Positions 1-64,000 of a DNA stretch of 64,000 nt are shown here, one piece after another; the stretch's first letter is position 1, and the number at the start of each line of letters is the position of its first letter. Source of the stretch: a bacterium (lineage in GTDB: Bacteria > Planctomycetota > Planctomycetia > Kolteriales > Kolteriaceae); NCBI GenBank assembly GCA_019753235.1, contig JAIELF010000037.1, forward strand, positions 62,001 through 126,000. The letters are read 5' to 3'. The position numbers were made by a program, and so were the translations under genes. The notes under the pieces were generated by a model, which saw only the letters and a list, made by a program, of their open reading frames with translations, made no database searches and was not told the origin of the DNA.

Positions 1-210
1 CCAGCGACCATGCAACCCTCCCACGTCTCTTTCACAGCAACCAATGCGCCGAATAGGAAAAATCGTTAAAATCGTTTAAAATAGGATGATTAGGGAGATT
101 TTGCCGCTTCGTGAATTGGCGATTTCTCGTTGATTTGTAACTTTTGGTCACTTATCGTTAACTGATCGCCAGTTTCGTCAGGTGACGATTTTCCTTTGGG
201 AGTAGGCCAA
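1..210 (+). promoter_or_regulatory. AT-rich leader upstream of the sigma-54 activator gene
   Basis: No gene is seen here. The stretch is clearly more AT-rich than its surroundings and carries the 9-base word AAAATCGTT twice in a row around positions 58-80, as expected of a promoter or regulator-binding region. No convincing sigma-54 (GG/GC) element was found. A GGGAG ribosome-binding site lies at 198-202, eight bases before the GTG at 211. Confidence 0.35.
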
Positions 211-3200
211 GTGCCCCAGGAACGCCGCGCAATATTGAAGGCGTCCGCGGTAGCCATCATCATCTACGCGGTGGTCGTGGTCATCCAAGCCAACTCGATC
301 CCGTATCTCGGCATCCGGTTTTTTGTTCAGCATGTCCAGAAGGTCTCGGCCCTACCCGTCGATCCCGCGCCCGTTGGAATGGTTCTCCCTAACCCTCAGC
401 CGGGCGATCTGCTCATTCAGATTGCCGGTAAGAGGGTCGAGCAAGGGCGGTCGCCTCTCGGGACCATTGTCAATACGATCGCCCATCTGCGAAACGACGC
501 TCGCTTCCCTGCATCCCCAATCCAGAGGATCGAGGATCTTCGAAAGTTGGACGGGGGTGTGGCATCACTGGGGGGCGAGCGGTTTGTTCGTCTTCGTTTC
601 GAAGCGCCGGCGTCGGATCGATCGGGGAGAGGGACCTTTGATCGATGGTTCCTTGTTGATGATCCCCCCTGGCAGCATTCGTTCGTCTCGATCGCCTGGT
701 TGGCGATCGAGTCGATTGTTTTCTGGTTTGGCTGGCTGGTCTTTCGTCGTCGGCCCGAGGATGACTCGGCTGCCCTCTTCTTTCTGATGTGCATCGTGAC
801 GGTGGGGGCCTACATGGGCTGGTACCACTGGCTCGAGATTGCCTCTAGTCCCGCGCTCGTTTTCGTGTTCGCGATCTGTGCGATGGCCGTCCCGCAGATC
901 AGTCTCCATTTTCACATGGTGGCTCCGACGCCCAAGCGCGTTCTGCAGCTTTATCCTCGCTCATCGCTATTGCTCTTGTACGGTGTGCCCTGTGCGATCC
1001 AGCTTGGGGTACTCTGGTCGATCTCGCGTCTCTTCTACACGTTCCGGCACGAACTCCCGGCCGAGGGTGCTCGGTGGGAAGCGATTCTGGCGACGCTCCT
1101 TTGGGTTTACATGGTGCTAGGGGCGGGAATGTTTGTCGGTTGTGTGGCGAGTCTTTGGCACAGCTATCGATTCCCGCGACAGCCCAGCCATCGCGATCAA
1201 GTTCGCTGGCTGCTGGGGGGGTCGATCGTTGCGGGCCTGTTCATTGGTTACAGTCTTTGGACTGCCGCCGTCGACCGAGCTGGCTTTCTCGTCGGCGAAG
1301 CGACATGGGCGATGTTCGCGGCATCTCTGTCGTTTGTGGCGGCATACTCCGTTAGTATTCTTCGTTATCGATTTCTCAGCATTGAAGAGATTGTCGAACA
1401 GCGTGGATGGAAGTATCTCCTCATTAGGCTTCTGGGGGCGATCCTCTTTTATGGTCTGGTGATTGCCGTCGTCGCATTGACTCCTCGCTTGTTTGCCAAC
1501 ATTCCGCAGCCGGCCGGGCTTCTTCCAAGTGCATTTGTCGTTCTCGTTCTTTATATTCTGACGACGATCCGCTCTTGGCTTTCCGGAATTCTCGATCGTC
1601 GATTCTATCGAGAGCGGAGTCAGCTCGACTGGGCGATGCGGCGAATGAATGAGGCGGTGGGCAATCTTGTTGAGCCGAGCACCATTCATCGCCATGTTCT
1701 GGTGATCGCTACCAACAGCGTGAATGCCCGGGGGGGTGTCATTTATCTTCGCTCGGTGAAGGCCGGCTTTAATGCAGCGGAGACGACCGGCGAGGTCGAC
1801 ATGCCTCGATTCTTTGAAGCAAGTCATCCTCTCGTGGAGCAATTGCAACAGGGAAGCCTGTTGCAACGGTCCAGCCGATCTCTCATTCGAGAGGATACCG
1901 TGGCTCAGCTTCTTCGAAATGCGGATGCAGAACTGGCGCAGCCTCTTCTTCGAGAGGATAAATTGATCGGGTTCGTGTTGATCGGTCCGCGTCGCGAGGG
2001 GATGTACAATTCTGCCGAGCTAGGATTCTTAGCAGGTGTGGCCGACTTAGCCACGATTGCCATTCAAAGCGCGCAGTCCCACCAGACGTTGGAAAAACTC
2101 AATCGCGATCTCAGCGATCGAGTCGCTCGAGTTTCCGTTCCGTTATCTCGGCCCGAACGTGTCGAACCTCCGCCGGCCGAGGCCAAGCCCGTTGAGCCAC
2201 CTCTCTTATTTGTGGAAGCATTGCGAGGTTCAGGCACAGCTATTGATGATATTCTGCGAACGGTTCGGAAGGTCGCGTCGAGTAATTCGACGGTGTTGAT
2301 CCGTGGAGAGAGCGGCACAGGCAAGAGCATGCTCGCGGAGGTGATTCACCGAAATTCTCCTCGATCGGTGGGCCCTTTTGTGAAGGTTCATTGTGCGGCT
2401 CTGTCATCAAGCTTGCTCGAAAGCGAGCTCTTCGGCCACGTCAAAGGGGCATTCACCGGCGCCATCCGGGATAAGATCGGTCGATTTCAAATGGCTGATC
2501 GTGGGACATTGTTCCTTGATGAGATCGGCGATATCAGTCTCGATACTCAAACGAAGCTTCTTCGCGTTCTGCAGGAGATGACCTTCGAGCCGGTCGGATC
2601 TAATGAATCCATTCGGGTCGATGTCCGAATTATTGCCGCGACGCATCAACCGTTAGAAGAATTGATTAGCCGAGGAAAGATAAGAGAGGATCTTTATTAC
2701 CGACTAAATGTTATTAGTATTCGAATGCCTTCGCTGCGTGAAAGAAGTGAGGATATTCCAGACCTCGTGTCTCACTTTATGACACAGTATTCTCAAAGTA
2801 CCGGCAAACAGGTGAAAAAAGTGGATGAGGAAGCGATGGAGTCGCTTCTGTCGCATGGCTGGCCCGGGAATATTCGCGAATTACAGAATGTGATTGAACA
2901 TGCGGTGGTGATGGCCAGCGGCGAGTCGATTTCGCTGGCGGATCTGCCAGGCCCGCTCCAAGAGGAACTCGTCTCGACGGAGACCACGCCCGAGCCGATC
3001 AGCAGACGAGTCTATCGGGCCGCGATCGATCGGCCTGCCGCGACGACGGCAGAACAGACTGGCCCTTGGTCGGCCGAGTTCGATGAACTTGAGCGGACTC
3101 GATTGATGGAAACGATGGTCCGCTGCCGAGGAAACAAGAGTTTGGCCGCTCGCCTACTCGGGCTGCCGCGGAGCACATTGTGCAGTAAGCTGAAGAAGTT

Positions 3201-3213
3201 CGGCATCAATTAA
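211..3213 (+). CDS. Membrane-embedded sigma-54-dependent transcriptional activator (PDZ-like, multi-TM, GAF, AAA+, Fis-type HTH)
   Basis: About 1000 residues. The N-terminus has one TM helix (about residues 10-28), an extracytoplasmic PDZ-like segment with a [13 protein letters not shown] core (about 60-90), then roughly seven more hydrophobic helices to about residue 430. A GAF-like region (about 480-620) follows. The C-terminal half is a complete bacterial enhancer-binding protein: Walker A GESGTGKS (699-706), the sigma-54 contact loop GAFTGA (746-751), Walker B GTLFLDE (765-771), an arginine-finger region, and a Fis-type HTH ending the protein ([16 protein letters not shown]). It should sense an envelope signal and open sigma-54 promoters. 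The PDZ plus multi-TM input resembles ComP-like sensor kinases, but the kinase is replaced by the AAA+ module. GTG 211 is preferred to the in-frame TTG at 196 because GGGAG sits eight bases before it. The target genes are unknown. Confidence 0.9.
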
Positions 3214-3269
3214 CACAACTCTTTCCTGAATACCTTCGATCAAGCTGCCGTAGTCCGTGCGCAATTCGG

Positions 3270-5525
3270 TTACGTCTGGTATTCAAGTTCCACCAGCAGA
3301 GTCTCTCTCGACGACAGATTCCTGGTCCATTCTTGTGTGAAGGGCGAAAGAACTTCGCCTGTGAACGGGTCGGTGGCTCGGCAAGGCCTTGGCCATCGAA
3401 TTGTACGAGGCCCCGGTTGGTCAACACTGAGAGTCAGATAGCTTCGATTGATATAGAGAGTATCGGCAGTCTCGAGATACAAGTGCACCCCTGCAAGCCG
3501 TGCCAGCTCGCGATAGAATTCTGAGGGAAGAATGGGATTCAGCGAGTAGATACTTCGATAATGAGGAAAATCTCGCATTGCTAATGCCGTCTTACCTGCT
3601 GTCGTGATTCCCAGCGGCTTTGATTCTGTCTTCTCGACAGAGAATGACTGTGCGCGAGGCCATTCTCCGCCGACCTTCTTGATGCCCTTTTGAATGACCG
3701 CATCAGTCCAAGAATGAGCTTGATGCAATATTGTATAAGATAAGGATTCGGTTACGCCGTCAGACTTCACCGGGATATCGATCAGGTCAGATATTAATGA
3801 CGGATCTGATCGATGAGCATCAAAGTAGCCGGGCGCGTAGCACCACAGAATGGATCGGCCAGCCGATTTCCAGCGACTGTTGATCTCTCCTCGAATACGA
3901 CTGCTGATCTGAAATGTGTTCAAAAAAATGACTAATCGGTATCGATTAGGGTCGAGATTGGGAAGATCCTCTAACAGAACCGAGTCGTAGGGAGCACCGG
4001 CCTTTGTGAGCGAAATCTGCGTTTGGCGGAGAATGGGATCGAGTAAGGGAGACTCGAAAGTAAGGTACGCACAAGAGATTTCATCAATAACCAGGAGTAT
4101 CTCCGCCGCTGACTGACGATCGCGGGCAGAGGAGTTTTGAAATAATTTGTTGAGTCGTTTTATTTCATCAAGAATGCCGGGGTCGTCGAAGTACCCTCCA
4201 TGCAGATCGAAGAAACTTTGAAAAACGCCATGGCAGAGGGCAAAACCTGTACCTCGGCGATAGATGGAGATTGTTTCTGAAAGGTTCGCGGTCGCCCCTA
4301 GACGACGCGCATCTTGTTCGACGCTCGCTCGGTCCGGGTTGTTCTGCTGCATGAGGTGATAGCGAAAAGAGACCGTGTCGTTGTCGTGATACCAAAGTTT
4401 GTTGTGGATCGCGACGGAGGTGTAAGGGGAGCGAATATAGTCGCCGCCGGTCCCGAGGTCTCGATCGCCGTAGCTCGCGGTAACCATGATAAAGTCAAGA
4501 TTAGGAGACTCCAAAAGCCGGCCCAGTCCGTTGTGGCCGAACTCCGGATCGCCGCCGAACTCGAACATAAAAGCATAGAACGCGCCGACAACTTGTTGAT
4601 GATGTGTTGCTTCTTTCGCAGCGGCAGCAAAATGATCGATCACCTCGGGAATGATCTCATTGTAGAACTGGTAGTAGTCAATCACGGACATTTCCGTTTT
4701 AGGATCGCGAAAGGTTCGGCCAGAGACGATCTCTCTTCGTTCGGCTGTTGGTATTTGGGCATTCGAAAAATGGATCGAAGGATAGCTCCATGCCTCTTGC
4801 AGCAATCGGGGTGTAGAGTACTTTCTTTCTAAGAATTGACGAAATGCAATAGTCATGGGCTTGCTATAGTCGGCCAATTCTTTGGAATGAATACTCCAGT
4901 GATACCATTCCTCGGTCATGAGGCCGGTTACCATGGAACCGAAAAGCTGGCTGCCGTAGTCACACCGTTGCATGTGATCGAGGAGATGCTGTAGTCCACG
5001 TGCCATGTCTCGGCGCCAAACGGTCGATGCCAACGAAGGGTAGGCTCTACCGGCGCGTCCCATCGAGACACCCGCCGAGTATGTCCGCAATCCGGTGGAG
5101 AGGAGTTGGCACTCTTGTGGATGGGCATCGACCCACCACGCGGGCGTGCTGAGGAGAATTCGGGGCAAGATGAGAGCATCGGGTTTCACGGTGAGGATGG
5201 ATCGGCAAATGGCATCGAGCTGGGTGAAGTCCCAGCGATCGGGCGCGAGCCAAGTTGGATTGGTGAAGCCGTCGGCCAGATTGACCGAAAAGCTCATCAC
5301 GTCGGTCCCCGCTCGGGCGAACTGTTCGAAGTAGCGCTGCTGGGGAGCGTACGTTTCGAACACGGGTTTCGTCGAAGCTTTGCCGTTGATCGTGAAGGTG
5401 GGAAGGCCTTCAATCTTTTCGACTCTGGTGATGGAAGGCGTTCTCGCGTCCGCAAAAACCTTGGGGAGCGTGTCGGGAGCGAGTAGTCCCGCTGTCGTCA
5501 CGCGGAGCCAATCACGTCGATGCAT
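3270..5525 (-). CDS. Tat/Sec-exported GH42-like glycoside hydrolase
   Basis: This is a 751-residue protein beginning [13 protein letters not shown], a twin-arginine-like export signal. Residues about 40-420 look like a beta-galactosidase-type (GH42-like) TIM barrel. TEEW at residues 204-207 matches the position and style of the acid/base motif (NEY/NEW) of GH-A clan enzymes. Residues about 480-620 resemble the GATase-like trimerisation domain of GH42 enzymes ([12 protein letters not shown]). It lies 20 bases after the Gfo/Idh/MocA gene and on the same strand, so the two probably form an operon for sugar or glycoside breakdown. The substrate cannot be read from the sequence. Family assignment rests on overall pattern rather than a full set of catalytic residues. 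Confidence 0.7.
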
Positions 5526-5545
5526 CGGTTGACCTTTTGGGGGAG

Positions 5546-6877
5546 TTAAACCATGTCCCAGTTGTAGGGAGGGCGCATTTCACGGGAAAGCATGCCAGCG
5601 GCTTGGGTGTCTCCTTCAAAATGTTCGTTGACCGGGTCCCATGTCAGTTTGCGTCCGAGTCTCATGGCGATGACACCCAGATGACACAGTGATGCCGACC
5701 GGTGGCCGATCTCGACATCGGTGATCGGCGTCTTTCGAGTTCGAATCGCCTCCATGAAATGCCCCATGTGATCGTTGCTCACCTCGAGTCGGTGGGCGTT
5801 TTCTGGCAACGGTTGCGTGATGAGGGCGAGATCACTTGCTTCGAGGACATTGCCTCGACTGACGTAGATCCAGCCATGGGTACCTTCGAATTGCACGCCG
5901 TGATACTTTTCGCCGGGCCCGGGTTTCCCGGTGATGTTTCCTGATCGGCCGTTGGCGGTGGTGTTCTGACAGAAGTGTTCGATGCCGTCGTCGTAGATGT
6001 AATGGATTCGGAACTGACTTGCTGCGGTGTACCCGCCGGGGATCGGCTCGACGGTGGCTTTGCCTTCGATGCTGATGGGGCCCGTATGATCTTTGCCCAA
6101 GCCCCAAAGGGCGATGTCATTGTGATGAGCACCCCAATCGGTGAGCGTTCCGCCCGAGTAATCCCACCAATAACGAAATCGCTGATGGCAGCGCTGCGGA
6201 ATGTAATCGATCGCGTTTGTCTGTCCTTGCCAGAAATCCCAGTTGAGTTCCTTCGGAATCGGGGCCGACGTGAATGGCCCCTCGCGTAGGCCCGTGGGGA
6301 GCCAAGTTCGGACCGTTTCGATTTTGCCTAGACGTCCATTTCGAACCAGCTCGGCTGCCAGACGGAAGGTTTCGTCGCTTCTCTGCTGGCTTCCGGTTTG
6401 CAAGATGCGCTTCGTGTCGCCGACGATTTGGCGAAGACGTTTTCCCTCATCAATCGTCAGCGTGAGGGGTTTCTCGCTGTAAACATCTTTGCCACTCTTA
6501 AGAACGCGAGCGCTCACGAGCGTGTGCCAATGGTCGGGCGTTGCGTTGATGACCGCATCGATCTGTGGCAGGTCGCAGACCTGACGAAAGTCTTCGAATC
6601 CGTCGGCACCTTTGAAATGGAGCTTGGCTTTCTCGACTCTGCTGGCGTCGACATCGCAGACCGCCACGATGTCGGCAAAGCGCTGAGCGAGCTTTCCATC
6701 GGATGTTCCCATCGTTCCGCATCCAATAAGAGCGAGCCGGGGCCGAGCGTTCGGCGAGCGTTCATGGGCGAAGAGATTACTTGCCTGCCGATCGAGAAAC
6801 CAAGCGGGCACGGCGATTGCCGAAGCGTGTTGTAAAAATCGTCGTCGGCTTGTGTTGGCCGAGGTTCGAACGTTCAT
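5546..6877 (-). CDS. Tat-exported Gfo/Idh/MocA family oxidoreductase
   Basis: A 443-residue protein with a Tat signal ([18 protein letters not shown], residues 10-27), followed by the NAD(P)-binding Rossmann start [10 protein letters not shown] (about 48-57) and the family motif SEKPLT carrying the catalytic lysine. The C-terminal alpha/beta domain is typical ([27 protein letters not shown]). These enzymes oxidise or reduce sugars, polyols or derivatives with NAD(P)H. Planctomycetes encode many exported paralogues. The GH42-like hydrolase follows 20 bases downstream, consistent with coupled processing of a carbohydrate. The ATG at 6877 gives the full Tat signal and fits. Confidence 0.92.
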
Positions 6878-7309
6878 GATCGTTTCTCGCGTCGTTGAAG
6901 GACTGAGAGCGGCAGAGGGAAACCTGCCGCCGACAATTGATCATCGCTTCCCGGCCACCGGTTAGCAATCTATGGATCTCCTTGGCATGGGAATGGGTTG
7001 AATGGAGCCGGTTTGGGGGTAGTCCATGAGGTTTTTCGCTAGAGGTTGGGACGACGGCGAAAGTGGTCCTGCGTCCGATGGCGGAAGGGTCCGCGGGCCA
7101 TTTGTTAAACTTTGCTGGTCGTGCTCAAGCTGCCTGAAGGGGAAGATTTTCCGACGACGGGGTTGGGAAAAGTTTGGGTATTAGGGAGGGCGGGGCGCCC
7201 GTTGCGGAGGGCGCGTGTAGGTTTGGTGACGTAAAGATGACGGCCGTCCCATGGTGGGGGCGGGTCATCCACCCTCAAGTGGGGTGGAACGATTTAGGGA
7301 CATAGAGTC
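6878..7309. other. Intergenic region without a recognisable gene
   Basis: Divergent spacer between the oxidoreductase and the small protein at 7310. No open frame with good coding character was found. A short GC hairpin (GCGCCC...GGGCGC, about 7195-7215) is visible. The region probably holds both promoters. Confidence 0.4.
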
Positions 7310-7774
7310 ATGGCGGCACGACGAGGGACTTTTATTCTGACGGAGGCGGCGCAGCGGCTGCCACTCGTCCGCCGAATCCTCCGCGATGTGCGTGAGGCTC
7401 GGAGCCGACTCTCGCGATTGGACCGGACGCTGGCGGGGCTGGGTGATGCAGTTCGTCGGCGACAGGAGATCGATCGAGAGCACTATCGACGAATGCTCGC
7501 GGAGGCTCTTCGCGAAGCGTCGTCGCTCGGGGTCGAGATCACGTCGGGGGTTCGGTGCGAGGCTCTCTTTTCGTTCGATCATCAATGGATCGGGCCCGAA
7601 GGGGACAACAAGATACGACCGGCGTACTTCGTCTTTAACGACGCACAGTCGACGATCGAACAGTGGTTCTTTTCTGGATGGCCTAGCGATCGACGAAAAG
7701 TGAACCCGAAGTGGTGGCATCAGTTCCGCCAGACGCCGACTCCGCGGCTTCGGATCAAGAAGCAGAACGCCTGA
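7310..7774 (+). CDS. Hypothetical small protein, weakly DUF2203-like
   Basis: A 154-residue, arginine-rich, soluble protein without a signal peptide or TM segment. The first 80 residues are a likely helical hairpin or coiled coil (FILTEAAQRLPLVRRILRDVREARSRLSRLD). The second half has aromatic-rich strands (YFVFNDAQSTIEQWFFSGWP). The opening (TEA..LPLVR) and the later strand part recall DUF2203 proteins, but the match is loose. The start is supported by AGGGA nine bases before the ATG. A strong intrinsic terminator follows at 7897, so it looks like a single-gene transcript. Function unknown. Confidence 0.7.
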   Translation: MAARRGTFILTEAAQRLPLVRRILRDVREARSRLSRLDRTLAGLGDAVRRRQEIDREHYRRMLAEALREASSLGVEITSGVRCEALFSFDHQWIGPEGDNKIRPAYFVFNDAQSTIEQWFFSGWPSDRRKVNPKWWHQFRQTPTPRLRIKKQNA

Positions 7775-7896
7775 GCTGATTTGTTTCGACGACTTGATTC
7801 GCCAATGCGAGCAGGCGAGAACGAAGCTTTTGGAATCGACTTCTCCTCGGAGTCGAACTCTTTTCTCTCCTTAAGTGAACCTTCGATCAACGCGAA

Positions 7897-7935
7897 CGAG
7901 CCAGGCTCAGCCAAGCCTGGCTCGTCTCCGTTTTT
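7897..7935 (+). terminator. Intrinsic terminator after the 7310-7774 gene
   Basis: A perfect 11-bp stem, CGAGCCAGGCT (7897-7907) pairing with AGCCTGGCTCG (7914-7924) around a six-base loop, is followed by TCTCCG and a run of five T (7931-7935). It lies about 120 bases past the stop of the rightward gene. The leftward strand has no T-run, so it is one-directional. Confidence 0.8.
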
Positions 7936-7981
7936 CGCTTTGCGTCAGAAACTTTTCTCGGCCCTCTGGTAGCGTTGCCGA

Positions 7982-9475
7982 TCAGGTCGCGGGATCTTGG
8001 CCGTTGACCCAGGGTCCTGCGAGCTTCTGATATTCGGGCGGCGTGAGCAAGCTTCCGGTCTCGCCTGCTTTCCATCCCTGAACCTGTTCGGGTTTGCCTC
8101 GACTGTGACTCCGTTCTTCCCAGGCCGTTGCCCACGAGCCATCAGCGTTGGTCGGAGTTCGCTTTTCCTTGTCCCAGAAGAGAGCTCGGCCTTCGCGGTA
8201 GCTGATGACGCCCATGTTGACCAGGGCGATGGCGGCGGCCCCCAGCTCGGGAGTGTTGTTCGTTTGCCGATTGTTGTCGCGAACGCACTGAATGAAGTTT
8301 TCCCAGTGGTAGCGAGTTTGGATGTCCCCTTTCCCCTTGGGGATTCCTTGCGGGACGACCATTTCTACCTCGGCCGTGGCACTCTTGTCGGCAGAGTTCG
8401 TGGGGCGATCTGCAATCTGCTGGGCTCGGACTTCGTAGCCGGTCCCTTCTTTGAAGATGATCGTTCCCAGGTGCCCGCGGACGCACTCTTCGATTTCGTG
8501 ATTGTTCACCATCGACGCGGTGACAATAAGCTGACACCCTTCATTGAAATCGGCAACGACGGTGGCGACATCGGGGACATCTCGACCATCGTATTCGAGG
8601 TAAAGCCCGCCGGCGCCGACGACCCGTTTCGGCTCGCGCACACCCATGGCCAGCATGAATCGAGTGGTGCGATGGACAAAGAGGTCCGTGTACATGCCGC
8701 CGCCGTAATCCCAGTAACAGCGCCACTGAAAATAGCGAGCCCGGTCGAAGGGAACCTTCGGAGCCAAGCCGAACTGCGTCCCTAGGAAGAGATCCCAGTT
8801 GACGTTTTGCGGCGTCATATCCTTCTTGAGTTGGTAGTAGCGCCATTGCCCGACGCTACTGTTGCGGTAAAAGTGCGTCTGCGCTTGAACGACTTTTCCG
8901 ATTCGTCCATTGATGATCTTGTCGTTCGCATCGCGCCACATCGGATCGGACGTCGACTGCACACCGACCTGCATCACCTTGTTGTGCTTCTGAGCTGCAT
9001 CGACAACCGCGTACGCTTCTTCGATCGTGTGGGTCATCGGCTTTTCGCAGTAAACATGCTTGCCTGCCGCGAATGCGTCGATGGTCATCCTCGCATGCCA
9101 ATGATCAGGCGTGGCGATGCAGACGACGTCGATATCGTCGGAAGCAAGCAGTTCGCGATAGTCCTCATACTTTCGGCACTTCTCTTTAATGCCGAGCGCT
9201 TCGTTGGCGCGATCGATCTTGGTGGCGGCTTCATCGCGGTGGCGATTGAAAACATCGCAAACAGCGACCGCCTGGATCTTCTTTCCATCTTTGGTCATGT
9301 CGAGCACTTGTTGAAGGTGCGATTGGCATCGGCCACCCACGCCGATGAACGCCACGCGGACCGTGTCGTTGGCGCCGACGACTCGGCCAGCGGCATGGAC
9401 ACTGGCGGCGGTCGCCAAAACGGAGGCGGTCGCTGCGCTGTTCTGCAAGAAACCTCGGCGGGATAAACCGCTCAT
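7982..9475 (-). CDS. Tat-exported Gfo/Idh/MocA family oxidoreductase
   Basis: A 497-residue protein beginning MSGLSRRGFLQNSAATASVLATAAS, a classic Tat signal, followed by the Rossmann motif VAFIGVGGR and the catalytic-lysine motif CEKPMTHT. The C-terminal domain carries WRCYWDYGGGMYTDLFVHRTTRF, typical of planctomycete paralogues. It differs clearly from the 5546-6877 protein (longer, different C-terminal part), so it is an older paralogue and not a recent duplicate. The start at 9475 is chosen because GAGGAG lies seven bases before it; an upstream in-frame start at 9547 has no such site. Substrate unknown. Confidence 0.93.
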   Translation of the reverse strand: MSGLSRRGFLQNSAATASVLATAASVHAAGRVVGANDTVRVAFIGVGGRCQSHLQQVLDMTKDGKKIQAVAVCDVFNRHRDEAATKIDRANEALGIKEKCRKYEDYRELLASDDIDVVCIATPDHWHARMTIDAFAAGKHVYCEKPMTHTIEEAYAVVDAAQKHNKVMQVGVQSTSDPMWRDANDKIINGRIGKVVQAQTHFYRNSSVGQWRYYQLKKDMTPQNVNWDLFLGTQFGLAPKVPFDRARYFQWRCYWDYGGGMYTDLFVHRTTRFMLAMGVREPKRVVGAGGLYLEYDGRDVPDVATVVADFNEGCQLIVTASMVNNHEIEECVRGHLGTIIFKEGTGYEVRAQQIADRPTNSADKSATAEVEMVVPQGIPKGKGDIQTRYHWENFIQCVRDNNRQTNNTPELGAAAIALVNMGVISYREGRALFWDKEKRTPTNADGSWATAWEERSHSRGKPEQVQGWKAGETGSLLTPPEYQKLAGPWVNGQDPAT

Positions 9476-9961
9476 GGAGTACTCCTCGAAAGCTAGACCT
9501 CGATCTCGCGAGCCTCTCTCCATTCGCGGTTCAGGGCCTGCGCACACATCAAATCGGGAACGCAGGTGCCGGCGATGAACCGGGAAAAGAGAGTTAGCCC
9601 CCCTACGGCTTGGTCCACCCTACCCAATCCCGACAGGTACGGACGTCGCCCACAAATCTGTTAAATTCAGTTTAAGGAGACGAAGACCCCGGTCACAACA
9701 AAGAATTGGGTGAGAGAAAAACATCAGGATGGCCGACCGGTCGGCAAGCGGGAGGGGACAAGAAAAACCTAGCTCCGCAGAAGGAACCGGTGCCACTTGC
9801 CTGGCTCCATAGGCAAATGGTCGGCCCTCCTGCGGAGCGAGAATTCGTTGGGAGAGGGGTCACTATCAAGGAAGTTGGTCGCCTTCCCCGCATCCCCGGC
9901 TTCCTGTGTCAAAAGGTGCCGGGGAGATGAGATAGCCCGACAGTCTGATGAATCGGCAAGA
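9476..9961. other. Intergenic region with short inverted repeats, no gene seen
   Basis: No supported coding frame. A 14-base palindrome GCCGACCGGTCGGC lies near 9732-9745 and a TTGCC...GGCAA inverted repeat near 9799-9817. Neither is followed by a clean T-run. The region contains the promoter of the Tat oxidoreductase and the 3' trailer of the Gly-rich peptide gene. Confidence 0.4.
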
Positions 9962-10249
9962 CTAGAAACCGATCCAGAGTCCGCCGCGTCCGCCCCCGAA
10001 GCCACGCCCCCCACCGTAGAAGCCTGGGCCCGGGCCAAACGCGGGGCCGTAGAAAGCAGGTCGGTGATAGAACGAGCGATAACCGCCGCCGTAACCACCG
10101 AAACCACCGCCGTAGCCACCGTAGAAGCTGCGACCGTAGCCTCCGCCGTAACCGTGATGATTGTAGCATCCACCCGCTTCTGCCTTTGATGGCATGGCGA
10201 ACCCAGCCGCACACGCGACGGCCAACGCAAGGATCATCTTCTTGAACAT
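9962..10249 (-). CDS. Small secreted glycine/tyrosine-rich protein
   Basis: A 95-residue protein with a clean signal peptide (MFKKMILALAVACAAGFAMPSKAEA) and a mature part of GGYGG, RSFY and GFYGGG units. Such short Gly/Tyr-rich exported proteins are common in planctomycetes and may sit in the envelope or extracellular matrix. The start at 10249 is favoured by GGAG nine bases upstream and by the perfect signal peptide. The same frame stays open far upstream to 11776, but that part is antisense to the barrel gene and has no coding character. Function unknown. Confidence 0.75.
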   Translation of the reverse strand: MFKKMILALAVACAAGFAMPSKAEAGGCYNHHGYGGGYGRSFYGGYGGGFGGYGGGYRSFYHRPAFYGPAFGPGPGFYGGGRGFGGGRGGLWIGF

Positions 10250-10654
10250 GGCTTGTTGCTCCTGCACCGCTGATGTACTCCCAGGGGTTTCTTTTTCCCC
10301 TTCATGGGAATCAACTAAAGCAGCGGCCGTGCCAATCGCGCCAAGATGCCCGCGCGCTTTTAGATAACCCGCGAATTCCAAGGGAAAGAGCCCAAAACGG
10401 GCCTGGCAACATTCCATTAGCCTTTTCCGAACAAGGGCGAGGATCAGGAATCTCACGTCGAAGAACAGAATCCTGTTGATCGGCGGAAAGCTGGTCTCTG
10501 ATGAGAGCATGATCAGTTTGTCTGCATTGCCCATCTTCTCAAGGACGCGAATCTGGGTTGCGTCGAGGTTCAAGATTACAGAACTGTACGGTTCGCCGAC
10601 GACTACCATGTTAGGAGTGCGATCAGGGATGGGTCGCGGTCTTCTTCGAGAAGG
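10250..10654. other. Divergent intergenic region
   Basis: About 400 bases between the leftward Gly-rich peptide gene and the rightward barrel gene. No supported gene was found. It must hold both promoters. No clear operator symmetry was noticed. Confidence 0.4.
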
Positions 10655-11629
10655 ATGCTCGCCACGATGCTGGCTCTTATTGTTTTCTCGCTCGTTGGTT
10701 GGGCGAAGGATACGCCCGCGGTGGAGCCTTCCGCTCCCGTCTCCGAAGTCGAACCGGAAACGTCGATCTCGCAATCGCTCGAGAGTCCGCCGACGGGTGA
10801 ATTCACTCCCGTGGAAGAGCGGCTCGCGACGCAGTCTATCTGGCGCGACGAGTGGAGCCGATGGAAGTGGCGCGGCGTTTTGGCCAACTCGAGTTTTATC
10901 CCCACCCTGGGCAATCAGGGCTTCGGTTCGACGGATATCGAGTTCTCGATCCCATTCATGCGAACGATGGGGAGTGAAGACCGGGCGCTGATGTTTTCGC
11001 CGGGGGCAGGGGTCCATTTTTGGAACGCGCCCGCTTCGTATCGGCTTCCCGAGACCGTCTACGACTTCTCGTTTGATGTCGGTCTGCGCTGGCGAGCGAA
11101 CGATCGCTGGCGATTCATCTTGGGAGTAACGCCCGGCTTTTTCACGGACGGGCAAGCTTGGAGCGGCGAGGGTTTCCGGATCCCCGCCCGAGCGCTCGCG
11201 ATCTATCAATGGTCGGAAACACTCAGCTTGACGCTGGGGGCGGTCTATCTCAATCGAAACGATATCCCCGTTGTTCCTGGTATCGGATTCACTTGGACAC
11301 CGACCGAGTATTTGAAAGTCGATGCCAACATGCCGCGTCCTCGCATCAGCTACAACTTCTTCGAGGAGGCCGGCGGCGCCAAATGGTGGGCATACACCGG
11401 AGCAGCTCTCGGCGGTGGACAATGGCTGGTCGAGCGCGATGGTCGCGAGGAAGTCATCACACTTCGTCAATTTAACTTGGTCGCGGGGATCGAACGCCGA
11501 CCGATCCCGTATGTCTCGATGTTCCTCGAAGGAGGCTGGGTCTTCGGTCGCGAGGTCGAGATTCAAACACCCAAGGAGACTCTCATCCCCAGCGACTCGT
11601 TCATCGTTCGTTTCGGGATAGGGTATTGA
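10655..11629 (+). CDS. Outer-membrane beta-barrel protein, DUF6268-like
   Basis: A 324-residue protein with a short hydrophobic signal (MLATMLALIVFSLVGWA) and a Pro/Glu-rich linker. After that come alternating amphipathic strands ending in an aromatic residue (FIVRFGIGY), the usual signature of an outer-membrane barrel. Recurrent phrases such as FDVGLRWRANDRWRFILGVTPGFF and LSLTLGAVYLNRNDIPVVPGIGFTW look like paired strands. The pattern fits the planctomycete barrel family DUF6268. The start could also be the ATG at 10667 (MLALIVFS). It probably acts as a porin-like or structural protein, but no substrate is indicated. Confidence 0.75.
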   Translation: MLATMLALIVFSLVGWAKDTPAVEPSAPVSEVEPETSISQSLESPPTGEFTPVEERLATQSIWRDEWSRWKWRGVLANSSFIPTLGNQGFGSTDIEFSIPFMRTMGSEDRALMFSPGAGVHFWNAPASYRLPETVYDFSFDVGLRWRANDRWRFILGVTPGFFTDGQAWSGEGFRIPARALAIYQWSETLSLTLGAVYLNRNDIPVVPGIGFTWTPTEYLKVDANMPRPRISYNFFEEAGGAKWWAYTGAALGGGQWLVERDGREEVITLRQFNLVAGIERRPIPYVSMFLEGGWVFGREVEIQTPKETLIPSDSFIVRFGIGY

Positions 11630-11690
11630 CCGCGCCGCGCCGAGAAATCGCGGGGCGGCTGTCTCCATGATCAATCGCAGACGGATCGAT

Positions 11691-13139
11691 CTAGAGAGAA
11701 GAGCCCTCTTTTCGCCACCAGTCGCGGAACGATTGCGAAGCGATCTCCGGTAGATCGCGAGACTTTGTCCAGCCATCGATCGGCGTCGGTAGCCAACCCT
11801 GGTCGAGCCAAAACAGTCTGTAAAAGAATTGACCGATTCGGGACATCGCTCCGACCAGCCGATATGCCAGCACTGACTTCATCCCCAGTCGCCACATCTG
11901 AAACGAAAGTCGTTCGGTCCAAGTGTTGAGCCCCTGCGCCACCGCGTTTCGGCGATGATGCAGTAAGTGGTGATGGATGTCGATCTTGACTGGGCAGACC
12001 TCGGTGCAGTTGCCACACAAGCTGGATGCGTAAGGCAAATGCTTCCATTCCTTCAGGCCGCGAAGATGAGGCGTGATGACCGCTCCGATCGGCCCCTGAT
12101 AGGTTGTGCCATAGGTATGTCCACCGACATTTTTGAAGATAGGGCAGACATTGAGGCACGCGCCGCATCGTATGCACTGGGCGGCATCGCGCTGTTCGGG
12201 GTCGGCGAGCAATCTTGTTCGGCCATTATCCATCAGGATGACATGAAACTCGCGCGGCCCGTCGGTCTCGGCTCCCTGCCGAGGTCCTCCGATCAAGCTG
12301 TTGTAACAGGTGAGGTGTTGGCCTGTTCCGCTGGTTGCTAAGAGTGGCCAAAAGAGAGCCAGATCCGCCATTCTCGGCAACACTTTCTCAATGCCGACCA
12401 AGGCAACGTGAATGTCGGGAAGCGAGAAACAAAGCCGAGCGTTCCCCTCATTCTCGGTGATTGCGATCATGCCGACGTCGGCCACCAGAAAGTTACCGCC
12501 GGTGACCCCCATCAGCGAGGTCGTAAACGCATCGCGCAGTTTCTCGCGAGCGATCATCGTCAATTCCTCGGCCACCTCGGTCCGCTCGATATGGAGCTTT
12601 TCCTCGAACGTGTCGGCAATATCGCGTTTGGTCAGATGCATGACCGGTGTGACGAAGTGATAAGGGGGTTCACCTCGAAGCTGACAGATATACTCGCCAA
12701 GGTCGGTTTCGATCGGTTCGATCCCTGCCTTTTCGAAAGAATCGTTGAGGTGTATCTCTTCGGTCGCCATGCTTTTGCTTTTGACGACATGCGTCACGCC
12801 GGCATTCTTCGCGATCGAGAGAATGATTTGGGTAGCCTCGTCAGCCGTCTGTGCCCAATGAACTTGCCCGCCGTTGCGATGAACGTTCCTCTCGAACTCT
12901 TCGAGATAATCCGAGAGATGTTCGACGGCGTCTCGCTTGATTCGGGCGGCGCGGCGCTTGGCATCATCGTGATCGAGGAAGCGACCCTTCGCCTTCTTGA
13001 ACGCAGCGTCGTAGCTCCCCAGTGCTTTCCGAAGGACACGACGATGCGTTAGATCGCCCGCGACGTCATGGGCGTCATGCTGGAATTGCTCGGCCGGGGG
13101 CTCGATGATCGTCAAGGAAGCATGGCCGGTGCCGCTCAT
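11691..13139 (-). CDS. lutB: LutB/LldF-family iron-sulfur oxidoreductase subunit
   Basis: A 482-residue protein with an N-terminal LUD-type domain (RKALGSYDAAFKKAKGRF..., KNAGVTHVVKSKSMATEEIHLN) and a C-terminal ferredoxin module. The two cluster-binding motifs are CIRCGACLNVCP (from residue 322) and CGNCTEVCP (from residue 375). In L-lactate utilisation, LutB works with LutA (CCG domain) and LutC to oxidise lactate to pyruvate. Neither partner is in this window, so here it may serve another 2-hydroxyacid. It lies 90 bases after the FAH-family gene on the same strand, suggesting co-transcription in organic-acid catabolism. The start is weakly supported by AGAGG 11 bases upstream. Confidence 0.88.
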   Translation of the reverse strand: MSGTGHASLTIIEPPAEQFQHDAHDVAGDLTHRRVLRKALGSYDAAFKKAKGRFLDHDDAKRRAARIKRDAVEHLSDYLEEFERNVHRNGGQVHWAQTADEATQIILSIAKNAGVTHVVKSKSMATEEIHLNDSFEKAGIEPIETDLGEYICQLRGEPPYHFVTPVMHLTKRDIADTFEEKLHIERTEVAEELTMIAREKLRDAFTTSLMGVTGGNFLVADVGMIAITENEGNARLCFSLPDIHVALVGIEKVLPRMADLALFWPLLATSGTGQHLTCYNSLIGGPRQGAETDGPREFHVILMDNGRTRLLADPEQRDAAQCIRCGACLNVCPIFKNVGGHTYGTTYQGPIGAVITPHLRGLKEWKHLPYASSLCGNCTEVCPVKIDIHHHLLHHRRNAVAQGLNTWTERLSFQMWRLGMKSVLAYRLVGAMSRIGQFFYRLFWLDQGWLPTPIDGWTKSRDLPEIASQSFRDWWRKEGSSL

Positions 13140-13229
13140 AGTTGATTCAACCTCTTTGCTCTCTCACCCACGAATGATTCGATTTGCCTTGGATCGAATC
13201 GGCTTCATCAGAAGTCGCTTTCGGGCCTA

Positions 13230-14126
13230 TCATGGTTGGCCCGTCGAGGGACCGACGTAGTCGTTTTTCGCCGATTGGCATCGATTTCGAAGAGTTCCGA
13301 GGCCGTCGATTTCGACCTCGCACAGATCGCCATCCTTGAGAAAAATTTGGGGATTACGCGCCATGCCAACGCCGGGAGGCGTTCCGGTGAAAATGATGTC
13401 GCCCGGCAACAGGGTCATCACTCGCGAAACATGAGCGACCAGTTCTGCTACCGAGAAGATCATTTTTTCCGTGGAACCCGACTGCATCACCTCTCCGTTG
13501 AGACGAAAGAGGACGGCCAGTTTCTGTGGGTCGGGGATCTCCTCTTTGGTCACCAGCCAAGGGCCGATCGGCGCGAACGTGTCGAACGATTTGCCGAGCA
13601 ACCATTGCTTGCCCGGCTTCTCCGTTTGCCAATCGCGGGCAGAGACATCATGGCCCGCCATGTAGCCGGCGACGTGATCGAGTCCTTTTTCGCGAGGAAT
13701 GTAGCGACCCTTTTCGCCGATCACGACAACCAACTCCGCTTCGTAGTCGACCTTCGTGCTGTCGGGGGGAAGGAGAATCGGATCCTCCGGGCCGATGATC
13801 GAGGTGGTGAATTTCGAGAAGACGATCGGCTCGGAGGGAATCGGCGCTTTCGTTTCTTCTGCATGATCCCGGTAGTTGAGGCCGATACAAATGATCTTTC
13901 CCGGCGTCGGTATCGGTGGCAGCAGTCGCCGAACGTCGGCCGGGATCCCGGTTCCTTTCTCTAATAGCTCCGCGACCCGGTCCAGCGACCGAGGAATATC
14001 GCCAAGAATGTCCAGCATCGACGGATTGCCCGGTAAGCTCGCCGTCAGATCGATCACCCCATCGTCGGGAACCTTCGCTCCGGCATGCACTTCATTTGTC
14101 GCCGTCAGAAACGTCACCAGCTTCAT
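13230..14126 (-). CDS. Fumarylacetoacetate hydrolase (FAH) family protein
   Basis: A 298-residue protein with the FAH core: CIGLNYRDHAEET, the metal-ligand segment DYEAELVVVIG, GYMAGHDVSARDWQ, GKSFDTFAPIGPWLVT and GDIIFTGTPPGVG. Family members are Mg/Mn-dependent hydrolases, decarboxylases or isomerases of dioxo acids (fumarylpyruvate, 2-oxo-hept-3-ene-dioate, acylpyruvates). The start ATG at 14126 has GGGAG eight bases upstream; an ORF start nine bases earlier is only an extension through TTG TTG. It precedes lutB, so a pathway of aromatic or sugar-acid breakdown is plausible. The exact substrate is not visible. Confidence 0.9.
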   Translation of the reverse strand: MKLVTFLTATNEVHAGAKVPDDGVIDLTASLPGNPSMLDILGDIPRSLDRVAELLEKGTGIPADVRRLLPPIPTPGKIICIGLNYRDHAEETKAPIPSEPIVFSKFTTSIIGPEDPILLPPDSTKVDYEAELVVVIGEKGRYIPREKGLDHVAGYMAGHDVSARDWQTEKPGKQWLLGKSFDTFAPIGPWLVTKEEIPDPQKLAVLFRLNGEVMQSGSTEKMIFSVAELVAHVSRVMTLLPGDIIFTGTPPGVGMARNPQIFLKDGDLCEVEIDGLGTLRNRCQSAKNDYVGPSTGQP

Positions 14127-14229
14127 CAACAACACTCCCTTAACGACACTCTGAGCAGGATGATTTCTTCCTGACGAGGAGAGGTTCCCTGTCCCCTATA
14201 GGAACTAGAAGTTTACGATTCCCGGCAAC

Positions 14230-14260
14230 GGCAGTCCTGCCAAACAGACCTGCCAAACAG
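14230..14260. repeat. Intergenic short palindrome and 13-base tandem repeat
   Basis: GGCAGTCCTGCC (14230-14241) is near-palindromic. CCTGCCAAACAG occurs at 14236-14247 and again at 14249-14260 (period 13). The reverse complement of the first word, GGCAGGACTGCC, occurs at 23568-23579 in another intergenic spacer, so this may be a small dispersed repeat. Confidence 0.5.
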
Positions 14261-14274
14261 TGACAGGGGTAGGA

Positions 14275-14610
14275 TCAACGTGATGCCACCGATTGCCAAT
14301 AGATCAGAGCGTATATGACCGCGAACACGCCGAGAAAGAATCCTCGCATCAACCAGCGATGTTTCGAGCGGGCGCGAAGCTGTTCGGCGGAGGGTGCTGT
14401 TTCGCCGAGAGCGGGCATCGGCGCGCGGGACTCTGCCTCGGCCGTCAGATCAACGACGTCTGCTCTGTTGATCACCTCCGCGTCATCGATCAATTCAACA
14501 GGTTCGATGTCGAGTTTGATCTCCTCGAAATGGACCTCCTCTGGTTGTCCCGTTTCGGAAGCGTCATCGTCGGGATCTGGCTCGATGGGGGCGATTCGGT
14601 CGGTCATCAT
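14275..14610 (-). CDS. Hypothetical small tail-anchored membrane protein
   Basis: A 111-residue protein. The first 80 residues are strongly acidic (PDPDDDASETGQPEEVHFEEIKLDIEP) and predicted cytoplasmic. The end is a basic stop (RSKHRW) and one TM helix (GFFLGVFAVIYALIYW). It starts about 40 bases after the MFS gene and precedes the FAH gene on the same strand, so it may be part of that transcript. No family recognised. The acidic N-terminus could be a docking segment. Confidence 0.6.
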   Translation of the reverse strand: MMTDRIAPIEPDPDDDASETGQPEEVHFEEIKLDIEPVELIDDAEVINRADVVDLTAEAESRAPMPALGETAPSAEQLRARSKHRWLMRGFFLGVFAVIYALIYWQSVASR

Positions 14611-14651
14611 CCGCGATCATCCAAGCAACAGGTGGAGAACTGTCGCTCATT

Positions 14652-16004
14652 CTAATGAACGGAGTCGACCAGGGTGTGAACCGAATCGTGTCGAGGCTCG
14701 ATTCGCCGGGGCAGGGGCGACGGATTGGCGTGATCCTCTCGCATCAGCCGATCAGGTGTGGGCCGGGTTGCCAAGGAACTGGTCGGAACGAAACGAAATA
14801 GCGTCCATGCCAGGCCTCTTCCCAGGCTCGAAAAGATAAAGATCAGCGAGTACGCGTATTCTGGCGGAGCCAATCCTTTCATGATGACCACTCCCAACAA
14901 CGAGCCGATCGCTGTGGCCGTGACGTTGCCGACGTTGAAGAGGGTGAGCATTTCTGTTCGCTTGCGCTGAGGGACTTCATCAAACAGAACCAGGAACATG
15001 CCGAGCTCGTACATCGCCCAGAGCGCGCCGCTGATGATCTGCACACCGATCAGAAACCAGAAGTTGGAACTGACCAACCAAAGGAGCGGAAGCGGGATGA
15101 TGCCCAGCGCTCCGAAGGAGAAGATGCGGGCGGTGCCGAGTCTTCTCGCGTAACCGGTGAGAAAGCTGAGCGCAACGATTTTCGCGATGTACGCCGTCGC
15201 CAGGACCATGAGGTATTCGCCGTACGACATGCCAACCCGCACCAGCATGAAGGCGTTGTAAAACGGGCCGGAGATCATCACGCTGGCTTGCACTAGAAAC
15301 AGAAACAGGAAAAGCCTTCGGGCCGGCAGTCGGCGAAGCTCGGCCCAGGTTTGCCGATAAGGGGCAGGACATTCCGTTTTTATCGGGGGTTTAGGCTCTC
15401 GTTGGCTTCCCAACGCGATGACCGAGATGAATCGGCTCAGCGCGGCAACGGTGAAGATGGCCGCAAATGTCGGGAGAATGAGATTGGAGCCCGATGCGCG
15501 GTTGAGGGCAAAGCCTCCCAGAACAATCCCCGCGACCAACGAGACTTGGTTTAATCGAGTACGACGCGCGAAGTAGCCCGCGCGGAGCCGAGCCGGCACC
15601 AAGCTATCGATCCAGGTATTCCAAGTCGGCCCAGAGGCGAGCCCCATCCCCCAATAGAGCGAGACGAAAGCGAATAGAAGCCAAGCCGGTAGCAAGCCTT
15701 GCCAGGCTCCGATCGCCAAGGGAACAAACGACAAGCCTTGACCGAGTGCTGTCACCACCACCCAGGTTCGTCGGGAACGAAAATGATGGGCAAGCGCCGG
15801 CGAGGCGAGCTGCATCAGCCCCCCGGCAAGCATCGGAAGAGTTGTGATCAATCCGGAAAGAACTTCGCCGGCGCCGATCGCCAGCGCGAATGCAGGAATG
15901 TACGTTTCGCCGAAGCCGACCATGCTCCCATGGGCGACCGCGTCGGTGGTGCTTGCCGATAAATCTCGCCGCGAGTATCGGGTTCGCGGCCCACGTCGCA
16001 ACAC
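14652..16004 (-). CDS. Major facilitator superfamily transporter
   Basis: A 450-residue integral membrane protein with about 12 hydrophobic helices. The cytoplasmic loop between helices 4 and 5 carries WIDSLVPARLRAGYFARRTR, a form of the loop motif common in MFS proteins of uncertain substrate. A central loop (REPKPPIKTECPAPYRQTW) separates two six-helix halves. The C-terminal tail is polar. It heads a leftward run (transporter, small TM protein, FAH, LutB) and may import the acid or sugar derivative handled by those enzymes; that link is inference from gene order. Confidence 0.88.
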   Translation of the reverse strand: MLRRGPRTRYSRRDLSASTTDAVAHGSMVGFGETYIPAFALAIGAGEVLSGLITTLPMLAGGLMQLASPALAHHFRSRRTWVVVTALGQGLSFVPLAIGAWQGLLPAWLLFAFVSLYWGMGLASGPTWNTWIDSLVPARLRAGYFARRTRLNQVSLVAGIVLGGFALNRASGSNLILPTFAAIFTVAALSRFISVIALGSQREPKPPIKTECPAPYRQTWAELRRLPARRLFLFLFLVQASVMISGPFYNAFMLVRVGMSYGEYLMVLATAYIAKIVALSFLTGYARRLGTARIFSFGALGIIPLPLLWLVSSNFWFLIGVQIISGALWAMYELGMFLVLFDEVPQRKRTEMLTLFNVGNVTATAIGSLLGVVIMKGLAPPEYAYSLIFIFSSLGRGLAWTLFRFVPTSSLATRPTPDRLMREDHANPSPLPRRIEPRHDSVHTLVDSVH

Positions 16005-16430
16005 GTTATGTCATCCTTGGCTTGGCGTCAGGTAGGAGAGATGCCGAGGGAGGCATGTCTCAGGCCAAGCTTTCATCAAAAGCCTAGCTTGTCGTTCGCG
16101 CCGGTCGGCCCTCTTGGCCGAGAGCGAACCAAAGCTTCATCTGCCCCAAAAGAAAGCCTCTCAGGGTGATGATCCCTTTTCTCTTTCGATCAAGCTGCGA
16201 GAGAAGACCGTGTTGGTTCACACGAGGTTCATCGAACCGCGGAACTTCCACAGACGACAGTCGCAATCGCTCGTCAGAGGCTTGTCCCATACCGGCAGGA
16301 ATCGAACGGCGGTAGGCCAGTTTTCATTACGGATCGGGGGGCGGAGAAGTGCTTAAAAACAATCAATCTCGTGTGAAATTGCTGCGAACACAACATCGGG
16401 CCGGGCCAGGGGACCGTTCAAGCGAACAGG
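16005..16430. other. Intergenic region with a hairpin, no gene supported
   Basis: No convincing coding frame in 426 bases. A two-part hairpin is visible: GTTCGC (16094-16099) with GCGAAC (16124-16129) enclosing TCGGCC (16105-16110) with GGCCGA (16116-16121). It could end the leftward DUF1704 transcript, although it is 300 bases past the stop and the following T-run (CTTTTG) is weak. Confidence 0.35.
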
Positions 16431-17699
16431 CTATAGCATCCAGTCTGCTTCATTTCGCCGCATGTCAAGATGATTGAGAAAGTTCGAAAAGCACATCCAA
16501 GCGGCTAGCCCGTTCATGTCGGCAAAATGAGGCGGCAAGTAGCGAGGCGACGTGATCAATCCCTCATCCAATAGATACGCCAGGACCGGGATGTCTTCGA
16601 GTGTCGTTTTGCCCGCAAACAATAGCGGCAGAAGCTTGAGCTTTCCCTTGCGGACGGCCAACTCGACAAACTGGTAAAGCAAGACGAACCCTCGACTGTA
16701 CGAAAGGTCTTTCGTGAACGGACCATTGGTCGGCGTCGAGCCGCGAAAGACGCGAGTTGTCTGATCGTAAGAAGTTCCCTCGTCGAAACCTTGATCGCGA
16801 AAGAAGCCAAACACGTCGAGAAACGTCGCCCCTTGTTCGGCCAGTTGCACCGCGCGGACGCGATTGGTGATGCGGTGAACTCTTTGGCGATGGCACGAGA
16901 ACGTGATCAATTCCATGAACATGGCGAGTCCCTCTTGCGTCACCGTCGACGAAGGAGGACCTTTGCTCAAGAAACTACAGACCTGCTGACAGGCGCCGTT
17001 AAAGGTCGTTGCCACGTGAACCCAGCCTTCGTGAACTTCAAGCAGCCGAAGATCTCGTTCATTGAAGAAGCTGTCCTTGCGGAGTTTGATGTAGTCGCTG
17101 CCTGCCGCGGAGTCGGCAATAATGCCGTCGCTGACGATGACCCGCACCCGGTGCTCGGGGTCTTGAAAGTAATTGTCGAGCTTGCTCTGCAGGATCTGCA
17201 CCGAGTCTTCGCATGAAATCGTTCGCGGTTCTTCCTGACCCAGTTCCGACCGTTCGAAACCTTGCAGCATCTCGGCCATCATCGCGCCGAGGTCGGCGAC
17301 CGTGGGATCTCCCTCGTGAAAGACATCCCCCGAAGAGCCATAGAGCTCGCTGGATATCTCGGAGAAATCGCGAAGGCCCCGGTATTCGAGCATCGTGACG
17401 ACGGCCCGGTACTCTCGACACATGCGTCGCATCAGCTTGCCGATCGGACTGAAAACACCCAGTTTTGATTGGATATCTCGTTCGAGGTCGAGGAACTCGC
17501 GGCGCTTCTCCGCGGGATTAAACCCCAGGGGTCGGTTCTCGTAGTAGGTTCGATCGACGCGCGGCTGTTCTTTGCACTGATCGTCAAAAAAAACGGACCG
17601 AATCGAGTCATCCCATTTTACCGCGTCGAGGATTCGGATGGGCCGTTGGGCCTCGACCAGGCGATCGGAAAGCTCGCGAATGACCTCTTTATTCCACAT
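16431..17699 (-). CDS. DUF1704 / QEGLA-motif metallopeptidase-like protein (MATCAP relative)
   Basis: A 422-residue protein of the family named for a QEGLA motif and once annotated as flavohemoglobin expression-modulating. HEGWVH (HExxxH) lies at residues 223-228 and QEGLA at 255-259, giving two histidines and candidate glutamate ligands for zinc. The eukaryotic DUF1704 members are the MATCAP tubulin carboxypeptidases, so a C-terminal-trimming peptidase role is possible for the bacterial protein. No signal peptide, so cytoplasmic. The start at 17699 has GAGGA just before it; the frame continues to 17855 without a good ribosome site and without family-like sequence. It is divergent from the phosphohexomutase gene. 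The substrate is unknown. Confidence 0.85.
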   Translation of the reverse strand: MWNKEVIRELSDRLVEAQRPIRILDAVKWDDSIRSVFFDDQCKEQPRVDRTYYENRPLGFNPAEKRREFLDLERDIQSKLGVFSPIGKLMRRMCREYRAVVTMLEYRGLRDFSEISSELYGSSGDVFHEGDPTVADLGAMMAEMLQGFERSELGQEEPRTISCEDSVQILQSKLDNYFQDPEHRVRVIVSDGIIADSAAGSDYIKLRKDSFFNERDLRLLEVHEGWVHVATTFNGACQQVCSFLSKGPPSSTVTQEGLAMFMELITFSCHRQRVHRITNRVRAVQLAEQGATFLDVFGFFRDQGFDEGTSYDQTTRVFRGSTPTNGPFTKDLSYSRGFVLLYQFVELAVRKGKLKLLPLLFAGKTTLEDIPVLAYLLDEGLITSPRYLPPHFADMNGLAAWMCFSNFLNHLDMRRNEADWML

Positions 17700-17878
17700 G
17701 GTTCCTCTTTCGATCGGTCGGGCCGGGGCGCCGAAATCGGCGGGGATCCCTGCCTCTGGAGAAGACCACTCGATATCGTATGTTTTCCTCGTAGAAATTC
17801 GCTCGCCCTGATGGACGGGGCCTGACGGGGCTTTTCCACTGTGGATCATTTCCAATCGTCTTGGGAGTCAATGAGCCG

Positions 17879-19261
17879 ATGGGCGTCTTCAAGAGTTACG
17901 ACATTCGTGGCACGTACCCCGACCAGATCGATGCAACGCTTGCCCGCAAGATCGGGATCTCTCTGGGTCGGCATTTTCGCGGGCTGGATCGAAATCAGGG
18001 GAAGCCAAAACTGAAGCTGGTCGTTGGTCGCGATATGCGGACGATGGCCCCCGAGATCACGGCCGCCTTCATCGACGGTCTGATCACTGCCGGGCACGAT
18101 GTCGTCGATATCGGTATGGTGACGACACCGTGTCAGTACTTCGCGATTCAACACCTGTCGGCCGATGGCGGGATCATGGTGACGGCATCGCATAATCCCC
18201 CGAAATATATCGGCTTCAAGGTTAGCCGAGAACTCGCCATCCCCATCAGCTTCGACACCGGCCTAGGAGCCGTCGAAAAGGGGCTTGACGAACCCTCTCC
18301 GTCGGTTCCCGTGGGGAGCCGATCGTCGATGGATGTTGATGATCTGTATCTCGATTTCCTGGTAAAGATGGGGAAGAATCTGCGCCCGATCAAGATTGCC
18401 GCCGATGCCTCCAACGGCATGGTCGGCAAATATCTTCAGCGACTTTTCGATCGCTTGCCATGCCAACTCGAGGGGATCTATCTCGATCCCGATGGAACGT
18501 TTCCCAATCACGAAGCCGACCCGCTCAAGCCAGAAAATCTGCGCGATGTGCAAGCCCTCGTGAAGAAGACCGGGGCCGCGATCGGGTTTTGTTACGACGG
18601 CGACGGCGATCGAGTCGCCATTGTTGATGATCAGGGAGAACCGGTCGGCTGCGACCTTATCACCGCCCTCATGGCACAGGATCTTCTCAAAGAACAGCCC
18701 GGGCGCATCGTGACTTACGACCTACGGTCGAGCCGAATCGTACGCGAGGTCGTCGAACAAGCAGGGGGCAAAGCCGTCCGCAGTAGGGTCGGCCACGCGC
18801 ACGTCAAACAGCAGATGCGACAAATTGAAGCTCTCTCGGGAGGAGAGCTTTCGGGTCACTACTACTTTGAGCTGAAGGAGAAAGAGACCTTCTACGCGGA
18901 TGCGGCTCTGGTCGCGACGATGAGGCTGCTCAACATCCTAAGTCAGTCCGACAAGTCGGCGTCGGAGCTTTTGGCGCCGCTGCGAAAGTATTACCATTCG
19001 GGTGAGATCAACTTTCAGATTGCTGACAAGGATGCGGCCATTGCCGACATCGAGAAAACGTTCCACGACGGCAAGCAAGATCGCCTTGATGGAATCACGG
19101 CCGAGTATCCTGATTGGTGGCTCAACGTTCGGCCAAGCAATACCGAGCCGCTCCTACGGCTCACGCTGGAAGGGACAACGCCGGCCATTCGAGACGCCGG
19201 CCTGTCGAAGGTCTTTGCCGTACTCGAAAAGTACGGCCACCGAGCCGAGGGTGGGCACTAA
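17879..19261 (+). CDS. Phosphomannomutase/phosphoglucomutase
   Basis: A 460-residue alpha-D-phosphohexomutase with all four family motifs: the sugar-phosphate start FKSYDIRGTYPDQI, the catalytic phosphoserine loop GGIMVTASHNPP, the metal loop DGDGDRVAI, the sugar-binding ELSGHYYF and the phosphate-binding RPSNTEPLLR. It interconverts hexose 6- and 1-phosphates (mannose or glucose) for GDP-mannose, polysaccharide and LPS synthesis. The ATG at 17879 is preferred to the TTG at 17861 because the GGGAG at 17863-17867 then becomes its ribosome-binding site. Whether it is mainly a PMM or PGM cannot be told from these motifs. Confidence 0.95.
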   Translation: MGVFKSYDIRGTYPDQIDATLARKIGISLGRHFRGLDRNQGKPKLKLVVGRDMRTMAPEITAAFIDGLITAGHDVVDIGMVTTPCQYFAIQHLSADGGIMVTASHNPPKYIGFKVSRELAIPISFDTGLGAVEKGLDEPSPSVPVGSRSSMDVDDLYLDFLVKMGKNLRPIKIAADASNGMVGKYLQRLFDRLPCQLEGIYLDPDGTFPNHEADPLKPENLRDVQALVKKTGAAIGFCYDGDGDRVAIVDDQGEPVGCDLITALMAQDLLKEQPGRIVTYDLRSSRIVREVVEQAGGKAVRSRVGHAHVKQQMRQIEALSGGELSGHYYFELKEKETFYADAALVATMRLLNILSQSDKSASELLAPLRKYYHSGEINFQIADKDAAIADIEKTFHDGKQDRLDGITAEYPDWWLNVRPSNTEPLLRLTLEGTTPAIRDAGLSKVFAVLEKYGHRAEGGH

Positions 19262-19347
19262 GAACCAGCGTTTCGCCCGATGTTGGACCAAAATTCGCGA
19301 AGCAAAAGAGCCCCTCTTTCTGAGGGTGATGGGTTCGCAAGGACCGA

Positions 19348-20655
19348 TCAAGGGTTCTTGCCGGCGGTCGACGATTGCTTGATGGCCTTTTCCTCCTGAA
19401 GGATGCCGTCGCGAAGCCAACCCTGCTCGATGACGTTGACCGCCTGATCGAGAAGCCGATGGTAGCACTGCACGCGAATCTTCCGGGCTTCCACCTGTGA
19501 TGGATCGACATCGAGAACGATATCCAGCAGATGGAGCGACTTAACCGGTTGATCGGTCGCCAACTTTTGAGCTCGCTCGATGAGCGGGCTCGCCCCGCCC
19601 GCCAATTCAAAGAGATCCTTGTGTACGGCCGAGGCGGGAACCGGATACATCGTGGGAATCTTCTCATCAAAGAAGCCGACGTATCCCTCGTAGATGCCTC
19701 GAATCGACCATGTCAGCCGGCCATAGGTCTCGGGGAGCGAGATCTCAGGGGGGAGTTTGATCTCGTTCATCAGCGTCCAGACATCCTTGCCTTGGTTCAT
19801 CCCTTCGACGGTTTTGTCATGGATAAAGCGAATCGCATCGATGTAACGAGTCAGTTGCTTGGCACATTCCTCCTTGCCCGAAATCGGGAGGAGATGACTC
19901 CCCAGAACAACCTCTGGCTCCCAAGAGCGAACCTTTTCCAACGAAGCCAACCACGGCTTGGGAGACCGAAACTCCGTCCCGCGAAGTGTGTACATATTGG
20001 GAAATGTTTCGTACATGTTGTCGCCGATAAAGGCTGCCTTAAGCTCGGGGATCCAAATCGCCAATTGATCCTGAGTCTCGCCGGGGGTGTAGTGAATCTC
20101 AAACGTCAACTCTCCGAGCTTGAAAGAGTGGGTCTTTTCAAAAGTGATGTCGGCCCCGTACTCCGGCCTGCGTACCTCTTCGGCCGACGCGCGCACCAGC
20201 GGGCGCGGGATGCCATACTGCGCAGCATTTCGGCGTTCAAACAAGCCGCCGAGCATTGTTTGATAGTCGCGAAGCTCTTGAAATCGTTCGTGAGCGATCA
20301 CTTTTGTTTCGGGCCCGCGCCAACGACGAATCCCTGCAATGTGGTCCGGGTGGCAATGGGTGATGATGATGAACTTAACAGGCGCTTCGCTTACCTTACG
20401 GAGAAGCGCGTAGTGCCGAGGGGCAAAGAAGCCCATCGCCGTATCAATGATGACATTTCCTTCGCTGGTCTTGACCATGTAGGTGTTACCAAAACCGGTT
20501 GCTTGATAGATATGGTCGTTGACGCGAAGCGCTTCTTTTTGTTCCATTCCCGGGATTCGGCCCACGTTCGTTTGTGCAATTCCCTGGGCACAAACGAATG
20601 ACGCCGACAGCAACAAAACTCCCATTGTTCCGAATGACTGAAACGCCTTCATCAT
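19348..20655 (-). CDS. Secreted metallo-beta-lactamase-fold hydrolase, alkylsulfatase-like
   Basis: A 435-residue protein with a signal peptide (MMKAFQSFGTMGVLLLSASFVCAQG). The MBL core has THCHPDH as the first zinc-binding motif, followed by further metal-ligand loops (IPELKAAFIGDNMYETFPN and LGSHLLPISG). The second half resembles the alkylsulfatase dimerisation region (LTRYIDAIRFIHDKTVEGMNQGKDVWTLMNEIKLP; LPETYGRLTWSIRGIYEGYVGFFD). Family members of the SdsA1 type cleave alkyl sulfates in the periplasm. Sulfated substrates would suit marine-type planctomycetes rich in sulfatases, but substrate is inferred. GGGGG precedes the start. Confidence 0.85.
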   Translation of the reverse strand: MMKAFQSFGTMGVLLLSASFVCAQGIAQTNVGRIPGMEQKEALRVNDHIYQATGFGNTYMVKTSEGNVIIDTAMGFFAPRHYALLRKVSEAPVKFIIITHCHPDHIAGIRRWRGPETKVIAHERFQELRDYQTMLGGLFERRNAAQYGIPRPLVRASAEEVRRPEYGADITFEKTHSFKLGELTFEIHYTPGETQDQLAIWIPELKAAFIGDNMYETFPNMYTLRGTEFRSPKPWLASLEKVRSWEPEVVLGSHLLPISGKEECAKQLTRYIDAIRFIHDKTVEGMNQGKDVWTLMNEIKLPPEISLPETYGRLTWSIRGIYEGYVGFFDEKIPTMYPVPASAVHKDLFELAGGASPLIERAQKLATDQPVKSLHLLDIVLDVDPSQVEARKIRVQCYHRLLDQAVNVIEQGWLRDGILQEEKAIKQSSTAGKNP

Positions 20656-20951
20656 TTGATTCCCCCTTTTTGTCTATCGGCTACGAGCGCCCAGTTCCGC
20701 TCATCGCCCATCGATCACCCGCCCGCGCGACACGATCAGAAAGGACGGCACGAGATGCCTGTAAAGCGGCTTCACGCTCGGACCGGTGGTTGATGATCGT
20801 TCGCGCCCAGAAGACTTTTCGCGATTCAGAAAGACGGGACTGATTCGCCGGCGAATCTCGGCCGCTTGTTCGTAGTCAACGATTAGCTTTCCTGAGCAGA
20901 ACCCCTCATAGTCTGCGTCGATCAGGGTCCCGAGGGCAACAGAAAAACGAG
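20656..20951. other. Intergenic region, nothing firm
   Basis: About 300 bases between the metallo-hydrolase and the DUF6584-like gene. A leftward open frame crosses it, but it has no ribosome-binding site, no recognisable motif and overlaps the next gene, so it was not called. Confidence 0.35.
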
Positions 20952-21446
20952 TTACTTGAGGCCGATCACGTGCGCGAATCCGACCGAGAAGCAGTAGAGA
21001 AAAAAGAGCGCCACCAGCAATGCGACGCCGCTGATAAGCTGATCGCGCGGAGTGTAGCTTCGATGGGTCTGGATCGGCGGAGGACGACGCATGGGAATGT
21101 GATGGACCACTGCGGCGAGCCGATCCCGAGCGTCCGCGGGGAGCTTTTCCAGACGAACGTACCGAAGCTTCGTTGGCCAATACTTGCCGATCTGTTCGGG
21201 CCTTCGGCCTGCTTGTCGGAGGAAAACCGCGACGGCGTCTCGCTGGCGATCGTTTCGTAACTCGACGAAGAACCAGTACCGACCCGCTGCCGGGAAATCT
21301 CCCATTTCGTAACAGACCTCTCCTAAGAGGTCCAGGACAAGGTGATCATAACCGCTCGAGCTAATGTAGCTAGCCAATCGCTTTCGCGCTAGCCAAAGCT
21401 GCCCTTGTTCGCGATCCCGTCGAGCTTTCTCCAGAACGGCCGGCAT
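20952..21446 (-). CDS. Small membrane-anchored TPR-like protein, DUF6584-like
   Basis: A 164-residue protein. Residues 1-75 form helical repeats (ARRDREQGQLWLARKRLASYI; LDLLGEVCYEMGDFPAAGRYWFFVEL), the pattern of DUF6584, a short TPR-like family. The C-terminus carries one TM helix (ISGVALLVALFFLYCFSVGFAHVIG). It starts 117 bases from the divergent BatA/VWA gene if the ATG at 21446 is used (AGAGG nearby); the frame can extend to 21518, but would then overlap the upstream region of that gene. Function unknown; a scaffolding role at the membrane is a guess. Confidence 0.65.
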   Translation of the reverse strand: MPAVLEKARRDREQGQLWLARKRLASYISSSGYDHLVLDLLGEVCYEMGDFPAAGRYWFFVELRNDRQRDAVAVFLRQAGRRPEQIGKYWPTKLRYVRLEKLPADARDRLAAVVHHIPMRRPPPIQTHRSYTPRDQLISGVALLVALFFLYCFSVGFAHVIGLK

Positions 21447-21563
21447 AGTGCCTCTTGCTTGCCTATTCCTCGAAGCCGATCTCCGACTCCTCAAGTTTTC
21501 GTACGAGTAATGTATCATGTCTTTCAGGACGTTTCACGCACCGAGGAAATCAAGGGTGATCGT

Positions 21564-23531
21564 TTGACGCTGTTACCGTCACTGTCTAACTGGCAATGGG
21601 GTCTTGCTCTTTTCGTCCCGCTTGGGATTGTGCTGCTATACTTTTTGAAACTGCGGCGCCGGCCAATTGAAGTCCCCAGCACGCTCCTTTGGCGAAAAAG
21701 CATCGAGGACCTGCGGGTCAATTCTCTTTGGCAGCGATTGCGCCAAAGTATCTTGCTATTGATGCAACTGCTGGTGGCGGGGTTTCTGCTGCTGGCACTT
21801 CTGAATCCGACCTGGAACGTCATTCAAACGGGTCAGCGAATCATTCTTCTTATCGATCAATCCGCGAGCATGGGAACCAAAGAGGAACAGGGAACGCGAT
21901 TGGCGATCGCGCAGCAGAGGGCCGAATCGATCATCGAGCAGATGAAGCCAGGCGATGTCGCTATGGTGATCGCGTTCGATCGGTCCGCCAAAGTCCTCGC
22001 TTCCTACACGGACGATCATCCGGCTCTCCGTCGCGGCGTCCAAGCGATCGAGGTGACGGGCCGATCAACCGATGTTCGTGAGGCGCTCACCATCGCGAGT
22101 GCTTTGGCCAATCCGCAGCGAATTCTCGAACAAAAAGGGGATGCCGAAGTCGTTCCCCTGGAACTCTCGGCCGCGTCTGGACAGGAGGCAACGGTCTATC
22201 TTTTCTCTGACGGACGATTCCCCTCGGCCAGCGATATCTCGCTAGGGAACTTGGAGGTCGAATACATCAAGATCGGTAACGAAGAACAGAACGTCGGCAT
22301 CACCGCCATGGCGTCGCGACCTCGTCTGGATGGTGAGGGGAAAATTGAAATCTACGCTCGCATAAAGAACTATTCGACGATTCCTAAGACGGTGACCGTC
22401 GAGATGAAACGTCGGGGCGAGCGAGTCGATCTCAGGCGGATCGAGTTGTCGGCTTTGAGTGAACAGGGATTGAGTTTCGCAGCAATCGAACGAGAGGTGG
22501 GTGACATACAGCTGTCACTCTCTCCGGGCGATGCGCTTTCGATCGATGACGATGCTTGGCTGGTGACCGCGCCGACAAGGCCCGCTCGCGTGCTACGCAT
22601 CGGTCCATCCAACGGGATTCTCGATTCCGTGTTATCGACACCGGCTTTTGCAAAGATCGCGCAGGTTCAATCGTTGCCGGAGACCGAGAAAGATGGCGAC
22701 CTGGTGACGCTCATCGAAGAGGGAAAGTACGATCTAATCATCTTCGATCGATGCCGGCCTAAGGTCATGCCGGCCTGCTCTACCTGGTTCATCGGTGCCA
22801 TTCCATCCAGCAAGCCCGGCGAAAGTGAGTTTGCCGAGCCGATGGGGACGGAGGTGAAAGGACCAGCGATTCTGAACTGGGACTCGGTCCACCCGATCAT
22901 GCGGTTCGTCCAGATAGATGATGTGGCAATTGCCCTGGCGACGGCCGTCCCTGCTGGCGAGGGGAGAATCCCATTGATCGAGACCGATCGCGGACTGGTC
23001 ATGTGGCTTCAGAATCGAGGAGTCTATCGCGACTTGGTGCTGTCGGTACCGCTGATCGATGCCCAGGGCAGTTGGCAAACCGATTGGCCTTTGAAGCCGA
23101 GTTTTCCGGTGATGGTCATGAACGTGTTGCGATACCTAGCCGGCATCGATGCGGATCGGGGCCGAAACTTAAAAGTGGGAGATCCCCTGGTGATCCGCAG
23201 TGAATCTCCCGAAGCAACGATCCTCTCGCCTGATCAGCAGGAGACGAGAGTCCCCGCGCGGGCCGGCCAGATCGAGTATCTCGATACCGACAACGTCGGG
23301 CTGTACACTGTTCGCACAGGAGAGTCCGAAGAGTTGGCGGCCGTGAACCTTTTCGATGAGGAGGAATCGTCGATTGCTCCGTTAACGCAGATTTCGATCG
23401 GCGCTCAAGCGATGGGGGATAAAGGGAGTTCCTTTTCGTCGCAGCGATCACTTTGGCGATGGTTAGCGCTGATCGGCTTGGGAATATTGTTCTTAGAGTG
23501 GTACATCTACAACAAGAGAGTTTACATCTAA
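21564..23531 (+). CDS. BatA/von Willebrand factor A domain membrane protein
   Basis: About 655 residues. The N-terminus has two TM helices (QWGLALFVPLGIVLLYFLKLRRRP and SILLLMQLLVAGFLLLALL), the BatA arrangement. A VWA domain follows with the MIDAS motif DQSAS at residues 98-102. A long beta-rich region with a GATase-like segment comes next, and a C-terminal TM helix (WLALIGLGILFLEWYIY) ends the protein. Such proteins usually occur with MoxR, DUF58 and TgpA-type transglutaminase genes; a TgpA protein lies 2 kb away on the other strand, but MoxR and DUF58 are absent. The TTG at 21564 is chosen because AAGGG lies just upstream; an ATG at 21510 is possible but has no ribosome site. Confidence 0.85.
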   Translation: MTLLPSLSNWQWGLALFVPLGIVLLYFLKLRRRPIEVPSTLLWRKSIEDLRVNSLWQRLRQSILLLMQLLVAGFLLLALLNPTWNVIQTGQRIILLIDQSASMGTKEEQGTRLAIAQQRAESIIEQMKPGDVAMVIAFDRSAKVLASYTDDHPALRRGVQAIEVTGRSTDVREALTIASALANPQRILEQKGDAEVVPLELSAASGQEATVYLFSDGRFPSASDISLGNLEVEYIKIGNEEQNVGITAMASRPRLDGEGKIEIYARIKNYSTIPKTVTVEMKRRGERVDLRRIELSALSEQGLSFAAIEREVGDIQLSLSPGDALSIDDDAWLVTAPTRPARVLRIGPSNGILDSVLSTPAFAKIAQVQSLPETEKDGDLVTLIEEGKYDLIIFDRCRPKVMPACSTWFIGAIPSSKPGESEFAEPMGTEVKGPAILNWDSVHPIMRFVQIDDVAIALATAVPAGEGRIPLIETDRGLVMWLQNRGVYRDLVLSVPLIDAQGSWQTDWPLKPSFPVMVMNVLRYLAGIDADRGRNLKVGDPLVIRSESPEATILSPDQQETRVPARAGQIEYLDTDNVGLYTVRTGESEELAAVNLFDEEESSIAPLTQISIGAQAMGDKGSSFSSQRSLWRWLALIGLGILFLEWYIYNKRVYI

Positions 23532-23565
23532 CAACCCGAGGCTGACCTTGGGACCTGGTAAGGAT

Positions 23566-23581
23566 CAGGCAGGACTGCCTG
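23566..23581. repeat. Intergenic 16-base palindrome
   Basis: CAGGCAGGACTGCCTG, a near-perfect palindrome between the VWA and ferritin-like genes. Its 12-base core recurs in inverted orientation at 14230-14241. It may be a REP-like element or a weak terminator; there is no T-run. Confidence 0.5.
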
Positions 23582-23637
23582 CCGAGTCTGTTGGCCCGTT
23601 GGGGACCGACGATGTTCATCAACGAAAGGAATGAGAA

Positions 23638-24099
23638 ATGACAGATGAAAAACGAGCACAGATCATCGCAGCCCTCCAGAAGTCGTACCAGATGGAGATC
23701 GAGACCATCGTCAATTACCTCGCTAATAGCATCGCGCTCGACGGCGTGCGGGCGGAGGAAATCAAGAAGTCGCTGGCTGCCGATGTCACGAGTGAATTGG
23801 CCCACGCGCAGCAGTTGGCCGCTCGAATCAAAACCATCGGCGGTCAAATCCCAGGCTCGAAAGCGATGCAGTTCCATCAAGATTCTCTTCAACCCCCCGA
23901 GGATCTGACCGACGTCGTTCATGTCATCAAAGGGGTGATCGCAGCCGAGGATGCGGCGGTTCAGCAGTACAACCTTGTGATCAAGTTGTGCGATGGTCTT
24001 GATTACGTCACACAAGACCTCTGCATTCAGATCCTCGGGGATGAAGAGAATCATCGCCGAGAATTCATGGGCTTCCTGAAAGAGTACGAGAAGAAGTAA
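23638..24099 (+). CDS. Ferritin-like (bacterioferritin/Dps-type) diiron protein
   Basis: A 153-residue, all-helical, soluble protein. Four helices carry spaced Glu/His candidates for a diiron site: QMEIETIVNY, VTSELAHAQQ, AAEDAAVQQY and LGDEENHRREF. The pattern ExxH near each end matches ferritin-like proteins of the bacterioferritin group; there is no sign of a haem methionine. It would oxidise and store iron or protect against peroxide. GAAAGGAATGAG before the ATG is a good ribosome-binding site. It is followed 59 bases later by the DUF5009 gene on the same strand. Confidence 0.85.
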   Translation: MTDEKRAQIIAALQKSYQMEIETIVNYLANSIALDGVRAEEIKKSLAADVTSELAHAQQLAARIKTIGGQIPGSKAMQFHQDSLQPPEDLTDVVHVIKGVIAAEDAAVQQYNLVIKLCDGLDYVTQDLCIQILGDEENHRREFMGFLKEYEKK

Positions 24100-24158
24100 G
24101 CCCAACAGACGAAGGGAGCAGGACTCAGGGGAAGTGTCGGCGCGAGAGGGCGACTCCG

Positions 24159-25352
24159 TTGAATCAAGAGCAGCCGGGTCGGCTTCTTTCGCTGGATGCG
24201 TACCGCGGATTGGTGATGCTGGCGATGGTCTCGGGCGGGCTCGGCATCCCGACCGTAGCAGAGCATTTTCCCGACCATGCCTGGTGGCAGCATCTTTCGT
24301 ATCAGCTGGAACATGTCCCCTGGGCGGGGTGTTCTGCATGGGACTTGATTCAGCCTTCGTTCATGTTCATTGTCGGCGTGGCGATGCCTTACTCGTTGAA
24401 GGGTCGGCAGACTCGGGGCGACTCGACGAGGTCGAGATGGGGCCACGCGCTTTGGCGGGCGATGGTGCTTGTGGCGTTGGGAATATTTCTTCGCTCGAAC
24501 GGTCGCGACCAAACGAACTTTACTTTTGAGGACGTTTCAACGCAGATCGGGCTTGGGTATTTTTTCATTTTCCTTCTGCTGGGTCGGAGTTGGTTGTGGC
24601 CAGCCACTGCTGCCCTATTGATTCTGGTAGGCTATCACGCCCTCTTTGAGCTTTGGCCAAAACCCCCGGCCACTTTCGATCCCGTCGCGGCAGGAATCCC
24701 CAACGATTGGAACCAGTTTTCTGGTCGGCTGTCGGCATGGAACAAACACCTCAACCCGGCCGGCTATTTTGATCACTGGTTCTTAAATCTTTTTCCACGT
24801 GCGACACCGTTCGTCTTCAACGGTGGCGGCTATCAAACCCTTAGCTTTATCCCATCGATGGCGACAACGCTCTTCGGTGTGCTTGCGGGAATGCTTCTTC
24901 TGCTCGATCAGAAACTCTGGTGGAAGATTCTCATTCTCTTTGTCTGGGGGTTGGCGTTTCTCGCGATAGGGACGCTTGCCGACAGCCACGTCTGGCCGGG
25001 CCAAGGAGAATGGTGTTATGCCCCCGTCGTCAAGCGGATCTGGACACCGTCATGGGCGATTTACAGCACCGGTTGGACGCTGGTTACTTTGGTGTTGTTG
25101 GTGATGGTGATTGATGCGTGGGGCTGGAAAGGCTGGTCGTTTCCGCTCTATGTTGTCGGCATGAATTCCATCGCGATGTATGTGATGAGCTGGTTGCTTA
25201 AGCCTTGGCTCAAAGTAACTTTTCGAACTCATCTAGGTAAGGATATCTTTGCCGGTACGTATGGTCCGATTCTTGAATCGACTCTCCTCGTCCTCGTCCT
25301 TTGGCTGATCTGTTACTGGATGCACCGTCAGCGAATCTACATTCGCATCTGA
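24159..25352 (+). CDS. DUF5009/DUF1624-type membrane acyltransferase (HGSNAT-like)
   Basis: A 397-residue protein with about ten hydrophobic helices. The N-terminal signature RLLSLDAYRGLVMLAMV and the following SFMFIVGVAMPYSL are typical of the family that includes heparan-alpha-glucosaminide N-acetyltransferase. Family members move acyl groups across the membrane to sugars. A start TTG at 24159 is used (GAGAGGGCGA upstream). Its last 16 bases overlap the end of the convergent TgpA gene. The acceptor is unknown; an envelope polysaccharide is likely. Confidence 0.85.
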   Translation: MNQEQPGRLLSLDAYRGLVMLAMVSGGLGIPTVAEHFPDHAWWQHLSYQLEHVPWAGCSAWDLIQPSFMFIVGVAMPYSLKGRQTRGDSTRSRWGHALWRAMVLVALGIFLRSNGRDQTNFTFEDVSTQIGLGYFFIFLLLGRSWLWPATAALLILVGYHALFELWPKPPATFDPVAAGIPNDWNQFSGRLSAWNKHLNPAGYFDHWFLNLFPRATPFVFNGGGYQTLSFIPSMATTLFGVLAGMLLLLDQKLWWKILILFVWGLAFLAIGTLADSHVWPGQGEWCYAPVVKRIWTPSWAIYSTGWTLVTLVLLVMVIDAWGWKGWSFPLYVVGMNSIAMYVMSWLLKPWLKVTFRTHLGKDIFAGTYGPILESTLLVLVLWLICYWMHRQRIYIRI

Positions 25353-27538
25353 CCGCCGAGGTCGCTTTGAACGAGATGATGCGATGTCCTCACCTCTTTC
25401 TTCCAATGGATTTCGAGTTCGCGGCGAGCTCGGTCGAGATTGGCCCAATCTTCATCGGCAAGTCTCTGGTGGCCGAACCGAGCCCGACACCAAGTATCAG
25501 CGAACGCGGCAGGCAGATAGGTCCACCTGGCCACGGCAGGATTCCGCGCTAAGAGCTCGTCCGCCAGCCGAGCTGTTTCATGCGGAGTACAACTCGGCAA
25601 CGACGGAAGCTTTTGTCGAGCTAACCAATCGAGCCATTGCTGATATTCGGGTCGACGGACTTCCTCCCGGCGTAGTCGCCTTTGTCGACGAGCCCACGCG
25701 GCCTGCAGCCATCGACCGGCGCGATAGATCGCTGCGAGCAAGATGGCGGCGGTGACCAGCACGAGGAAAATCGCCAGTCCCGCGCTCGTCTGCCACAGTC
25801 GCGAGAGAAGTTCTTGGGATTTTGTCATGGGAACGCCGACCCACTGCACCAATCGATCGCGAATCGCGGTGATAACACGCTGTTGGTCCTCGATACTGAA
25901 GTTGACGATGTAGTAACCCCAGATGCGAGTGAAGACATCGCGCACGTCGCCGAGCAGTCCCCACCAGGTTCTCTGACGTTCGATGTTCAAGGATCGGGCT
26001 TCGCCGGGAGTTGGATCAAGCGAGATCCATTTTTGCTCGGCGGGGATGAATGCTTCGACCCAAGCATGGGCGTAGAGTTGGCGAACTTGATAGTAGCCCC
26101 CCGCGCGGTTTTGATCGACCCCTTTGAAGCCGGTAACTAGTCGCGACGAGACCCCCGCTTGCCGCAAAAGAATCGCGAGGCTGCTGGCAAAGTACTCGCA
26201 ATGGCCTGTCTTGCGAACGAATAAGAACTCTTCAATCGGCTCGACCGTTGGGAGCATAGGATTGTTGTTCAGCGAATACTCATACTCGCCCGATTCGGTC
26301 AGATAGCGATAGAGTCGATCGATTCGGCCTCGTGTATCACCGGGGTTCAATCCCTCTGTCAATCGTTGCGCGAGCGCGGCGGTTCGCGGGTGATTCTCGG
26401 GCGGACTCTTGATGGCGGTTAAGTAGTCATCAGGCATCTGGTCGACAACAATTCCCTCGGTCCAAACGCTCGGATCTACAACCACCTTGTATCGCAGTCG
26501 CGGCCTGTTGGAATCATCATCCACGATGATCCGCTGCTCAATGGGAATGAGCCGAACACCGAGGGTGGAGGGCGAAACGTCTGCTCCTTGAATACCTGCG
26601 GGGCTCAACAGGACGTTGCCGGTGTTGGCAACCTTCTCGATCTCAATGGCCCAATGGGCTGGCCCCATGACACTAGGAGGACGCCGACGAACGCGGGGCA
26701 AGTTTCCGTCCGCTTTGACACGCTTCCATTCTTTCGCTTTGTAGGTGCTGAAAACATTTCCTCGCCAGAGGATATCCTGAGGCAGCTCGACAGAATTGCC
26801 AGCCGAGTCTGTTGCCGAGACGATGGTGAAGGCGATGTCGCCGTTCTCCAGAACCTTCGAATCGTTCTCGAGCGACACGACCGAACTGAACCCGGTCCAC
26901 TGCTCGCTGGTTCGGCTGGCGGCGGCTAGATCGAACTCGCGAGCGGTGCGGGGCAACAGCCAAAAGATCGCCAGCGAAAGAACCAGCGACGCCCCCCAGA
27001 TCCGCAAGCTGCTGAACCCGAGAGTCACGTACGGGACGGCCGTGGGCGCAGCGTCGGTCGGCCCGATTCTTCTTTGATGGCATGCCAGAAAAAAAAGAAT
27101 CCCGCACCAAATCGCCAGAAGAAAATAGAGGGTGATGATCAACCCAAAGACGCTTTGCTTGGCCAGGATCGCTCCGATGGCCACCTGCAGAATATTCATT
27201 AAGTAGAGCAGAACGAAATCGTACGGCACTTTGGTTCGAAACCATTTGGCGACCTGTAAATAACAAAGCAGATGGGCCAATGCCGTCAGAGCTTCCTGCG
27301 GATTATCGATCAGGTCATAAAGCATTTTCGCGATGATGATCATGCCGAGGCAGTTGCTCACCCAAGAGGAGAGCAGGAACCGTCGGCTTTCATCGGTCAC
27401 GAAGAATGCGAGGATCGCGAGTATGCAGACAAGAATCGGGTACGGGGGGGCGTCTTCCCATTCCCCTAACCAAAGGGAGTATGTCCCCAAGCACCAAAGG
27501 GTGTAGGCGCTGATCAGATGAATTCGCGGCAGTTCCAT
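25337..27538 (-). CDS. TgpA-type transglutaminase-like membrane protein (DUF3488)
   Basis: A 733-residue protein. The N-terminus has about seven TM helices (DUF3488). A periplasmic transglutaminase-like domain follows with a full triad: Cys447 in TGHCEYFASS, His491 in YAHAWVEAF and Asp508 in SLDPTPGEA. A further TM helix (LAIFLVLVTAAILLAAIY) precedes a basic C-terminal domain (DUF4129-like position). TgpA-type proteins are thought to crosslink or cleave envelope proteins and usually belong to MoxR/DUF58/BatA clusters; the BatA/VWA protein is close by. Convergent with the DUF5009 gene, with a 16-base overlap of stop regions. Confidence 0.92.
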   Translation of the reverse strand: MELPRIHLISAYTLWCLGTYSLWLGEWEDAPPYPILVCILAILAFFVTDESRRFLLSSWVSNCLGMIIIAKMLYDLIDNPQEALTALAHLLCYLQVAKWFRTKVPYDFVLLYLMNILQVAIGAILAKQSVFGLIITLYFLLAIWCGILFFLACHQRRIGPTDAAPTAVPYVTLGFSSLRIWGASLVLSLAIFWLLPRTAREFDLAAASRTSEQWTGFSSVVSLENDSKVLENGDIAFTIVSATDSAGNSVELPQDILWRGNVFSTYKAKEWKRVKADGNLPRVRRRPPSVMGPAHWAIEIEKVANTGNVLLSPAGIQGADVSPSTLGVRLIPIEQRIIVDDDSNRPRLRYKVVVDPSVWTEGIVVDQMPDDYLTAIKSPPENHPRTAALAQRLTEGLNPGDTRGRIDRLYRYLTESGEYEYSLNNNPMLPTVEPIEEFLFVRKTGHCEYFASSLAILLRQAGVSSRLVTGFKGVDQNRAGGYYQVRQLYAHAWVEAFIPAEQKWISLDPTPGEARSLNIERQRTWWGLLGDVRDVFTRIWGYYIVNFSIEDQQRVITAIRDRLVQWVGVPMTKSQELLSRLWQTSAGLAIFLVLVTAAILLAAIYRAGRWLQAAWARRQRRLRREEVRRPEYQQWLDWLARQKLPSLPSCTPHETARLADELLARNPAVARWTYLPAAFADTWCRARFGHQRLADEDWANLDRARRELEIHWKKEVRTSHHLVQSDLGGQMRM

Positions 27539-27715
27539 TCGTTGGCAACAGGCTCCTGGGTTAGGTTACCAGCATGGTAGCAAGGATCGGTCGGCTAGAA
27601 CATCGAACCGGATCGAGAATCCGCGATCTTCCAGGGTCTTCTGTGGTCCACGGCCGTAGACAAACATGGCTTGGATCGTCGAGAATCTCTCCTTTTGGTC
27701 GAGGAATACAGGAAG

Positions 27716-29728
27716 GTGTCGAATCAAGTGGAACAGGATGATTGGCGTGGGCGGGTGATGTCGTTGCCCGGCATGACCACCCATTTCGAACGCGAAGCTC
27801 TTTTTCGATGGGCGCGCAACGAGTGGCAAGGATTCGGCGAGGTGGTCGACCTGGGGAGTTGGCTTGGCTCGCTCATTGCCGCTTTTGCCGAGGGTATTCG
27901 ACATCGGCCGCAGGCAGCTCCTCCCTGGCCGAAGGTCCATGCGTACGAACGATTTCTTTACGAGCCTTGGATGGAGAAGGAGTTTGCTCGGCACCGACTG
28001 ACGATTCCGGCCAGGGTTGGTGACTCTTTCGAACCGATGTTCTGGGAGTTGATTGCCCCCTGGAAAGAACAAGTCACGCTTTATCCCGGCGACATTAAGG
28101 GTTATCGCTGGCAAGGGGGGGCGATTGAACTTCTGGTGGTTGATGTGATGAAGTCCTGGTCACTGGCCGACTTTACGATCCAGGAGTTCTTCCCAAGCTT
28201 GGTTCCCGGGCGATCTTGGCTGCTCCATCAGGATTTTGCTCACTTCGCCACGCCTTGGGTGGCGCTTTCGATGTATCGACTTCGCGATTACTTCACGCTC
28301 GAACAAGCGGTGCAGGAATCGGGGAGTTTGTTGTTTCGTTTGCTCCGGCCGCTGCCGCCTGAGTTGTTGGCCAGTGCCGGCGATGCGGAGAGTTACTCCG
28401 TTCAAGAGTGCGACGAAGCCATGCAATGGGCAGAGGAGATTGTCTGTCCTTCGCGACAAGGAGAACTGATCGCCGCCCGTGCGATGCACGAAATAGAAAT
28501 GGTTCGTCATCGGGAGGTCGGTCCGCTCATCGCGCGGATGTTGGAACTTGGCAGAACTCCGCCGGCCATTGAGAATCAAGTTGTCGATCGTCGGCTCGAT
28601 ATTTCTCCTTCGATGGCTTCGCATGAAGAATGCCGAGCACTTTTCATGTGGGCTAGGGATCAGTTCGATGGCGAAGGACGCTTGGTCGATCTTGGAACCG
28701 GCCTGGGAGCATCGGCAGTCGCCCTGGCTGAGGGTCTGAGACGCCGCGCGCGAGCGCTCCCCGCCGAGGTTCAGGTCGAGGCGATCGATATCTTTCGCTT
28801 TGCTGGTTGGATGAGTCACTACTTTTCGATTCATCATTTACCACCGATGGCAGAAGGGTCCTCGTTCCGCTCGATCCATGATCGGTTGGTTTTCCCCTGG
28901 CGGGAGAGGATTCGCACCATCGAGGCCGACGCTCGCGAGATACCGGCGGACGCGTCGCCGATCGCTCTTTTGATCCTCGACTGTACCGATCATTGGATTC
29001 AGTTGGGCGAGGTTCTTTCTCGATATCTACCGGCCATGGCGCAGCCGGGATCGATTCTTATTGCGCGAGGGTTCCTTGATGAAACCGTCGCTCTTGTGCC
29101 GATGCTTCTGTTTTCGCTTCGAGATCGCTTGAAGGTCGAAAGGATCGTCGGCTCGAGTGTTTGGTTCCGTGTGAATCGATCGCTGAGCGACTATCAGGTC
29201 GATCGCTGGCCCCACGACGATTTTCCGGAGAGAGATCGTGCCGAGATCGCCCGATGGACCGAGTCGATGGGTGGGATAGGAGGGAATCCTGGATTTGCCG
29301 ACCGTGTGATGACGACGATGGCGCTTCATAGCGAGCAGTATGCCGAGGCGGCATCATCCATCGAGAGAATCGCCGGTGCCCAGCCCGAGGAAAGGGTGTT
29401 TCTCGATCGATCGATCGATCGATTCTTTGAGAAGCTGATGTATCGACTCGATCGAGATTCAGCTTGGCGGTCAGCGTGTGAGATCGAAGAGGCTCCATCG
29501 CTTATCGAACGAGAGTCGAATACCCGTGCGGTCATCGCGCAGATGTCGGCGCGATTTCGGGAGGTCCGATCGGGCCGAACCTGCCTGCCGATCGTTTGGG
29601 TCGCGTCTTCATCAGACGACGTTGAGAAGGGGGAAGAGGCGAGGATCCTTTTCCGTGCCTGCCGCCAAGTCGAGCGGGTCGCTCGGAAGATTGACTGGAA
29701 AGGGAGTCAACTCGTTCGTTTGTCGTGA
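27716..29728 (+). CDS. Tandem methyltransferase-like protein (two Rossmann domains)
   Basis: About 670 residues, soluble. Two halves repeat the same layout: GREALF/ECRALF-RWARN/MWARD helix, then a SAM-motif-I-like strand (EVVDLGSWLGS near residue 42 and RLVDLGTGLGAS near 330), a second acidic strand (KVHAYERF / EVQVEAIDIFRF), an aromatic helix, FPW/APWKE or FPWRE, and a hydrophobic strand with acid (ELLVVDVM / ALLILDCT) followed by PG-S. This fits class I methyltransferases that lie with glycosyltransferase genes, here duplicated and fused, then followed by about 120 variable residues. The GTG at 27716 has GAGGA ten bases before it; the frame opens at TTG 27671. Substrate unknown. Confidence 0.75.
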   Translation: MSNQVEQDDWRGRVMSLPGMTTHFEREALFRWARNEWQGFGEVVDLGSWLGSLIAAFAEGIRHRPQAAPPWPKVHAYERFLYEPWMEKEFARHRLTIPARVGDSFEPMFWELIAPWKEQVTLYPGDIKGYRWQGGAIELLVVDVMKSWSLADFTIQEFFPSLVPGRSWLLHQDFAHFATPWVALSMYRLRDYFTLEQAVQESGSLLFRLLRPLPPELLASAGDAESYSVQECDEAMQWAEEIVCPSRQGELIAARAMHEIEMVRHREVGPLIARMLELGRTPPAIENQVVDRRLDISPSMASHEECRALFMWARDQFDGEGRLVDLGTGLGASAVALAEGLRRRARALPAEVQVEAIDIFRFAGWMSHYFSIHHLPPMAEGSSFRSIHDRLVFPWRERIRTIEADAREIPADASPIALLILDCTDHWIQLGEVLSRYLPAMAQPGSILIARGFLDETVALVPMLLFSLRDRLKVERIVGSSVWFRVNRSLSDYQVDRWPHDDFPERDRAEIARWTESMGGIGGNPGFADRVMTTMALHSEQYAEAASSIERIAGAQPEERVFLDRSIDRFFEKLMYRLDRDSAWRSACEIEEAPSLIERESNTRAVIAQMSARFREVRSGRTCLPIVWVASSSDDVEKGEEARILFRACRQVERVARKIDWKGSQLVRLS

Positions 29729-29740
29729 TGGAAGATCGAG

Positions 29741-29786
29741 CAAAAAACAAACTCCGTCCCGGGCCAGGAAGACACCGGGACGGAGT
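29741..29786 (-). terminator. Intrinsic terminator after the YTV-repeat gene
   Basis: Read leftward, a perfect 12-bp stem (ACTCCGTCCCGG, 29751-29762, with CCGGGACGGAGT, 29775-29786) is followed by TTTGTTTTTTG. It lies 100 bases beyond the stop of the leftward YTV gene. The rightward side has no T-run. Confidence 0.85.
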
Positions 29787-29885
29787 CCGCATCGCTTTGG
29801 TTCGAGGAGCACTGTTTGCGATTCGATGGGCGACGGGTCGCGAGCAGGAAAGAGTCGGCGAGCCGATCTTTCCGCTCACCCCGAT

Positions 29886-31508
29886 TTAGCCACAGCAAAC
29901 CGGCACGCACTTGCAGACTTGGTAAGGGACCTGCTTGGTGATCGTGCGAGGAACGCAGACTTCGACTTGGTATTCGACCTGCTTAGGAACGCAGATGGAA
30001 ACCTTCGTCGTCACTTGCGTCGGGACCATCTTGCAAACCGTGTACGGGACTTGCTTGACGATCTCTTCGCTCACCATTCGGCAGGTTCGGATCGGCACTT
30101 CGATCGTGCGAACTTCCCGCACGGTCTTGCAGACCGTGTAAGGAATCTCGCGGGTGTGTGCTTCACGAACCATCTTGCAGGTGCGAACGGTGTGTTGAAC
30201 AGTCCGCGTTTCCGGAACCATTTTGCAAACCGTGTAGGGAACCTGCTGCGTGTGAGCTTCGCGAATCATCTTGCAGGTACGAACGGTATGCTGAACAGTC
30301 CGGGTCTCTGGGACCATTTTGCAAACCGTGTAGGGAACCTGCTTGGTATGACACTCGCGGATCATGCGGGTGGTGGTGACCGTCTGCGGAACGGTGTGAC
30401 ATTCCCGGATGACACGGGTAACCGTGTAGGGGACCTGCTTGGTGTGACATTCACGGACCATGCGGGTCACCGTTTGGGGAACCTGTTCGGTGTGACATTC
30501 GCGAACCAATCGACAAGTCTGGATCTCGCGAGTCACGGTGCGAGGAACCGAAATCGTTCGAGTCACCGTTCGGTCCGGCTTCTGACAGGTGACCGTCGAT
30601 TTCTCGCCGGGGCACCACGACCGCTTGCCGGTGCAGGGATCGCAAACCCAACAGCCTGGCGAACGAACCGTCTTGCAGAAAGTCTTACCTGGGATTACTT
30701 CGGTCACGCACTGTTTATCGCAGACCGTCTCACAAACGGTTCGGCTTTCCATCACCGGTCGGCAAGTCGTGCGAACCACGGTCTTCATGATCGTCTCTTG
30801 GACTGGCTTGCAAGTGTGGTACACGCAAGTCTTGTAGTGAGTTTCCTGGATCGGCTTGCAAGTGACCACTTGTCGATTCACCACGTGCTGTTCCTGGACC
30901 GGTTTGCAAGTGGTGTAGTTGACCGTTCGGTAGTGAGTCTCTTGGACCGGTCGGCAAGTAGTGATTTGCCGATCGACGAGGTGCTCTTCATACACCGGCT
31001 TGCAGGTGTAATAGGTGCACGTTCGGTAGTGCGTCTCTTGGACCGGTCGGCAAGTGGTGATTTGCCGATCAACGACGTGTTCTTCATACACCGGCTTGCT
31101 GGTGTAATAGGTGCACGTGCGGGTGTGGGTCTCTTGGACAGGCTTGCACGTGACGATTTGACGAGTCTGCATGTGGGTTTCCCACACCGGCTTGCAAACC
31201 GTTTGTCGGCATTCGCGAACAAGGGTCTCTCGCACCGGCTTCATCACCGTGCAGACCTTGTCTTGCCACTGCTGTTCGTAAACGGTCTTCGAGCAGGTTC
31301 GCATTTCCTTCTCGTAGACCGTTTCGCAGCAAGATTTGTAGTGCGTTTCACAAACGCGTTGATAGGTCGTGTAGCAGCACTGAGGCTGGCAACAGACCGC
31401 CTTCTTACAGATGGAGAACTTCAAGCCGCCACAGTGAGCCCAGACCGGTGAAGCGGTCAACAGGCCCGCTGCGATGGCAGCCAAGCTCCAAAGATCCTTC
31501 CGATACAT
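29886..31508 (-). CDS. Cys-rich YTV-repeat envelope protein
   Basis: A 540-residue secreted protein: signal peptide MYRKDLWSLAAIAAGLLTASPVWAH, then almost only repeats. The first half repeats units of about 34 residues such as TCRPVQETHYRTCTYYTCKPVYEEH. A central CWVCDPCTGKRSWCPG insert divides it from a second half with (V/I)PYTVCKMVPETRTVQHTVRTCKM units; YTV occurs five times. Cysteine, Thr, Val and Arg dominate; many Cys could form disulfide crosslinks. YTV proteins are known from Rhodopirellula baltica as major components of the protein-rich cell wall. GGAGGAATT precedes the ATG, an ideal ribosome-binding site pointing to strong expression. The frame runs on to 31790 but those residues lack coding character. 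Confidence 0.92.
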   Translation of the reverse strand: MYRKDLWSLAAIAAGLLTASPVWAHCGGLKFSICKKAVCCQPQCCYTTYQRVCETHYKSCCETVYEKEMRTCSKTVYEQQWQDKVCTVMKPVRETLVRECRQTVCKPVWETHMQTRQIVTCKPVQETHTRTCTYYTSKPVYEEHVVDRQITTCRPVQETHYRTCTYYTCKPVYEEHLVDRQITTCRPVQETHYRTVNYTTCKPVQEQHVVNRQVVTCKPIQETHYKTCVYHTCKPVQETIMKTVVRTTCRPVMESRTVCETVCDKQCVTEVIPGKTFCKTVRSPGCWVCDPCTGKRSWCPGEKSTVTCQKPDRTVTRTISVPRTVTREIQTCRLVRECHTEQVPQTVTRMVRECHTKQVPYTVTRVIRECHTVPQTVTTTRMIRECHTKQVPYTVCKMVPETRTVQHTVRTCKMIREAHTQQVPYTVCKMVPETRTVQHTVRTCKMVREAHTREIPYTVCKTVREVRTIEVPIRTCRMVSEEIVKQVPYTVCKMVPTQVTTKVSICVPKQVEYQVEVCVPRTITKQVPYQVCKCVPVCCG

Positions 31509-31919
31509 AATTCCTCCAAGCGATGGGGACCGACGACAGGCGAGCGACACTTCGCCAACAGCGACCCTCCGCCACGAACGGACGGGCCACTCACAAAGTT
31601 CTTTGAGCGAACTATTCCCCACGCCCGGTACACGAGCAAAAACGTCGGCACGATTTCCATCACGGATCTGCAATGCGAAGAGGAGGCATGACTGTTGCGG
31701 GATAGAGGTAGGCCCAGGAAGATTTGTCAGCTTTGCCGATGGCAAGGTCGCCATCACAGACAATGGCCACAAAGTCCCCCAAACAGTCATTCCATCTTGC
31801 CCAGAATGGGTAGTTCACCGCACATCGGCCGCAGCCCCGCTTGGACGAAAACGGTCTAAAAGGTAGGATTCCGAACTCAAGGGCCAACTCGGCCAACAGG
31901 GTGACAGAGGACGGGCATC
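31509..31919. promoter_or_regulatory. Divergent promoter region between YTV and DUF1570 genes
   Basis: About 410 bases without a supported gene. It separates the strongly translated YTV gene (left) from the lipoprotein-like DUF1570 gene (right), so both promoters must lie here. The element boundaries cannot be placed by eye. Confidence 0.4.
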
Positions 31920-33125
31920 GTGAATCGAAGTCGGCCTTGCATTTATGATTGGCGACGTCGTTCATCATGGCGGGTCTGGACGGTAGCGTTCTGGGCGGTC
32001 GGGATGGTCGGCTGCTTCTCAACTTCAATGCTGCATACGTCGGCTCGCGTCCCCGATCCGGGAAAGGGATCGCCGGGCCGGTACGTGGTTCGTGCGAGTC
32101 AGTACACATTCACGACCGATTTTGAAATCCAAGCCGACGATCCTCTCATTGTCGAGATGGAACGGCTACGCGACTCCATGGTCGAGACGCTAGGGATCAT
32201 TCCGCAGACGACGCCGATCCGGGTCGTCATCTTCGAGGACCGTGATCGCTACGAAGCGTTCCTTCGGTCTTACTTTCCTGAATTGCCAGACCGGCGAGCT
32301 TTCTTCATCCAAGAGGGGGATCATCAGCGGACCGTTTTTGCTGTCCGTGGCGAGCGATTGCGAAACGATCTTCGCCATGAGCTCGCCCACGCCATCTTGC
32401 ACAGTGCCGGCTGTAAGATACCTCTTTGGTTAGATGAGGGGCTGGCCGAGTACTTTGAGTCGGCCGATCAGCCTGGTGCTGTTCACGCGAGCCATGTCCG
32501 GAAACTGATCGAGGAACGCTCCGCCGGCTGGCAGCCGAGCGGTCGCCGACTCGAGTCGATTCGTGACCTTTGGCAGATGAAGGCGGGCGACTACCGCGAG
32601 AGTTGGCTTTGGGTTCACTACCTGCTTCACCAGGGGGAGCCAAACCGTCCATTGCTGGTCGGAGCGCTCAAGCCAATCGAGAGTGAAACGAGCTCTTTGC
32701 ATCTCTATGACAGAATGCTCGCCCATTCGACCGACCCCGATCGCGATGTGGCCAACCATCTGGATCAGCTTGCTCAATCCCTTTCGACGTTGGCTCCCCC
32801 GGCCAGTGAAGCGTTTCCAGAGAGATCGAAGTCATCGCCGAAAGAAGAGCAAGGCGTTTCCGCTCGCGGGCCCGGCCTGGAGTCGGCTCGGCAAAAGTTG
32901 GGGCTGCCTCCGTCAGGAACCGGCGGCGGCGTTAAGTCGGGCAAGGGCCAAGTCGAGAAGAGCCAGTCGTTCGTTCCCGGCTTCGAGGGAACCAGTCTCC
33001 TTGAGGTGCTGGGCGATCATCTCGGGGCTGGCCCCCAGGCGATCCAGAATCCCACGGAGATCCTCCCAGGTGGGGAGCCAAACCAAGAGTTCCTGGAGCC
33101 GATCGGTGCTGCCGGCCCGCCGTAG
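31920..33125 (+). CDS. DUF1570 zinc metalloprotease-like protein, probably envelope-anchored
   Basis: A 401-residue protein starting at GTG with GAGG nine bases upstream. A hydrophobic start ends in GMVGC, a possible lipobox. The protease part has HELAH at residues 153-157 and the downstream WLDEGLAEYF with Glu173, giving the gluzincin pattern HExxH plus Glu in an EGLA context. DUF1570 proteins are numerous in planctomycetes, with unknown substrates. The last 71 residues lie opposite the 3' end of the leftward DUF3253 gene (32913-33125), are Gly/Pro/Glu-rich and have no domain, so the tail may be tolerated read-through and not a functional part. Confidence 0.85.
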   Translation: MNRSRPCIYDWRRRSSWRVWTVAFWAVGMVGCFSTSMLHTSARVPDPGKGSPGRYVVRASQYTFTTDFEIQADDPLIVEMERLRDSMVETLGIIPQTTPIRVVIFEDRDRYEAFLRSYFPELPDRRAFFIQEGDHQRTVFAVRGERLRNDLRHELAHAILHSAGCKIPLWLDEGLAEYFESADQPGAVHASHVRKLIEERSAGWQPSGRRLESIRDLWQMKAGDYRESWLWVHYLLHQGEPNRPLLVGALKPIESETSSLHLYDRMLAHSTDPDRDVANHLDQLAQSLSTLAPPASEAFPERSKSSPKEEQGVSARGPGLESARQKLGLPPSGTGGGVKSGKGQVEKSQSFVPGFEGTSLLEVLGDHLGAGPQAIQNPTEILPGGEPNQEFLEPIGAAGPP

Positions 33126-33578
33126 AAAATGCTTCAGGTCGAGAATGAAGTAGACCTTTGGCTGAAACGGAGAACTCTTCTCGATGAGTCCATGCTCGTC
33201 CCAGACGTAATGCCCCGGGCGAGGAATCCAACTCAGCCCAAGCCTTCTGAGCTCGCTGGCTCGATCGATCTCTTGCGTCGAGAATTTGGGCCCGCCCAGA
33301 TACTCTGGTAAGTTTGGCAGGATCTCGGTTTCACTCGCCAAGCGGTAGCGCACCGGCCCGTGGGCCGACGCGGGGTCAACAGGTTCTCCCCCCTGCTCGA
33401 TTTGCAGAGTCCCTTGTCGGGAAAGCAACTCCGCCGCCTGACGGATCAGCGGGAGGGCTTCGCGCCAGTCGGCTTGCGCCAGCGCACGGGCTGCTTCCGA
33501 GGGGCAGATCGTTTTGCTCGGCCCGCGATTCTCAATCAGTTCGGTCAGGATGATCTTCGCTTTCTCGATATCAGCCAT
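32913..33578 (-). CDS. DUF3253 domain protein with a C-terminal extension
   Basis: A 221-residue protein. Residues 1-85 are a DUF3253 domain (IILTELIENRGPSKTICPSEAARAL, WREALPLIRQAAELLSRQGTLQIEQGG, HGPVRYRL), a small winged-helix-like domain of unknown function. Residues 90-221 are an extension with good secondary-structure character (QPKVYFILDLKHFLRRAGSTDRLQELLVWLPTWEDL). The start at 33578 has AAGGAG upstream; the longer frame to 33707 is unlikely. Its 3' 213 bases overlap the coding region of the opposite DUF1570 gene. Confidence 0.8.
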   Translation of the reverse strand: MADIEKAKIILTELIENRGPSKTICPSEAARALAQADWREALPLIRQAAELLSRQGTLQIEQGGEPVDPASAHGPVRYRLASETEILPNLPEYLGGPKFSTQEIDRASELRRLGLSWIPRPGHYVWDEHGLIEKSSPFQPKVYFILDLKHFLRRAGSTDRLQELLVWLPTWEDLRGILDRLGASPEMIAQHLKETGSLEAGNERLALLDLALARLNAAAGS

Positions 33579-33670
33579 CGTCCTTGCTCCTTTGTAGTCC
33601 GTAAAGAGAGCCAATGTTTCGAAGGGGTTCTCTGCTGTTTTCGGATGGTAGAGGAGACAGGGCATTGGGG

Positions 33671-33719
33671 CCAAGAAAAGAGATCGACCCGAAAGGCCTG
33701 TCGGCACGTCCGGGTCGAT
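33671..33719 (-). terminator. Probable terminator of the glutamine synthetase gene
   Basis: Leftward stem ATCGACCCG (33683-33691) with CGGGTCGAT (33711-33719), nine pairs, with a small inner hairpin in the loop, followed by CTCTTTTCTTGG. It lies 30 bases past the stop of the leftward gene at 33749. Confidence 0.7.
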
Positions 33720-33748
33720 GCGATTCGATCAGCACTTGATCAAGCGAA

Positions 33749-35932
33749 CTACTTGATGAAGAGCATTTCCTGGTACGTGGGGAGCGGCCAAAGATCGTCC
33801 GCCACCATCAATTCGAGTTCGTCGGCGTACTTGCGAACTTCCAGCATCGCGGGCAAGATCGTATTGCAGTAGTGCTTCGCCTCGTCGAGAACGCTGTGGC
33901 TGTGGAACGCCGATCGAGCGTTCTCAAGGGCTGCCGTGCTATCCTGCAGGTTCTTGACCAGTTCCGTGACCTTGTCGAGCGTGTTCGTGTCGAACTGATA
34001 TCCGACGGCTTTCAGGTTCGCACAGGTCACCGCGAGTTCGCTTTGATACCGAATGGCAGCCGGGAAAATCACGGTCTTCGACATCTCAATCACTAAGAGC
34101 GATTCGACATTGACCGCCTTGCAATACTGCTCCAAGTAGATTGCCTCTCGGCTTTCGACTTCACGCTTGGAAAGAACGCCGAACTTCTCGAAGACCTCGA
34201 CCACGTCGGGCTTGGAGAGGTATGGGAGCGCGTCGACCGAGGTTTTGAGGTTCGGCAAGCCACGCTTTTCAGCCTCTTGGTGCCAAGCTTCCGAGTATCC
34301 GTCGCCGTTGAAGATCACCGCGCCATGCTTGTCGATGATGTCCTTGAGGACGTTCTGAACAGCCTGCGGGAGCTTGGCAGAGTCGCCGCCGGTCGCCTGC
34401 TCGAGCGCCGTGGCGACATAATCAAGTGAGTCGGCCACAATCGCGTTCAGCGCCACGAGCGGTCCGCCGATCGATTGGTTAGAAGCGACGGCGCGGTATT
34501 CGAAACGATTGCCGGTAAAGGCGAAGGGACTCGTGCGGTTGCGATCGCCGGCATCCTTGGGGAGGGGCGGCAAAGTGTCTGCCCCCAGGTGCATGATCCC
34601 GCCAGTCTTTGAACTCTTCGCGGCTCCACCCTTGATTTGCTCGAAGACGTCGGTCAACTGGTCGCCGAGGAAAATGGAGATGATTGCCGGGGGAGCTTCA
34701 TTAGCTCCTAAGCGGTGATCGTTCGAGGCCGAGGCCACGACCGCTCGCAACAGCGGCGAGAACTTATGCACCGCTCGGATGACGGCGGCACAGAAGACCA
34801 GAAACTGCATGTTCTGGTGAGGCGTGCTGCCTGGATCGAGCAGGTTTCCCTGCGTCGAATTACCCAGCGAAAAGTTCAAGTGCTTACCCGAACCATTGAC
34901 ACCTGCGAACGGCTTTTCGTGCAGCAGGCATTCAAGACCGTACTTGTTCGCCACCCTTTTTAGCGTCAGCATGACGAGCTGCTGATGGTCCGTCGCGATG
35001 TTGGCGTTCTCGAAGATCGGAGCGATTTCGTACTGCGAGGGAGCGACTTCGTTGTGCCGGGTTTTTACCGGGACGCCGAGCTTGTAGAGTTCTCGTTCCA
35101 CTTCGAGCATGCACGCCAGCACTCGCTCGGGAATGGCGCCGAAGTATTGGTCTTCAAACTCTTGACCCTTCGGAGGCTTGGCCCCGAAAAGCGTTCGGCC
35201 TGCGTTGAGCAGGTCGGGTCGAGCGAAGAAAAAGTTTCGGTCGATCAGGAAGTACTCTTGCTCGGCACCGGCGGTGGCGGTGACCATCGCGATATCCCGA
35301 TGGCCGAAGATCTTCAGAACTCGCTGCGACTGCTTGTTGAGTGCCTGCATCGATCGGAGCAGTGGGGTTTTCTTGTCGAGGGCTTCGCCGGTCCAAGAGA
35401 CGAATGCCGTCGGGATACAGAGGGTTGTCCCGTTGGGGTTCTCGAGGATGTACGCGGGGCTGGTGACGTCCCAAGCGGTGTAGCCTCGAGCTTCGAAAGT
35501 GACGCGGATGCCGCCCGAGGGAAAGCTCGACGCGTCCGGTTCGCCTTGAATGAGGGCCTTGCCGGAGAATTCCATAATCGCGCCACCGGCACCATCGGGG
35601 GCGAGGAAGCTATCGTGCTTCTCGGCGGTCAAGCCGGTCAGCGGATGAAAAATGTGAGCGTAATGGGTGGCTCCTTTGGCGATCGCCCAATCTTTCATGG
35701 CGGCCGCGACAACGTCGGCAACGCTGGGATCCAGCTTGCTGCCCGTTTCAATGGTCGCCTTCACCGACTTGAAGATTTCCTTAGGCAGGCGTTCCTTCAT
35801 CACCGAAAGGCTGAACACGTTCACGCCAAACACATCGGAAGGAGAAGTGTCGGCAAAGTTCAGCGCGGGGGTGGTGGGCTTGTAATTGGTAACGGCGGCA
35901 ATCGCCTGGAGGCGTGACGTACTTCCACTCAC
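33749..35932 (-). CDS. glnN: Type III glutamine synthetase
   Basis: A 727-residue protein of the long GS-III class (usual length about 700-730). Typical segments are [42 protein letters not shown] (metal-binding Glu), [29 protein letters not shown] and [18 protein letters not shown]. It makes glutamine from glutamate, ammonia and ATP; type III enzymes form dodecamers. The start is GTG at 35932 with GAGGAG ten bases upstream; the frame to 36007 has no such site. It is a single-gene unit with its own terminator. Nothing unusual in the active-site segments. Confidence 0.96.
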
Positions 35933-36230
35933 GGTGCGGTTACTCCTCGAAAAGAGAGAACAAACAATCGGACCTAAGGTACGGATTTGAGAGGCGAGGG
36001 AGTGCAAGATTTGCGCCCAAAACTAACCTTCGGCGTGCTTCTTTATGCTAAGTCTTTATGAAAGATAGGCTTATGAGGAAAGAATCGTGAGAAGTTCGGG
36101 TGAGAATAGCTCTTTCTGCTCATTTTGTAAGCAGTTTGTCTCATCTTGCGCTCAAGGGTCAGAACCGTTCGAAAAATAGGACGGAGGATGGACTTCATGG
36201 AAGAAGCCCACCCTCCTGGAACATTTCGAG
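35933..36230. other. Intergenic region upstream of glnN
   Basis: No gene. It contains an AT-rich stretch (about 36025-36135) that is a good place for the glnN promoter. Nitrogen-control sites (NtrC- or sigma-54-like) were looked for and not seen. Confidence 0.35.
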
Positions 36231-36692
36231 TTAGCCCGCTCGACGATGGGTCGACGGGGCGGCTTCGTAGTCGAAATCCCCTTCGAGATCGTCATAGGTC
36301 GGGCGATAGCCAGGCAGCTTCGACTTCTCGACCTCTTTGTAGTACGCCTCGACGATGATGTTCTGAACCCGTTCTCGGCATCCCGAGTTGATCGGGTGCG
36401 CGATGTCCGCGTGCAGCTTGGCTCGGCCATCAACGTCGCGGGTGGCTCGCTCTTCATCGAAACGGGCGCCGCACTGGTTGCAGTACCGGGCTCGTAGATG
36501 ATTCTTGTAGCCGCAATGGGGGCAGCGATCCGTCAGCTTTCGACTCGGCATCGCCACGAATAGGCCCTTGGTTCCCCCAATGATTTTAAGGTCCCGAACA
36601 ACGAATGAGTTATCAAACGTGATGCTGCAGAACGCGTGCAGCCTTTCGTTGTTCTCTTCGACCAGCTTGATTCGGACTTCGGTAACTTCCAC
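36231..36692 (-). CDS. spoVG: SpoVG-family protein with an inserted zinc ribbon
   Basis: A 153-residue protein. It begins like SpoVG ([11 protein letters not shown]..., [34 protein letters not shown]) and ends like it ([22 protein letters not shown]). Between these halves sits an insertion of about 35 residues holding a CX2CX10CX2C zinc ribbon (Cys57, 60, 71, 74). Classical SpoVG is about 90-100 residues without it. SpoVG proteins bind DNA or RNA and affect division, sporulation or global regulation. The GTG start at 36692 has GGAG six bases upstream. It follows ispE by 100 bases, a gene pair also seen in Firmicutes. The acidic tail ([12 protein letters not shown]) is extra. Confidence 0.92.
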
Positions 36693-36792
36693 TGCCGTCT
36701 CCTTTGGCTCTCCGGTCGGCTGGACTCGTTCTCGGCGGCAAGATGAGCGAGGACAAATTGTCTCTCGTGCATCTTCTCCGGCGAGAACGTTT

Positions 36793-37656
36793 CTAGCCGG
36801 CACTCACGATGTAAACTGTCCCTAACTGGAGTTCCTCGATGCTTCGCCCAAGACTCTTGGCCGAAACCTGATCTTCGCACACGGCGAAGTACGTACTTCC
36901 ACTGCCCGTCATGAGGTGTCCCAAGCAGGGCCAATCGACGGCCCTGCGTTCGAGATCAGCCACGGCAGTCGACAACTGCCGGGACGACTCGATGAGTCGG
37001 TTGTGGAGATGGCGGGCCACCTCCGCGATGTTTCCTTCCGCCAGTGCTCGGGCGATCGGCTCGACAGGAACCCGCTCGGTTCCCGGAACCAGATGCTCGA
37101 AGACCGCTTTCGTGCTGAGCCGTTCACTCGGCGAGATCAGCACCAAGTCGATCGGGCAACCGATCGGCGTTGTTTCGACGACTTCTCCTCGGCCCCGCAC
37201 AATGGCGGCCGGCCCATAAAAGAAGAACGGAACGTCACTGCCGAGTCTCGATCCCAACTCGACGAGTCGCTCGACCGACCAGCCGAGATTCCACCATTGA
37301 TTCAGCCCTAAGAGCGTGGTCGCTGCGTCGCTCGAACCACCTCCCAGTCCGCCGCCAATCGGAATTCGTTTGGTCAGCGCGATTTTGATTCCGTCCTCTC
37401 GTCCTGATTCCTCACGCACCAATCGAACAGCACGTGTCACCAGGTTGTCACTGGTCGGGCCCGCTAACGGATCGTCGCAGACGATTTCCTCGCCGGCGGT
37501 TCGCTCCGAAAAGACCAACGTGTCCCGCAGCGAGATCGTCAACAGAAGCGATTCAAGCTCGTGGTAACCATCAGGTCTTTTGCCCAGGACCTCCAGATGG
37601 AGGTTGATCTTGGCCGGGGCATCGAGAGTCAGACTCCGACGATCGCGAACGGTCAT
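36793..37656 (-). CDS. ispE: 4-diphosphocytidyl-2-C-methyl-D-erythritol kinase
   Basis: A 287-residue GHMP kinase. The N-terminus [23 protein letters not shown] is the IspE signature, [18 protein letters not shown] the ATP loop, and [14 protein letters not shown] the third motif. It phosphorylates CDP-methylerythritol in the MEP isoprenoid pathway. The ATG at 37656 has GGAG eight bases upstream. It lies 100 bases before spoVG on the same strand, so the two probably share a transcript. Confidence 0.96.
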
Positions 37657-38005
37657 CGGCGAAACTCCAGTTGCTTGGCCCCGCTCGATCACGACGAAGG
37701 AAGAGCAGGCTCTTTGCCTCGGCTTTTAGCTCGCGGATCGATTCGTTCCATCGAGGGACCCAAGCGGTGTTCTCTCGATCGAACGGGTCGGGTTAATAGG
37801 GTTGGTTCTCATGGGGGTCAAGACGGTGCTTCAAGGAATCTTCTCGGATTGTCGATGTTACAACACAAAGAGTGATAAGCGGGGAAAGATTCGGTGGGCG
37901 AAGGGATCCACTCCCCCCAGGTTTGCAGCGGGGAGAGAGGATTCGTCATCGGAAAGGGAATTCAAAAGACGAGCCGAAGCCCGACCGACAGAAGCTCGCC
38001 AGAAA
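37657..38005. other. Intergenic region, no gene seen
   Basis: About 350 bases between ispE and the DEAD helicase. A CTCCCC...GGGGAG inverted repeat is visible around 37910-37940, without a T-run. No coding frame of quality. Confidence 0.35.
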
Positions 38006-39325
38006 CTATCGGCCTCGCGAGCCGGAGGAGGAGGCCCGAGGCCTCTTGCCGGCATTCCTGGGGCGTTTAGCGCCGCCAGGTTTGCGAGGTCCGCCCGGTC
38101 GGCGGGAACCACCACCAGGGCGGCCCCGGCCAACGGGGGGACTAGACGTTTTGCGACCGTAGCACGCGATGAACCCCTCGATCGAGTCCGCCTCGATCAT
38201 CTTGTTCATGTGTTTTTCGATCGCCGTGAGTAGGTCGGATTGGTTCGGCGTCACGAAGGTGAATGCCAAGCCATCCTTACCCATTCGGCCGGTTCGGCCA
38301 ATGCGATGGACATAGGCATCGGGGTCGTCGGGAATATCGAAGTTGATGACGTGAGAGATTCCCTCAACATCAATTCCACGGCCCACGACATCGGTCGCCA
38401 CCAGAAGGCGGATTTCCCCTTCGCGGTACGCCTTCATGACTCGGCTTCGCTTGTTTTGCGGCATGTCCCCTTGCATGGCCATCACGCCGCGGATTCGCTT
38501 GCCAAGCTCGTCGGCCAGCCAGCGGACACGCGACTTCATCTGGCAGAAAATCAGGCACTGACGGGGTTTCTCGCGGACCAAAAGACGCATGAGAAGCTTC
38601 AGCTTGCGATCTTCATCGACACGGAAACTCCGCTGATCGATCCGGTCGACGTTCAAGTCTTTGCTCGAAAGATCGACCATCGCGGGGTTCATCATGTATC
38701 GATTCGTCAGGCCGAGAACCTCTGCGGGCATCGTTGCCGAGAGAAGGAGGGTCTGCCGATCAGTCGGCGTCTGCTTCAAGATCCGCTCGATATCGGGGCG
38801 AAAACCGATATCCAGCATGCGGTCGGCTTCGTCGAGGATAACGACCCGCAGCTTCTTGATTTGCAGATGTTGTCGCCGAATCATGTCGATGATGCGACCA
38901 GGCGTTCCGACGATGATCTGGGCACCCGCCCGGAGTTCGCGGATCTGCCGATCAAACCCCTCACCGCCATAGATACATGCCATCTGAAAACCGAGATCGC
39001 CGACGAGCTTCTTTCCTTCCTCGTAAACCTGGGCGACCAGTTCGCGGGTCGGTCCCAAAATCAACACTTGAGGAAATCGGTCGTCCGGATTGATTCGTTC
39101 GAGGACAGGTAGCAGAAACGCGGCCGTCTTACCCGTGCCGGTCTGCGCCTGACCTATAACGTCGATTCCCTTCAGGGCTTCCGGGATGAAAGCGGCCTGA
39201 ATAGGAGAAGGGACGTGGTAGCCAATCCGTTTGAGGTTGTTCAAAATCTCTTGCCGTAAGTTCAGTGAGGCAAAAGTGATGGGGCTAGAGTCGGCAGGAT
39301 AGGAGCCGTTAGTCGAAGAGTCCAA
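38006..39325 (-). CDS. DEAD-box RNA helicase
   Basis: A 439-residue helicase of the RhlE type. It has the Q motif (FASLNLRQEILNNLKRIGYHVPSPIQ), AQTGTGKTAAF (motif I), PTRELVAQ (Ia), VILDEADRMLDIGF (DEAD, motif II), SATMP (III), and VATDVVGRGIDVEGISHVINFD with HRIGRTGRMG (V, VI). A Gly/Arg/Pro-rich basic tail (GRGRPGGGSRRPGG...) likely binds RNA. It acts on structured RNA, for example in cold adaptation or ribosome assembly. The start is a TTG (39325) with no strong ribosome site. Confidence 0.95.
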   Translation of the reverse strand: MDSSTNGSYPADSSPITFASLNLRQEILNNLKRIGYHVPSPIQAAFIPEALKGIDVIGQAQTGTGKTAAFLLPVLERINPDDRFPQVLILGPTRELVAQVYEEGKKLVGDLGFQMACIYGGEGFDRQIRELRAGAQIIVGTPGRIIDMIRRQHLQIKKLRVVILDEADRMLDIGFRPDIERILKQTPTDRQTLLLSATMPAEVLGLTNRYMMNPAMVDLSSKDLNVDRIDQRSFRVDEDRKLKLLMRLLVREKPRQCLIFCQMKSRVRWLADELGKRIRGVMAMQGDMPQNKRSRVMKAYREGEIRLLVATDVVGRGIDVEGISHVINFDIPDDPDAYVHRIGRTGRMGKDGLAFTFVTPNQSDLLTAIEKHMNKMIEADSIEGFIACYGRKTSSPPVGRGRPGGGSRRPGGPRKPGGAKRPRNAGKRPRASSSGSRGR

Positions 39326-39616
39326 AACAAGATCCTATGTCCAAGAGCACTCGCCTCCCGAGCACCGACGGAACCAGACCGAAGGAAATGACCGGAAGAG
39401 CATGGGCCCGAGGATTTGCTAAACCTGAGACCCGGTGGATTCAACCACTACTTAGGAACCTTACGCACTCGTTGCAATCTCGTCAAGCTAATATCGGGCA
39501 AAGGTTTGCGTAATCTGATCTTCACAACAGGTGCGATCGGCACGCTCGGACGAGCCCGGCGGATCGGAACGCGCGATCAAGCCGGGTGCACTGTCAACAA
39601 TAGGGAGAATCGAAAC

Positions 39617-40945
39617 ATGAGACGCGGGACATGGGTCGGAGTGGTGATGTTGATGGGCGTGGAGATGGGGCTCGGCGACGTAGAGCCAACAGCCCTGCGT
39701 CCACTCGCGGAAAAAGTTCTCGCCCAACTCGACCAAGCCCTGCCGCGACTTCGCCAGAACTACGAGGACCTTCATTCTCATCCCGAAGTCTCGCTGGAAG
39801 AGGTCCGGACCGCAGGCATCCTTGCCAACGAGATTCGTTCCTTTGGTTTTACCGTCACCGAGAAAGTGGGGGGGACCGGCGTGGTGGGGGTTCTTCAAAA
39901 CGGGGCGGGGCCGACCGTCTTGGTTCGAACCGACATGGATGCCTTGCCCGTCAAAGAGGAGACCGGTCTTCCCTATGCCAGCAAAGTCGAGGTTCGTCGG
40001 CCCGACGGATCGGTCGCGGGCGTGATGCACGCGTGCGGTCATGACATGCACATGACCTGTTGGCTGGGTACGGCCGAGATACTCGCCAAGCACCGCGATG
40101 ATTGGTCCGGGACGCTTCTATTCATCGCGCAGCCTGCGGAAGAGGTCGGCAAGGGAGCGCTTGCCATGCTCGAAGACCGACTCTTCGAGCGGTTTGGAAA
40201 GCCAGATCTTGGATTGGCTCTTCATTGCGAATCGTTCGTGGCGCACGGCGACATCGGATACACGTCGGGATACGCCCTGGCCAATGTCGATACGCTGGAC
40301 CTCGTGGTGAAGGGAAAAGGAGGGCACGGAGCTCATCCGCAAAACACCATTGATCCCATCGTGATTGCCGCCCGCATCGTCATCGATCTGCAGGCGATCG
40401 TCAGTCGAGAGATCGATCCTCTCGACGCGGCCGTGATCACGGTCGGATCGATTCATGGCGGAACCAAGCACAACATCATCCCCAACGAGGTTCGCTTGCA
40501 ACTGACCGTTCGCAGCTTTAAGGAGACGACTCGGCAACGACTGATCGATGGAATCCGCCGAGTGGCGAAAGGGGCGGCGCTGGCCTCGGGCGCTCCGGAG
40601 CCAGAGATCATTGTCGATTCGGTTTTCACTCCCGCCATGTTCAATGATCCCGCGCTGACAGATAAAACGGTTCGCGGGCTCGAGGCTATTCTCGGCAAGG
40701 AGCATCTCGTCGTTCGCGAACCGGTCATGGGGGGCGAGGATTTTAGCCGATTCGCCCGCGCGGGTGTTCCTTGCGTGATGTTGCGACTCGGAACGATCGA
40801 CGCTGCTCGCGTTCGTGCGTTCGAAGAGGGAAAAGAGGAGATCCCTTCGCTTCACTCGAGCAAGTATGCCCCGGTGGTAGACCCTTCAATAAGGACCGGC
40901 GTGACGGCGCTGGTCAGCAGCGTGCTCCGCGTGTTGGGAAGATGA
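39617..40945 (+). CDS. Exported M20-family amidohydrolase (hippurate hydrolase-like)
   Basis: A 442-residue protein with a signal peptide (MRRGTWVGVVMLMGVEMGLG) and the M20 core: LHSHPEVSLEE, VLVRTDMDALPV, MHACGHDMHMTCWL (metal site), AQPAEEVGKGA (catalytic Glu) and VMGGEDFSRF. The family cleaves N-acyl amino acids, hippurate or indole-acetyl-amino acids with dinuclear metal. Export is less usual for this family and suggests hydrolysis outside the cytoplasm. The ATG at 39617 has AGGGAG upstream; an ORF start at 39416 has no support. Divergent from the helicase. Confidence 0.93.
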   Translation: MRRGTWVGVVMLMGVEMGLGDVEPTALRPLAEKVLAQLDQALPRLRQNYEDLHSHPEVSLEEVRTAGILANEIRSFGFTVTEKVGGTGVVGVLQNGAGPTVLVRTDMDALPVKEETGLPYASKVEVRRPDGSVAGVMHACGHDMHMTCWLGTAEILAKHRDDWSGTLLFIAQPAEEVGKGALAMLEDRLFERFGKPDLGLALHCESFVAHGDIGYTSGYALANVDTLDLVVKGKGGHGAHPQNTIDPIVIAARIVIDLQAIVSREIDPLDAAVITVGSIHGGTKHNIIPNEVRLQLTVRSFKETTRQRLIDGIRRVAKGAALASGAPEPEIIVDSVFTPAMFNDPALTDKTVRGLEAILGKEHLVVREPVMGGEDFSRFARAGVPCVMLRLGTIDAARVRAFEEGKEEIPSLHSSKYAPVVDPSIRTGVTALVSSVLRVLGR

Positions 40946-40996
40946 ATTCGTCTCCTTGAAGGCAATCAACACGCTTGGCCCGCTTGGCCGACTCGC

Positions 40997-41542
40997 TTAG
41001 GGAGCACTGGCGATAGGAGCGTCACTGACCGGCAGTGGGGTTGCGTCTTCCGCATCTGTCGGATGGGTTGTCTCGGCCGGGGTTTCCGTCGGCGCCTCGG
41101 GCAAGACGTAGATTCGGTCGGCACGGAATGTGTGACAGAACTCCAAGCCGATCTCGTAGACGCCGCTCATACAGAAAGATCGGCGTACGATTCCTACCAC
41201 GAAGACGGATGCCTCCGTGGTGGCGACGTTTTCCAATCGAATCGCAATCTTTGTTTCGGGCCAATGCCGAGTATGAACAAATCCAAGGCCGCTTGCCGAG
41301 ATGTCCTTGATGAAGACCTGGAACGGTGAGCCGAAGGGATAAAGTCGATCGGTGAGTCGAACGGCAAGAGCCGATGTCAGCATTGCTCGTCGTGAGTGTC
41401 GACGCAGTTCCGAAGGGATATCCACGATCGATTCGTTGCGTCGCCGAATCCTTTGGCCGATGGCACCGGGGATAAACTCGATGCTCGTTGGAGTGGCGCT
41501 GTTGATCGAATCGACAATTTGCTGAACAATCTTTTGATCCAC
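40997..41542 (-). CDS. PilZ-domain protein
   Basis: A 181-residue cytoplasmic protein. RRHSRRAMLTSALAV and KDISASGLGFVH give the RxxxR and (D/N)xSxxG pattern of PilZ domains, which bind cyclic di-GMP. The N-terminal 50 residues (QKIVQQIVDSINSATPTSIEFIPG) and a Pro/Ala/Thr-rich tail (EAPTETPAETTHPTDAED) lie outside. GTG at 41542 has GGAAG seven bases upstream; the frame also opens at 41578. Convergent with the amidohydrolase. The downstream effector is unknown. Confidence 0.8.
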   Translation of the reverse strand: MDQKIVQQIVDSINSATPTSIEFIPGAIGQRIRRRNESIVDIPSELRRHSRRAMLTSALAVRLTDRLYPFGSPFQVFIKDISASGLGFVHTRHWPETKIAIRLENVATTEASVFVVGIVRRSFCMSGVYEIGLEFCHTFRADRIYVLPEAPTETPAETTHPTDAEDATPLPVSDAPIASAP

Positions 41543-41762
41543 CGGGAATCTTCCAGATAAATGACGGGTGATTGTCAAATAGGTGGGTTATTGAACATTA
41601 GATCCTGATTGGCACTGGTGCCGTCAAGACTTCGTCAAAAACGGATCATTGGCATAGATTCGCCCGCCAATTCATGATGGCTTGAATCTCGTGGAGAAAC
41701 GCCGCCTTGCAGGAGCGACGGCGTTCATCACCCGTTTGTCTCAGATTGCTAAACCCGAGTCT

Positions 41763-42776
41763 CTATTTGCCCATCTTCTTCGCGAGCACCTCGGCAATTT
41801 GGATCGCGTTGGTGGCGGCTCCCTTGCGAAGATTGTCCGCAACAACCCAAAGATTCAGGCAATGCGGAGCAGATCGATCAAGCCGGATTCGCCCGACAAA
41901 CGTCTCGTCCTTACCGACACAATCCTGAGCCAGTGGGACTTGGCCCTTGCTGGCATCATCCAGAACAATGATGCCGGGCGATCGACCCAGGATCTCTCGA
42001 GCCTGCGCGGCCGAGATCGGCTTCTCAAATTGCAGATTCAAGCTTTCACTATGACCGGTACGAACGGGGACACGAACGCAAGTGGCGGAGACTTCAATCG
42101 AGTCGTCCCCCATGATCTTTTTGGTCTCTTTCATCATCTTGAGTTCTTCTTCGGTGTAATCATCCTCGCCCAGCACCCAGTCATCGGGAAGACAGTTGCC
42201 TGCGAGTTGATGCTTATGAGCCGTGACAGGGGGAACGGTTTGACCCTTGCCGATCGCTTCAATCTGGCGATCGAACTCGGTCAGTCCCGAAGCCCCCTTT
42301 CCACTCGACGCTTGATACGTGCTGACGACGACTCGCTTAATCCTGGCCGCGTCGTGTAAAGGCTTCATCACCACCACCATCTGAATCGTCGAGCAATTCG
42401 GATTGGCAATGATTCCCTGGTGCTTGTCGATGTCGTGCGGATTGACTTCGGGCACGACCAGCGGCGTATTCGGGTCCATTCGCCAGGCGCTGCTATTGTC
42501 GACGACAACAGCCCCGGCTTTGGCGGCCATCGGACTGATCTCTCGGCTCACCGAAGCGGGTGTGCTCGAAAGGACAATGTCCACGCCGCGAAATGCGTCG
42601 GGCGTTGCTTCCTCGACGACGAACGTCTTTCCCGCGAAGGAGAGCGTTTTGCCGGCACTCCGCTTCGAAGCAAGAAACTTAATCGACCCGTACGGAAATC
42701 GTCGATCCTCTAGGACCTGACGCATCACTTCGCCCACCAGACCGGTGGCACCCATCACCGCCAAATTCACGCCCAC
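41763..42776 (-). CDS. asd: Aspartate-semialdehyde dehydrogenase
   Basis: A 337-residue enzyme. NLAVMGATGLVGEVMRQVLEDRRFP is the NADP-binding start, GIIANPNCSTIQMVVVMKPL contains the catalytic cysteine, and STYQASSGKGASG plus RVPVRTGHSES complete the site. It reduces aspartyl phosphate to aspartate semialdehyde for Lys, Met, Thr and diaminopimelate synthesis. GTG at 42776 has GGAG seven bases upstream; the frame extends to 42833 without support. No linked amino-acid genes are nearby, so it is a single-gene unit. Confidence 0.97.
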   Translation of the reverse strand: MGVNLAVMGATGLVGEVMRQVLEDRRFPYGSIKFLASKRSAGKTLSFAGKTFVVEEATPDAFRGVDIVLSSTPASVSREISPMAAKAGAVVVDNSSAWRMDPNTPLVVPEVNPHDIDKHQGIIANPNCSTIQMVVVMKPLHDAARIKRVVVSTYQASSGKGASGLTEFDRQIEAIGKGQTVPPVTAHKHQLAGNCLPDDWVLGEDDYTEEELKMMKETKKIMGDDSIEVSATCVRVPVRTGHSESLNLQFEKPISAAQAREILGRSPGIIVLDDASKGQVPLAQDCVGKDETFVGRIRLDRSAPHCLNLWVVADNLRKGAATNAIQIAEVLAKKMGK

Positions 42777-43040
42777 AGTTGTTCTCCATCGCCGGCTTGA
42801 CGCCGTCGGAAACATGTTGTGGGCTTGGCCCACAAAGATTGATCATTCCCACAGGTCGGCAGTTTTATGGAACTGGCCAAGCACTGGTCCACGGCCAGCC
42901 GACAAGAGACTCTTTCTGCGAAAAAGGTTCACCCCGGACCGGTCCCCCGAAAGGGCCGATCACTGCTCGATCGGCAGCAAATCGCTCGGGGGGGGCATCC
43001 AATGACCGCTGATGTCTCCCTTGCGAACGTACCAAGATGT

Positions 43041-45002
43041 CTACTGCGGAGAATCAGGGTGATCCATCCAATAAAGCCGACCATCCTCGGCCCCGCCCAG
43101 GAATTCCGGCCAGCCATCGCCGTCGAAGTCAACCGTCGTCGGAGCGACGTCGTGCCCCTCGATATCCTGCGGAGCGAGCTTGCCGACATTTTGAAAGAAC
43201 CACTTTCCGTCACGCTGATCGACCTGTCGAAGGAGATCCGCGTTGGCCGAATTGAGAAGCAGATCGAATCGCCCGTCGCGATCCCAATCGACCGCCGCCA
43301 ACTTTCGCCGACCACTTCCGCCGGCTTGCTTCGCGTTTAGGCGAAGAGGTTCTCCTTTCTCGTCCATGAGGACCCGTTTTCCGGGCAGAAGGAGAAGCTT
43401 CCCATCGCGCGATGCTCGCTCGAAGAGGGAAAGGTAGCCCTCATGATCAAGCATGATCAAGTCGGGGAGCTTGTCCCCTGTTGCATCGTAGACCACCGGC
43501 GTCGTTCGCCATTGCGTAACCAATTCGTTTCCGGTCGGCTCCCACCATGTCCAGGCCGGTTTGGGGGCAGGCCCTGGCCAGTCTACCTGAATCGGTTGCG
43601 CTTCGCGAAGCGTTGGGTTGGTACGAGTGCCGACGTTCTCCAGCCAGCAGACTCGGCCCCAGATCGAATTGAAGACGATGTCCAGATCGCCGTCGATATC
43701 CCAGTCGGCCACCGAAAGCGTGGTGTATCCCCACTTGGCTTCGCATGGCCCCTGAATCCCGCCGTTGGGGCCGGCCATCACACGAAACGGCTTTCCCCCC
43801 GCTTGTAACAACTGGGGCTCTTTCCAGGATGGCCGAGTGACTCCCGCGCCGCTGGTATTCTCGAACAGCGTGAACGTACCAGCGGTGCAGCCTGCCACGA
43901 TGTCGAAATCGCCGTCGCCGTCCCAGTCCGCTCCCACCGGGTTAGCCAACGCCCCGCACTTGAGCGTCTCCGCCTGCTGACGAAAGTATTTTGGCGGAAG
44001 GAACAGCGGGGAATGATTGGTACCGTGCCGGCCGGTATTTTCGACGAATGCGACTCGGCCATCTTCATCACCAACGACCAGATCCGTGTCGCCATCGGCA
44101 TCCCAATCGAACGCGACGGGGACGATCATCTGCACATTCATCGCTAGCCGATGACCCTCCGGATCGACCAGTGTCATACCCTTGGCATAGGTTGGCTTCG
44201 TTCGAGTTCCTCGATTCTCGAAATAAGTGAATCCATCAAGGAATTCACCGCAGACAAGATCGAGATCGCCGTCACCATCAAAGTCTTCGAAGTTAGGAGA
44301 TGGACATCCATAGACATCGATCGGCTTTCCGCCAGCTTCTATTTTGACGGGCGACTGATATCGCGCAGCCTCGTTGCTTCCTTCGTTGCGAAGAAGGTAG
44401 ATGAAGCCATGCAAAGGACCGTTGGTCCATTGGCCGGCCGGATCAAACGCGTTGTCCCATCCGTAGTCGCTCCAGTCTTCGATCCCGACCACGAGATCGA
44501 GAACATGATCGCCGTCGAAGTCGGTGAATCGCCATTGATCGTGGCGAATTCCCCCGGCGCGTGTTCCCTTGGCTTTGCCTCGGGCGACGTGGATGGGAAG
44601 CGAGACAGCAAGTTCGTGTCGTTGGTTGAGACCCTGATGCAGGAAGTCGGGATATTCAAATCTGGGCGACAAAACTCGAAGCGTGCCGTGGACGTAGCTG
44701 GGCATCACGTAGTGGACGGTTTTGCTTAGTCGCCGAGCAGGCTTAAAGACTGGCATAGGTTGCTTGTTGGTTGGGCCCGTGACATTTTCGAAGAGCCAAA
44801 TCCCATTGGAGGGGACGTCCGGACACGAAACAAAGAGATCGAAATCGCCGTCACCGTCGGCATCGGCTGGGATCGGCCACGCCCAAAGACCGACACCCAG
44901 GTCAACCACCAAGGAAGGATCTCGATACGCCAACTTTTCGAGGTCGCCCGCGAAGGACGCGCTGATCGACGCGACATAGATCCATCCAAAGATAGAGAAC
45001 AT
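43041..45002 (-). CDS. Secreted FG-GAP/VCBS repeat protein
   Basis: A 653-residue protein with a signal peptide (MFSIFGWIYVASISASFAGD) and at least eight repeats of the DxDxDGDxD(L/F) type, for example ADADGDGDFDLFV, DFDGDGDLDLVCGEF, DWDADGDTDLVVGDE, DWDIDGDLDIVFN and DFDGDGWPEFLGG, alternating with FENxGT strands. This is the calcium-binding beta-propeller of integrin-like FG-GAP proteins. It is probably an extracellular binding or scaffold protein. No enzymatic domain is seen. GGGGG precedes the ATG. The window has no obvious partner gene. Confidence 0.9.
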   Translation of the reverse strand: MFSIFGWIYVASISASFAGDLEKLAYRDPSLVVDLGVGLWAWPIPADADGDGDFDLFVSCPDVPSNGIWLFENVTGPTNKQPMPVFKPARRLSKTVHYVMPSYVHGTLRVLSPRFEYPDFLHQGLNQRHELAVSLPIHVARGKAKGTRAGGIRHDQWRFTDFDGDHVLDLVVGIEDWSDYGWDNAFDPAGQWTNGPLHGFIYLLRNEGSNEAARYQSPVKIEAGGKPIDVYGCPSPNFEDFDGDGDLDLVCGEFLDGFTYFENRGTRTKPTYAKGMTLVDPEGHRLAMNVQMIVPVAFDWDADGDTDLVVGDEDGRVAFVENTGRHGTNHSPLFLPPKYFRQQAETLKCGALANPVGADWDGDGDFDIVAGCTAGTFTLFENTSGAGVTRPSWKEPQLLQAGGKPFRVMAGPNGGIQGPCEAKWGYTTLSVADWDIDGDLDIVFNSIWGRVCWLENVGTRTNPTLREAQPIQVDWPGPAPKPAWTWWEPTGNELVTQWRTTPVVYDATGDKLPDLIMLDHEGYLSLFERASRDGKLLLLPGKRVLMDEKGEPLRLNAKQAGGSGRRKLAAVDWDRDGRFDLLLNSANADLLRQVDQRDGKWFFQNVGKLAPQDIEGHDVAPTTVDFDGDGWPEFLGGAEDGRLYWMDHPDSPQ

Positions 45003-45132
45003 CGTGGAGCCCCCCCGATCGAATAAGAAACATCCGACGTCGACCGGCCTTGGCCGACCTTGTCGACGATGAGCCTAGTCGGTGTTGGTCGTGAACGCGA
45101 GTCGGGAGTGCACCATTTTTTGGGTGAAAGGG

Positions 45133-46386
45133 TTAGTGCCCGCAGGGGTCGCCGTCATGTTTGTCACCGGCGCAGTCGGTAGGTAAAAGGTATCGCTTGA
45201 GCTGTTTGATGTTCAATAGGCTGCGGACCATCATGCTGGGCATACCACGGCGAACGAAGATGCCCGAGGCGATTTGTCTTCGGCCGGGCCAAAGCTTTTC
45301 GAAGAATGATTCGCCTTCCGTGCAACTATCGATGATTGCCATGTCGCTGAAATCCCGCCTTGCGTTCTGCGCGGTGAGCACCTGTTGACAGATGCCGACC
45401 TTGTATTTGGCGAGTTCGGGATCCCATCCAAGCTTGAAGGCAAAACTGGTGTCCGTCGACAACAGGTGAATCGTCGATGCCACCACGCGTTCACCGACGC
45501 GAAGCTCACAAACGCGAGCCTGTCCTGCTTGAGAAAAGCTTTTGAACATCTCGCGAAAGAATGCTTCCTCGGCCGGGTTCTCTCGGAGAGAGACATGGCG
45601 GTCGTGCTTCCATCCTTTATCTTCAAGATCGAGAAATCGCTCGCCTGCCGCGATAAGCTCGGCTGGGTCCGTGACGACGGTATGTTCAACAGGCCCCAGC
45701 GACGCCAGTCCCTTCATCGCGGACTTGAACGCCTTTCGGCGTTTGGAGGTCATGAAGGCTTCCATGTCGATGTCTTGGCTCGTCTCGATCACCGCGCGGG
45801 AGAACCGGCGGTACTCGACCCAGTCAAAGCCCGCCCGACGAGCACCCTCCAACAGATCTTGCCAGTTTGGCGTTTCGACGATTCGATACAGCATCTCGAT
45901 ACCGAGATAGCCTTGGCTTGTGATCGAACGAAAGAAGGACTCGATGTCATGCACTTCGCACGTCGGTGTCACGACGAAACCCGTCATAAACGAGTGAATA
46001 CTTTTGAACGCACGCAAGTGAGGAAACGGAGCCCGCGTGCTGAAACGACAAGCATCTGCGACCATCAGGATTGCCGGCTCGGCAGAAAAAGGCTCGGCAG
46101 AAAAAGGTTCCCGGGTCATCACGATGAATGGATCTCGGCCTTGGTCGAGATGCTGAAGAGCCGGCCCCACAAATCGAGGCGAAAGATACGCTTTTCCCGG
46201 ACTGCTTCGATCCACCAGCTGTTGCCAAGCATGGACGAGATCTTCTGTCCGATTCTGCCAGCGGACCCACTGGTGTTGAACAGTGTCAGACGAGACAGAG
46301 GGAGTCGCTCTGGGGGGCCGAAGCATCGAGCTGGTGCTGGGATGAATCCCTGCCGAGTGGTCCGACATGAGATGCGTGTCCAGCAC
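45133..46386 (-). CDS. CelD/BcsL-like GNAT acetyltransferase
   Basis: About 417 residues. The middle and end follow the GNAT domain of the CelD/BcsL (polysaccharide biosynthesis) family: LDLEDKGWKHDRHVSLRENPAEEAFFREMF, ELRVGERVVASTIHLLSTDTSFAFKLGWDPELAKYKVG and DSCTEGESFFEKLWPGRR. Likely transfers an acyl group during exopolysaccharide or lipid decoration. GTG at 46386 with GAGG eight bases upstream is the best start. A perfect 15-base tandem duplication at 46076-46105 adds a second copy of PFSAE without breaking the frame. Confidence 0.85.
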   Translation of the reverse strand: MLDTHLMSDHSAGIHPSTSSMLRPPRATPSVSSDTVQHQWVRWQNRTEDLVHAWQQLVDRSSPGKAYLSPRFVGPALQHLDQGRDPFIVMTREPFSAEPFSAEPAILMVADACRFSTRAPFPHLRAFKSIHSFMTGFVVTPTCEVHDIESFFRSITSQGYLGIEMLYRIVETPNWQDLLEGARRAGFDWVEYRRFSRAVIETSQDIDMEAFMTSKRRKAFKSAMKGLASLGPVEHTVVTDPAELIAAGERFLDLEDKGWKHDRHVSLRENPAEEAFFREMFKSFSQAGQARVCELRVGERVVASTIHLLSTDTSFAFKLGWDPELAKYKVGICQQVLTAQNARRDFSDMAIIDSCTEGESFFEKLWPGRRQIASGIFVRRGMPSMMVRSLLNIKQLKRYLLPTDCAGDKHDGDPCGH

Positions 46387-46588
46387 GGAGCCTACCTCGA
46401 TCGATGATGGAATGATCGCGAGCTCGATGAATACCCATCTCGGCGAAGGGAGGATGAGCAAGACTCAGAGCGTGACGAAATATAGGACATAGCGAGCGAC
46501 TTTGGTTCAACAGCGCGTTTGCATTCAGAGAAACCGGTAGGAAGAGTCCGCACGAGAGATCATCGCCCACAGATGTCGGCAACGTGTG

Positions 46589-46897
46589 CTAGGTTCTCAC
46601 TTCGAAATCGAAGGCAATCACCGAATCGATGTGAGGCAGAAGCGCGTCTCGAACGACGACGTGTTCGGGATGGGGCAAATAGACGTCACGGGCCGCCGGG
46701 CTCTCGAATGTCACCAAAAAGCCGTGAGTGTAGCTGGCATTCATTCCCTCGGGGCTCTCGTAGGGGCCCGCTTCGATCCCAACAATCCCCGGGATCCGCC
46801 CCTTCATCTTCAAAATGAGCGAAAGGAGATCGTTCGCCTTCTCGGTCGTTGTTCCCTCTTTGAAGCGACAGATCACCATGTGGCGAACCAGACCCAT
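46589..46897 (-). CDS. Dabb (stress-responsive A/B barrel) family protein
   Basis: A 102-residue protein beginning MGLVRHMVICRFKEGTT, the Dabb signature (RHxVxxxFK), with ETHGFLVTFES, HPEHVVVRDALLP and VIAFDFEV closing the ferredoxin-like fold. Dabb proteins are small dimers; some act as cyclases, most have no assigned function. The start at 46897 has GGAG eight bases upstream. The longer frame to 47194 lacks coding character. Confidence 0.85.
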   Translation of the reverse strand: MGLVRHMVICRFKEGTTTEKANDLLSLILKMKGRIPGIVGIEAGPYESPEGMNASYTHGFLVTFESPAARDVYLPHPEHVVVRDALLPHIDSVIAFDFEVRT

Positions 46898-47019
46898 GAG
46901 GAAATCTCCTTTCAAGATGATCGGGCACGACAAAACAGACTCGTTTTTACCCTCGTCGACCGAATGGTACACTCGGCAAGATAGCTGATTGGGGCCGGCC
47001 GGGTAGAGATCGCCTTGCT

Positions 47020-47202
47020 CTAAACAGCGAGGGGCTTTAGATTTCCCCGCAGAACGAGCGGCGAATCCGAGCCGATCGGGAATGGGATGGAGCCCGCGAG
47101 GATCTGATGAGATCCTTTGCGAGGATAGGTCGTCCATAGAACAACAGCCGACCACAGGATAATCCAGACGAGAATAGGGACAAGCTTTCGCCAATCGCGC
47201 AA
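47020..47202 (-). CDS. Possible small single-TM protein
   Basis: The open frame ends with RDWRKLVPILVWIILWSAVVLWTTYPRKG, a clear TM helix flanked by basic residues, then a 30-residue polar tail. A TTG at 47202 would give a 60-residue protein, but no ribosome-binding site precedes it. It is divergent from trpS and lies between two real genes with unused space, so it is plausible but unproven. Confidence 0.3.
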   Translation of the reverse strand: MRDWRKLVPILVWIILWSAVVLWTTYPRKGSHQILAGSIPFPIGSDSPLVLRGNLKPLAV

Positions 47203-47217
47203 GCGTGGAAGATCATC

Positions 47218-48309
47218 ATGACGTCGGACGACATAGCAACCTCGGCTACCGCCAAACGGCGACTCCTCACGGGAGATCGTCCGACGGGCAAGCTTCATCT
47301 CGGCCACTATGTCGGCAGCATCGCCAATCGCGTCAAGCTTCAAGATGAATACGACTGTTACTTCTTGATCGCCGATCTGCACATGCTGACGACCAAGCCC
47401 GAGAAGGAAGCGATCGATGCTCTCCGGGCGAACGTTCATGACATGGTTCTCGACTATCTTGCTTGTGGCATCGATCCGAAAAGATCGACCATTTATCTGC
47501 AGTCGGCCATTCATGCCGTGTATGAGATGAATCTTTTCTTTGGGATGCTGGTGACACTCCCCCGTCTTTCGCGATTGCCCAGCATCAAAGAGATGGCCAA
47601 GGCGGCCATGATGGAAGACGAGTCGGTCCCCTTCGGTCTGATTGGATATCCCGTCCTACAGGCGGCCGACATCTTGATGCCTAAGTCGCATCTGGTCCCC
47701 GTGGGAAAGGACAACGAGGCCCACATCGAGATCACTCGCGAGATTGCTCGGCGATTCAACTTTCTCTACGGAGATACCTTTCCGGAGCCGGCTGCCATGA
47801 TCGGCGACGTGCCGACGTTGCCGGGAATCGATGGCAAGGGAAAGATGAGTAAGAGTCTCGGCAACGCCATCTTTCTTTCGGATGATCCCCCGAGTGTCGC
47901 GAAGAAGATTCGCTCGGCTTACACCGACCCCAATCGCATCCGTGCCGACATCCCCGGGAACGTCGAAGGTAATCCCATTTTCTCTCTGCACGATGCGTTC
48001 AATACCAACAAACAAGAGGTCGAGCAGTTGAAAGCGAGGTATCGCGAGGGAACGGTCGGCGATGTTGAAGTCAAAGAGAAATTGATCGTCGCCCTTGAGG
48101 CGTTCCTATCTCCCATTCGTCAGCGACGGGCCGAGTTTGAAAGAGAGTCCGGCCTCGTTGAACAAATCATCTACGAGGGAACGCTTCGCACGAAAGAGAT
48201 TGCCGACCAAACGCTGGCCGACATGAAGAAAGCAATGGGGCTCTCAGGCCTGTGGAACAAAATTAGCCGAAAGGCCAGAGAACGAATGGAGAAGAAAGGG
48301 TCTGTTTAA
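47218..48309 (+). CDS. trpS: Tryptophanyl-tRNA synthetase
   Basis: A 363-residue class I synthetase. GDRPTGKLHLGHYVGSI is the HIGH-type motif, GKGKMSKSLGN the KMSKS motif, with TrpRS-specific YDCYFLIADLHMLT and LMPKSHLVPVGKDNEAHIEITREIARRFN between. Charges tRNA-Trp. The ATG at 47218 follows GGAAGATCATC. It is followed 39 bases later by kdsB. Confidence 0.97.
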   Translation: MTSDDIATSATAKRRLLTGDRPTGKLHLGHYVGSIANRVKLQDEYDCYFLIADLHMLTTKPEKEAIDALRANVHDMVLDYLACGIDPKRSTIYLQSAIHAVYEMNLFFGMLVTLPRLSRLPSIKEMAKAAMMEDESVPFGLIGYPVLQAADILMPKSHLVPVGKDNEAHIEITREIARRFNFLYGDTFPEPAAMIGDVPTLPGIDGKGKMSKSLGNAIFLSDDPPSVAKKIRSAYTDPNRIRADIPGNVEGNPIFSLHDAFNTNKQEVEQLKARYREGTVGDVEVKEKLIVALEAFLSPIRQRRAEFERESGLVEQIIYEGTLRTKEIADQTLADMKKAMGLSGLWNKISRKARERMEKKGSV

Positions 48310-48348
48310 AGAGTCACTTCCCAGACCCATGAAAGCGGAGAGGATGGC

Positions 48349-49161
48349 ATGGACGCCAACATCAAGCTGATCAATAGACCCAAGCGTGGCATTATCGTGA
48401 TTCCCGCCCGACTCGCTTCCACCAGGCTTCCCAACAAATTGATTCTGCAAGAGACGGGGCAGCCGTTGCTTGCGTATGTAGTTGGTAACGCTCGGCGAGC
48501 TGTGGCGATGTCCGATGGGCAACTGCAAAAAGTCGTCGTCGCCTGTGATGATGAAAGGCTGGTCGCGATCGCCCAGGAGGCAGGTGCGCAGGCCGTCCTT
48601 ACCGGGGAACATCATCAGTGTGGCACGACGCGCATTGCCGAGGCGATCGAAAAGCTGGGCCTGTCCCATGGACTCGACTTTGTCGTCAACGTGCAAGGAG
48701 ATGAACCCGAACTCGACCCCCGCGCGATCCTCGATGTCACCTCGGCATTGCTTTCCGACGAAAATGCTGACATGGCGACTCTTGTGATTGCGATGCCCGG
48801 CGGGACCGAATCACATAAGGCCAATCCGAATGTGGTGAAGGCGGTTCTGGATGCGCGTGGCCGAGCGATCTATTTCTCGCGTGCCGCGATTCCATTCGAT
48901 CGACAACCTACTCCACCCCATCTGCCGAGCTGGTATCATCATCTGGGCATCTACGCCTATCGAACTCCTTTTCTGATGGAGTTCGCCTCGTGGCCGGTTT
49001 CGACTTTGGAACGTCAAGAAAGTCTCGAACAACTTCGCGCGATCGAAGCCGGGCGCATCATCGCTGCCCGCGCCGTTCCATCCGCGTGGGCCGGCAAAGG
49101 AATCGATACACCCGACGACTACCAAGCCTTCGTCGAACGATGGGGCAGACTAGTTGCCTAA
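48349..49161 (+). CDS. kdsB: 3-deoxy-manno-octulosonate cytidylyltransferase
   Basis: A 270-residue enzyme. IVIPARLASTRLPNKLI is the nucleotide-binding start, VVACDDERLVAIAQEAGA, HQCGTTRIAEAI, FVVNVQGDEPELDP and the C-terminal GIYAYRTPFLMEFA and ESLEQLRAIEAG follow the family. It makes CMP-Kdo for lipopolysaccharide, so this bacterium has a Kdo-containing outer membrane. GAGAGGATGGC precedes the ATG. Downstream of trpS and probably on the same transcript. Confidence 0.96.
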   Translation: MDANIKLINRPKRGIIVIPARLASTRLPNKLILQETGQPLLAYVVGNARRAVAMSDGQLQKVVVACDDERLVAIAQEAGAQAVLTGEHHQCGTTRIAEAIEKLGLSHGLDFVVNVQGDEPELDPRAILDVTSALLSDENADMATLVIAMPGGTESHKANPNVVKAVLDARGRAIYFSRAAIPFDRQPTPPHLPSWYHHLGIYAYRTPFLMEFASWPVSTLERQESLEQLRAIEAGRIIAARAVPSAWAGKGIDTPDDYQAFVERWGRLVA

Positions 49162-49173
49162 CTGGTTAGCAGA

Positions 49174-49220
49174 CGTCTCCGTCGAAAGGAGACGCCACTT
49201 CTGTTGCAGAAACAGAAGTG
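49174..49220. terminator. Two tandem hairpins between convergent genes
   Basis: CGTCTCC (49174-49180) pairs with GGAGACG (49188-49194), and CACTTCTGTT (49196-49205) pairs with AACAGAAGTG (49211-49220). They lie between kdsB (rightward) and the leftward gene at 49247. T-runs are weak on both sides, so a bidirectional or Rho-assisted end is likely. Confidence 0.55.
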
Positions 49221-49246
49221 TTGACGAGATTCTTCGATCGCGCGCG

Positions 49247-50731
49247 TTATCGCTTCAGCTCATCGAGCGCGTCATTGATGGCGTCGAGCGCTTCCTTTTC
49301 GAAATCGTCGTCGTCATCTTCGTCGTCTTTACTCTCTCTTCTCGGCCGAGCTTTCTTCGTGTCGGCACCTGACCAATCGAGGTTTCTGGTCATGACCAGG
49401 GTTTCCGTCCCGTTCCCCTTTGGCTTCATCATGAGGGTGAGTCTTGCTTCACCCTGAGTCAATTCAATGATGGCCGATGTCGCTCGGATGAGTGGACTCG
49501 CGGCAGACTTCCATCCCTTGCCTGCAAAGGTTTTCTGAACCTCTGCCGCCAGTGCCGGGATCTTTTGCTCGCTCTGGAAAGTGATCTGCTTCACCAGAGC
49601 CTTGTATTGGATGTCCTTCGCGCTTGCTGGCAGCGGTAGATCGACGATTTTGAGGGTCGGTACGATCTCCTTCTCTCGGCTCGGCTTCTTTTTCGCGGAG
49701 AAGTCGTCGTCGTCCTCATCCTCGTCGTCCTCATCGTCCATTCTCTTTTCAAGCGGGCTTTTCTCGTCGTCCTCCTCCTCTTTCGCGGTCATTTCTTTGA
49801 TCGATTCTGCGGGCAAGGGGGCGGCGAATTTCAGATCGACGGACCATTTCTGCCCGAAGGTATCGAGTTCACCCGGAGTCGTCACCTGTCCTTTCGCATT
49901 GCCCGTCGACATGTCGAATTCGTTCATGGCGATCTCGCCTAGCGAGGTAAAAGGGGACTTCGCGTGAGCCGTGTGCGCGATCTCGCATCCGAAGATCCCC
50001 CCATTCTCATTGACATGCAGAATGATCGCGCTGCCGTATTCGCCGAAGACGGCCTTGGTTTCTGCTTTGGAATCTTTCGGGTGTTCCTTCTCGGTGAAGA
50101 GGATGGTGATCGCCCGCTTACCGTTGAATTTTTCATGATGCCTGACGGAGATGAACTGAATCGACGCCTTCTTGCCGTTGCCGACAAATTCACCTGTCAC
50201 CGTGGGTTTCACGGGGGGCTCGATGGCCGGCTTCTGGCCTGAAGCAGGGAGCGCGTCTAAAGGGACTTTGAACTTCATCGTTACCGACTTCGCGAAATCT
50301 CCTTCATCCTTAAAAGTCGCGTTCCCCTCTATCGATCCTGGCGAAATGGTTGCTCCGCCGACGATCCCTTGAGAGCTAAGGAAGACGCCTGACGTGTTGC
50401 CGTTTGAGTAACTTCCGGACAGCGAGAGGAACTCACCCTTCTCGTTGAGCGCCGCCTTCAAGTAAGGTTGATCGAGTTCCTCGTCGTAGTTTTCGTCGAC
50501 CCGCTTTGCGCGGACTTTCTTCAATACGCTGGCCGAGACAGGAGTATTGGTAGCCAACACGACGAAGCGGCGTTCGCCGTAATAGTCAGCGCTGAAGGCG
50601 ACGAAGTGCTTAAAACTCGTTGTCCCATTGCGGACCACCACGCTGGCGACGTTGCTGGTATCAGCGGCTTCCATCGAAACCAGGACGCTTCCGAACATCC
50701 ACAGAAAGATCGCTCGGACTTGGTAGGACAT
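49247..50731 (-). CDS. Secreted hypothetical protein with an acidic linker
   Basis: A 494-residue protein with a signal peptide (MSYQVRAIFLWMFGSVLVSMEA). The N-terminal 300 residues are beta-rich and contain two related halves (FKHFVAFSADYYGERRFVVLATN... and FISVRHHEKFNGKRAITILFTEKE..., each followed by a sequence about GIVGG/GGIFG). Then comes an acidic stretch (DDEDDEDEDDDDF) and a C-terminal alpha/beta domain that ends in a second acidic run. No family recognised. GAGAGG about ten bases before the ATG. Possibly an ion-binding envelope protein. Confidence 0.7.
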   Translation of the reverse strand: MSYQVRAIFLWMFGSVLVSMEAADTSNVASVVVRNGTTSFKHFVAFSADYYGERRFVVLATNTPVSASVLKKVRAKRVDENYDEELDQPYLKAALNEKGEFLSLSGSYSNGNTSGVFLSSQGIVGGATISPGSIEGNATFKDEGDFAKSVTMKFKVPLDALPASGQKPAIEPPVKPTVTGEFVGNGKKASIQFISVRHHEKFNGKRAITILFTEKEHPKDSKAETKAVFGEYGSAIILHVNENGGIFGCEIAHTAHAKSPFTSLGEIAMNEFDMSTGNAKGQVTTPGELDTFGQKWSVDLKFAAPLPAESIKEMTAKEEEDDEKSPLEKRMDDEDDEDEDDDDFSAKKKPSREKEIVPTLKIVDLPLPASAKDIQYKALVKQITFQSEQKIPALAAEVQKTFAGKGWKSAASPLIRATSAIIELTQGEARLTLMMKPKGNGTETLVMTRNLDWSGADTKKARPRRESKDDEDDDDDFEKEALDAINDALDELKR

Positions 50732-51411
50732 CGTTTATGATCCTCTCGTAAGGGTTCGCCAGCCTCATTCAATCAATGATCCACATTCTGTGAACGAGGG
50801 ACGATCAGATTTTCCGAAGGCGCAAGAGCTTTTCCAGTAAATAGACGCACATGTACAGAAATTGTGACACCCTTGGTCAAAAATGGACGTCCATAGGTGA
50901 TCCGGGTTTCGCAGATAAGTGGAGCGCTGCCATCGCCGGTGCCCACGAGGAGAAAACTTGACCACGCCCCTTTCAACGAGGAGGACTCACCCGCAATTGA
51001 AAAGTCGTTTGGCAAGATCGAGCGGGAGGTCGAAAAATCGCACGTCGATCGAGTTACACGGAGCCTTTTTCCTCATGAAACTTGCGACGGGAATTCTGGG
51101 CAGGGGATCGGACCGTCCCGATGGACGGGGGGAGCCTCCACGACTCTGGGCGATGACCAATCGAGCGTGATGAAGCAAATCTTGCGGCAACCGAAGTTTC
51201 GCCTAAAATTAAAGGAGTCTGGTTCACTGATGAGACTCTGCCGGTAGTTCGGAGTGACTTGGGCGGGTTTTCTCAACAGCGGGCTAGGGACTTCCATTGA
51301 TCCCATTTCCGTCGACCAACATGGGATTGTTCCGTGCCGGCCCTTTGTTCCCAAGTTTTGGTCCCAAGTCGACTGTAACTCATGGAATCCGTCTGAATCT
51401 GGACTCAGTGA
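50732..51411. other. Long divergent intergenic region
   Basis: About 680 bases between the leftward secreted protein and YgiQ. Several open frames cross it, but none has a ribosome-binding site plus recognisable composition, and they overlap each other. Nothing firm was identified. Confidence 0.4.
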
Positions 51412-53466
51412 ATGGCTTTGACCATCATCAACAACAACGCCGGCGAAACCAGCGATTCGCTGTCGATGCTTCCCGTTGTCCCTTTGCCGCCGATCAATAG
51501 CCGAAAGCCGCTGCCGATGTCGGCGGAAGAAGCCCGTTCGCGCGGGTGGGACGAAATCGACATCGTCTTCGTCACCGGCGACGCCTACATCGATCACCCA
51601 AGTTTTGCCATGGCAATCCTGGGTCGGGTTCTCGAAGCCGCTGGCTATCGCGTGGGGATCGTTTCGCAGCCAGACTGGCGAAGCTGCGAGCCCTGGCGGA
51701 TGTTCGGCCGACCACGACTGTTCTGCGCGATCAGCGCTGGGAACATGGATTCGATGATCAACCATTACACCGCGAACAAGAAAGTCCGCAACGACGATGC
51801 CTATTCGCCGGGAGGGCGGATCGGCTTACGGCCCGATCGAGCCACTTTGCCGTATTGCCAGAGAGCACGCGAGGCGTACCCGGGTGTTCCCGTGATTGCC
51901 GGTGGGGTCGAGGCATCGTTGCGACGACTCGCTCATTACGATTACTGGAGCGATACGGTCAAACGCTCGATCTTACTCGATAGCAAAGCAGACCTCGTCG
52001 TCTTCGGGATGGGGGAAGAGTCGATACTCGAGATCGCCCGCCGGCTTGATCAAGGCGAGTCCGTGAAAGATCTTCGCGACATGCGCGGCATGGCGTACGC
52101 GATGGGCGCTTCGGAAGCTCCACCGACCGACGTGCTTGTTCTGCCGAGCTTCGAAGAGGTCAAGGCGGACAAGCTCGCCTTTGCCGAGGCGACTCGGATC
52201 TTCCATCACGAAACAAATCCTTACAACGCCCGCCGACTCCTCCAATGGCACGATCGTCAAGCCGTCGTCCAGAATCCCCCGCGATTTCCGATCTCCGAAG
52301 GATCCATGGACCGGATCTACTCGCTTCCCTACACGCGTCGGCCTCATCCAAGTTACTCAGCAAAGATTCCCGCGTTCGAGATGATTAAGGATTCCGTGAC
52401 GATCATGCGCGGGTGCTTCGGCGGCTGTACATTTTGTTCGATTACCGCTCATCAGGGGCGAATCATTCAATCGCGTGGCAAGGAGAACATCCTTGCCGAA
52501 CTCCGCGAAATGACAAGCGATCCGGACTTCAAAGGGACCGTCTCGGACATCGGGGGTCCGACCGCGAACATGTATCAGATGCGCTGTTCAAAGCCCGAGG
52601 TCGAAGCCGTCTGTCGGCGACAGTCGTGCGTGCATCCGACGATCTGCAAATTGTTGGGCACCGACCACGGACCGCTGGTCCAATTGATGACGGAATCGCG
52701 CGCTCAGCCGGGAATCAAAAAGGTGCTTGTCGCAAGCGGCATTCGGATGGATCTGGCTCGGCGATCACCAGAGTACATGAGCGAACTGACTCGACATCAC
52801 GTCGGCGGCCGACTCAAGGTCGCCCCCGAACACACCGATGCGGAAGTTCTCGATCACATGCGCAAGCCCAGTCCGGAAGAATTCGTGGAGTTCGCCAAAC
52901 GCTTCAAAGAGGAATCAAAGAAAGCCAACAAGAAACAGTTTCTTGTTCCCTATTACATCGCCAGTCATCCCGGCAGCGATTTGGCCTCGATGATTGACTT
53001 GGCGATGTTTCTCAAGCGAAGTGGGTATAAGCCCGACCAGGTACAGGATTTCATCCCGGCACCGATGGATGTCGCGACGGCCATCTATTACACGGGAATC
53101 GATCCGTTTACGAAGAAGCCGGTCTATGTCGCCAAAAAGATGCGCGAGCGAAAGTTTCAGCGGGCCCTCATGCAATTCTTCAAGCCCGAGAATTACTTCG
53201 AAGTTCGTGCCGCTCTGTTGGAAGCGGGCCGCGCGGACTTGATCGGCGAAGGTTGTGATTGTCTGATTTCGGCAAAGCCCCCGGGGGAAGCACTTCAGCG
53301 CCGTCGTGAGGACGCCAATTCTCGTTTTCGCGGCGACTACGTTCACACGATTCCGCCTGCGGAGAAAAAGAAAACGCCTGGTAAGAAATCCCGTCATGCC
53401 GATCAGGCACCCGGATATCGCCCCGGTCGCGAAAGCATTAAGCGACCGAAAAATCCGCCCGAATGA
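51412..53466 (+). CDS. ygiQ: YgiQ-family radical SAM protein
   Basis: A 684-residue protein. The N-terminus is the YgiQ-specific domain (DIVFVTGDAYIDHPSFAMAILGRVLEAAGY). The radical SAM cluster motif is GCFGGCTFCSITAHQG, with three cysteines in CxxxCxxC spacing. HVGGRLKVAPEHTDAEVL and FLVPYYIASHPGSD follow, and the C-terminal domain (VQDFIPAPMDVATAIYYTG) ends with a Lys/Arg-rich tail. The function of YgiQ is still unknown; it is an Fe-S enzyme acting with SAM. Starts at ATG 51412 with a weak ribosome site. Confidence 0.94.
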   Translation: MALTIINNNAGETSDSLSMLPVVPLPPINSRKPLPMSAEEARSRGWDEIDIVFVTGDAYIDHPSFAMAILGRVLEAAGYRVGIVSQPDWRSCEPWRMFGRPRLFCAISAGNMDSMINHYTANKKVRNDDAYSPGGRIGLRPDRATLPYCQRAREAYPGVPVIAGGVEASLRRLAHYDYWSDTVKRSILLDSKADLVVFGMGEESILEIARRLDQGESVKDLRDMRGMAYAMGASEAPPTDVLVLPSFEEVKADKLAFAEATRIFHHETNPYNARRLLQWHDRQAVVQNPPRFPISEGSMDRIYSLPYTRRPHPSYSAKIPAFEMIKDSVTIMRGCFGGCTFCSITAHQGRIIQSRGKENILAELREMTSDPDFKGTVSDIGGPTANMYQMRCSKPEVEAVCRRQSCVHPTICKLLGTDHGPLVQLMTESRAQPGIKKVLVASGIRMDLARRSPEYMSELTRHHVGGRLKVAPEHTDAEVLDHMRKPSPEEFVEFAKRFKEESKKANKKQFLVPYYIASHPGSDLASMIDLAMFLKRSGYKPDQVQDFIPAPMDVATAIYYTGIDPFTKKPVYVAKKMRERKFQRALMQFFKPENYFEVRAALLEAGRADLIGEGCDCLISAKPPGEALQRRREDANSRFRGDYVHTIPPAEKKKTPGKKSRHADQAPGYRPGRESIKRPKNPPE

Positions 53467-53859
53467 CGCTCCCGCTTAGGTCGGCCCAGATTAGGGGGAT
53501 CCCCCAAATCAGCCCGAAGGCCTGCGTCGACGCAATCCCTTTCTCGGGCACAAGCACACGTTGCCGTTCTAATTGCCCTTCAACGAACTCGCTCAACCAC
53601 CCGCGGCAAACAACAGTCTGTGGATCGTGCCGCAATGAAAAGCACAAGACGTGGTGAGTCCGTCGGCATCGAGTTGAGAGATGACCGGGCTCCGAAGCAT
53701 AAACCGATCCTCTTTCACCATCGTTGGTCTTCTCGTCAACGGTTTCCAAGTGATCGAGACGACTCGGCTTGGATAGTCTGTATTTGGGTCCGTTTCTGTT
53801 CTTGATGTGGTGACGGCGCAGCAAGTGAGATTGATTTGTGAACTCGAAAGAGCCGACAA
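53438..53859 (-). pseudogene. Possible frame-disrupted leftward coding remnant
   Basis: Two adjacent leftward frames look continuous in character: one from about 53800 to 53593 (ITWKPLTRRPTMVKEDRFMLRSPVISQLDADGLTTSCAFHCG), and, after a frame change near 53600, another reading WLSEFVEGQLERQRVLVPEKG. Neither has a start with a ribosome site. They may be a decayed gene, or chance. No family recognised. Confidence 0.25.
53489..53510. repeat. 22-base near-perfect palindrome after ygiQ
   Basis: A stem centred on GGGGGATCCCCC with GATT and AATC as outer arms and one A/A mismatch. It starts 22 bases past the ygiQ stop. There is no T-run after it, so it may be a Rho-independent-like pause, RNA stabilising hairpin or protein site. 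Confidence 0.55.
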
Positions 53860-54216
53860 CTCCGTGATGAAATATCTCCGTTCGCCTGGACTGTCCCGAC
53901 CAACGTGCTGATCAACGATTCAATCATCTCAACGGCCAAGTAGAAACATCATCGTCCCACGGAATACCTACTGATCTTCACCAAACAAAAGCCGCCCGCC
54001 GCGGCAGAAAGGGGGCGAATTCGCTTGCGAAACGTCCTCGGTGATTCGGTCACCGGCGGCTTTTCCTGCGCGATCATCAATAAACGAAAATGGGTGAAGT
54101 AACGTTATACTCCCTGTGGTACTTTTTCCCGGCCAGCGGTTTTGAAGACTCCTCGCCTAGGGATTTCCGGATCGATCTGTTGTCGGCGGAGTTCACCGAC
54201 GGCGACATGCGGGCCG
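53860..54216. other. Intergenic region, no gene supported
   Basis: Between the doubtful remnant and the MmyB-type regulator. A short rightward frame (54090-54299) is open but runs into the antisense of the regulator and lacks any motif. A near-repeat GCCGCCCGCCGCGGC is seen near 53990. Nothing else seen. Confidence 0.35.
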
Positions 54217-55023
54217 TTAGCGAACCTGTGATTCGATCAAGGTTTGCGTCGCCTGATCGGCGGCGAACATGTGCTCGACCCGCAGCGACGCAAGAGTGAT
54301 GTCATGCGGCGTTCCGAACGTGGTAAACATGCTGAAGAAAGCAATTTCTCCCAACGGCGTTGCGTACCGTGTCGTCAAGACTGGTGCCGTTGGCTTACTC
54401 CAGTTCGTAGGTAGAATCTTATCCCCGAAACGCTTCTTCAACAAATCCTCGAACGCCTGCACTTTGGGGGCGAGCCCCTGTCGAGCCGCGACCTCGTGAC
54501 GAAGGTGAACCAGCGCCGCCGGTCCAACCTCATCGAAGTTAATCATATGCTTCGTGAAACCCTCGGGATGGGCGAGCAAGTCAAGAAGATTGCTCGGTGT
54601 GGAATCCAGCACGTCCTCTGCCCAGGGCATCAATGTAACTGCCAACCATCGAGCACCGCGATTGTGTCGAAGCAGATTCCAGTCTGCGTCGATGACAAAC
54701 CCAGGCATTGGATCATGCGAGCGAAGCATCGCTTCAATCGCGTGATTCGCTTGCTGCATGGCGGGATCGGAGAATGTCTTCGCGGAATAAACAGGAGCAA
54801 AGCCTGCGTCGGCCATCACTTGGTTGAACACAACCATGGGAGGCTCTAATTCTCTCAGCCAGGCTACGAGTAAATCGCGGCTGGGCCTAGCCCGACCGCT
54901 CTCCACGAAGCTCACATGTCGCTGAGACACGCCCAGTCGCAATGAAAGATCGAGTTGACTGAGCCGACGAGCTTTTCGCGCCAGCCGAAGTTTGTCCGTC
55001 AGATCGCATGTCGATTCGCGCAT
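54217..55023 (-). CDS. MmyB-type XRE-family transcriptional regulator
   Basis: A 268-residue regulator. Residues about 10-60 are an XRE helix-turn-helix (LARKARRLSQLDLSLRLGVSQRHVSFVESGRARPSRDLL). Residues about 95-265 are an MmyB-like ligand-binding domain (PMPGFVIDADWNLLRHNRGARWLA, RHEVAARQGLAPKVQAFEDLLKKRF, TTRYATPLGEIAFFSMFTTFGTPHDITLASLRVEHMFAADQAT). Such regulators sense small lipophilic ligands. It faces the DUF2834 gene at 55131 across a 107-base spacer with a palindromic repeat, so it very likely controls that gene and itself. Confidence 0.93.
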   Translation of the reverse strand: MRESTCDLTDKLRLARKARRLSQLDLSLRLGVSQRHVSFVESGRARPSRDLLVAWLRELEPPMVVFNQVMADAGFAPVYSAKTFSDPAMQQANHAIEAMLRSHDPMPGFVIDADWNLLRHNRGARWLAVTLMPWAEDVLDSTPSNLLDLLAHPEGFTKHMINFDEVGPAALVHLRHEVAARQGLAPKVQAFEDLLKKRFGDKILPTNWSKPTAPVLTTRYATPLGEIAFFSMFTTFGTPHDITLASLRVEHMFAADQATQTLIESQVR

Positions 55024-55055
55024 GTCGGCATTACACCCGGAGAAAGAGAGACATC

Positions 55056-55099
55056 AATTACCTCGATGGTAATTGACGGAATTACCTCGATGCTACATA
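55056..55099. promoter_or_regulatory. Putative operator with two AATTACCTCGATG repeats and promoter
   Basis: AATTACCTCGATG occurs at 55056-55068 and 55080-55092 (24 bases apart). The first copy is also half of the palindrome AATTACC-TCGAT-GGTAATT (55056-55074). A TTGACG (-35-like, 55073-55078) and TACATA (-10-like, 55094-55099) flank the second copy with 15-base spacing. It lies between the divergent regulator and DUF2834 genes, as an autoregulated operator would. Confidence 0.65.
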
Positions 55100-55130
55100 G
55101 TTCGGCTGGCGAAAGCGAAAGGAGCCTGTC

Positions 55131-55424
55131 ATGCATCGCGTTCTCATCGTCGTTACACTCGTTCTGTTTGGCGCCCTCACCGCCGTCGCACTTTACCAGC
55201 ACGGTTTCTGGGGCATCCTCGCGCCGCATTTTCAGTCAACGGGCGCCGGGCAAGTATTCGCAGACTTGGTGATTGCGTTGGTACTTGTTCTGACTTGGCT
55301 ATGGCGGGACGCCCGAGCAACGGGCCGAAATCCTTGGCCTTGGGTTGTTGCCACATTGATGTTGGGCTCGTTTGGACCATTGGTCTATCTTCTCACTCGC
55401 AAATCGCTGAACGATAAAACGTAA
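55131..55424 (+). CDS. DUF2834-like small membrane protein
   Basis: A 97-residue protein with three hydrophobic segments (VLIVVTLVLFGALTAVALY, VFADLVIALVLVLTWLW, PWVVATLMLGSFGPLVYLL) and the family-like phrase FADL(V/I)...WRDARATGRNPWPWV. DUF2834 proteins have no known function. Divergent from the MmyB regulator with its operator upstream, so it is the probable regulated target. The start ATG has AAAGGAG (GAAAGGAGCCTGTC) upstream. Confidence 0.8.
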   Translation: MHRVLIVVTLVLFGALTAVALYQHGFWGILAPHFQSTGAGQVFADLVIALVLVLTWLWRDARATGRNPWPWVVATLMLGSFGPLVYLLTRKSLNDKT

Positions 55425-56096
55425 TCGACTAGCGCGGCATTTTCGACCCAGAACCGGTCCACGGAGAACATCACCGCGATCGGCATTGCTCCTACGAGGC
55501 CACGAAGGCGAGGGTTGTTCTGGTTCGACCTAGGATGGGCGAGCCGTCGCCAGGAGTGACATCTTTATGTCACGAAGCAGGGAAACCACAGCGAGTAGGA
55601 TTCGAACCTACGACAGATACATAATCAAGCCTTTGGACGAGATGCTTTGCGTCAGATAGGGTGACCCACTTCCCCATTCTATTCCCCATCGAAATCGGGA
55701 AACACCGGCAAAGGCTTTGCCAGATAGGCCTGACCGCCGTCAGCGTCCACCCCGCCAAAGACCTCGACGAACTCCTTCCCGACCGCCGGGCCGCCAGCAA
55801 AACTCCAGCTCCCGAACCCCATCAACTCAACGTGCCGAGAATCTTGCCGCAGGGGCGTGGTTGACCGGACGGTCTCCCATGTTCAGCAGGCGGTTCTCAC
55901 GCTCATTGATGCAGTGTGATCGGCGGTTGGTTGACGGCTCTCGACCTCACAACGGAAACTGTCTGGCAGGCGAATGAACTGGCAGAAAAGCAGGAGTGTC
56001 GGTGTCCCAGTATTGGTTCCGGGAGATGGAGCTGCCCGCTGGGCAGGTCAGCTCAGGAGGAAGCGGGAGCGACGGAATCGATTTTGGATAAACAAC
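55425..56096. other. Low-coding region containing a tRNA 3' fragment
   Basis: About 670 bases without a recognisable gene. The only identifiable item is the tRNA-like 3' piece at 55586-55614. A leftward frame 55570-55800 that crosses it simply translates the tRNA fragment and its neighbourhood. Confidence 0.45.
55586..55614 (-). tRNA. Truncated tRNA 3' end (T-arm plus acceptor strand), probable attachment-site remnant
   Basis: Leftward, GTAGG-TTCGAAT-CCTAC (55595-55611) is a perfect T-arm with the conserved TTCGA loop, followed by TCGCTGT as an acceptor-like strand. No matching D-arm, anticodon arm or 5' acceptor strand is found in the preceding 80 bases. tRNA 3' ends left alone are typical of integrase attachment sites. 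The amino acid cannot be told. Confidence 0.55.
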
Positions 56097-56909
56097 TCAT
56101 GCCAAAACTTCGTCGGTCCAAACCTGGAACAATTGGAGCTGGTTGACGCCGAATGTCGTGGTCAGCGCGACGTCGGCAGCGTCACGACCCCGAGCCATCA
56201 GGACCCGTCCGATGCGCGGCGTGTTGTTTCGCGCGTCGAAAGCATGCCACTGACCACCCAAGTAAACCTCGAACCAGGCGCTGAAGTCCATCGGCGAAGG
56301 AACGCGCGGAACGCCGATATCTCCAAGATAACCCGTGCAATACCGAGCCGGGATATTGAGGCATCGGCAGAACGTAATCGCCAGATGCATGTAGTCCCGG
56401 CAAACGCCGACCCGCTCGCGATATGCTTCGAGCGCCGTTCGATTGGCGCGGGCCTGCAAGTAATCAAAGCGGATATGTCGGTGGACGTAATCGCACACCG
56501 CTTGCACCAGCGACCACCCCGCCGGGAGTTTTCCAAAAATCGCCCAGGCGGTGTCCCGCAGTTCGCTGTCGACTTCGCAATAGCGGCTGCCAAGCAGGAA
56601 CAAGAGAACGTCACTCGGGAGGTCCTGTACCGGATGCTGAAATGCGTTCCACACCTGCACGTCCGGCAATCCATCGTCATGGACGACGGCATCCCCGCGA
56701 AATGTAACCTGTCCCGCCGGCACCACCGTTCGCCCGCAGTGATTCCCATAAATGTCGGTGTAGTCTGAAATCGGAACAATTGGATTCACAACCAATCGCT
56801 GCGTCTCGCGGAGAGTGTGGGTCCGAGACGGGTGGAGGCACATCATCATCAGCACTGCGGTCGGCTCGGCAAACGTAAACGAAGCTTCAAAACCAACGCG
56901 GATAATCAT
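56097..56909 (-). CDS. Transglutaminase-like family protein
   Basis: A 270-residue cytosolic-looking protein. The core is ANRTALEAYRERVGVCRDYMHLAITFCRCLNIPARYCTGYLGD, with the expected Cys, then FSAWFEVYLGGQWHAFDARNN. In classical transglutaminase-like proteases a His stands before AW (HAWVE); here it is Ser in SAWFE, and the next histidine is in QWHAFDAR. A beta-rich N-terminal domain (LRETQRLVVNPIVPISDYTDIYGN) precedes it. Starts at ATG 56909 with AGGGA upstream. Ends close to the end of the tRNA-remnant region. Confidence 0.85.
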   Translation of the reverse strand: MIIRVGFEASFTFAEPTAVLMMMCLHPSRTHTLRETQRLVVNPIVPISDYTDIYGNHCGRTVVPAGQVTFRGDAVVHDDGLPDVQVWNAFQHPVQDLPSDVLLFLLGSRYCEVDSELRDTAWAIFGKLPAGWSLVQAVCDYVHRHIRFDYLQARANRTALEAYRERVGVCRDYMHLAITFCRCLNIPARYCTGYLGDIGVPRVPSPMDFSAWFEVYLGGQWHAFDARNNTPRIGRVLMARGRDAADVALTTTFGVNQLQLFQVWTDEVLA

Positions 56910-57976
56910 GTTTCCCTAACTGGGGATCCCCCATGTTCGCTCTCCCGCCAAGGGTGTAAGCCGAAAACTCTCCGATGGCTCCCGTGAGCCATGAAACATC
57001 CAAGCTACCGACCCGCTCTCTGAGACTCAACGGTTTTTCAGTCAATGCTGGGATCCGTTTGCATTCCTCTTCCAGACTGCCGAATTGCACTACCCCTTTC
57101 GATCGATCACGCGAAAACGTACGAAAACATGGACTTAGTGGCGATTGGTTGGTTGAAGGTTCGATAGGGCATACCACGATAACGGAAGGTGTTTAGGGCC
57201 AAATTCGCAGGGTTTTGCCGAACGGCTTTTGGATCTGCATGTTCTACGTTCGAGTCCTAGCGGGGCAGTTTCTTCAAAAGTCTAGGCTGAATCAGCGTTT
57301 ACGTTACCTGTCGACGTTCGACAGTGCGGCCCAAAGCGGAACGAAAGGGGTAGTCCATACCCCTTTCCTATGCAAAGGGGTTGCACATGCCTCGAATCGG
57401 GCACCAATACCGGCTTCACAAGGCAAGCGGCTGAGCGTTTGTCGCCCTGGCCGGCAGCAGATCGGCTTGATCCTCGGGATCATGTTGCCACGCGGAAAAA
57501 AGAAACGGCTCACCTCTAAAATGGACCTAAACATCGCATAAACCTGCTCAAGTGAATCCTATTTTTTCTTGCACGAAAGTCATCTTGCCTCGACAATCAC
57601 GTCACCCTGGCGTGGTGGGGCGTACCAGACTCTAGGCAAGAAGAGAATCACTTATTGACGTTCGCGCAGGGAAAGCCACCGACGGATTTTCAAACGGGGC
57701 CAATTCTCCGTGAGCGGTGTCACCTAGGGGAATCCTGGCCCCTTGTCGGCGCGGCGAGCGGCTTTTGACTCGTGAACATCTATGGATGTTCATTCACCTC
57801 ATGAACTAGGAAATTGCTTGCCGGGAGGTGTCTGTTTTCTGATGGAATGGCCTCCTTTGCACGGTTATCCGGACGGGTTCGGCTCACGGCATTTCGGTTG
57901 ATTTTCTTCGCCGATCTGGCTCGAGAAGTGTCGGCTTGGATATTGACGTTGCCTCTTTCGCTCGGGAGCGTTGTCT
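56910..57976. other. Long spacer upstream of the giant secreted protein gene
   Basis: About 1.07 kb without a supported gene. Several short frames are open but none has a ribosome-binding site together with coding character. Near 57345-57375 a short GGGGTA...TACCCC / AAAGGGG inverted repeat is visible. The promoter of the 57977 gene must lie in its last part. Confidence 0.4.
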
Positions 57977-60900
57977 ATGTCTGCTTACTCGTCGTTAAAT
58001 TCGTTGTTTCGTCGCCGATGTTACCTCAAGAGGAAGGATCGAGGCCGATCCCTTCGGTTAGAGCTTTTGGAAGATCGAACTGTGCCGGCGGTGATTTTGT
58101 GGGACGGGGGCGCGGGCAATAACCTTTGGCAGGATCCGCTGAATTGGTCGACCGACTCGCTCCCAGGGGCGACGGATGATGTGCAGATTGTCGGATCGGG
58201 ATCGACCATCCAGCTGTCGAGCGGTTCGGCCAGCGTTAGCAGTGTTGTCTCGGATCGATCGCTCAACATTGCTGGCGGTTCGCTGACATCGAGCACCGTG
58301 CAAGTGAATGGAAGCCTGACTGTCGGTGCCTCGGGCGCGATCAATAACGCGCAGATTTTGCCTGGGACAGGGGGGAGCGTCTCGATTTCAGGCGGCACAT
58401 TGGCGAGTGTTGTCTTGAATGCCGGCGCAACGGTTTCGAGCGGCACGCTCGACAACGTCACGTTGGGAGCGAGTTTGTCGTCGACAGGGAGTTTCACGAT
58501 TCGCAATGGTCTGAACCTAAATGGTCAGACTTGGACCCATGCTCCGACAACGGCAACAACAGTGACGTTCATCGGGAGTCAGTCCATTACCGGCGGGGGA
58601 ACGATCCTGCTCAATAGTGCTTCAGCGACAACGACGATGAGGGTGAGCGGCGGCACGTCAACGGTGCCGGTTCAGGTGACGATCGCATCCGACGTAACCA
58701 TTCGGGGTACGGGAACTACCACCTTCTCTGGTGTGACTCCATTCGATCGCTGGATCAATGCGGGGACGATCGCGTGCGAAACGACCTCTCGAACGTGGAC
58801 GATTTCCAATCTCGACAACCAGGGAGTGATCCGCTCGACCTCGGGGACGGTCTTGGTGTCGACTGGTTGGACCAATACTGGAACGCTCGAAGCCAATGGC
58901 GGCACATTGACGCTCGGCAGCGGCACCAATTCGTGGTCCAACGCTGGCACGATCAACGTGATCAGCGGCGTATTGAACCTGGGCGGCTCCATCAATACGG
59001 CGAACCTGGGAAACATGATGCGGGCGGGGGCCGATGCCGGAACGGTCAACATTACTGGAGTTTTGACGGGCAATCTTGCACTGAATGAGTCGACGGGGAC
59101 ATTTAATCTTGTTACTGGCGGTACACTGAAGGATAGCCTCTACACGTCTACCGCCTTGAGTGGACCGCCGGTGCTCAACGTCTCGGGAGGCACCCTTGAT
59201 AACGTTACACTTGGTAAGAACCTGACCTCTAACGGTGGCTTCACTGTTCGGAATGGTTTGAATCTGAACGGTCAGACTTGGACTCTTTTCGGGTCGAATG
59301 GGGTCGCCGTGACGTTTGTTGGGACACAATCGATCACTGGCCCGGGGACGATTGAGATCAATTCAACGTCGGCGACGACCATGATGGCCAGTGGTGGCAG
59401 CGCCTCGTTACCGACTCAAGTTAGCATCTCGGCCGGCGTGTCGGTTGTCGGCACCGGAAGAGCAAATTTTTCTGGTTCGAGCGCTTTCAGCCGCTGGGTC
59501 AGCGCCGGAACCTTCATTAGGAATGCCCCAACGGAATGGAACATCCTTAACTTTGATAATCTTGGAACCCTAATCTTCAGTGGCGGAACGACATTTCTCG
59601 GTAACGGCGTCAATGGCTGGACGAATGGCGGTACGATCGACGTTCAGGGGGGCACTCTCTACCTCGGAGGCGAAATGACTCCCGCCAGTGTCGGAGTTTT
59701 CGTACGGACGGGGGGTACTATCAACATCGGCGGAAATTGGACAGGTGACCTCGCATTGACCCCCGCCATCGGGTCGGCCACCCTTTTGGCCGGCGCTTCT
59801 ATAATTAACAGCAGGTACTCTTCCTCCGGAGGCGCCATTCTTAATGTTACTGGCGGTACTCTCGACAATTTGACTTTGGAATCTCCGCTGACATTATCGG
59901 GATCGATTTCTGTTCGTAACGGTCTCAATCTAAATGGCCAAACCTTAGCAATTGATACGACATCTTCGTCAACGGTGACGGTGACTTTCCGCGGAACTCA
60001 GTCGATTATGGGCCCAGGTTCCATTCAGCTGAATGCGTCATCGATAAGGATGGAAGTGGCCGGTATCAACTCTAGTACGCCAGGACAGACGACCATTGGC
60101 GCGGGTGTGAGTGTGGGTGGGAGTGGAAATGCCATCTTCAGCTCACCAACGACGCTCGACCGCTGGATCAATGCCGGAACGATGGTTACGGAAGGAATGT
60201 TTCAATCATGGACGATTTCCTATCTGGACAACCAGGGGACGATTCGCTCGACTCGAGGTACAATCACCCTGTCCACCGGTTGGACCAATACAGGAATCCT
60301 CGAAGTCAATGACGGAACGTTTTCACTCAATGGCGCGTGGTCTAATGCCGGGACGATTAACGTTGGCACCGGCACGTTGAATCTCGGGGGATCGGTCAAC
60401 ACTGCCAATCTTGGGAACTTTACCCGGTTGGGGAACAACGTCGGTACAGTAAACATCACTGGGACCATGACAGGGAACCTCGCGCTGAACGCTCAGACAG
60501 GTTCATTTAACCTCCTGAATGGAGGTACTCTCAGGAACATGACCTACTCAAGCACCGGTGGACCCGTTCTCACCATCAACGGTGGAACTATTGACAATCT
60601 GACTCTTGGATCGGACCTCGTCGCGACACAACCTTATACCATTCGCAATGGCTTGAATCTTAACGGTTGGACGATGAGGAACACTGCTTCAGCGACGACG
60701 ATGACGTTCGTGGGTACTCAATCCATCGTCGGTCCGGGAACGATCTTCAACAACGCATCGACGACGACGTCAATGGCCGCCGCGGACACAAACATCCAGG
60801 TAACTATCGGTTCAGGAGTGATTGTTCGTGGCGGGACAAATTTTGCAGGCTCCACTTCCCGCTGGATCAATTCCGGCAGCGTTATCGCTGAATTCCGTAC

Positions 60901-62926
60901 CGGGTCGATCAACGGCAATTTCGACAACTACGGCCTGGTTCATGCATCCCTGAGTAACATCTCTTTCACCTCGGGCGCCAACTACGCTCAGTATGCGGGT
61001 GAGACGCGGATCGAAAGTGGTCGAACGTTCGGTAGGAGCATTAGCGGAATTGCAACGACTATCAACGGTGGGCAACTGACGGGTTTAGGTACCGTCGCTG
61101 GGAACCTGGTGAATGGTGGGACAGTCTCGCCAGGCTTGGGGACCACGAATGGCATCCTTTCGGTCACGGGGAGTTACACGCAGCTTGCTGCTGGCAGCCT
61201 GGCCATGGACTGGGGGCCGACGGTCGTGGATCGCTTGAATGTTGCCGGCGCTACAACGCTTGCTGGTAACCTTGTTGTCAATGTGAGTGGCTTCATTCCA
61301 ACCAACGGCTCGGCCAATGTCGCTGTCAATGGAGTCTCACGCAGCGGTACATTTGCGACGGTGATCGACGGCAACGTGAACGATCCCGTCACTTGGTCTG
61401 TCGGCTACTCCCCGACCTCGGCCACGGTTACCGCTGCGAGCCCGACCCTCTCGGTTGGCGGTCCTTACGCCGTCGCGGAGGGGGATTCGCTGACGCTCGA
61501 TGCTCTCTTATCCTCGGACATCGATCCGTTGCAACCTTTCACGTATGCATGGGATCTAGATGGGGATGGCCAATTCGATGATGCCCAGGGCCGATCGCCG
61601 ACCTTGACCTGGGCCGATCTGGTGGCTGTTGGACTTGCTAATGGACCTGCAGCGACGAGCATTCGCCTTCAGGTCATTGACAACAACGGGTTCTCTTTCA
61701 CCGGGGCCGCCACACTCACCATCAACAACACGCCGCCGCAAGTGTCGGGGACTGTTCCGCTCAATGTTCCTTTTGGAACGAGCGTCTCCCTGGCACTCTC
61801 GGCGAATGACCCCTCGCCGGCCGATCAAGCGGCGAGCTTTACCTATGACATCGATTGGGATGGCAACGGCATCTTCGATCAAACGGTCGTCATGAATAGC
61901 GGGCCGGTGAGCTATCTCTATCCAGACGTCGGGACGTACGCGATCAAGTTCCGCGCGACCGACCGTGACGGCGGCGTCAGCTCGATCAGCTCGGCGACCG
62001 TCAACATTTTCGGCTACATGCTTCGACCCAATCCCAACAATCCGTTGACGACCGATCTGATTTGGTCGGGAACCAGTGGAGCGGATTCGGTTCAATTCGA
62101 ACAGACGGCGGTTGATCAGATTTCGCTTCGAACACTTCTTCTCAATAACGCTGCCGTCAACACGCAGCAGACGATCAATGGCGTCACCGGTCGCGTGGTG
62201 GGTTGGGGTCAGAAGGGGGCTGATCAACTCGACGCCTCCTTGGTGAGCGGGTTGCCAACGGAACTTCGCGGCGGCGGCGGCGCGGATACCATCCTTGGGG
62301 GCGCGGCAGACAATATTCTTTACGGTGATAGTGATGGTGGCGAAGGAGGGAGCGATTCGATCGTCGGTGGGTCATCGGCCGACACCATTTATGCGGATGG
62401 GCCCGAGGGAAACGGTGACACCATTGATGGTGGCAATGGTAACGACAGGATCTTTTCCGATCCCATCGAAGGGGCCGAAGGAGGGGCCGATACTGTCCAA
62501 GGGGGTAGCGGTCAAGATCTGATCGAGGCCGGCATCGGCGATGACACGATTGATGGTGGTACAGGCAACGATGTTCTTGTTGGCGGCGCGGGCCTTGATC
62601 TTCTCGCTGCTGGCGACGGCGAGGATATTCTGATTTCCGGAAGCATTTCGGAGAGCTTAACAACCAACAACCGCGCGGGCTTGATTGCCGTCTATAGCGC
62701 GTGGCAACTTCCCGGTACAACGTCTGATCGCAAGACGAACATCGAAGGTGGATCTGGCTCGACCTTAAATCCCGCGTACACTCTTGTGGCGGGGACAACA
62801 CTTTTGGATGACAACAGTGTCGATACTCTTCTGGGCGATGCCGACAGTGATTGGTTCCTCTACGACTTCGCTACCGACCTAGCCCCTGACTTCAACCCTA
62901 GCATCGATCTGCTGACCAACGTGTAG
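57977..62926 (+). CDS. Giant secreted repeat protein: LEPR-XLL-type N-terminus, beta-helix repeats, PKD-like and RTX-type calcium-binding C-terminus
   Basis: A 1649-residue protein. The N-terminus (RRRCYLKRKDRGRSLRLELLEDRTVP, LELLEDR at residues 28-34) is the LEPR-XLL-type motif found on large planctomycete exported proteins. Four long units begin with (V/L)RNGLNLNGQT, at nucleotide positions about 58511, 59258, 59924 and 60653 (periods of 249, 222 and 243 codons). Within them are Thr/Ser/Asn/Gly-rich strands expected of a parallel beta-helix. A PKD-like/cadherin-like domain (PFTYAWDLDGDGQFDDAQG) and RTX-like calcium nonapeptides (GGNGNDRIFSD, GGTGNDVLVGGAG) follow. Probably an adhesin-like surface protein. 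ATG 57977 has GGGAG eight bases upstream. Mobile or repetitive gene, so copy number may vary. Confidence 0.92.
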   Translation: MSAYSSLNSLFRRRCYLKRKDRGRSLRLELLEDRTVPAVILWDGGAGNNLWQDPLNWSTDSLPGATDDVQIVGSGSTIQLSSGSASVSSVVSDRSLNIAGGSLTSSTVQVNGSLTVGASGAINNAQILPGTGGSVSISGGTLASVVLNAGATVSSGTLDNVTLGASLSSTGSFTIRNGLNLNGQTWTHAPTTATTVTFIGSQSITGGGTILLNSASATTTMRVSGGTSTVPVQVTIASDVTIRGTGTTTFSGVTPFDRWINAGTIACETTSRTWTISNLDNQGVIRSTSGTVLVSTGWTNTGTLEANGGTLTLGSGTNSWSNAGTINVISGVLNLGGSINTANLGNMMRAGADAGTVNITGVLTGNLALNESTGTFNLVTGGTLKDSLYTSTALSGPPVLNVSGGTLDNVTLGKNLTSNGGFTVRNGLNLNGQTWTLFGSNGVAVTFVGTQSITGPGTIEINSTSATTMMASGGSASLPTQVSISAGVSVVGTGRANFSGSSAFSRWVSAGTFIRNAPTEWNILNFDNLGTLIFSGGTTFLGNGVNGWTNGGTIDVQGGTLYLGGEMTPASVGVFVRTGGTINIGGNWTGDLALTPAIGSATLLAGASIINSRYSSSGGAILNVTGGTLDNLTLESPLTLSGSISVRNGLNLNGQTLAIDTTSSSTVTVTFRGTQSIMGPGSIQLNASSIRMEVAGINSSTPGQTTIGAGVSVGGSGNAIFSSPTTLDRWINAGTMVTEGMFQSWTISYLDNQGTIRSTRGTITLSTGWTNTGILEVNDGTFSLNGAWSNAGTINVGTGTLNLGGSVNTANLGNFTRLGNNVGTVNITGTMTGNLALNAQTGSFNLLNGGTLRNMTYSSTGGPVLTINGGTIDNLTLGSDLVATQPYTIRNGLNLNGWTMRNTASATTMTFVGTQSIVGPGTIFNNASTTTSMAAADTNIQVTIGSGVIVRGGTNFAGSTSRWINSGSVIAEFRTGSINGNFDNYGLVHASLSNISFTSGANYAQYAGETRIESGRTFGRSISGIATTINGGQLTGLGTVAGNLVNGGTVSPGLGTTNGILSVTGSYTQLAAGSLAMDWGPTVVDRLNVAGATTLAGNLVVNVSGFIPTNGSANVAVNGVSRSGTFATVIDGNVNDPVTWSVGYSPTSATVTAASPTLSVGGPYAVAEGDSLTLDALLSSDIDPLQPFTYAWDLDGDGQFDDAQGRSPTLTWADLVAVGLANGPAATSIRLQVIDNNGFSFTGAATLTINNTPPQVSGTVPLNVPFGTSVSLALSANDPSPADQAASFTYDIDWDGNGIFDQTVVMNSGPVSYLYPDVGTYAIKFRATDRDGGVSSISSATVNIFGYMLRPNPNNPLTTDLIWSGTSGADSVQFEQTAVDQISLRTLLLNNAAVNTQQTINGVTGRVVGWGQKGADQLDASLVSGLPTELRGGGGADTILGGAADNILYGDSDGGEGGSDSIVGGSSADTIYADGPEGNGDTIDGGNGNDRIFSDPIEGAEGGADTVQGGSGQDLIEAGIGDDTIDGGTGNDVLVGGAGLDLLAAGDGEDILISGSISESLTTNNRAGLIAVYSAWQLPGTTSDRKTNIEGGSGSTLNPAYTLVAGTTLLDDNSVDTLLGDADSDWFLYDFATDLAPDFNPSIDLLTNV

Positions 62927-63153
62927 CAGAGGTCCGTCTTTGATGTTGACCGGGATACTCAAGGTGGAGCAAGCTAACCTCGTCTGGTTTGATTGACACC
63001 AATGGCACGCGGCGAAGGTAACATTGATCGACCGACCGCAAGCTGACCTACCGCCCGAGGCGAATTCGCTCGACGGGGAACGGAGGGAGGTTCTTCCCGA
63101 CGCCTTCTAGCGTGCGTAGACTTCCCGGGGGAAAGGGGGAGGTTACGCCATAT

Positions 63154-63468
63154 ATGAGCGCAACAATCGGCTCGGAAGCAAGACGCCCCTGGTTCGCACC
63201 GATCGAAGACGGCGACGCCTACCGACGCGCTGGAGGCCGACGTGCCTACAACGCCCGCCGAACGTTTGCGAGAGAGGCCCGCCTACGTCGCATCGTCGAG
63301 ATGATGCACCGCCTACCGCGCGACATAACGTCGCTACGCTTTCTCCCCTGGGGCTCGCAACAGAAACTTGCCGATCGCCTGGGCGTTCATCCTGGCACGA
63401 TATCACGCGACTTGAAAGCACTTCGAGACGAGTCGATCGCGGCCCGAGGGGCGGAAGATCGAGGGTAG
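63154..63468 (+). CDS. Small HTH DNA-binding protein
   Basis: A 104-residue basic protein. The C-terminal 45 residues are a helix-turn-helix of the wHTH type (GSQQKLADRLGVHPGTISRDLKALRDESI). The N-terminus is Arg/Ala-rich (RRAYNARRTFAREARLRRIVEMMHRL). GGGGGAGG lies 11 bases before the ATG; the frame opens further up at 63112. It resembles small regulators of mobile or phage-like elements. Target unknown. Confidence 0.65.
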   Translation: MSATIGSEARRPWFAPIEDGDAYRRAGGRRAYNARRTFAREARLRRIVEMMHRLPRDITSLRFLPWGSQQKLADRLGVHPGTISRDLKALRDESIAARGAEDRG

Positions 63469-63549
63469 TGGCATCGCATCTCTACCACTTCACGCCCCCA
63501 AACCATGCCATTCACTCTTTGCACACGCGACCGATAAATCGATAGGGGT

Positions 63550-63832
63550 ATAGCTCGCGGGTCCTTCCTGGGGTTTGAAACGCTGCTTATACCGGCGGGA
63601 TTGGTTTCACTGATCTTGCGGCCACTGGAATCGTAAACGTAGGTCGATCGGCGATTCAGCCTGCGGGCGACGATCTCTTCGGGTCGTCTCTGGCATCATA
63701 CTCATACTCGGCCACGGTTGTCGAGTCTGAGGCTTTGATCACTTTTACGAGCCGGTTCCAGGCGTCGTAGGTGCAGGTGAACGAGCTTGATGGCATGGCG
63801 GGCTGCGGCATGGTGGTCATGTTGCCGGCGGC
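63550..63832 (-). pseudogene. Remnant of an RHS-repeat protein, frameshifted
   Basis: Leftward reading gives GNMTTMPQPAMPSSSFTCTYDAWNRLVKVIKASDSTTVAEYEYDAR in one frame (63832 to about 63680), then a frame change, then LNRRSTYVYDSSGRKISETNPAG (about 63660 to 63590) in another. YDAxNR and YDSSGRK are RHS/YD repeat units, normally parts of very large secreted toxin or wall proteins. Only about 280 bases remain, so this is a decayed fragment. Confidence 0.75.
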
Positions 63833-63919
63833 GAGGACTTTTCGCAGATAGCGGAAGGGGTCGAGGTTGAGTCGTCGGCAGGGGATGGTTCCTTGAATAC
63901 GTTCAAAAAGGTTAGACAA
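63833..63919 (-). mobile_element. IS66-like transposase C-terminal fragment
   Basis: The frame directly upstream of the RHS piece reads CRRLNLDPFRYLRKVLAA, which resembles the C-terminal CKR...(N/D)P..YLRDVL of IS66-family transposases. It joins the RHS remnant in frame at 63832. Only about 28 codons are visible; the rest to 64000 has no clear match. The window ends soon after, so the insertion boundary is not seen. Confidence 0.45.
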
Positions 63920-64000
63920 TGTTAGGGCAGGCCTTGAATCGCGGACTTCAGGGGTCGCCTCAAGTCCTTGACCCGTAAGGCAAGCCGAAGTGGCGGAATG

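Follow-up and report, generated by a model that had tools for sequence, protein, structure and literature searches.

We identified a putative Cys4 zinc ribbon inserted into the fold of SpoVG in a planctomycete of the family Kolteriaceae, encoded within the whole 64,000-nucleotide stretch of DNA analysed here (the window). The protein is fairly probably an ordinary chromosomal planctomycete SpoVG in which the ribbon, with a predicted zinc ion, replaces a turn and adds a putative contact to RNA or DNA. The insert is ordinary as a trait of its phylum, and modestly new as a zinc ribbon.

The spoVG frame runs from a GTG start at 36692 to a stop at 36231 on the minus strand; a preliminary description of the gene was correct overall, except as regards the strand. 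Residues 1-118 of the product match PF04026 with 93.5 bits against a curated cut-off of 29.6 (E 8.6e-27). The NCBIfam equivalog for SpoVG, NF009749, stays below threshold (94.3 bits, cut-off 108), and its match is split into two stretches because of the insert. A profile search of the whole source genome found a single SpoVG. The gene and its surroundings are as follows.

36231 to 36692, minus strand: spoVG, 153 aa, GTG start (PF04026, E 8.6e-27)
36699 to 36705, minus strand: Shine-Dalgarno-like AAAGGAG, six bases 5' of the spoVG GTG (direct sequence reading)
36793 to 37692, minus strand: ispE, directly upstream of spoVG (ORF list)

Of 166 loci, 140 have ispE immediately upstream of spoVG and in the same orientation, with a median gap of 36 nt. 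In 37 loci ispE is itself preceded by a gene that we call PanC-like from its sequence. Genes downstream of planctomycete spoVG vary among loci. The ispE-spoVG neighbourhood had been likened to that of Firmicutes, and the adjacency of the two genes stands, but the resemblance is a loose one: in Bacillus purR and yabJ lie between ispE and spoVG, and a Listeria record has the order spoVG-spoVG-glmU-prs.

Within the protein, the two halves of SpoVG are parted by CPHC-X10-CNQC, the insert beginning after MPSRK; the spacing C57-X2-C60-X10-C71-X2-C74 given in the preliminary description was confirmed exactly. The parts of this region are listed below.

36537 to 36542, minus strand: Arg51-Lys52 basic doublet, corresponding to Lys50-Arg51 of S. 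aureus SpoVG (alignment with 2i9z/2ia9)
36417 to 36536, minus strand: residues 53-92, predicted inserted zinc ribbon with its linkers (family models, alignment, AlphaFold2)
36513 to 36524, minus strand: putative first zinc knuckle, C57-X2-C60 (translation, 82-member alignment)
36492 to 36506, minus strand: K63-N64-H65-L66-R67 signature between the knuckles (comparison of distinct ribbons)
36471 to 36482, minus strand: putative second zinc knuckle, C71-X2-C74 (translation, 82-member alignment)

The window protein shares the SpoVG fold, the basic doublet, the HPI(N) motif and the C-terminal helix with the SpoVG structures 2ia9 (B. subtilis) and 2i9z (S. epidermidis). In place of the 9-residue turn of the known structures, 45 residues separate MPS from DIAHPI. 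The ribbon follows the CPxCG...N...A-R-F/Y-C-x-x-CG pattern of DZR and Zn_Ribbon_1, from which it differs in being one ribbon rather than two, in lying inside another domain and in being strongly basic. Its score against DZR (PF12773) is 26.2 bits as a protein (cut-off 27.3) and 28.8 bits in the genome search. All 82 aligned SpoVG members match PF04026, and 79 of them match DZR at E <= 0.01. Against the RanBP2-type model PF00641 the window ribbon scores 23.4 bits (cut-off 27). The spacing and Asn of the RanBP2 pattern W-X-C-X2-4-C-X3-N-X6-C-X2-C are present, but the Trp is absent, residue 55 being Asp, and classification as a RanBP2 finger was rejected on the absence of this defining Trp. In the 82-member alignment, whose members had been pre-filtered by cysteine pattern, C57, C60, N64, C71, C74 and G75 are invariant.

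AlphaFold2, supplied with 82 natural sequences, returned a model of the SpoVG fold bearing a ribbon that resembles RanBP2/NZF zinc fingers (mean pLDDT 88.4, pTM 0.72, with pLDDT of about 93-96 over residues 51-80). From this model and the four conserved cysteines, we infer that the ribbon binds one zinc ion. The earlier view of a true SpoVG fold, and of an orthologue beside ispE, is borne out. The top Foldseek matches were the three known SpoVG structures at E of about 3e-6, with target TM of 0.71-0.87 for 2ia9 and 2i9z. The matches that followed were mostly single zinc fingers, among them Trabid NZF1, Nup153, ssRNA-bound ZRANB2 (3g9y) and archaeal ArnA, with rmsd of about 0.7-1.2 A and target TM of about 0.73-0.89; their E values, 0.75 or worse, are high because the domain is small (27 residues).

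The insert itself has been described before. A SpoVG insert of 32-36 aa was noted by Gupta et al. (2012) in each of the 11 species of Planctomycetes sequenced at the time, and nowhere else (PMC3444138, Fig. A3); they used it as a phylogenetic marker and made no mention of zinc. Protein, phylum and insert size are the same, and the window gene is a member of this group, so that the claim of a novel insertion in the preliminary description falls. We found no account of the insert as a zinc ribbon in the openly accessible literature, and the new part seems to be its identity as a zinc ribbon beside the nucleic-acid-binding site.

Our own survey extends throughout the phylum. PF04026, a model of 82 positions, lacks the insert, and therefore the search was not biased toward ribbon forms. 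Matches were found in 233 of 392 Planctomycetota genomes, covering 160 of 267 genera, and all but three of the 233 have an insert-type SpoVG, judged from match length alone where the gene was not read. Insert-type matches are about 330-440 nt long, compared with about 240-245 nt for Bacillota SpoVG in plasmid and phage records. In the three remaining genomes (G096, G173 and G346) the sole SpoVG-family match is divergent and falls short of insert length. We translated 212 SpoVG genes from Planctomycetota genomes and planctomycete-like contigs, 208 of them with a complete fold, which represent 195 distinct sequences, and what is said of the cysteines refers to the genes translated. Of the 212, 210 retain all four cysteines, the exceptions being one contig end and one frameshift, and an arrangement so widely kept is not due to chance. 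The first knuckle varies to C-X1-C in five loci (L070, L079, L099, L107 and L170) and to C-X4-C in L200, in each case with four cysteines. Apart from these variants and the two broken genes, no loss or degeneration of the ribbon was seen among the 212. With hundreds of orthologues carrying the insert, a sequencing or frame artefact was rejected, as was an insertion peculiar to the source genome, the trait being phylum-wide and already published. The insert was not found in SpoVG matches spanning the site from phages, plasmids (Bacillota, Fusobacterium) or the PDB.

The possibility of an ordinary ribbonless planctomycete SpoVG was also rejected, since ribbonless forms are divergent second or sole copies. 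Four that were read are short divergent SpoVG-like proteins (L131:1357-1767, L133:1405-1764, L140:1372-1734 and L141:1474-1770). Some of the four adjoin helicase/primase-like or excisionase-like genes, which suggests mobile elements. In addition, some genomes hold a second, diverged ribbon-type SpoVG (L134, L135, L136, L137, L138 and L139); that of L138 keeps all four cysteines but no longer has the basic doublet (MPSLPVSARC). Ribbon-type SpoVG was also found on viral-classed contigs of 38-164 kb (L172:1917-2372, L173:4944-5459 and L174/L175:5001-5459), in L172 near polynucleotide-kinase-like and Clp-N-like genes. No terminase (PF03237) match was found on L172-L175, so their viral label is uncertain. 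Contigs labelled Bacteroidales or Candidatus Kuenenia that carry ribbon-type planctomycete SpoVG (L080, L083, L088 and L098) are probably mislabelled or contaminated assemblies.

SpoVG of Listeria, S. aureus and Borrelia binds RNA and/or DNA (PMC4959528, PMC3688583). Mutants of the S. aureus and Borrelia proteins showed that a basic doublet at a strand end is essential for DNA binding, and domain swaps that a six-residue helix stretch sets DNA sequence preference (PMC3688583). The equivalent of this stretch was located as follows.

36369 to 36386, minus strand: residues 103-108 (SGCRER), equivalent of the six-residue helix stretch (alignment with 2i9z/2ia9)

Arg51 and Lys52 are conserved at 98% and 96%. 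In the alignment the ribbon is inserted between the doublet and the helix stretch, C57 lying five residues after the doublet; this position, beside the equivalent of the DNA-contact doublet, agrees with the earlier suggestion that the loop sits near the nucleic-acid-binding side.

To see whether the ribbon face is distinctive, we set 166 distinct SpoVG ribbons against 62 equally spaced ribbons encoded at zinc-ribbon loci elsewhere in the phylum. The SpoVG ribbons have K63 in 97%, N64 in 99%, H65 in 77%, L66 in 83%, R67 in 86% and N72 in 87%, whereas the others have no such preference, their commonest residues at these positions being E, V, P, A, D and P. Mean net charge between the knuckles is +2.65 in SpoVG and -0.02 in the other ribbons (rank test, p 7e-26, uncorrected for kinship). 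The second finger of ZRANB2, in which R19 and N24 contact RNA (PMC6384913), shares the C-X2-C-X3-N-X6-C-X2-C spacing and the invariant N64; when the two are matched by spacing, R67 and N72 coincide with R19 and N24. The planctomycete ribbon differs in that it lacks the Trp preceding the first Cys, has His in place of the stacking Trp and Ala in place of R20, and does not keep D4. Charge, signature and the correspondence with R19 and N24 support a candidate nucleic-acid contact, its specificity unproven.

On the explanation that we favour, a single Cys4 ribbon of DZR/RanBP2 type would have taken the place of the short turn that leads from the doublet-bearing strand end to the DIAHPIN segment, probably once, in the ancestor of Planctomycetota. 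The ribbon would hold one zinc ion, and K63, R67 and neighbouring basic residues may provide a second contact with RNA or DNA; the target would then be gripped by the ribbon as well as by the ancestral groove of SpoVG. Against such a contact, ribbons of the NZF/RanBP2 and DZR types are protein binders as well. The ribbon might accordingly be a docking module for a protein (RNA polymerase, the ribosome or a SpoVG oligomer, for example) that does not touch nucleic acid. This we consider unlikely, yet worth keeping in view: the closest structural matches of the ribbon are ubiquitin- and Ran-binding fingers, S. aureus SpoVG behaves as a tetramer (PMC3688583), and many planctomycete SpoVGs have at their C-terminus a conserved F-x-x-G-[IL] peptide resembling a docking motif, but the conserved surface of the ribbon is basic (K63, R67 and R77) and lies beside the equivalent of the DNA-contact doublet. 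An F-x-x-G-[ILVM] ending (such as FGAGIL or FGSGL) after a long low-complexity tail is present in 86 of 136 planctomycete SpoVGs (L034, L046 and L035 among them) and absent from the window protein. As a general planctomycete C-terminal tag the peptide was rejected, a strict DNA pattern for it turning up only sporadically across 19 genomes of the class.

It is distinctly improbable that the ribbon only staples a long loop and stabilises the fold, with no partner of its own. As in a structural metal site, the four cysteines, N64 and G75 are its most constant part; the retention of K63, H65, L66 and R67 in SpoVG ribbons, and not in the comparison ribbons, exceeds structural need and counts against this. 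Cys4 sites can shed zinc upon oxidation, but a zinc or redox sensor switching SpoVG binding is very improbable here, the spacing being that of ordinary tight structural ribbons and specific support being absent.

A more ambitious proposal, which we regard as speculative and improbable, sees in the ribbon the bacterial equivalent of RNA-reading fingers of the RanBP2 type. It would recognise a short RNA motif, single-stranded and probably rich in guanine, and would turn planctomycete SpoVG into a sequence-specific post-transcriptional regulator throughout the phylum, one whose two RNA-binding surfaces are linked.

How SpoVG, a widespread regulator, recognises its targets is only partly understood, and gene regulation in Planctomycetota has been little studied. 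A phylum-wide basic ribbon beside the nucleic-acid groove is a natural experiment on how SpoVG reads RNA and DNA, and its reading as a zinc ribbon would give biochemical sense to an indel that has hitherto served only as a taxonomic marker.
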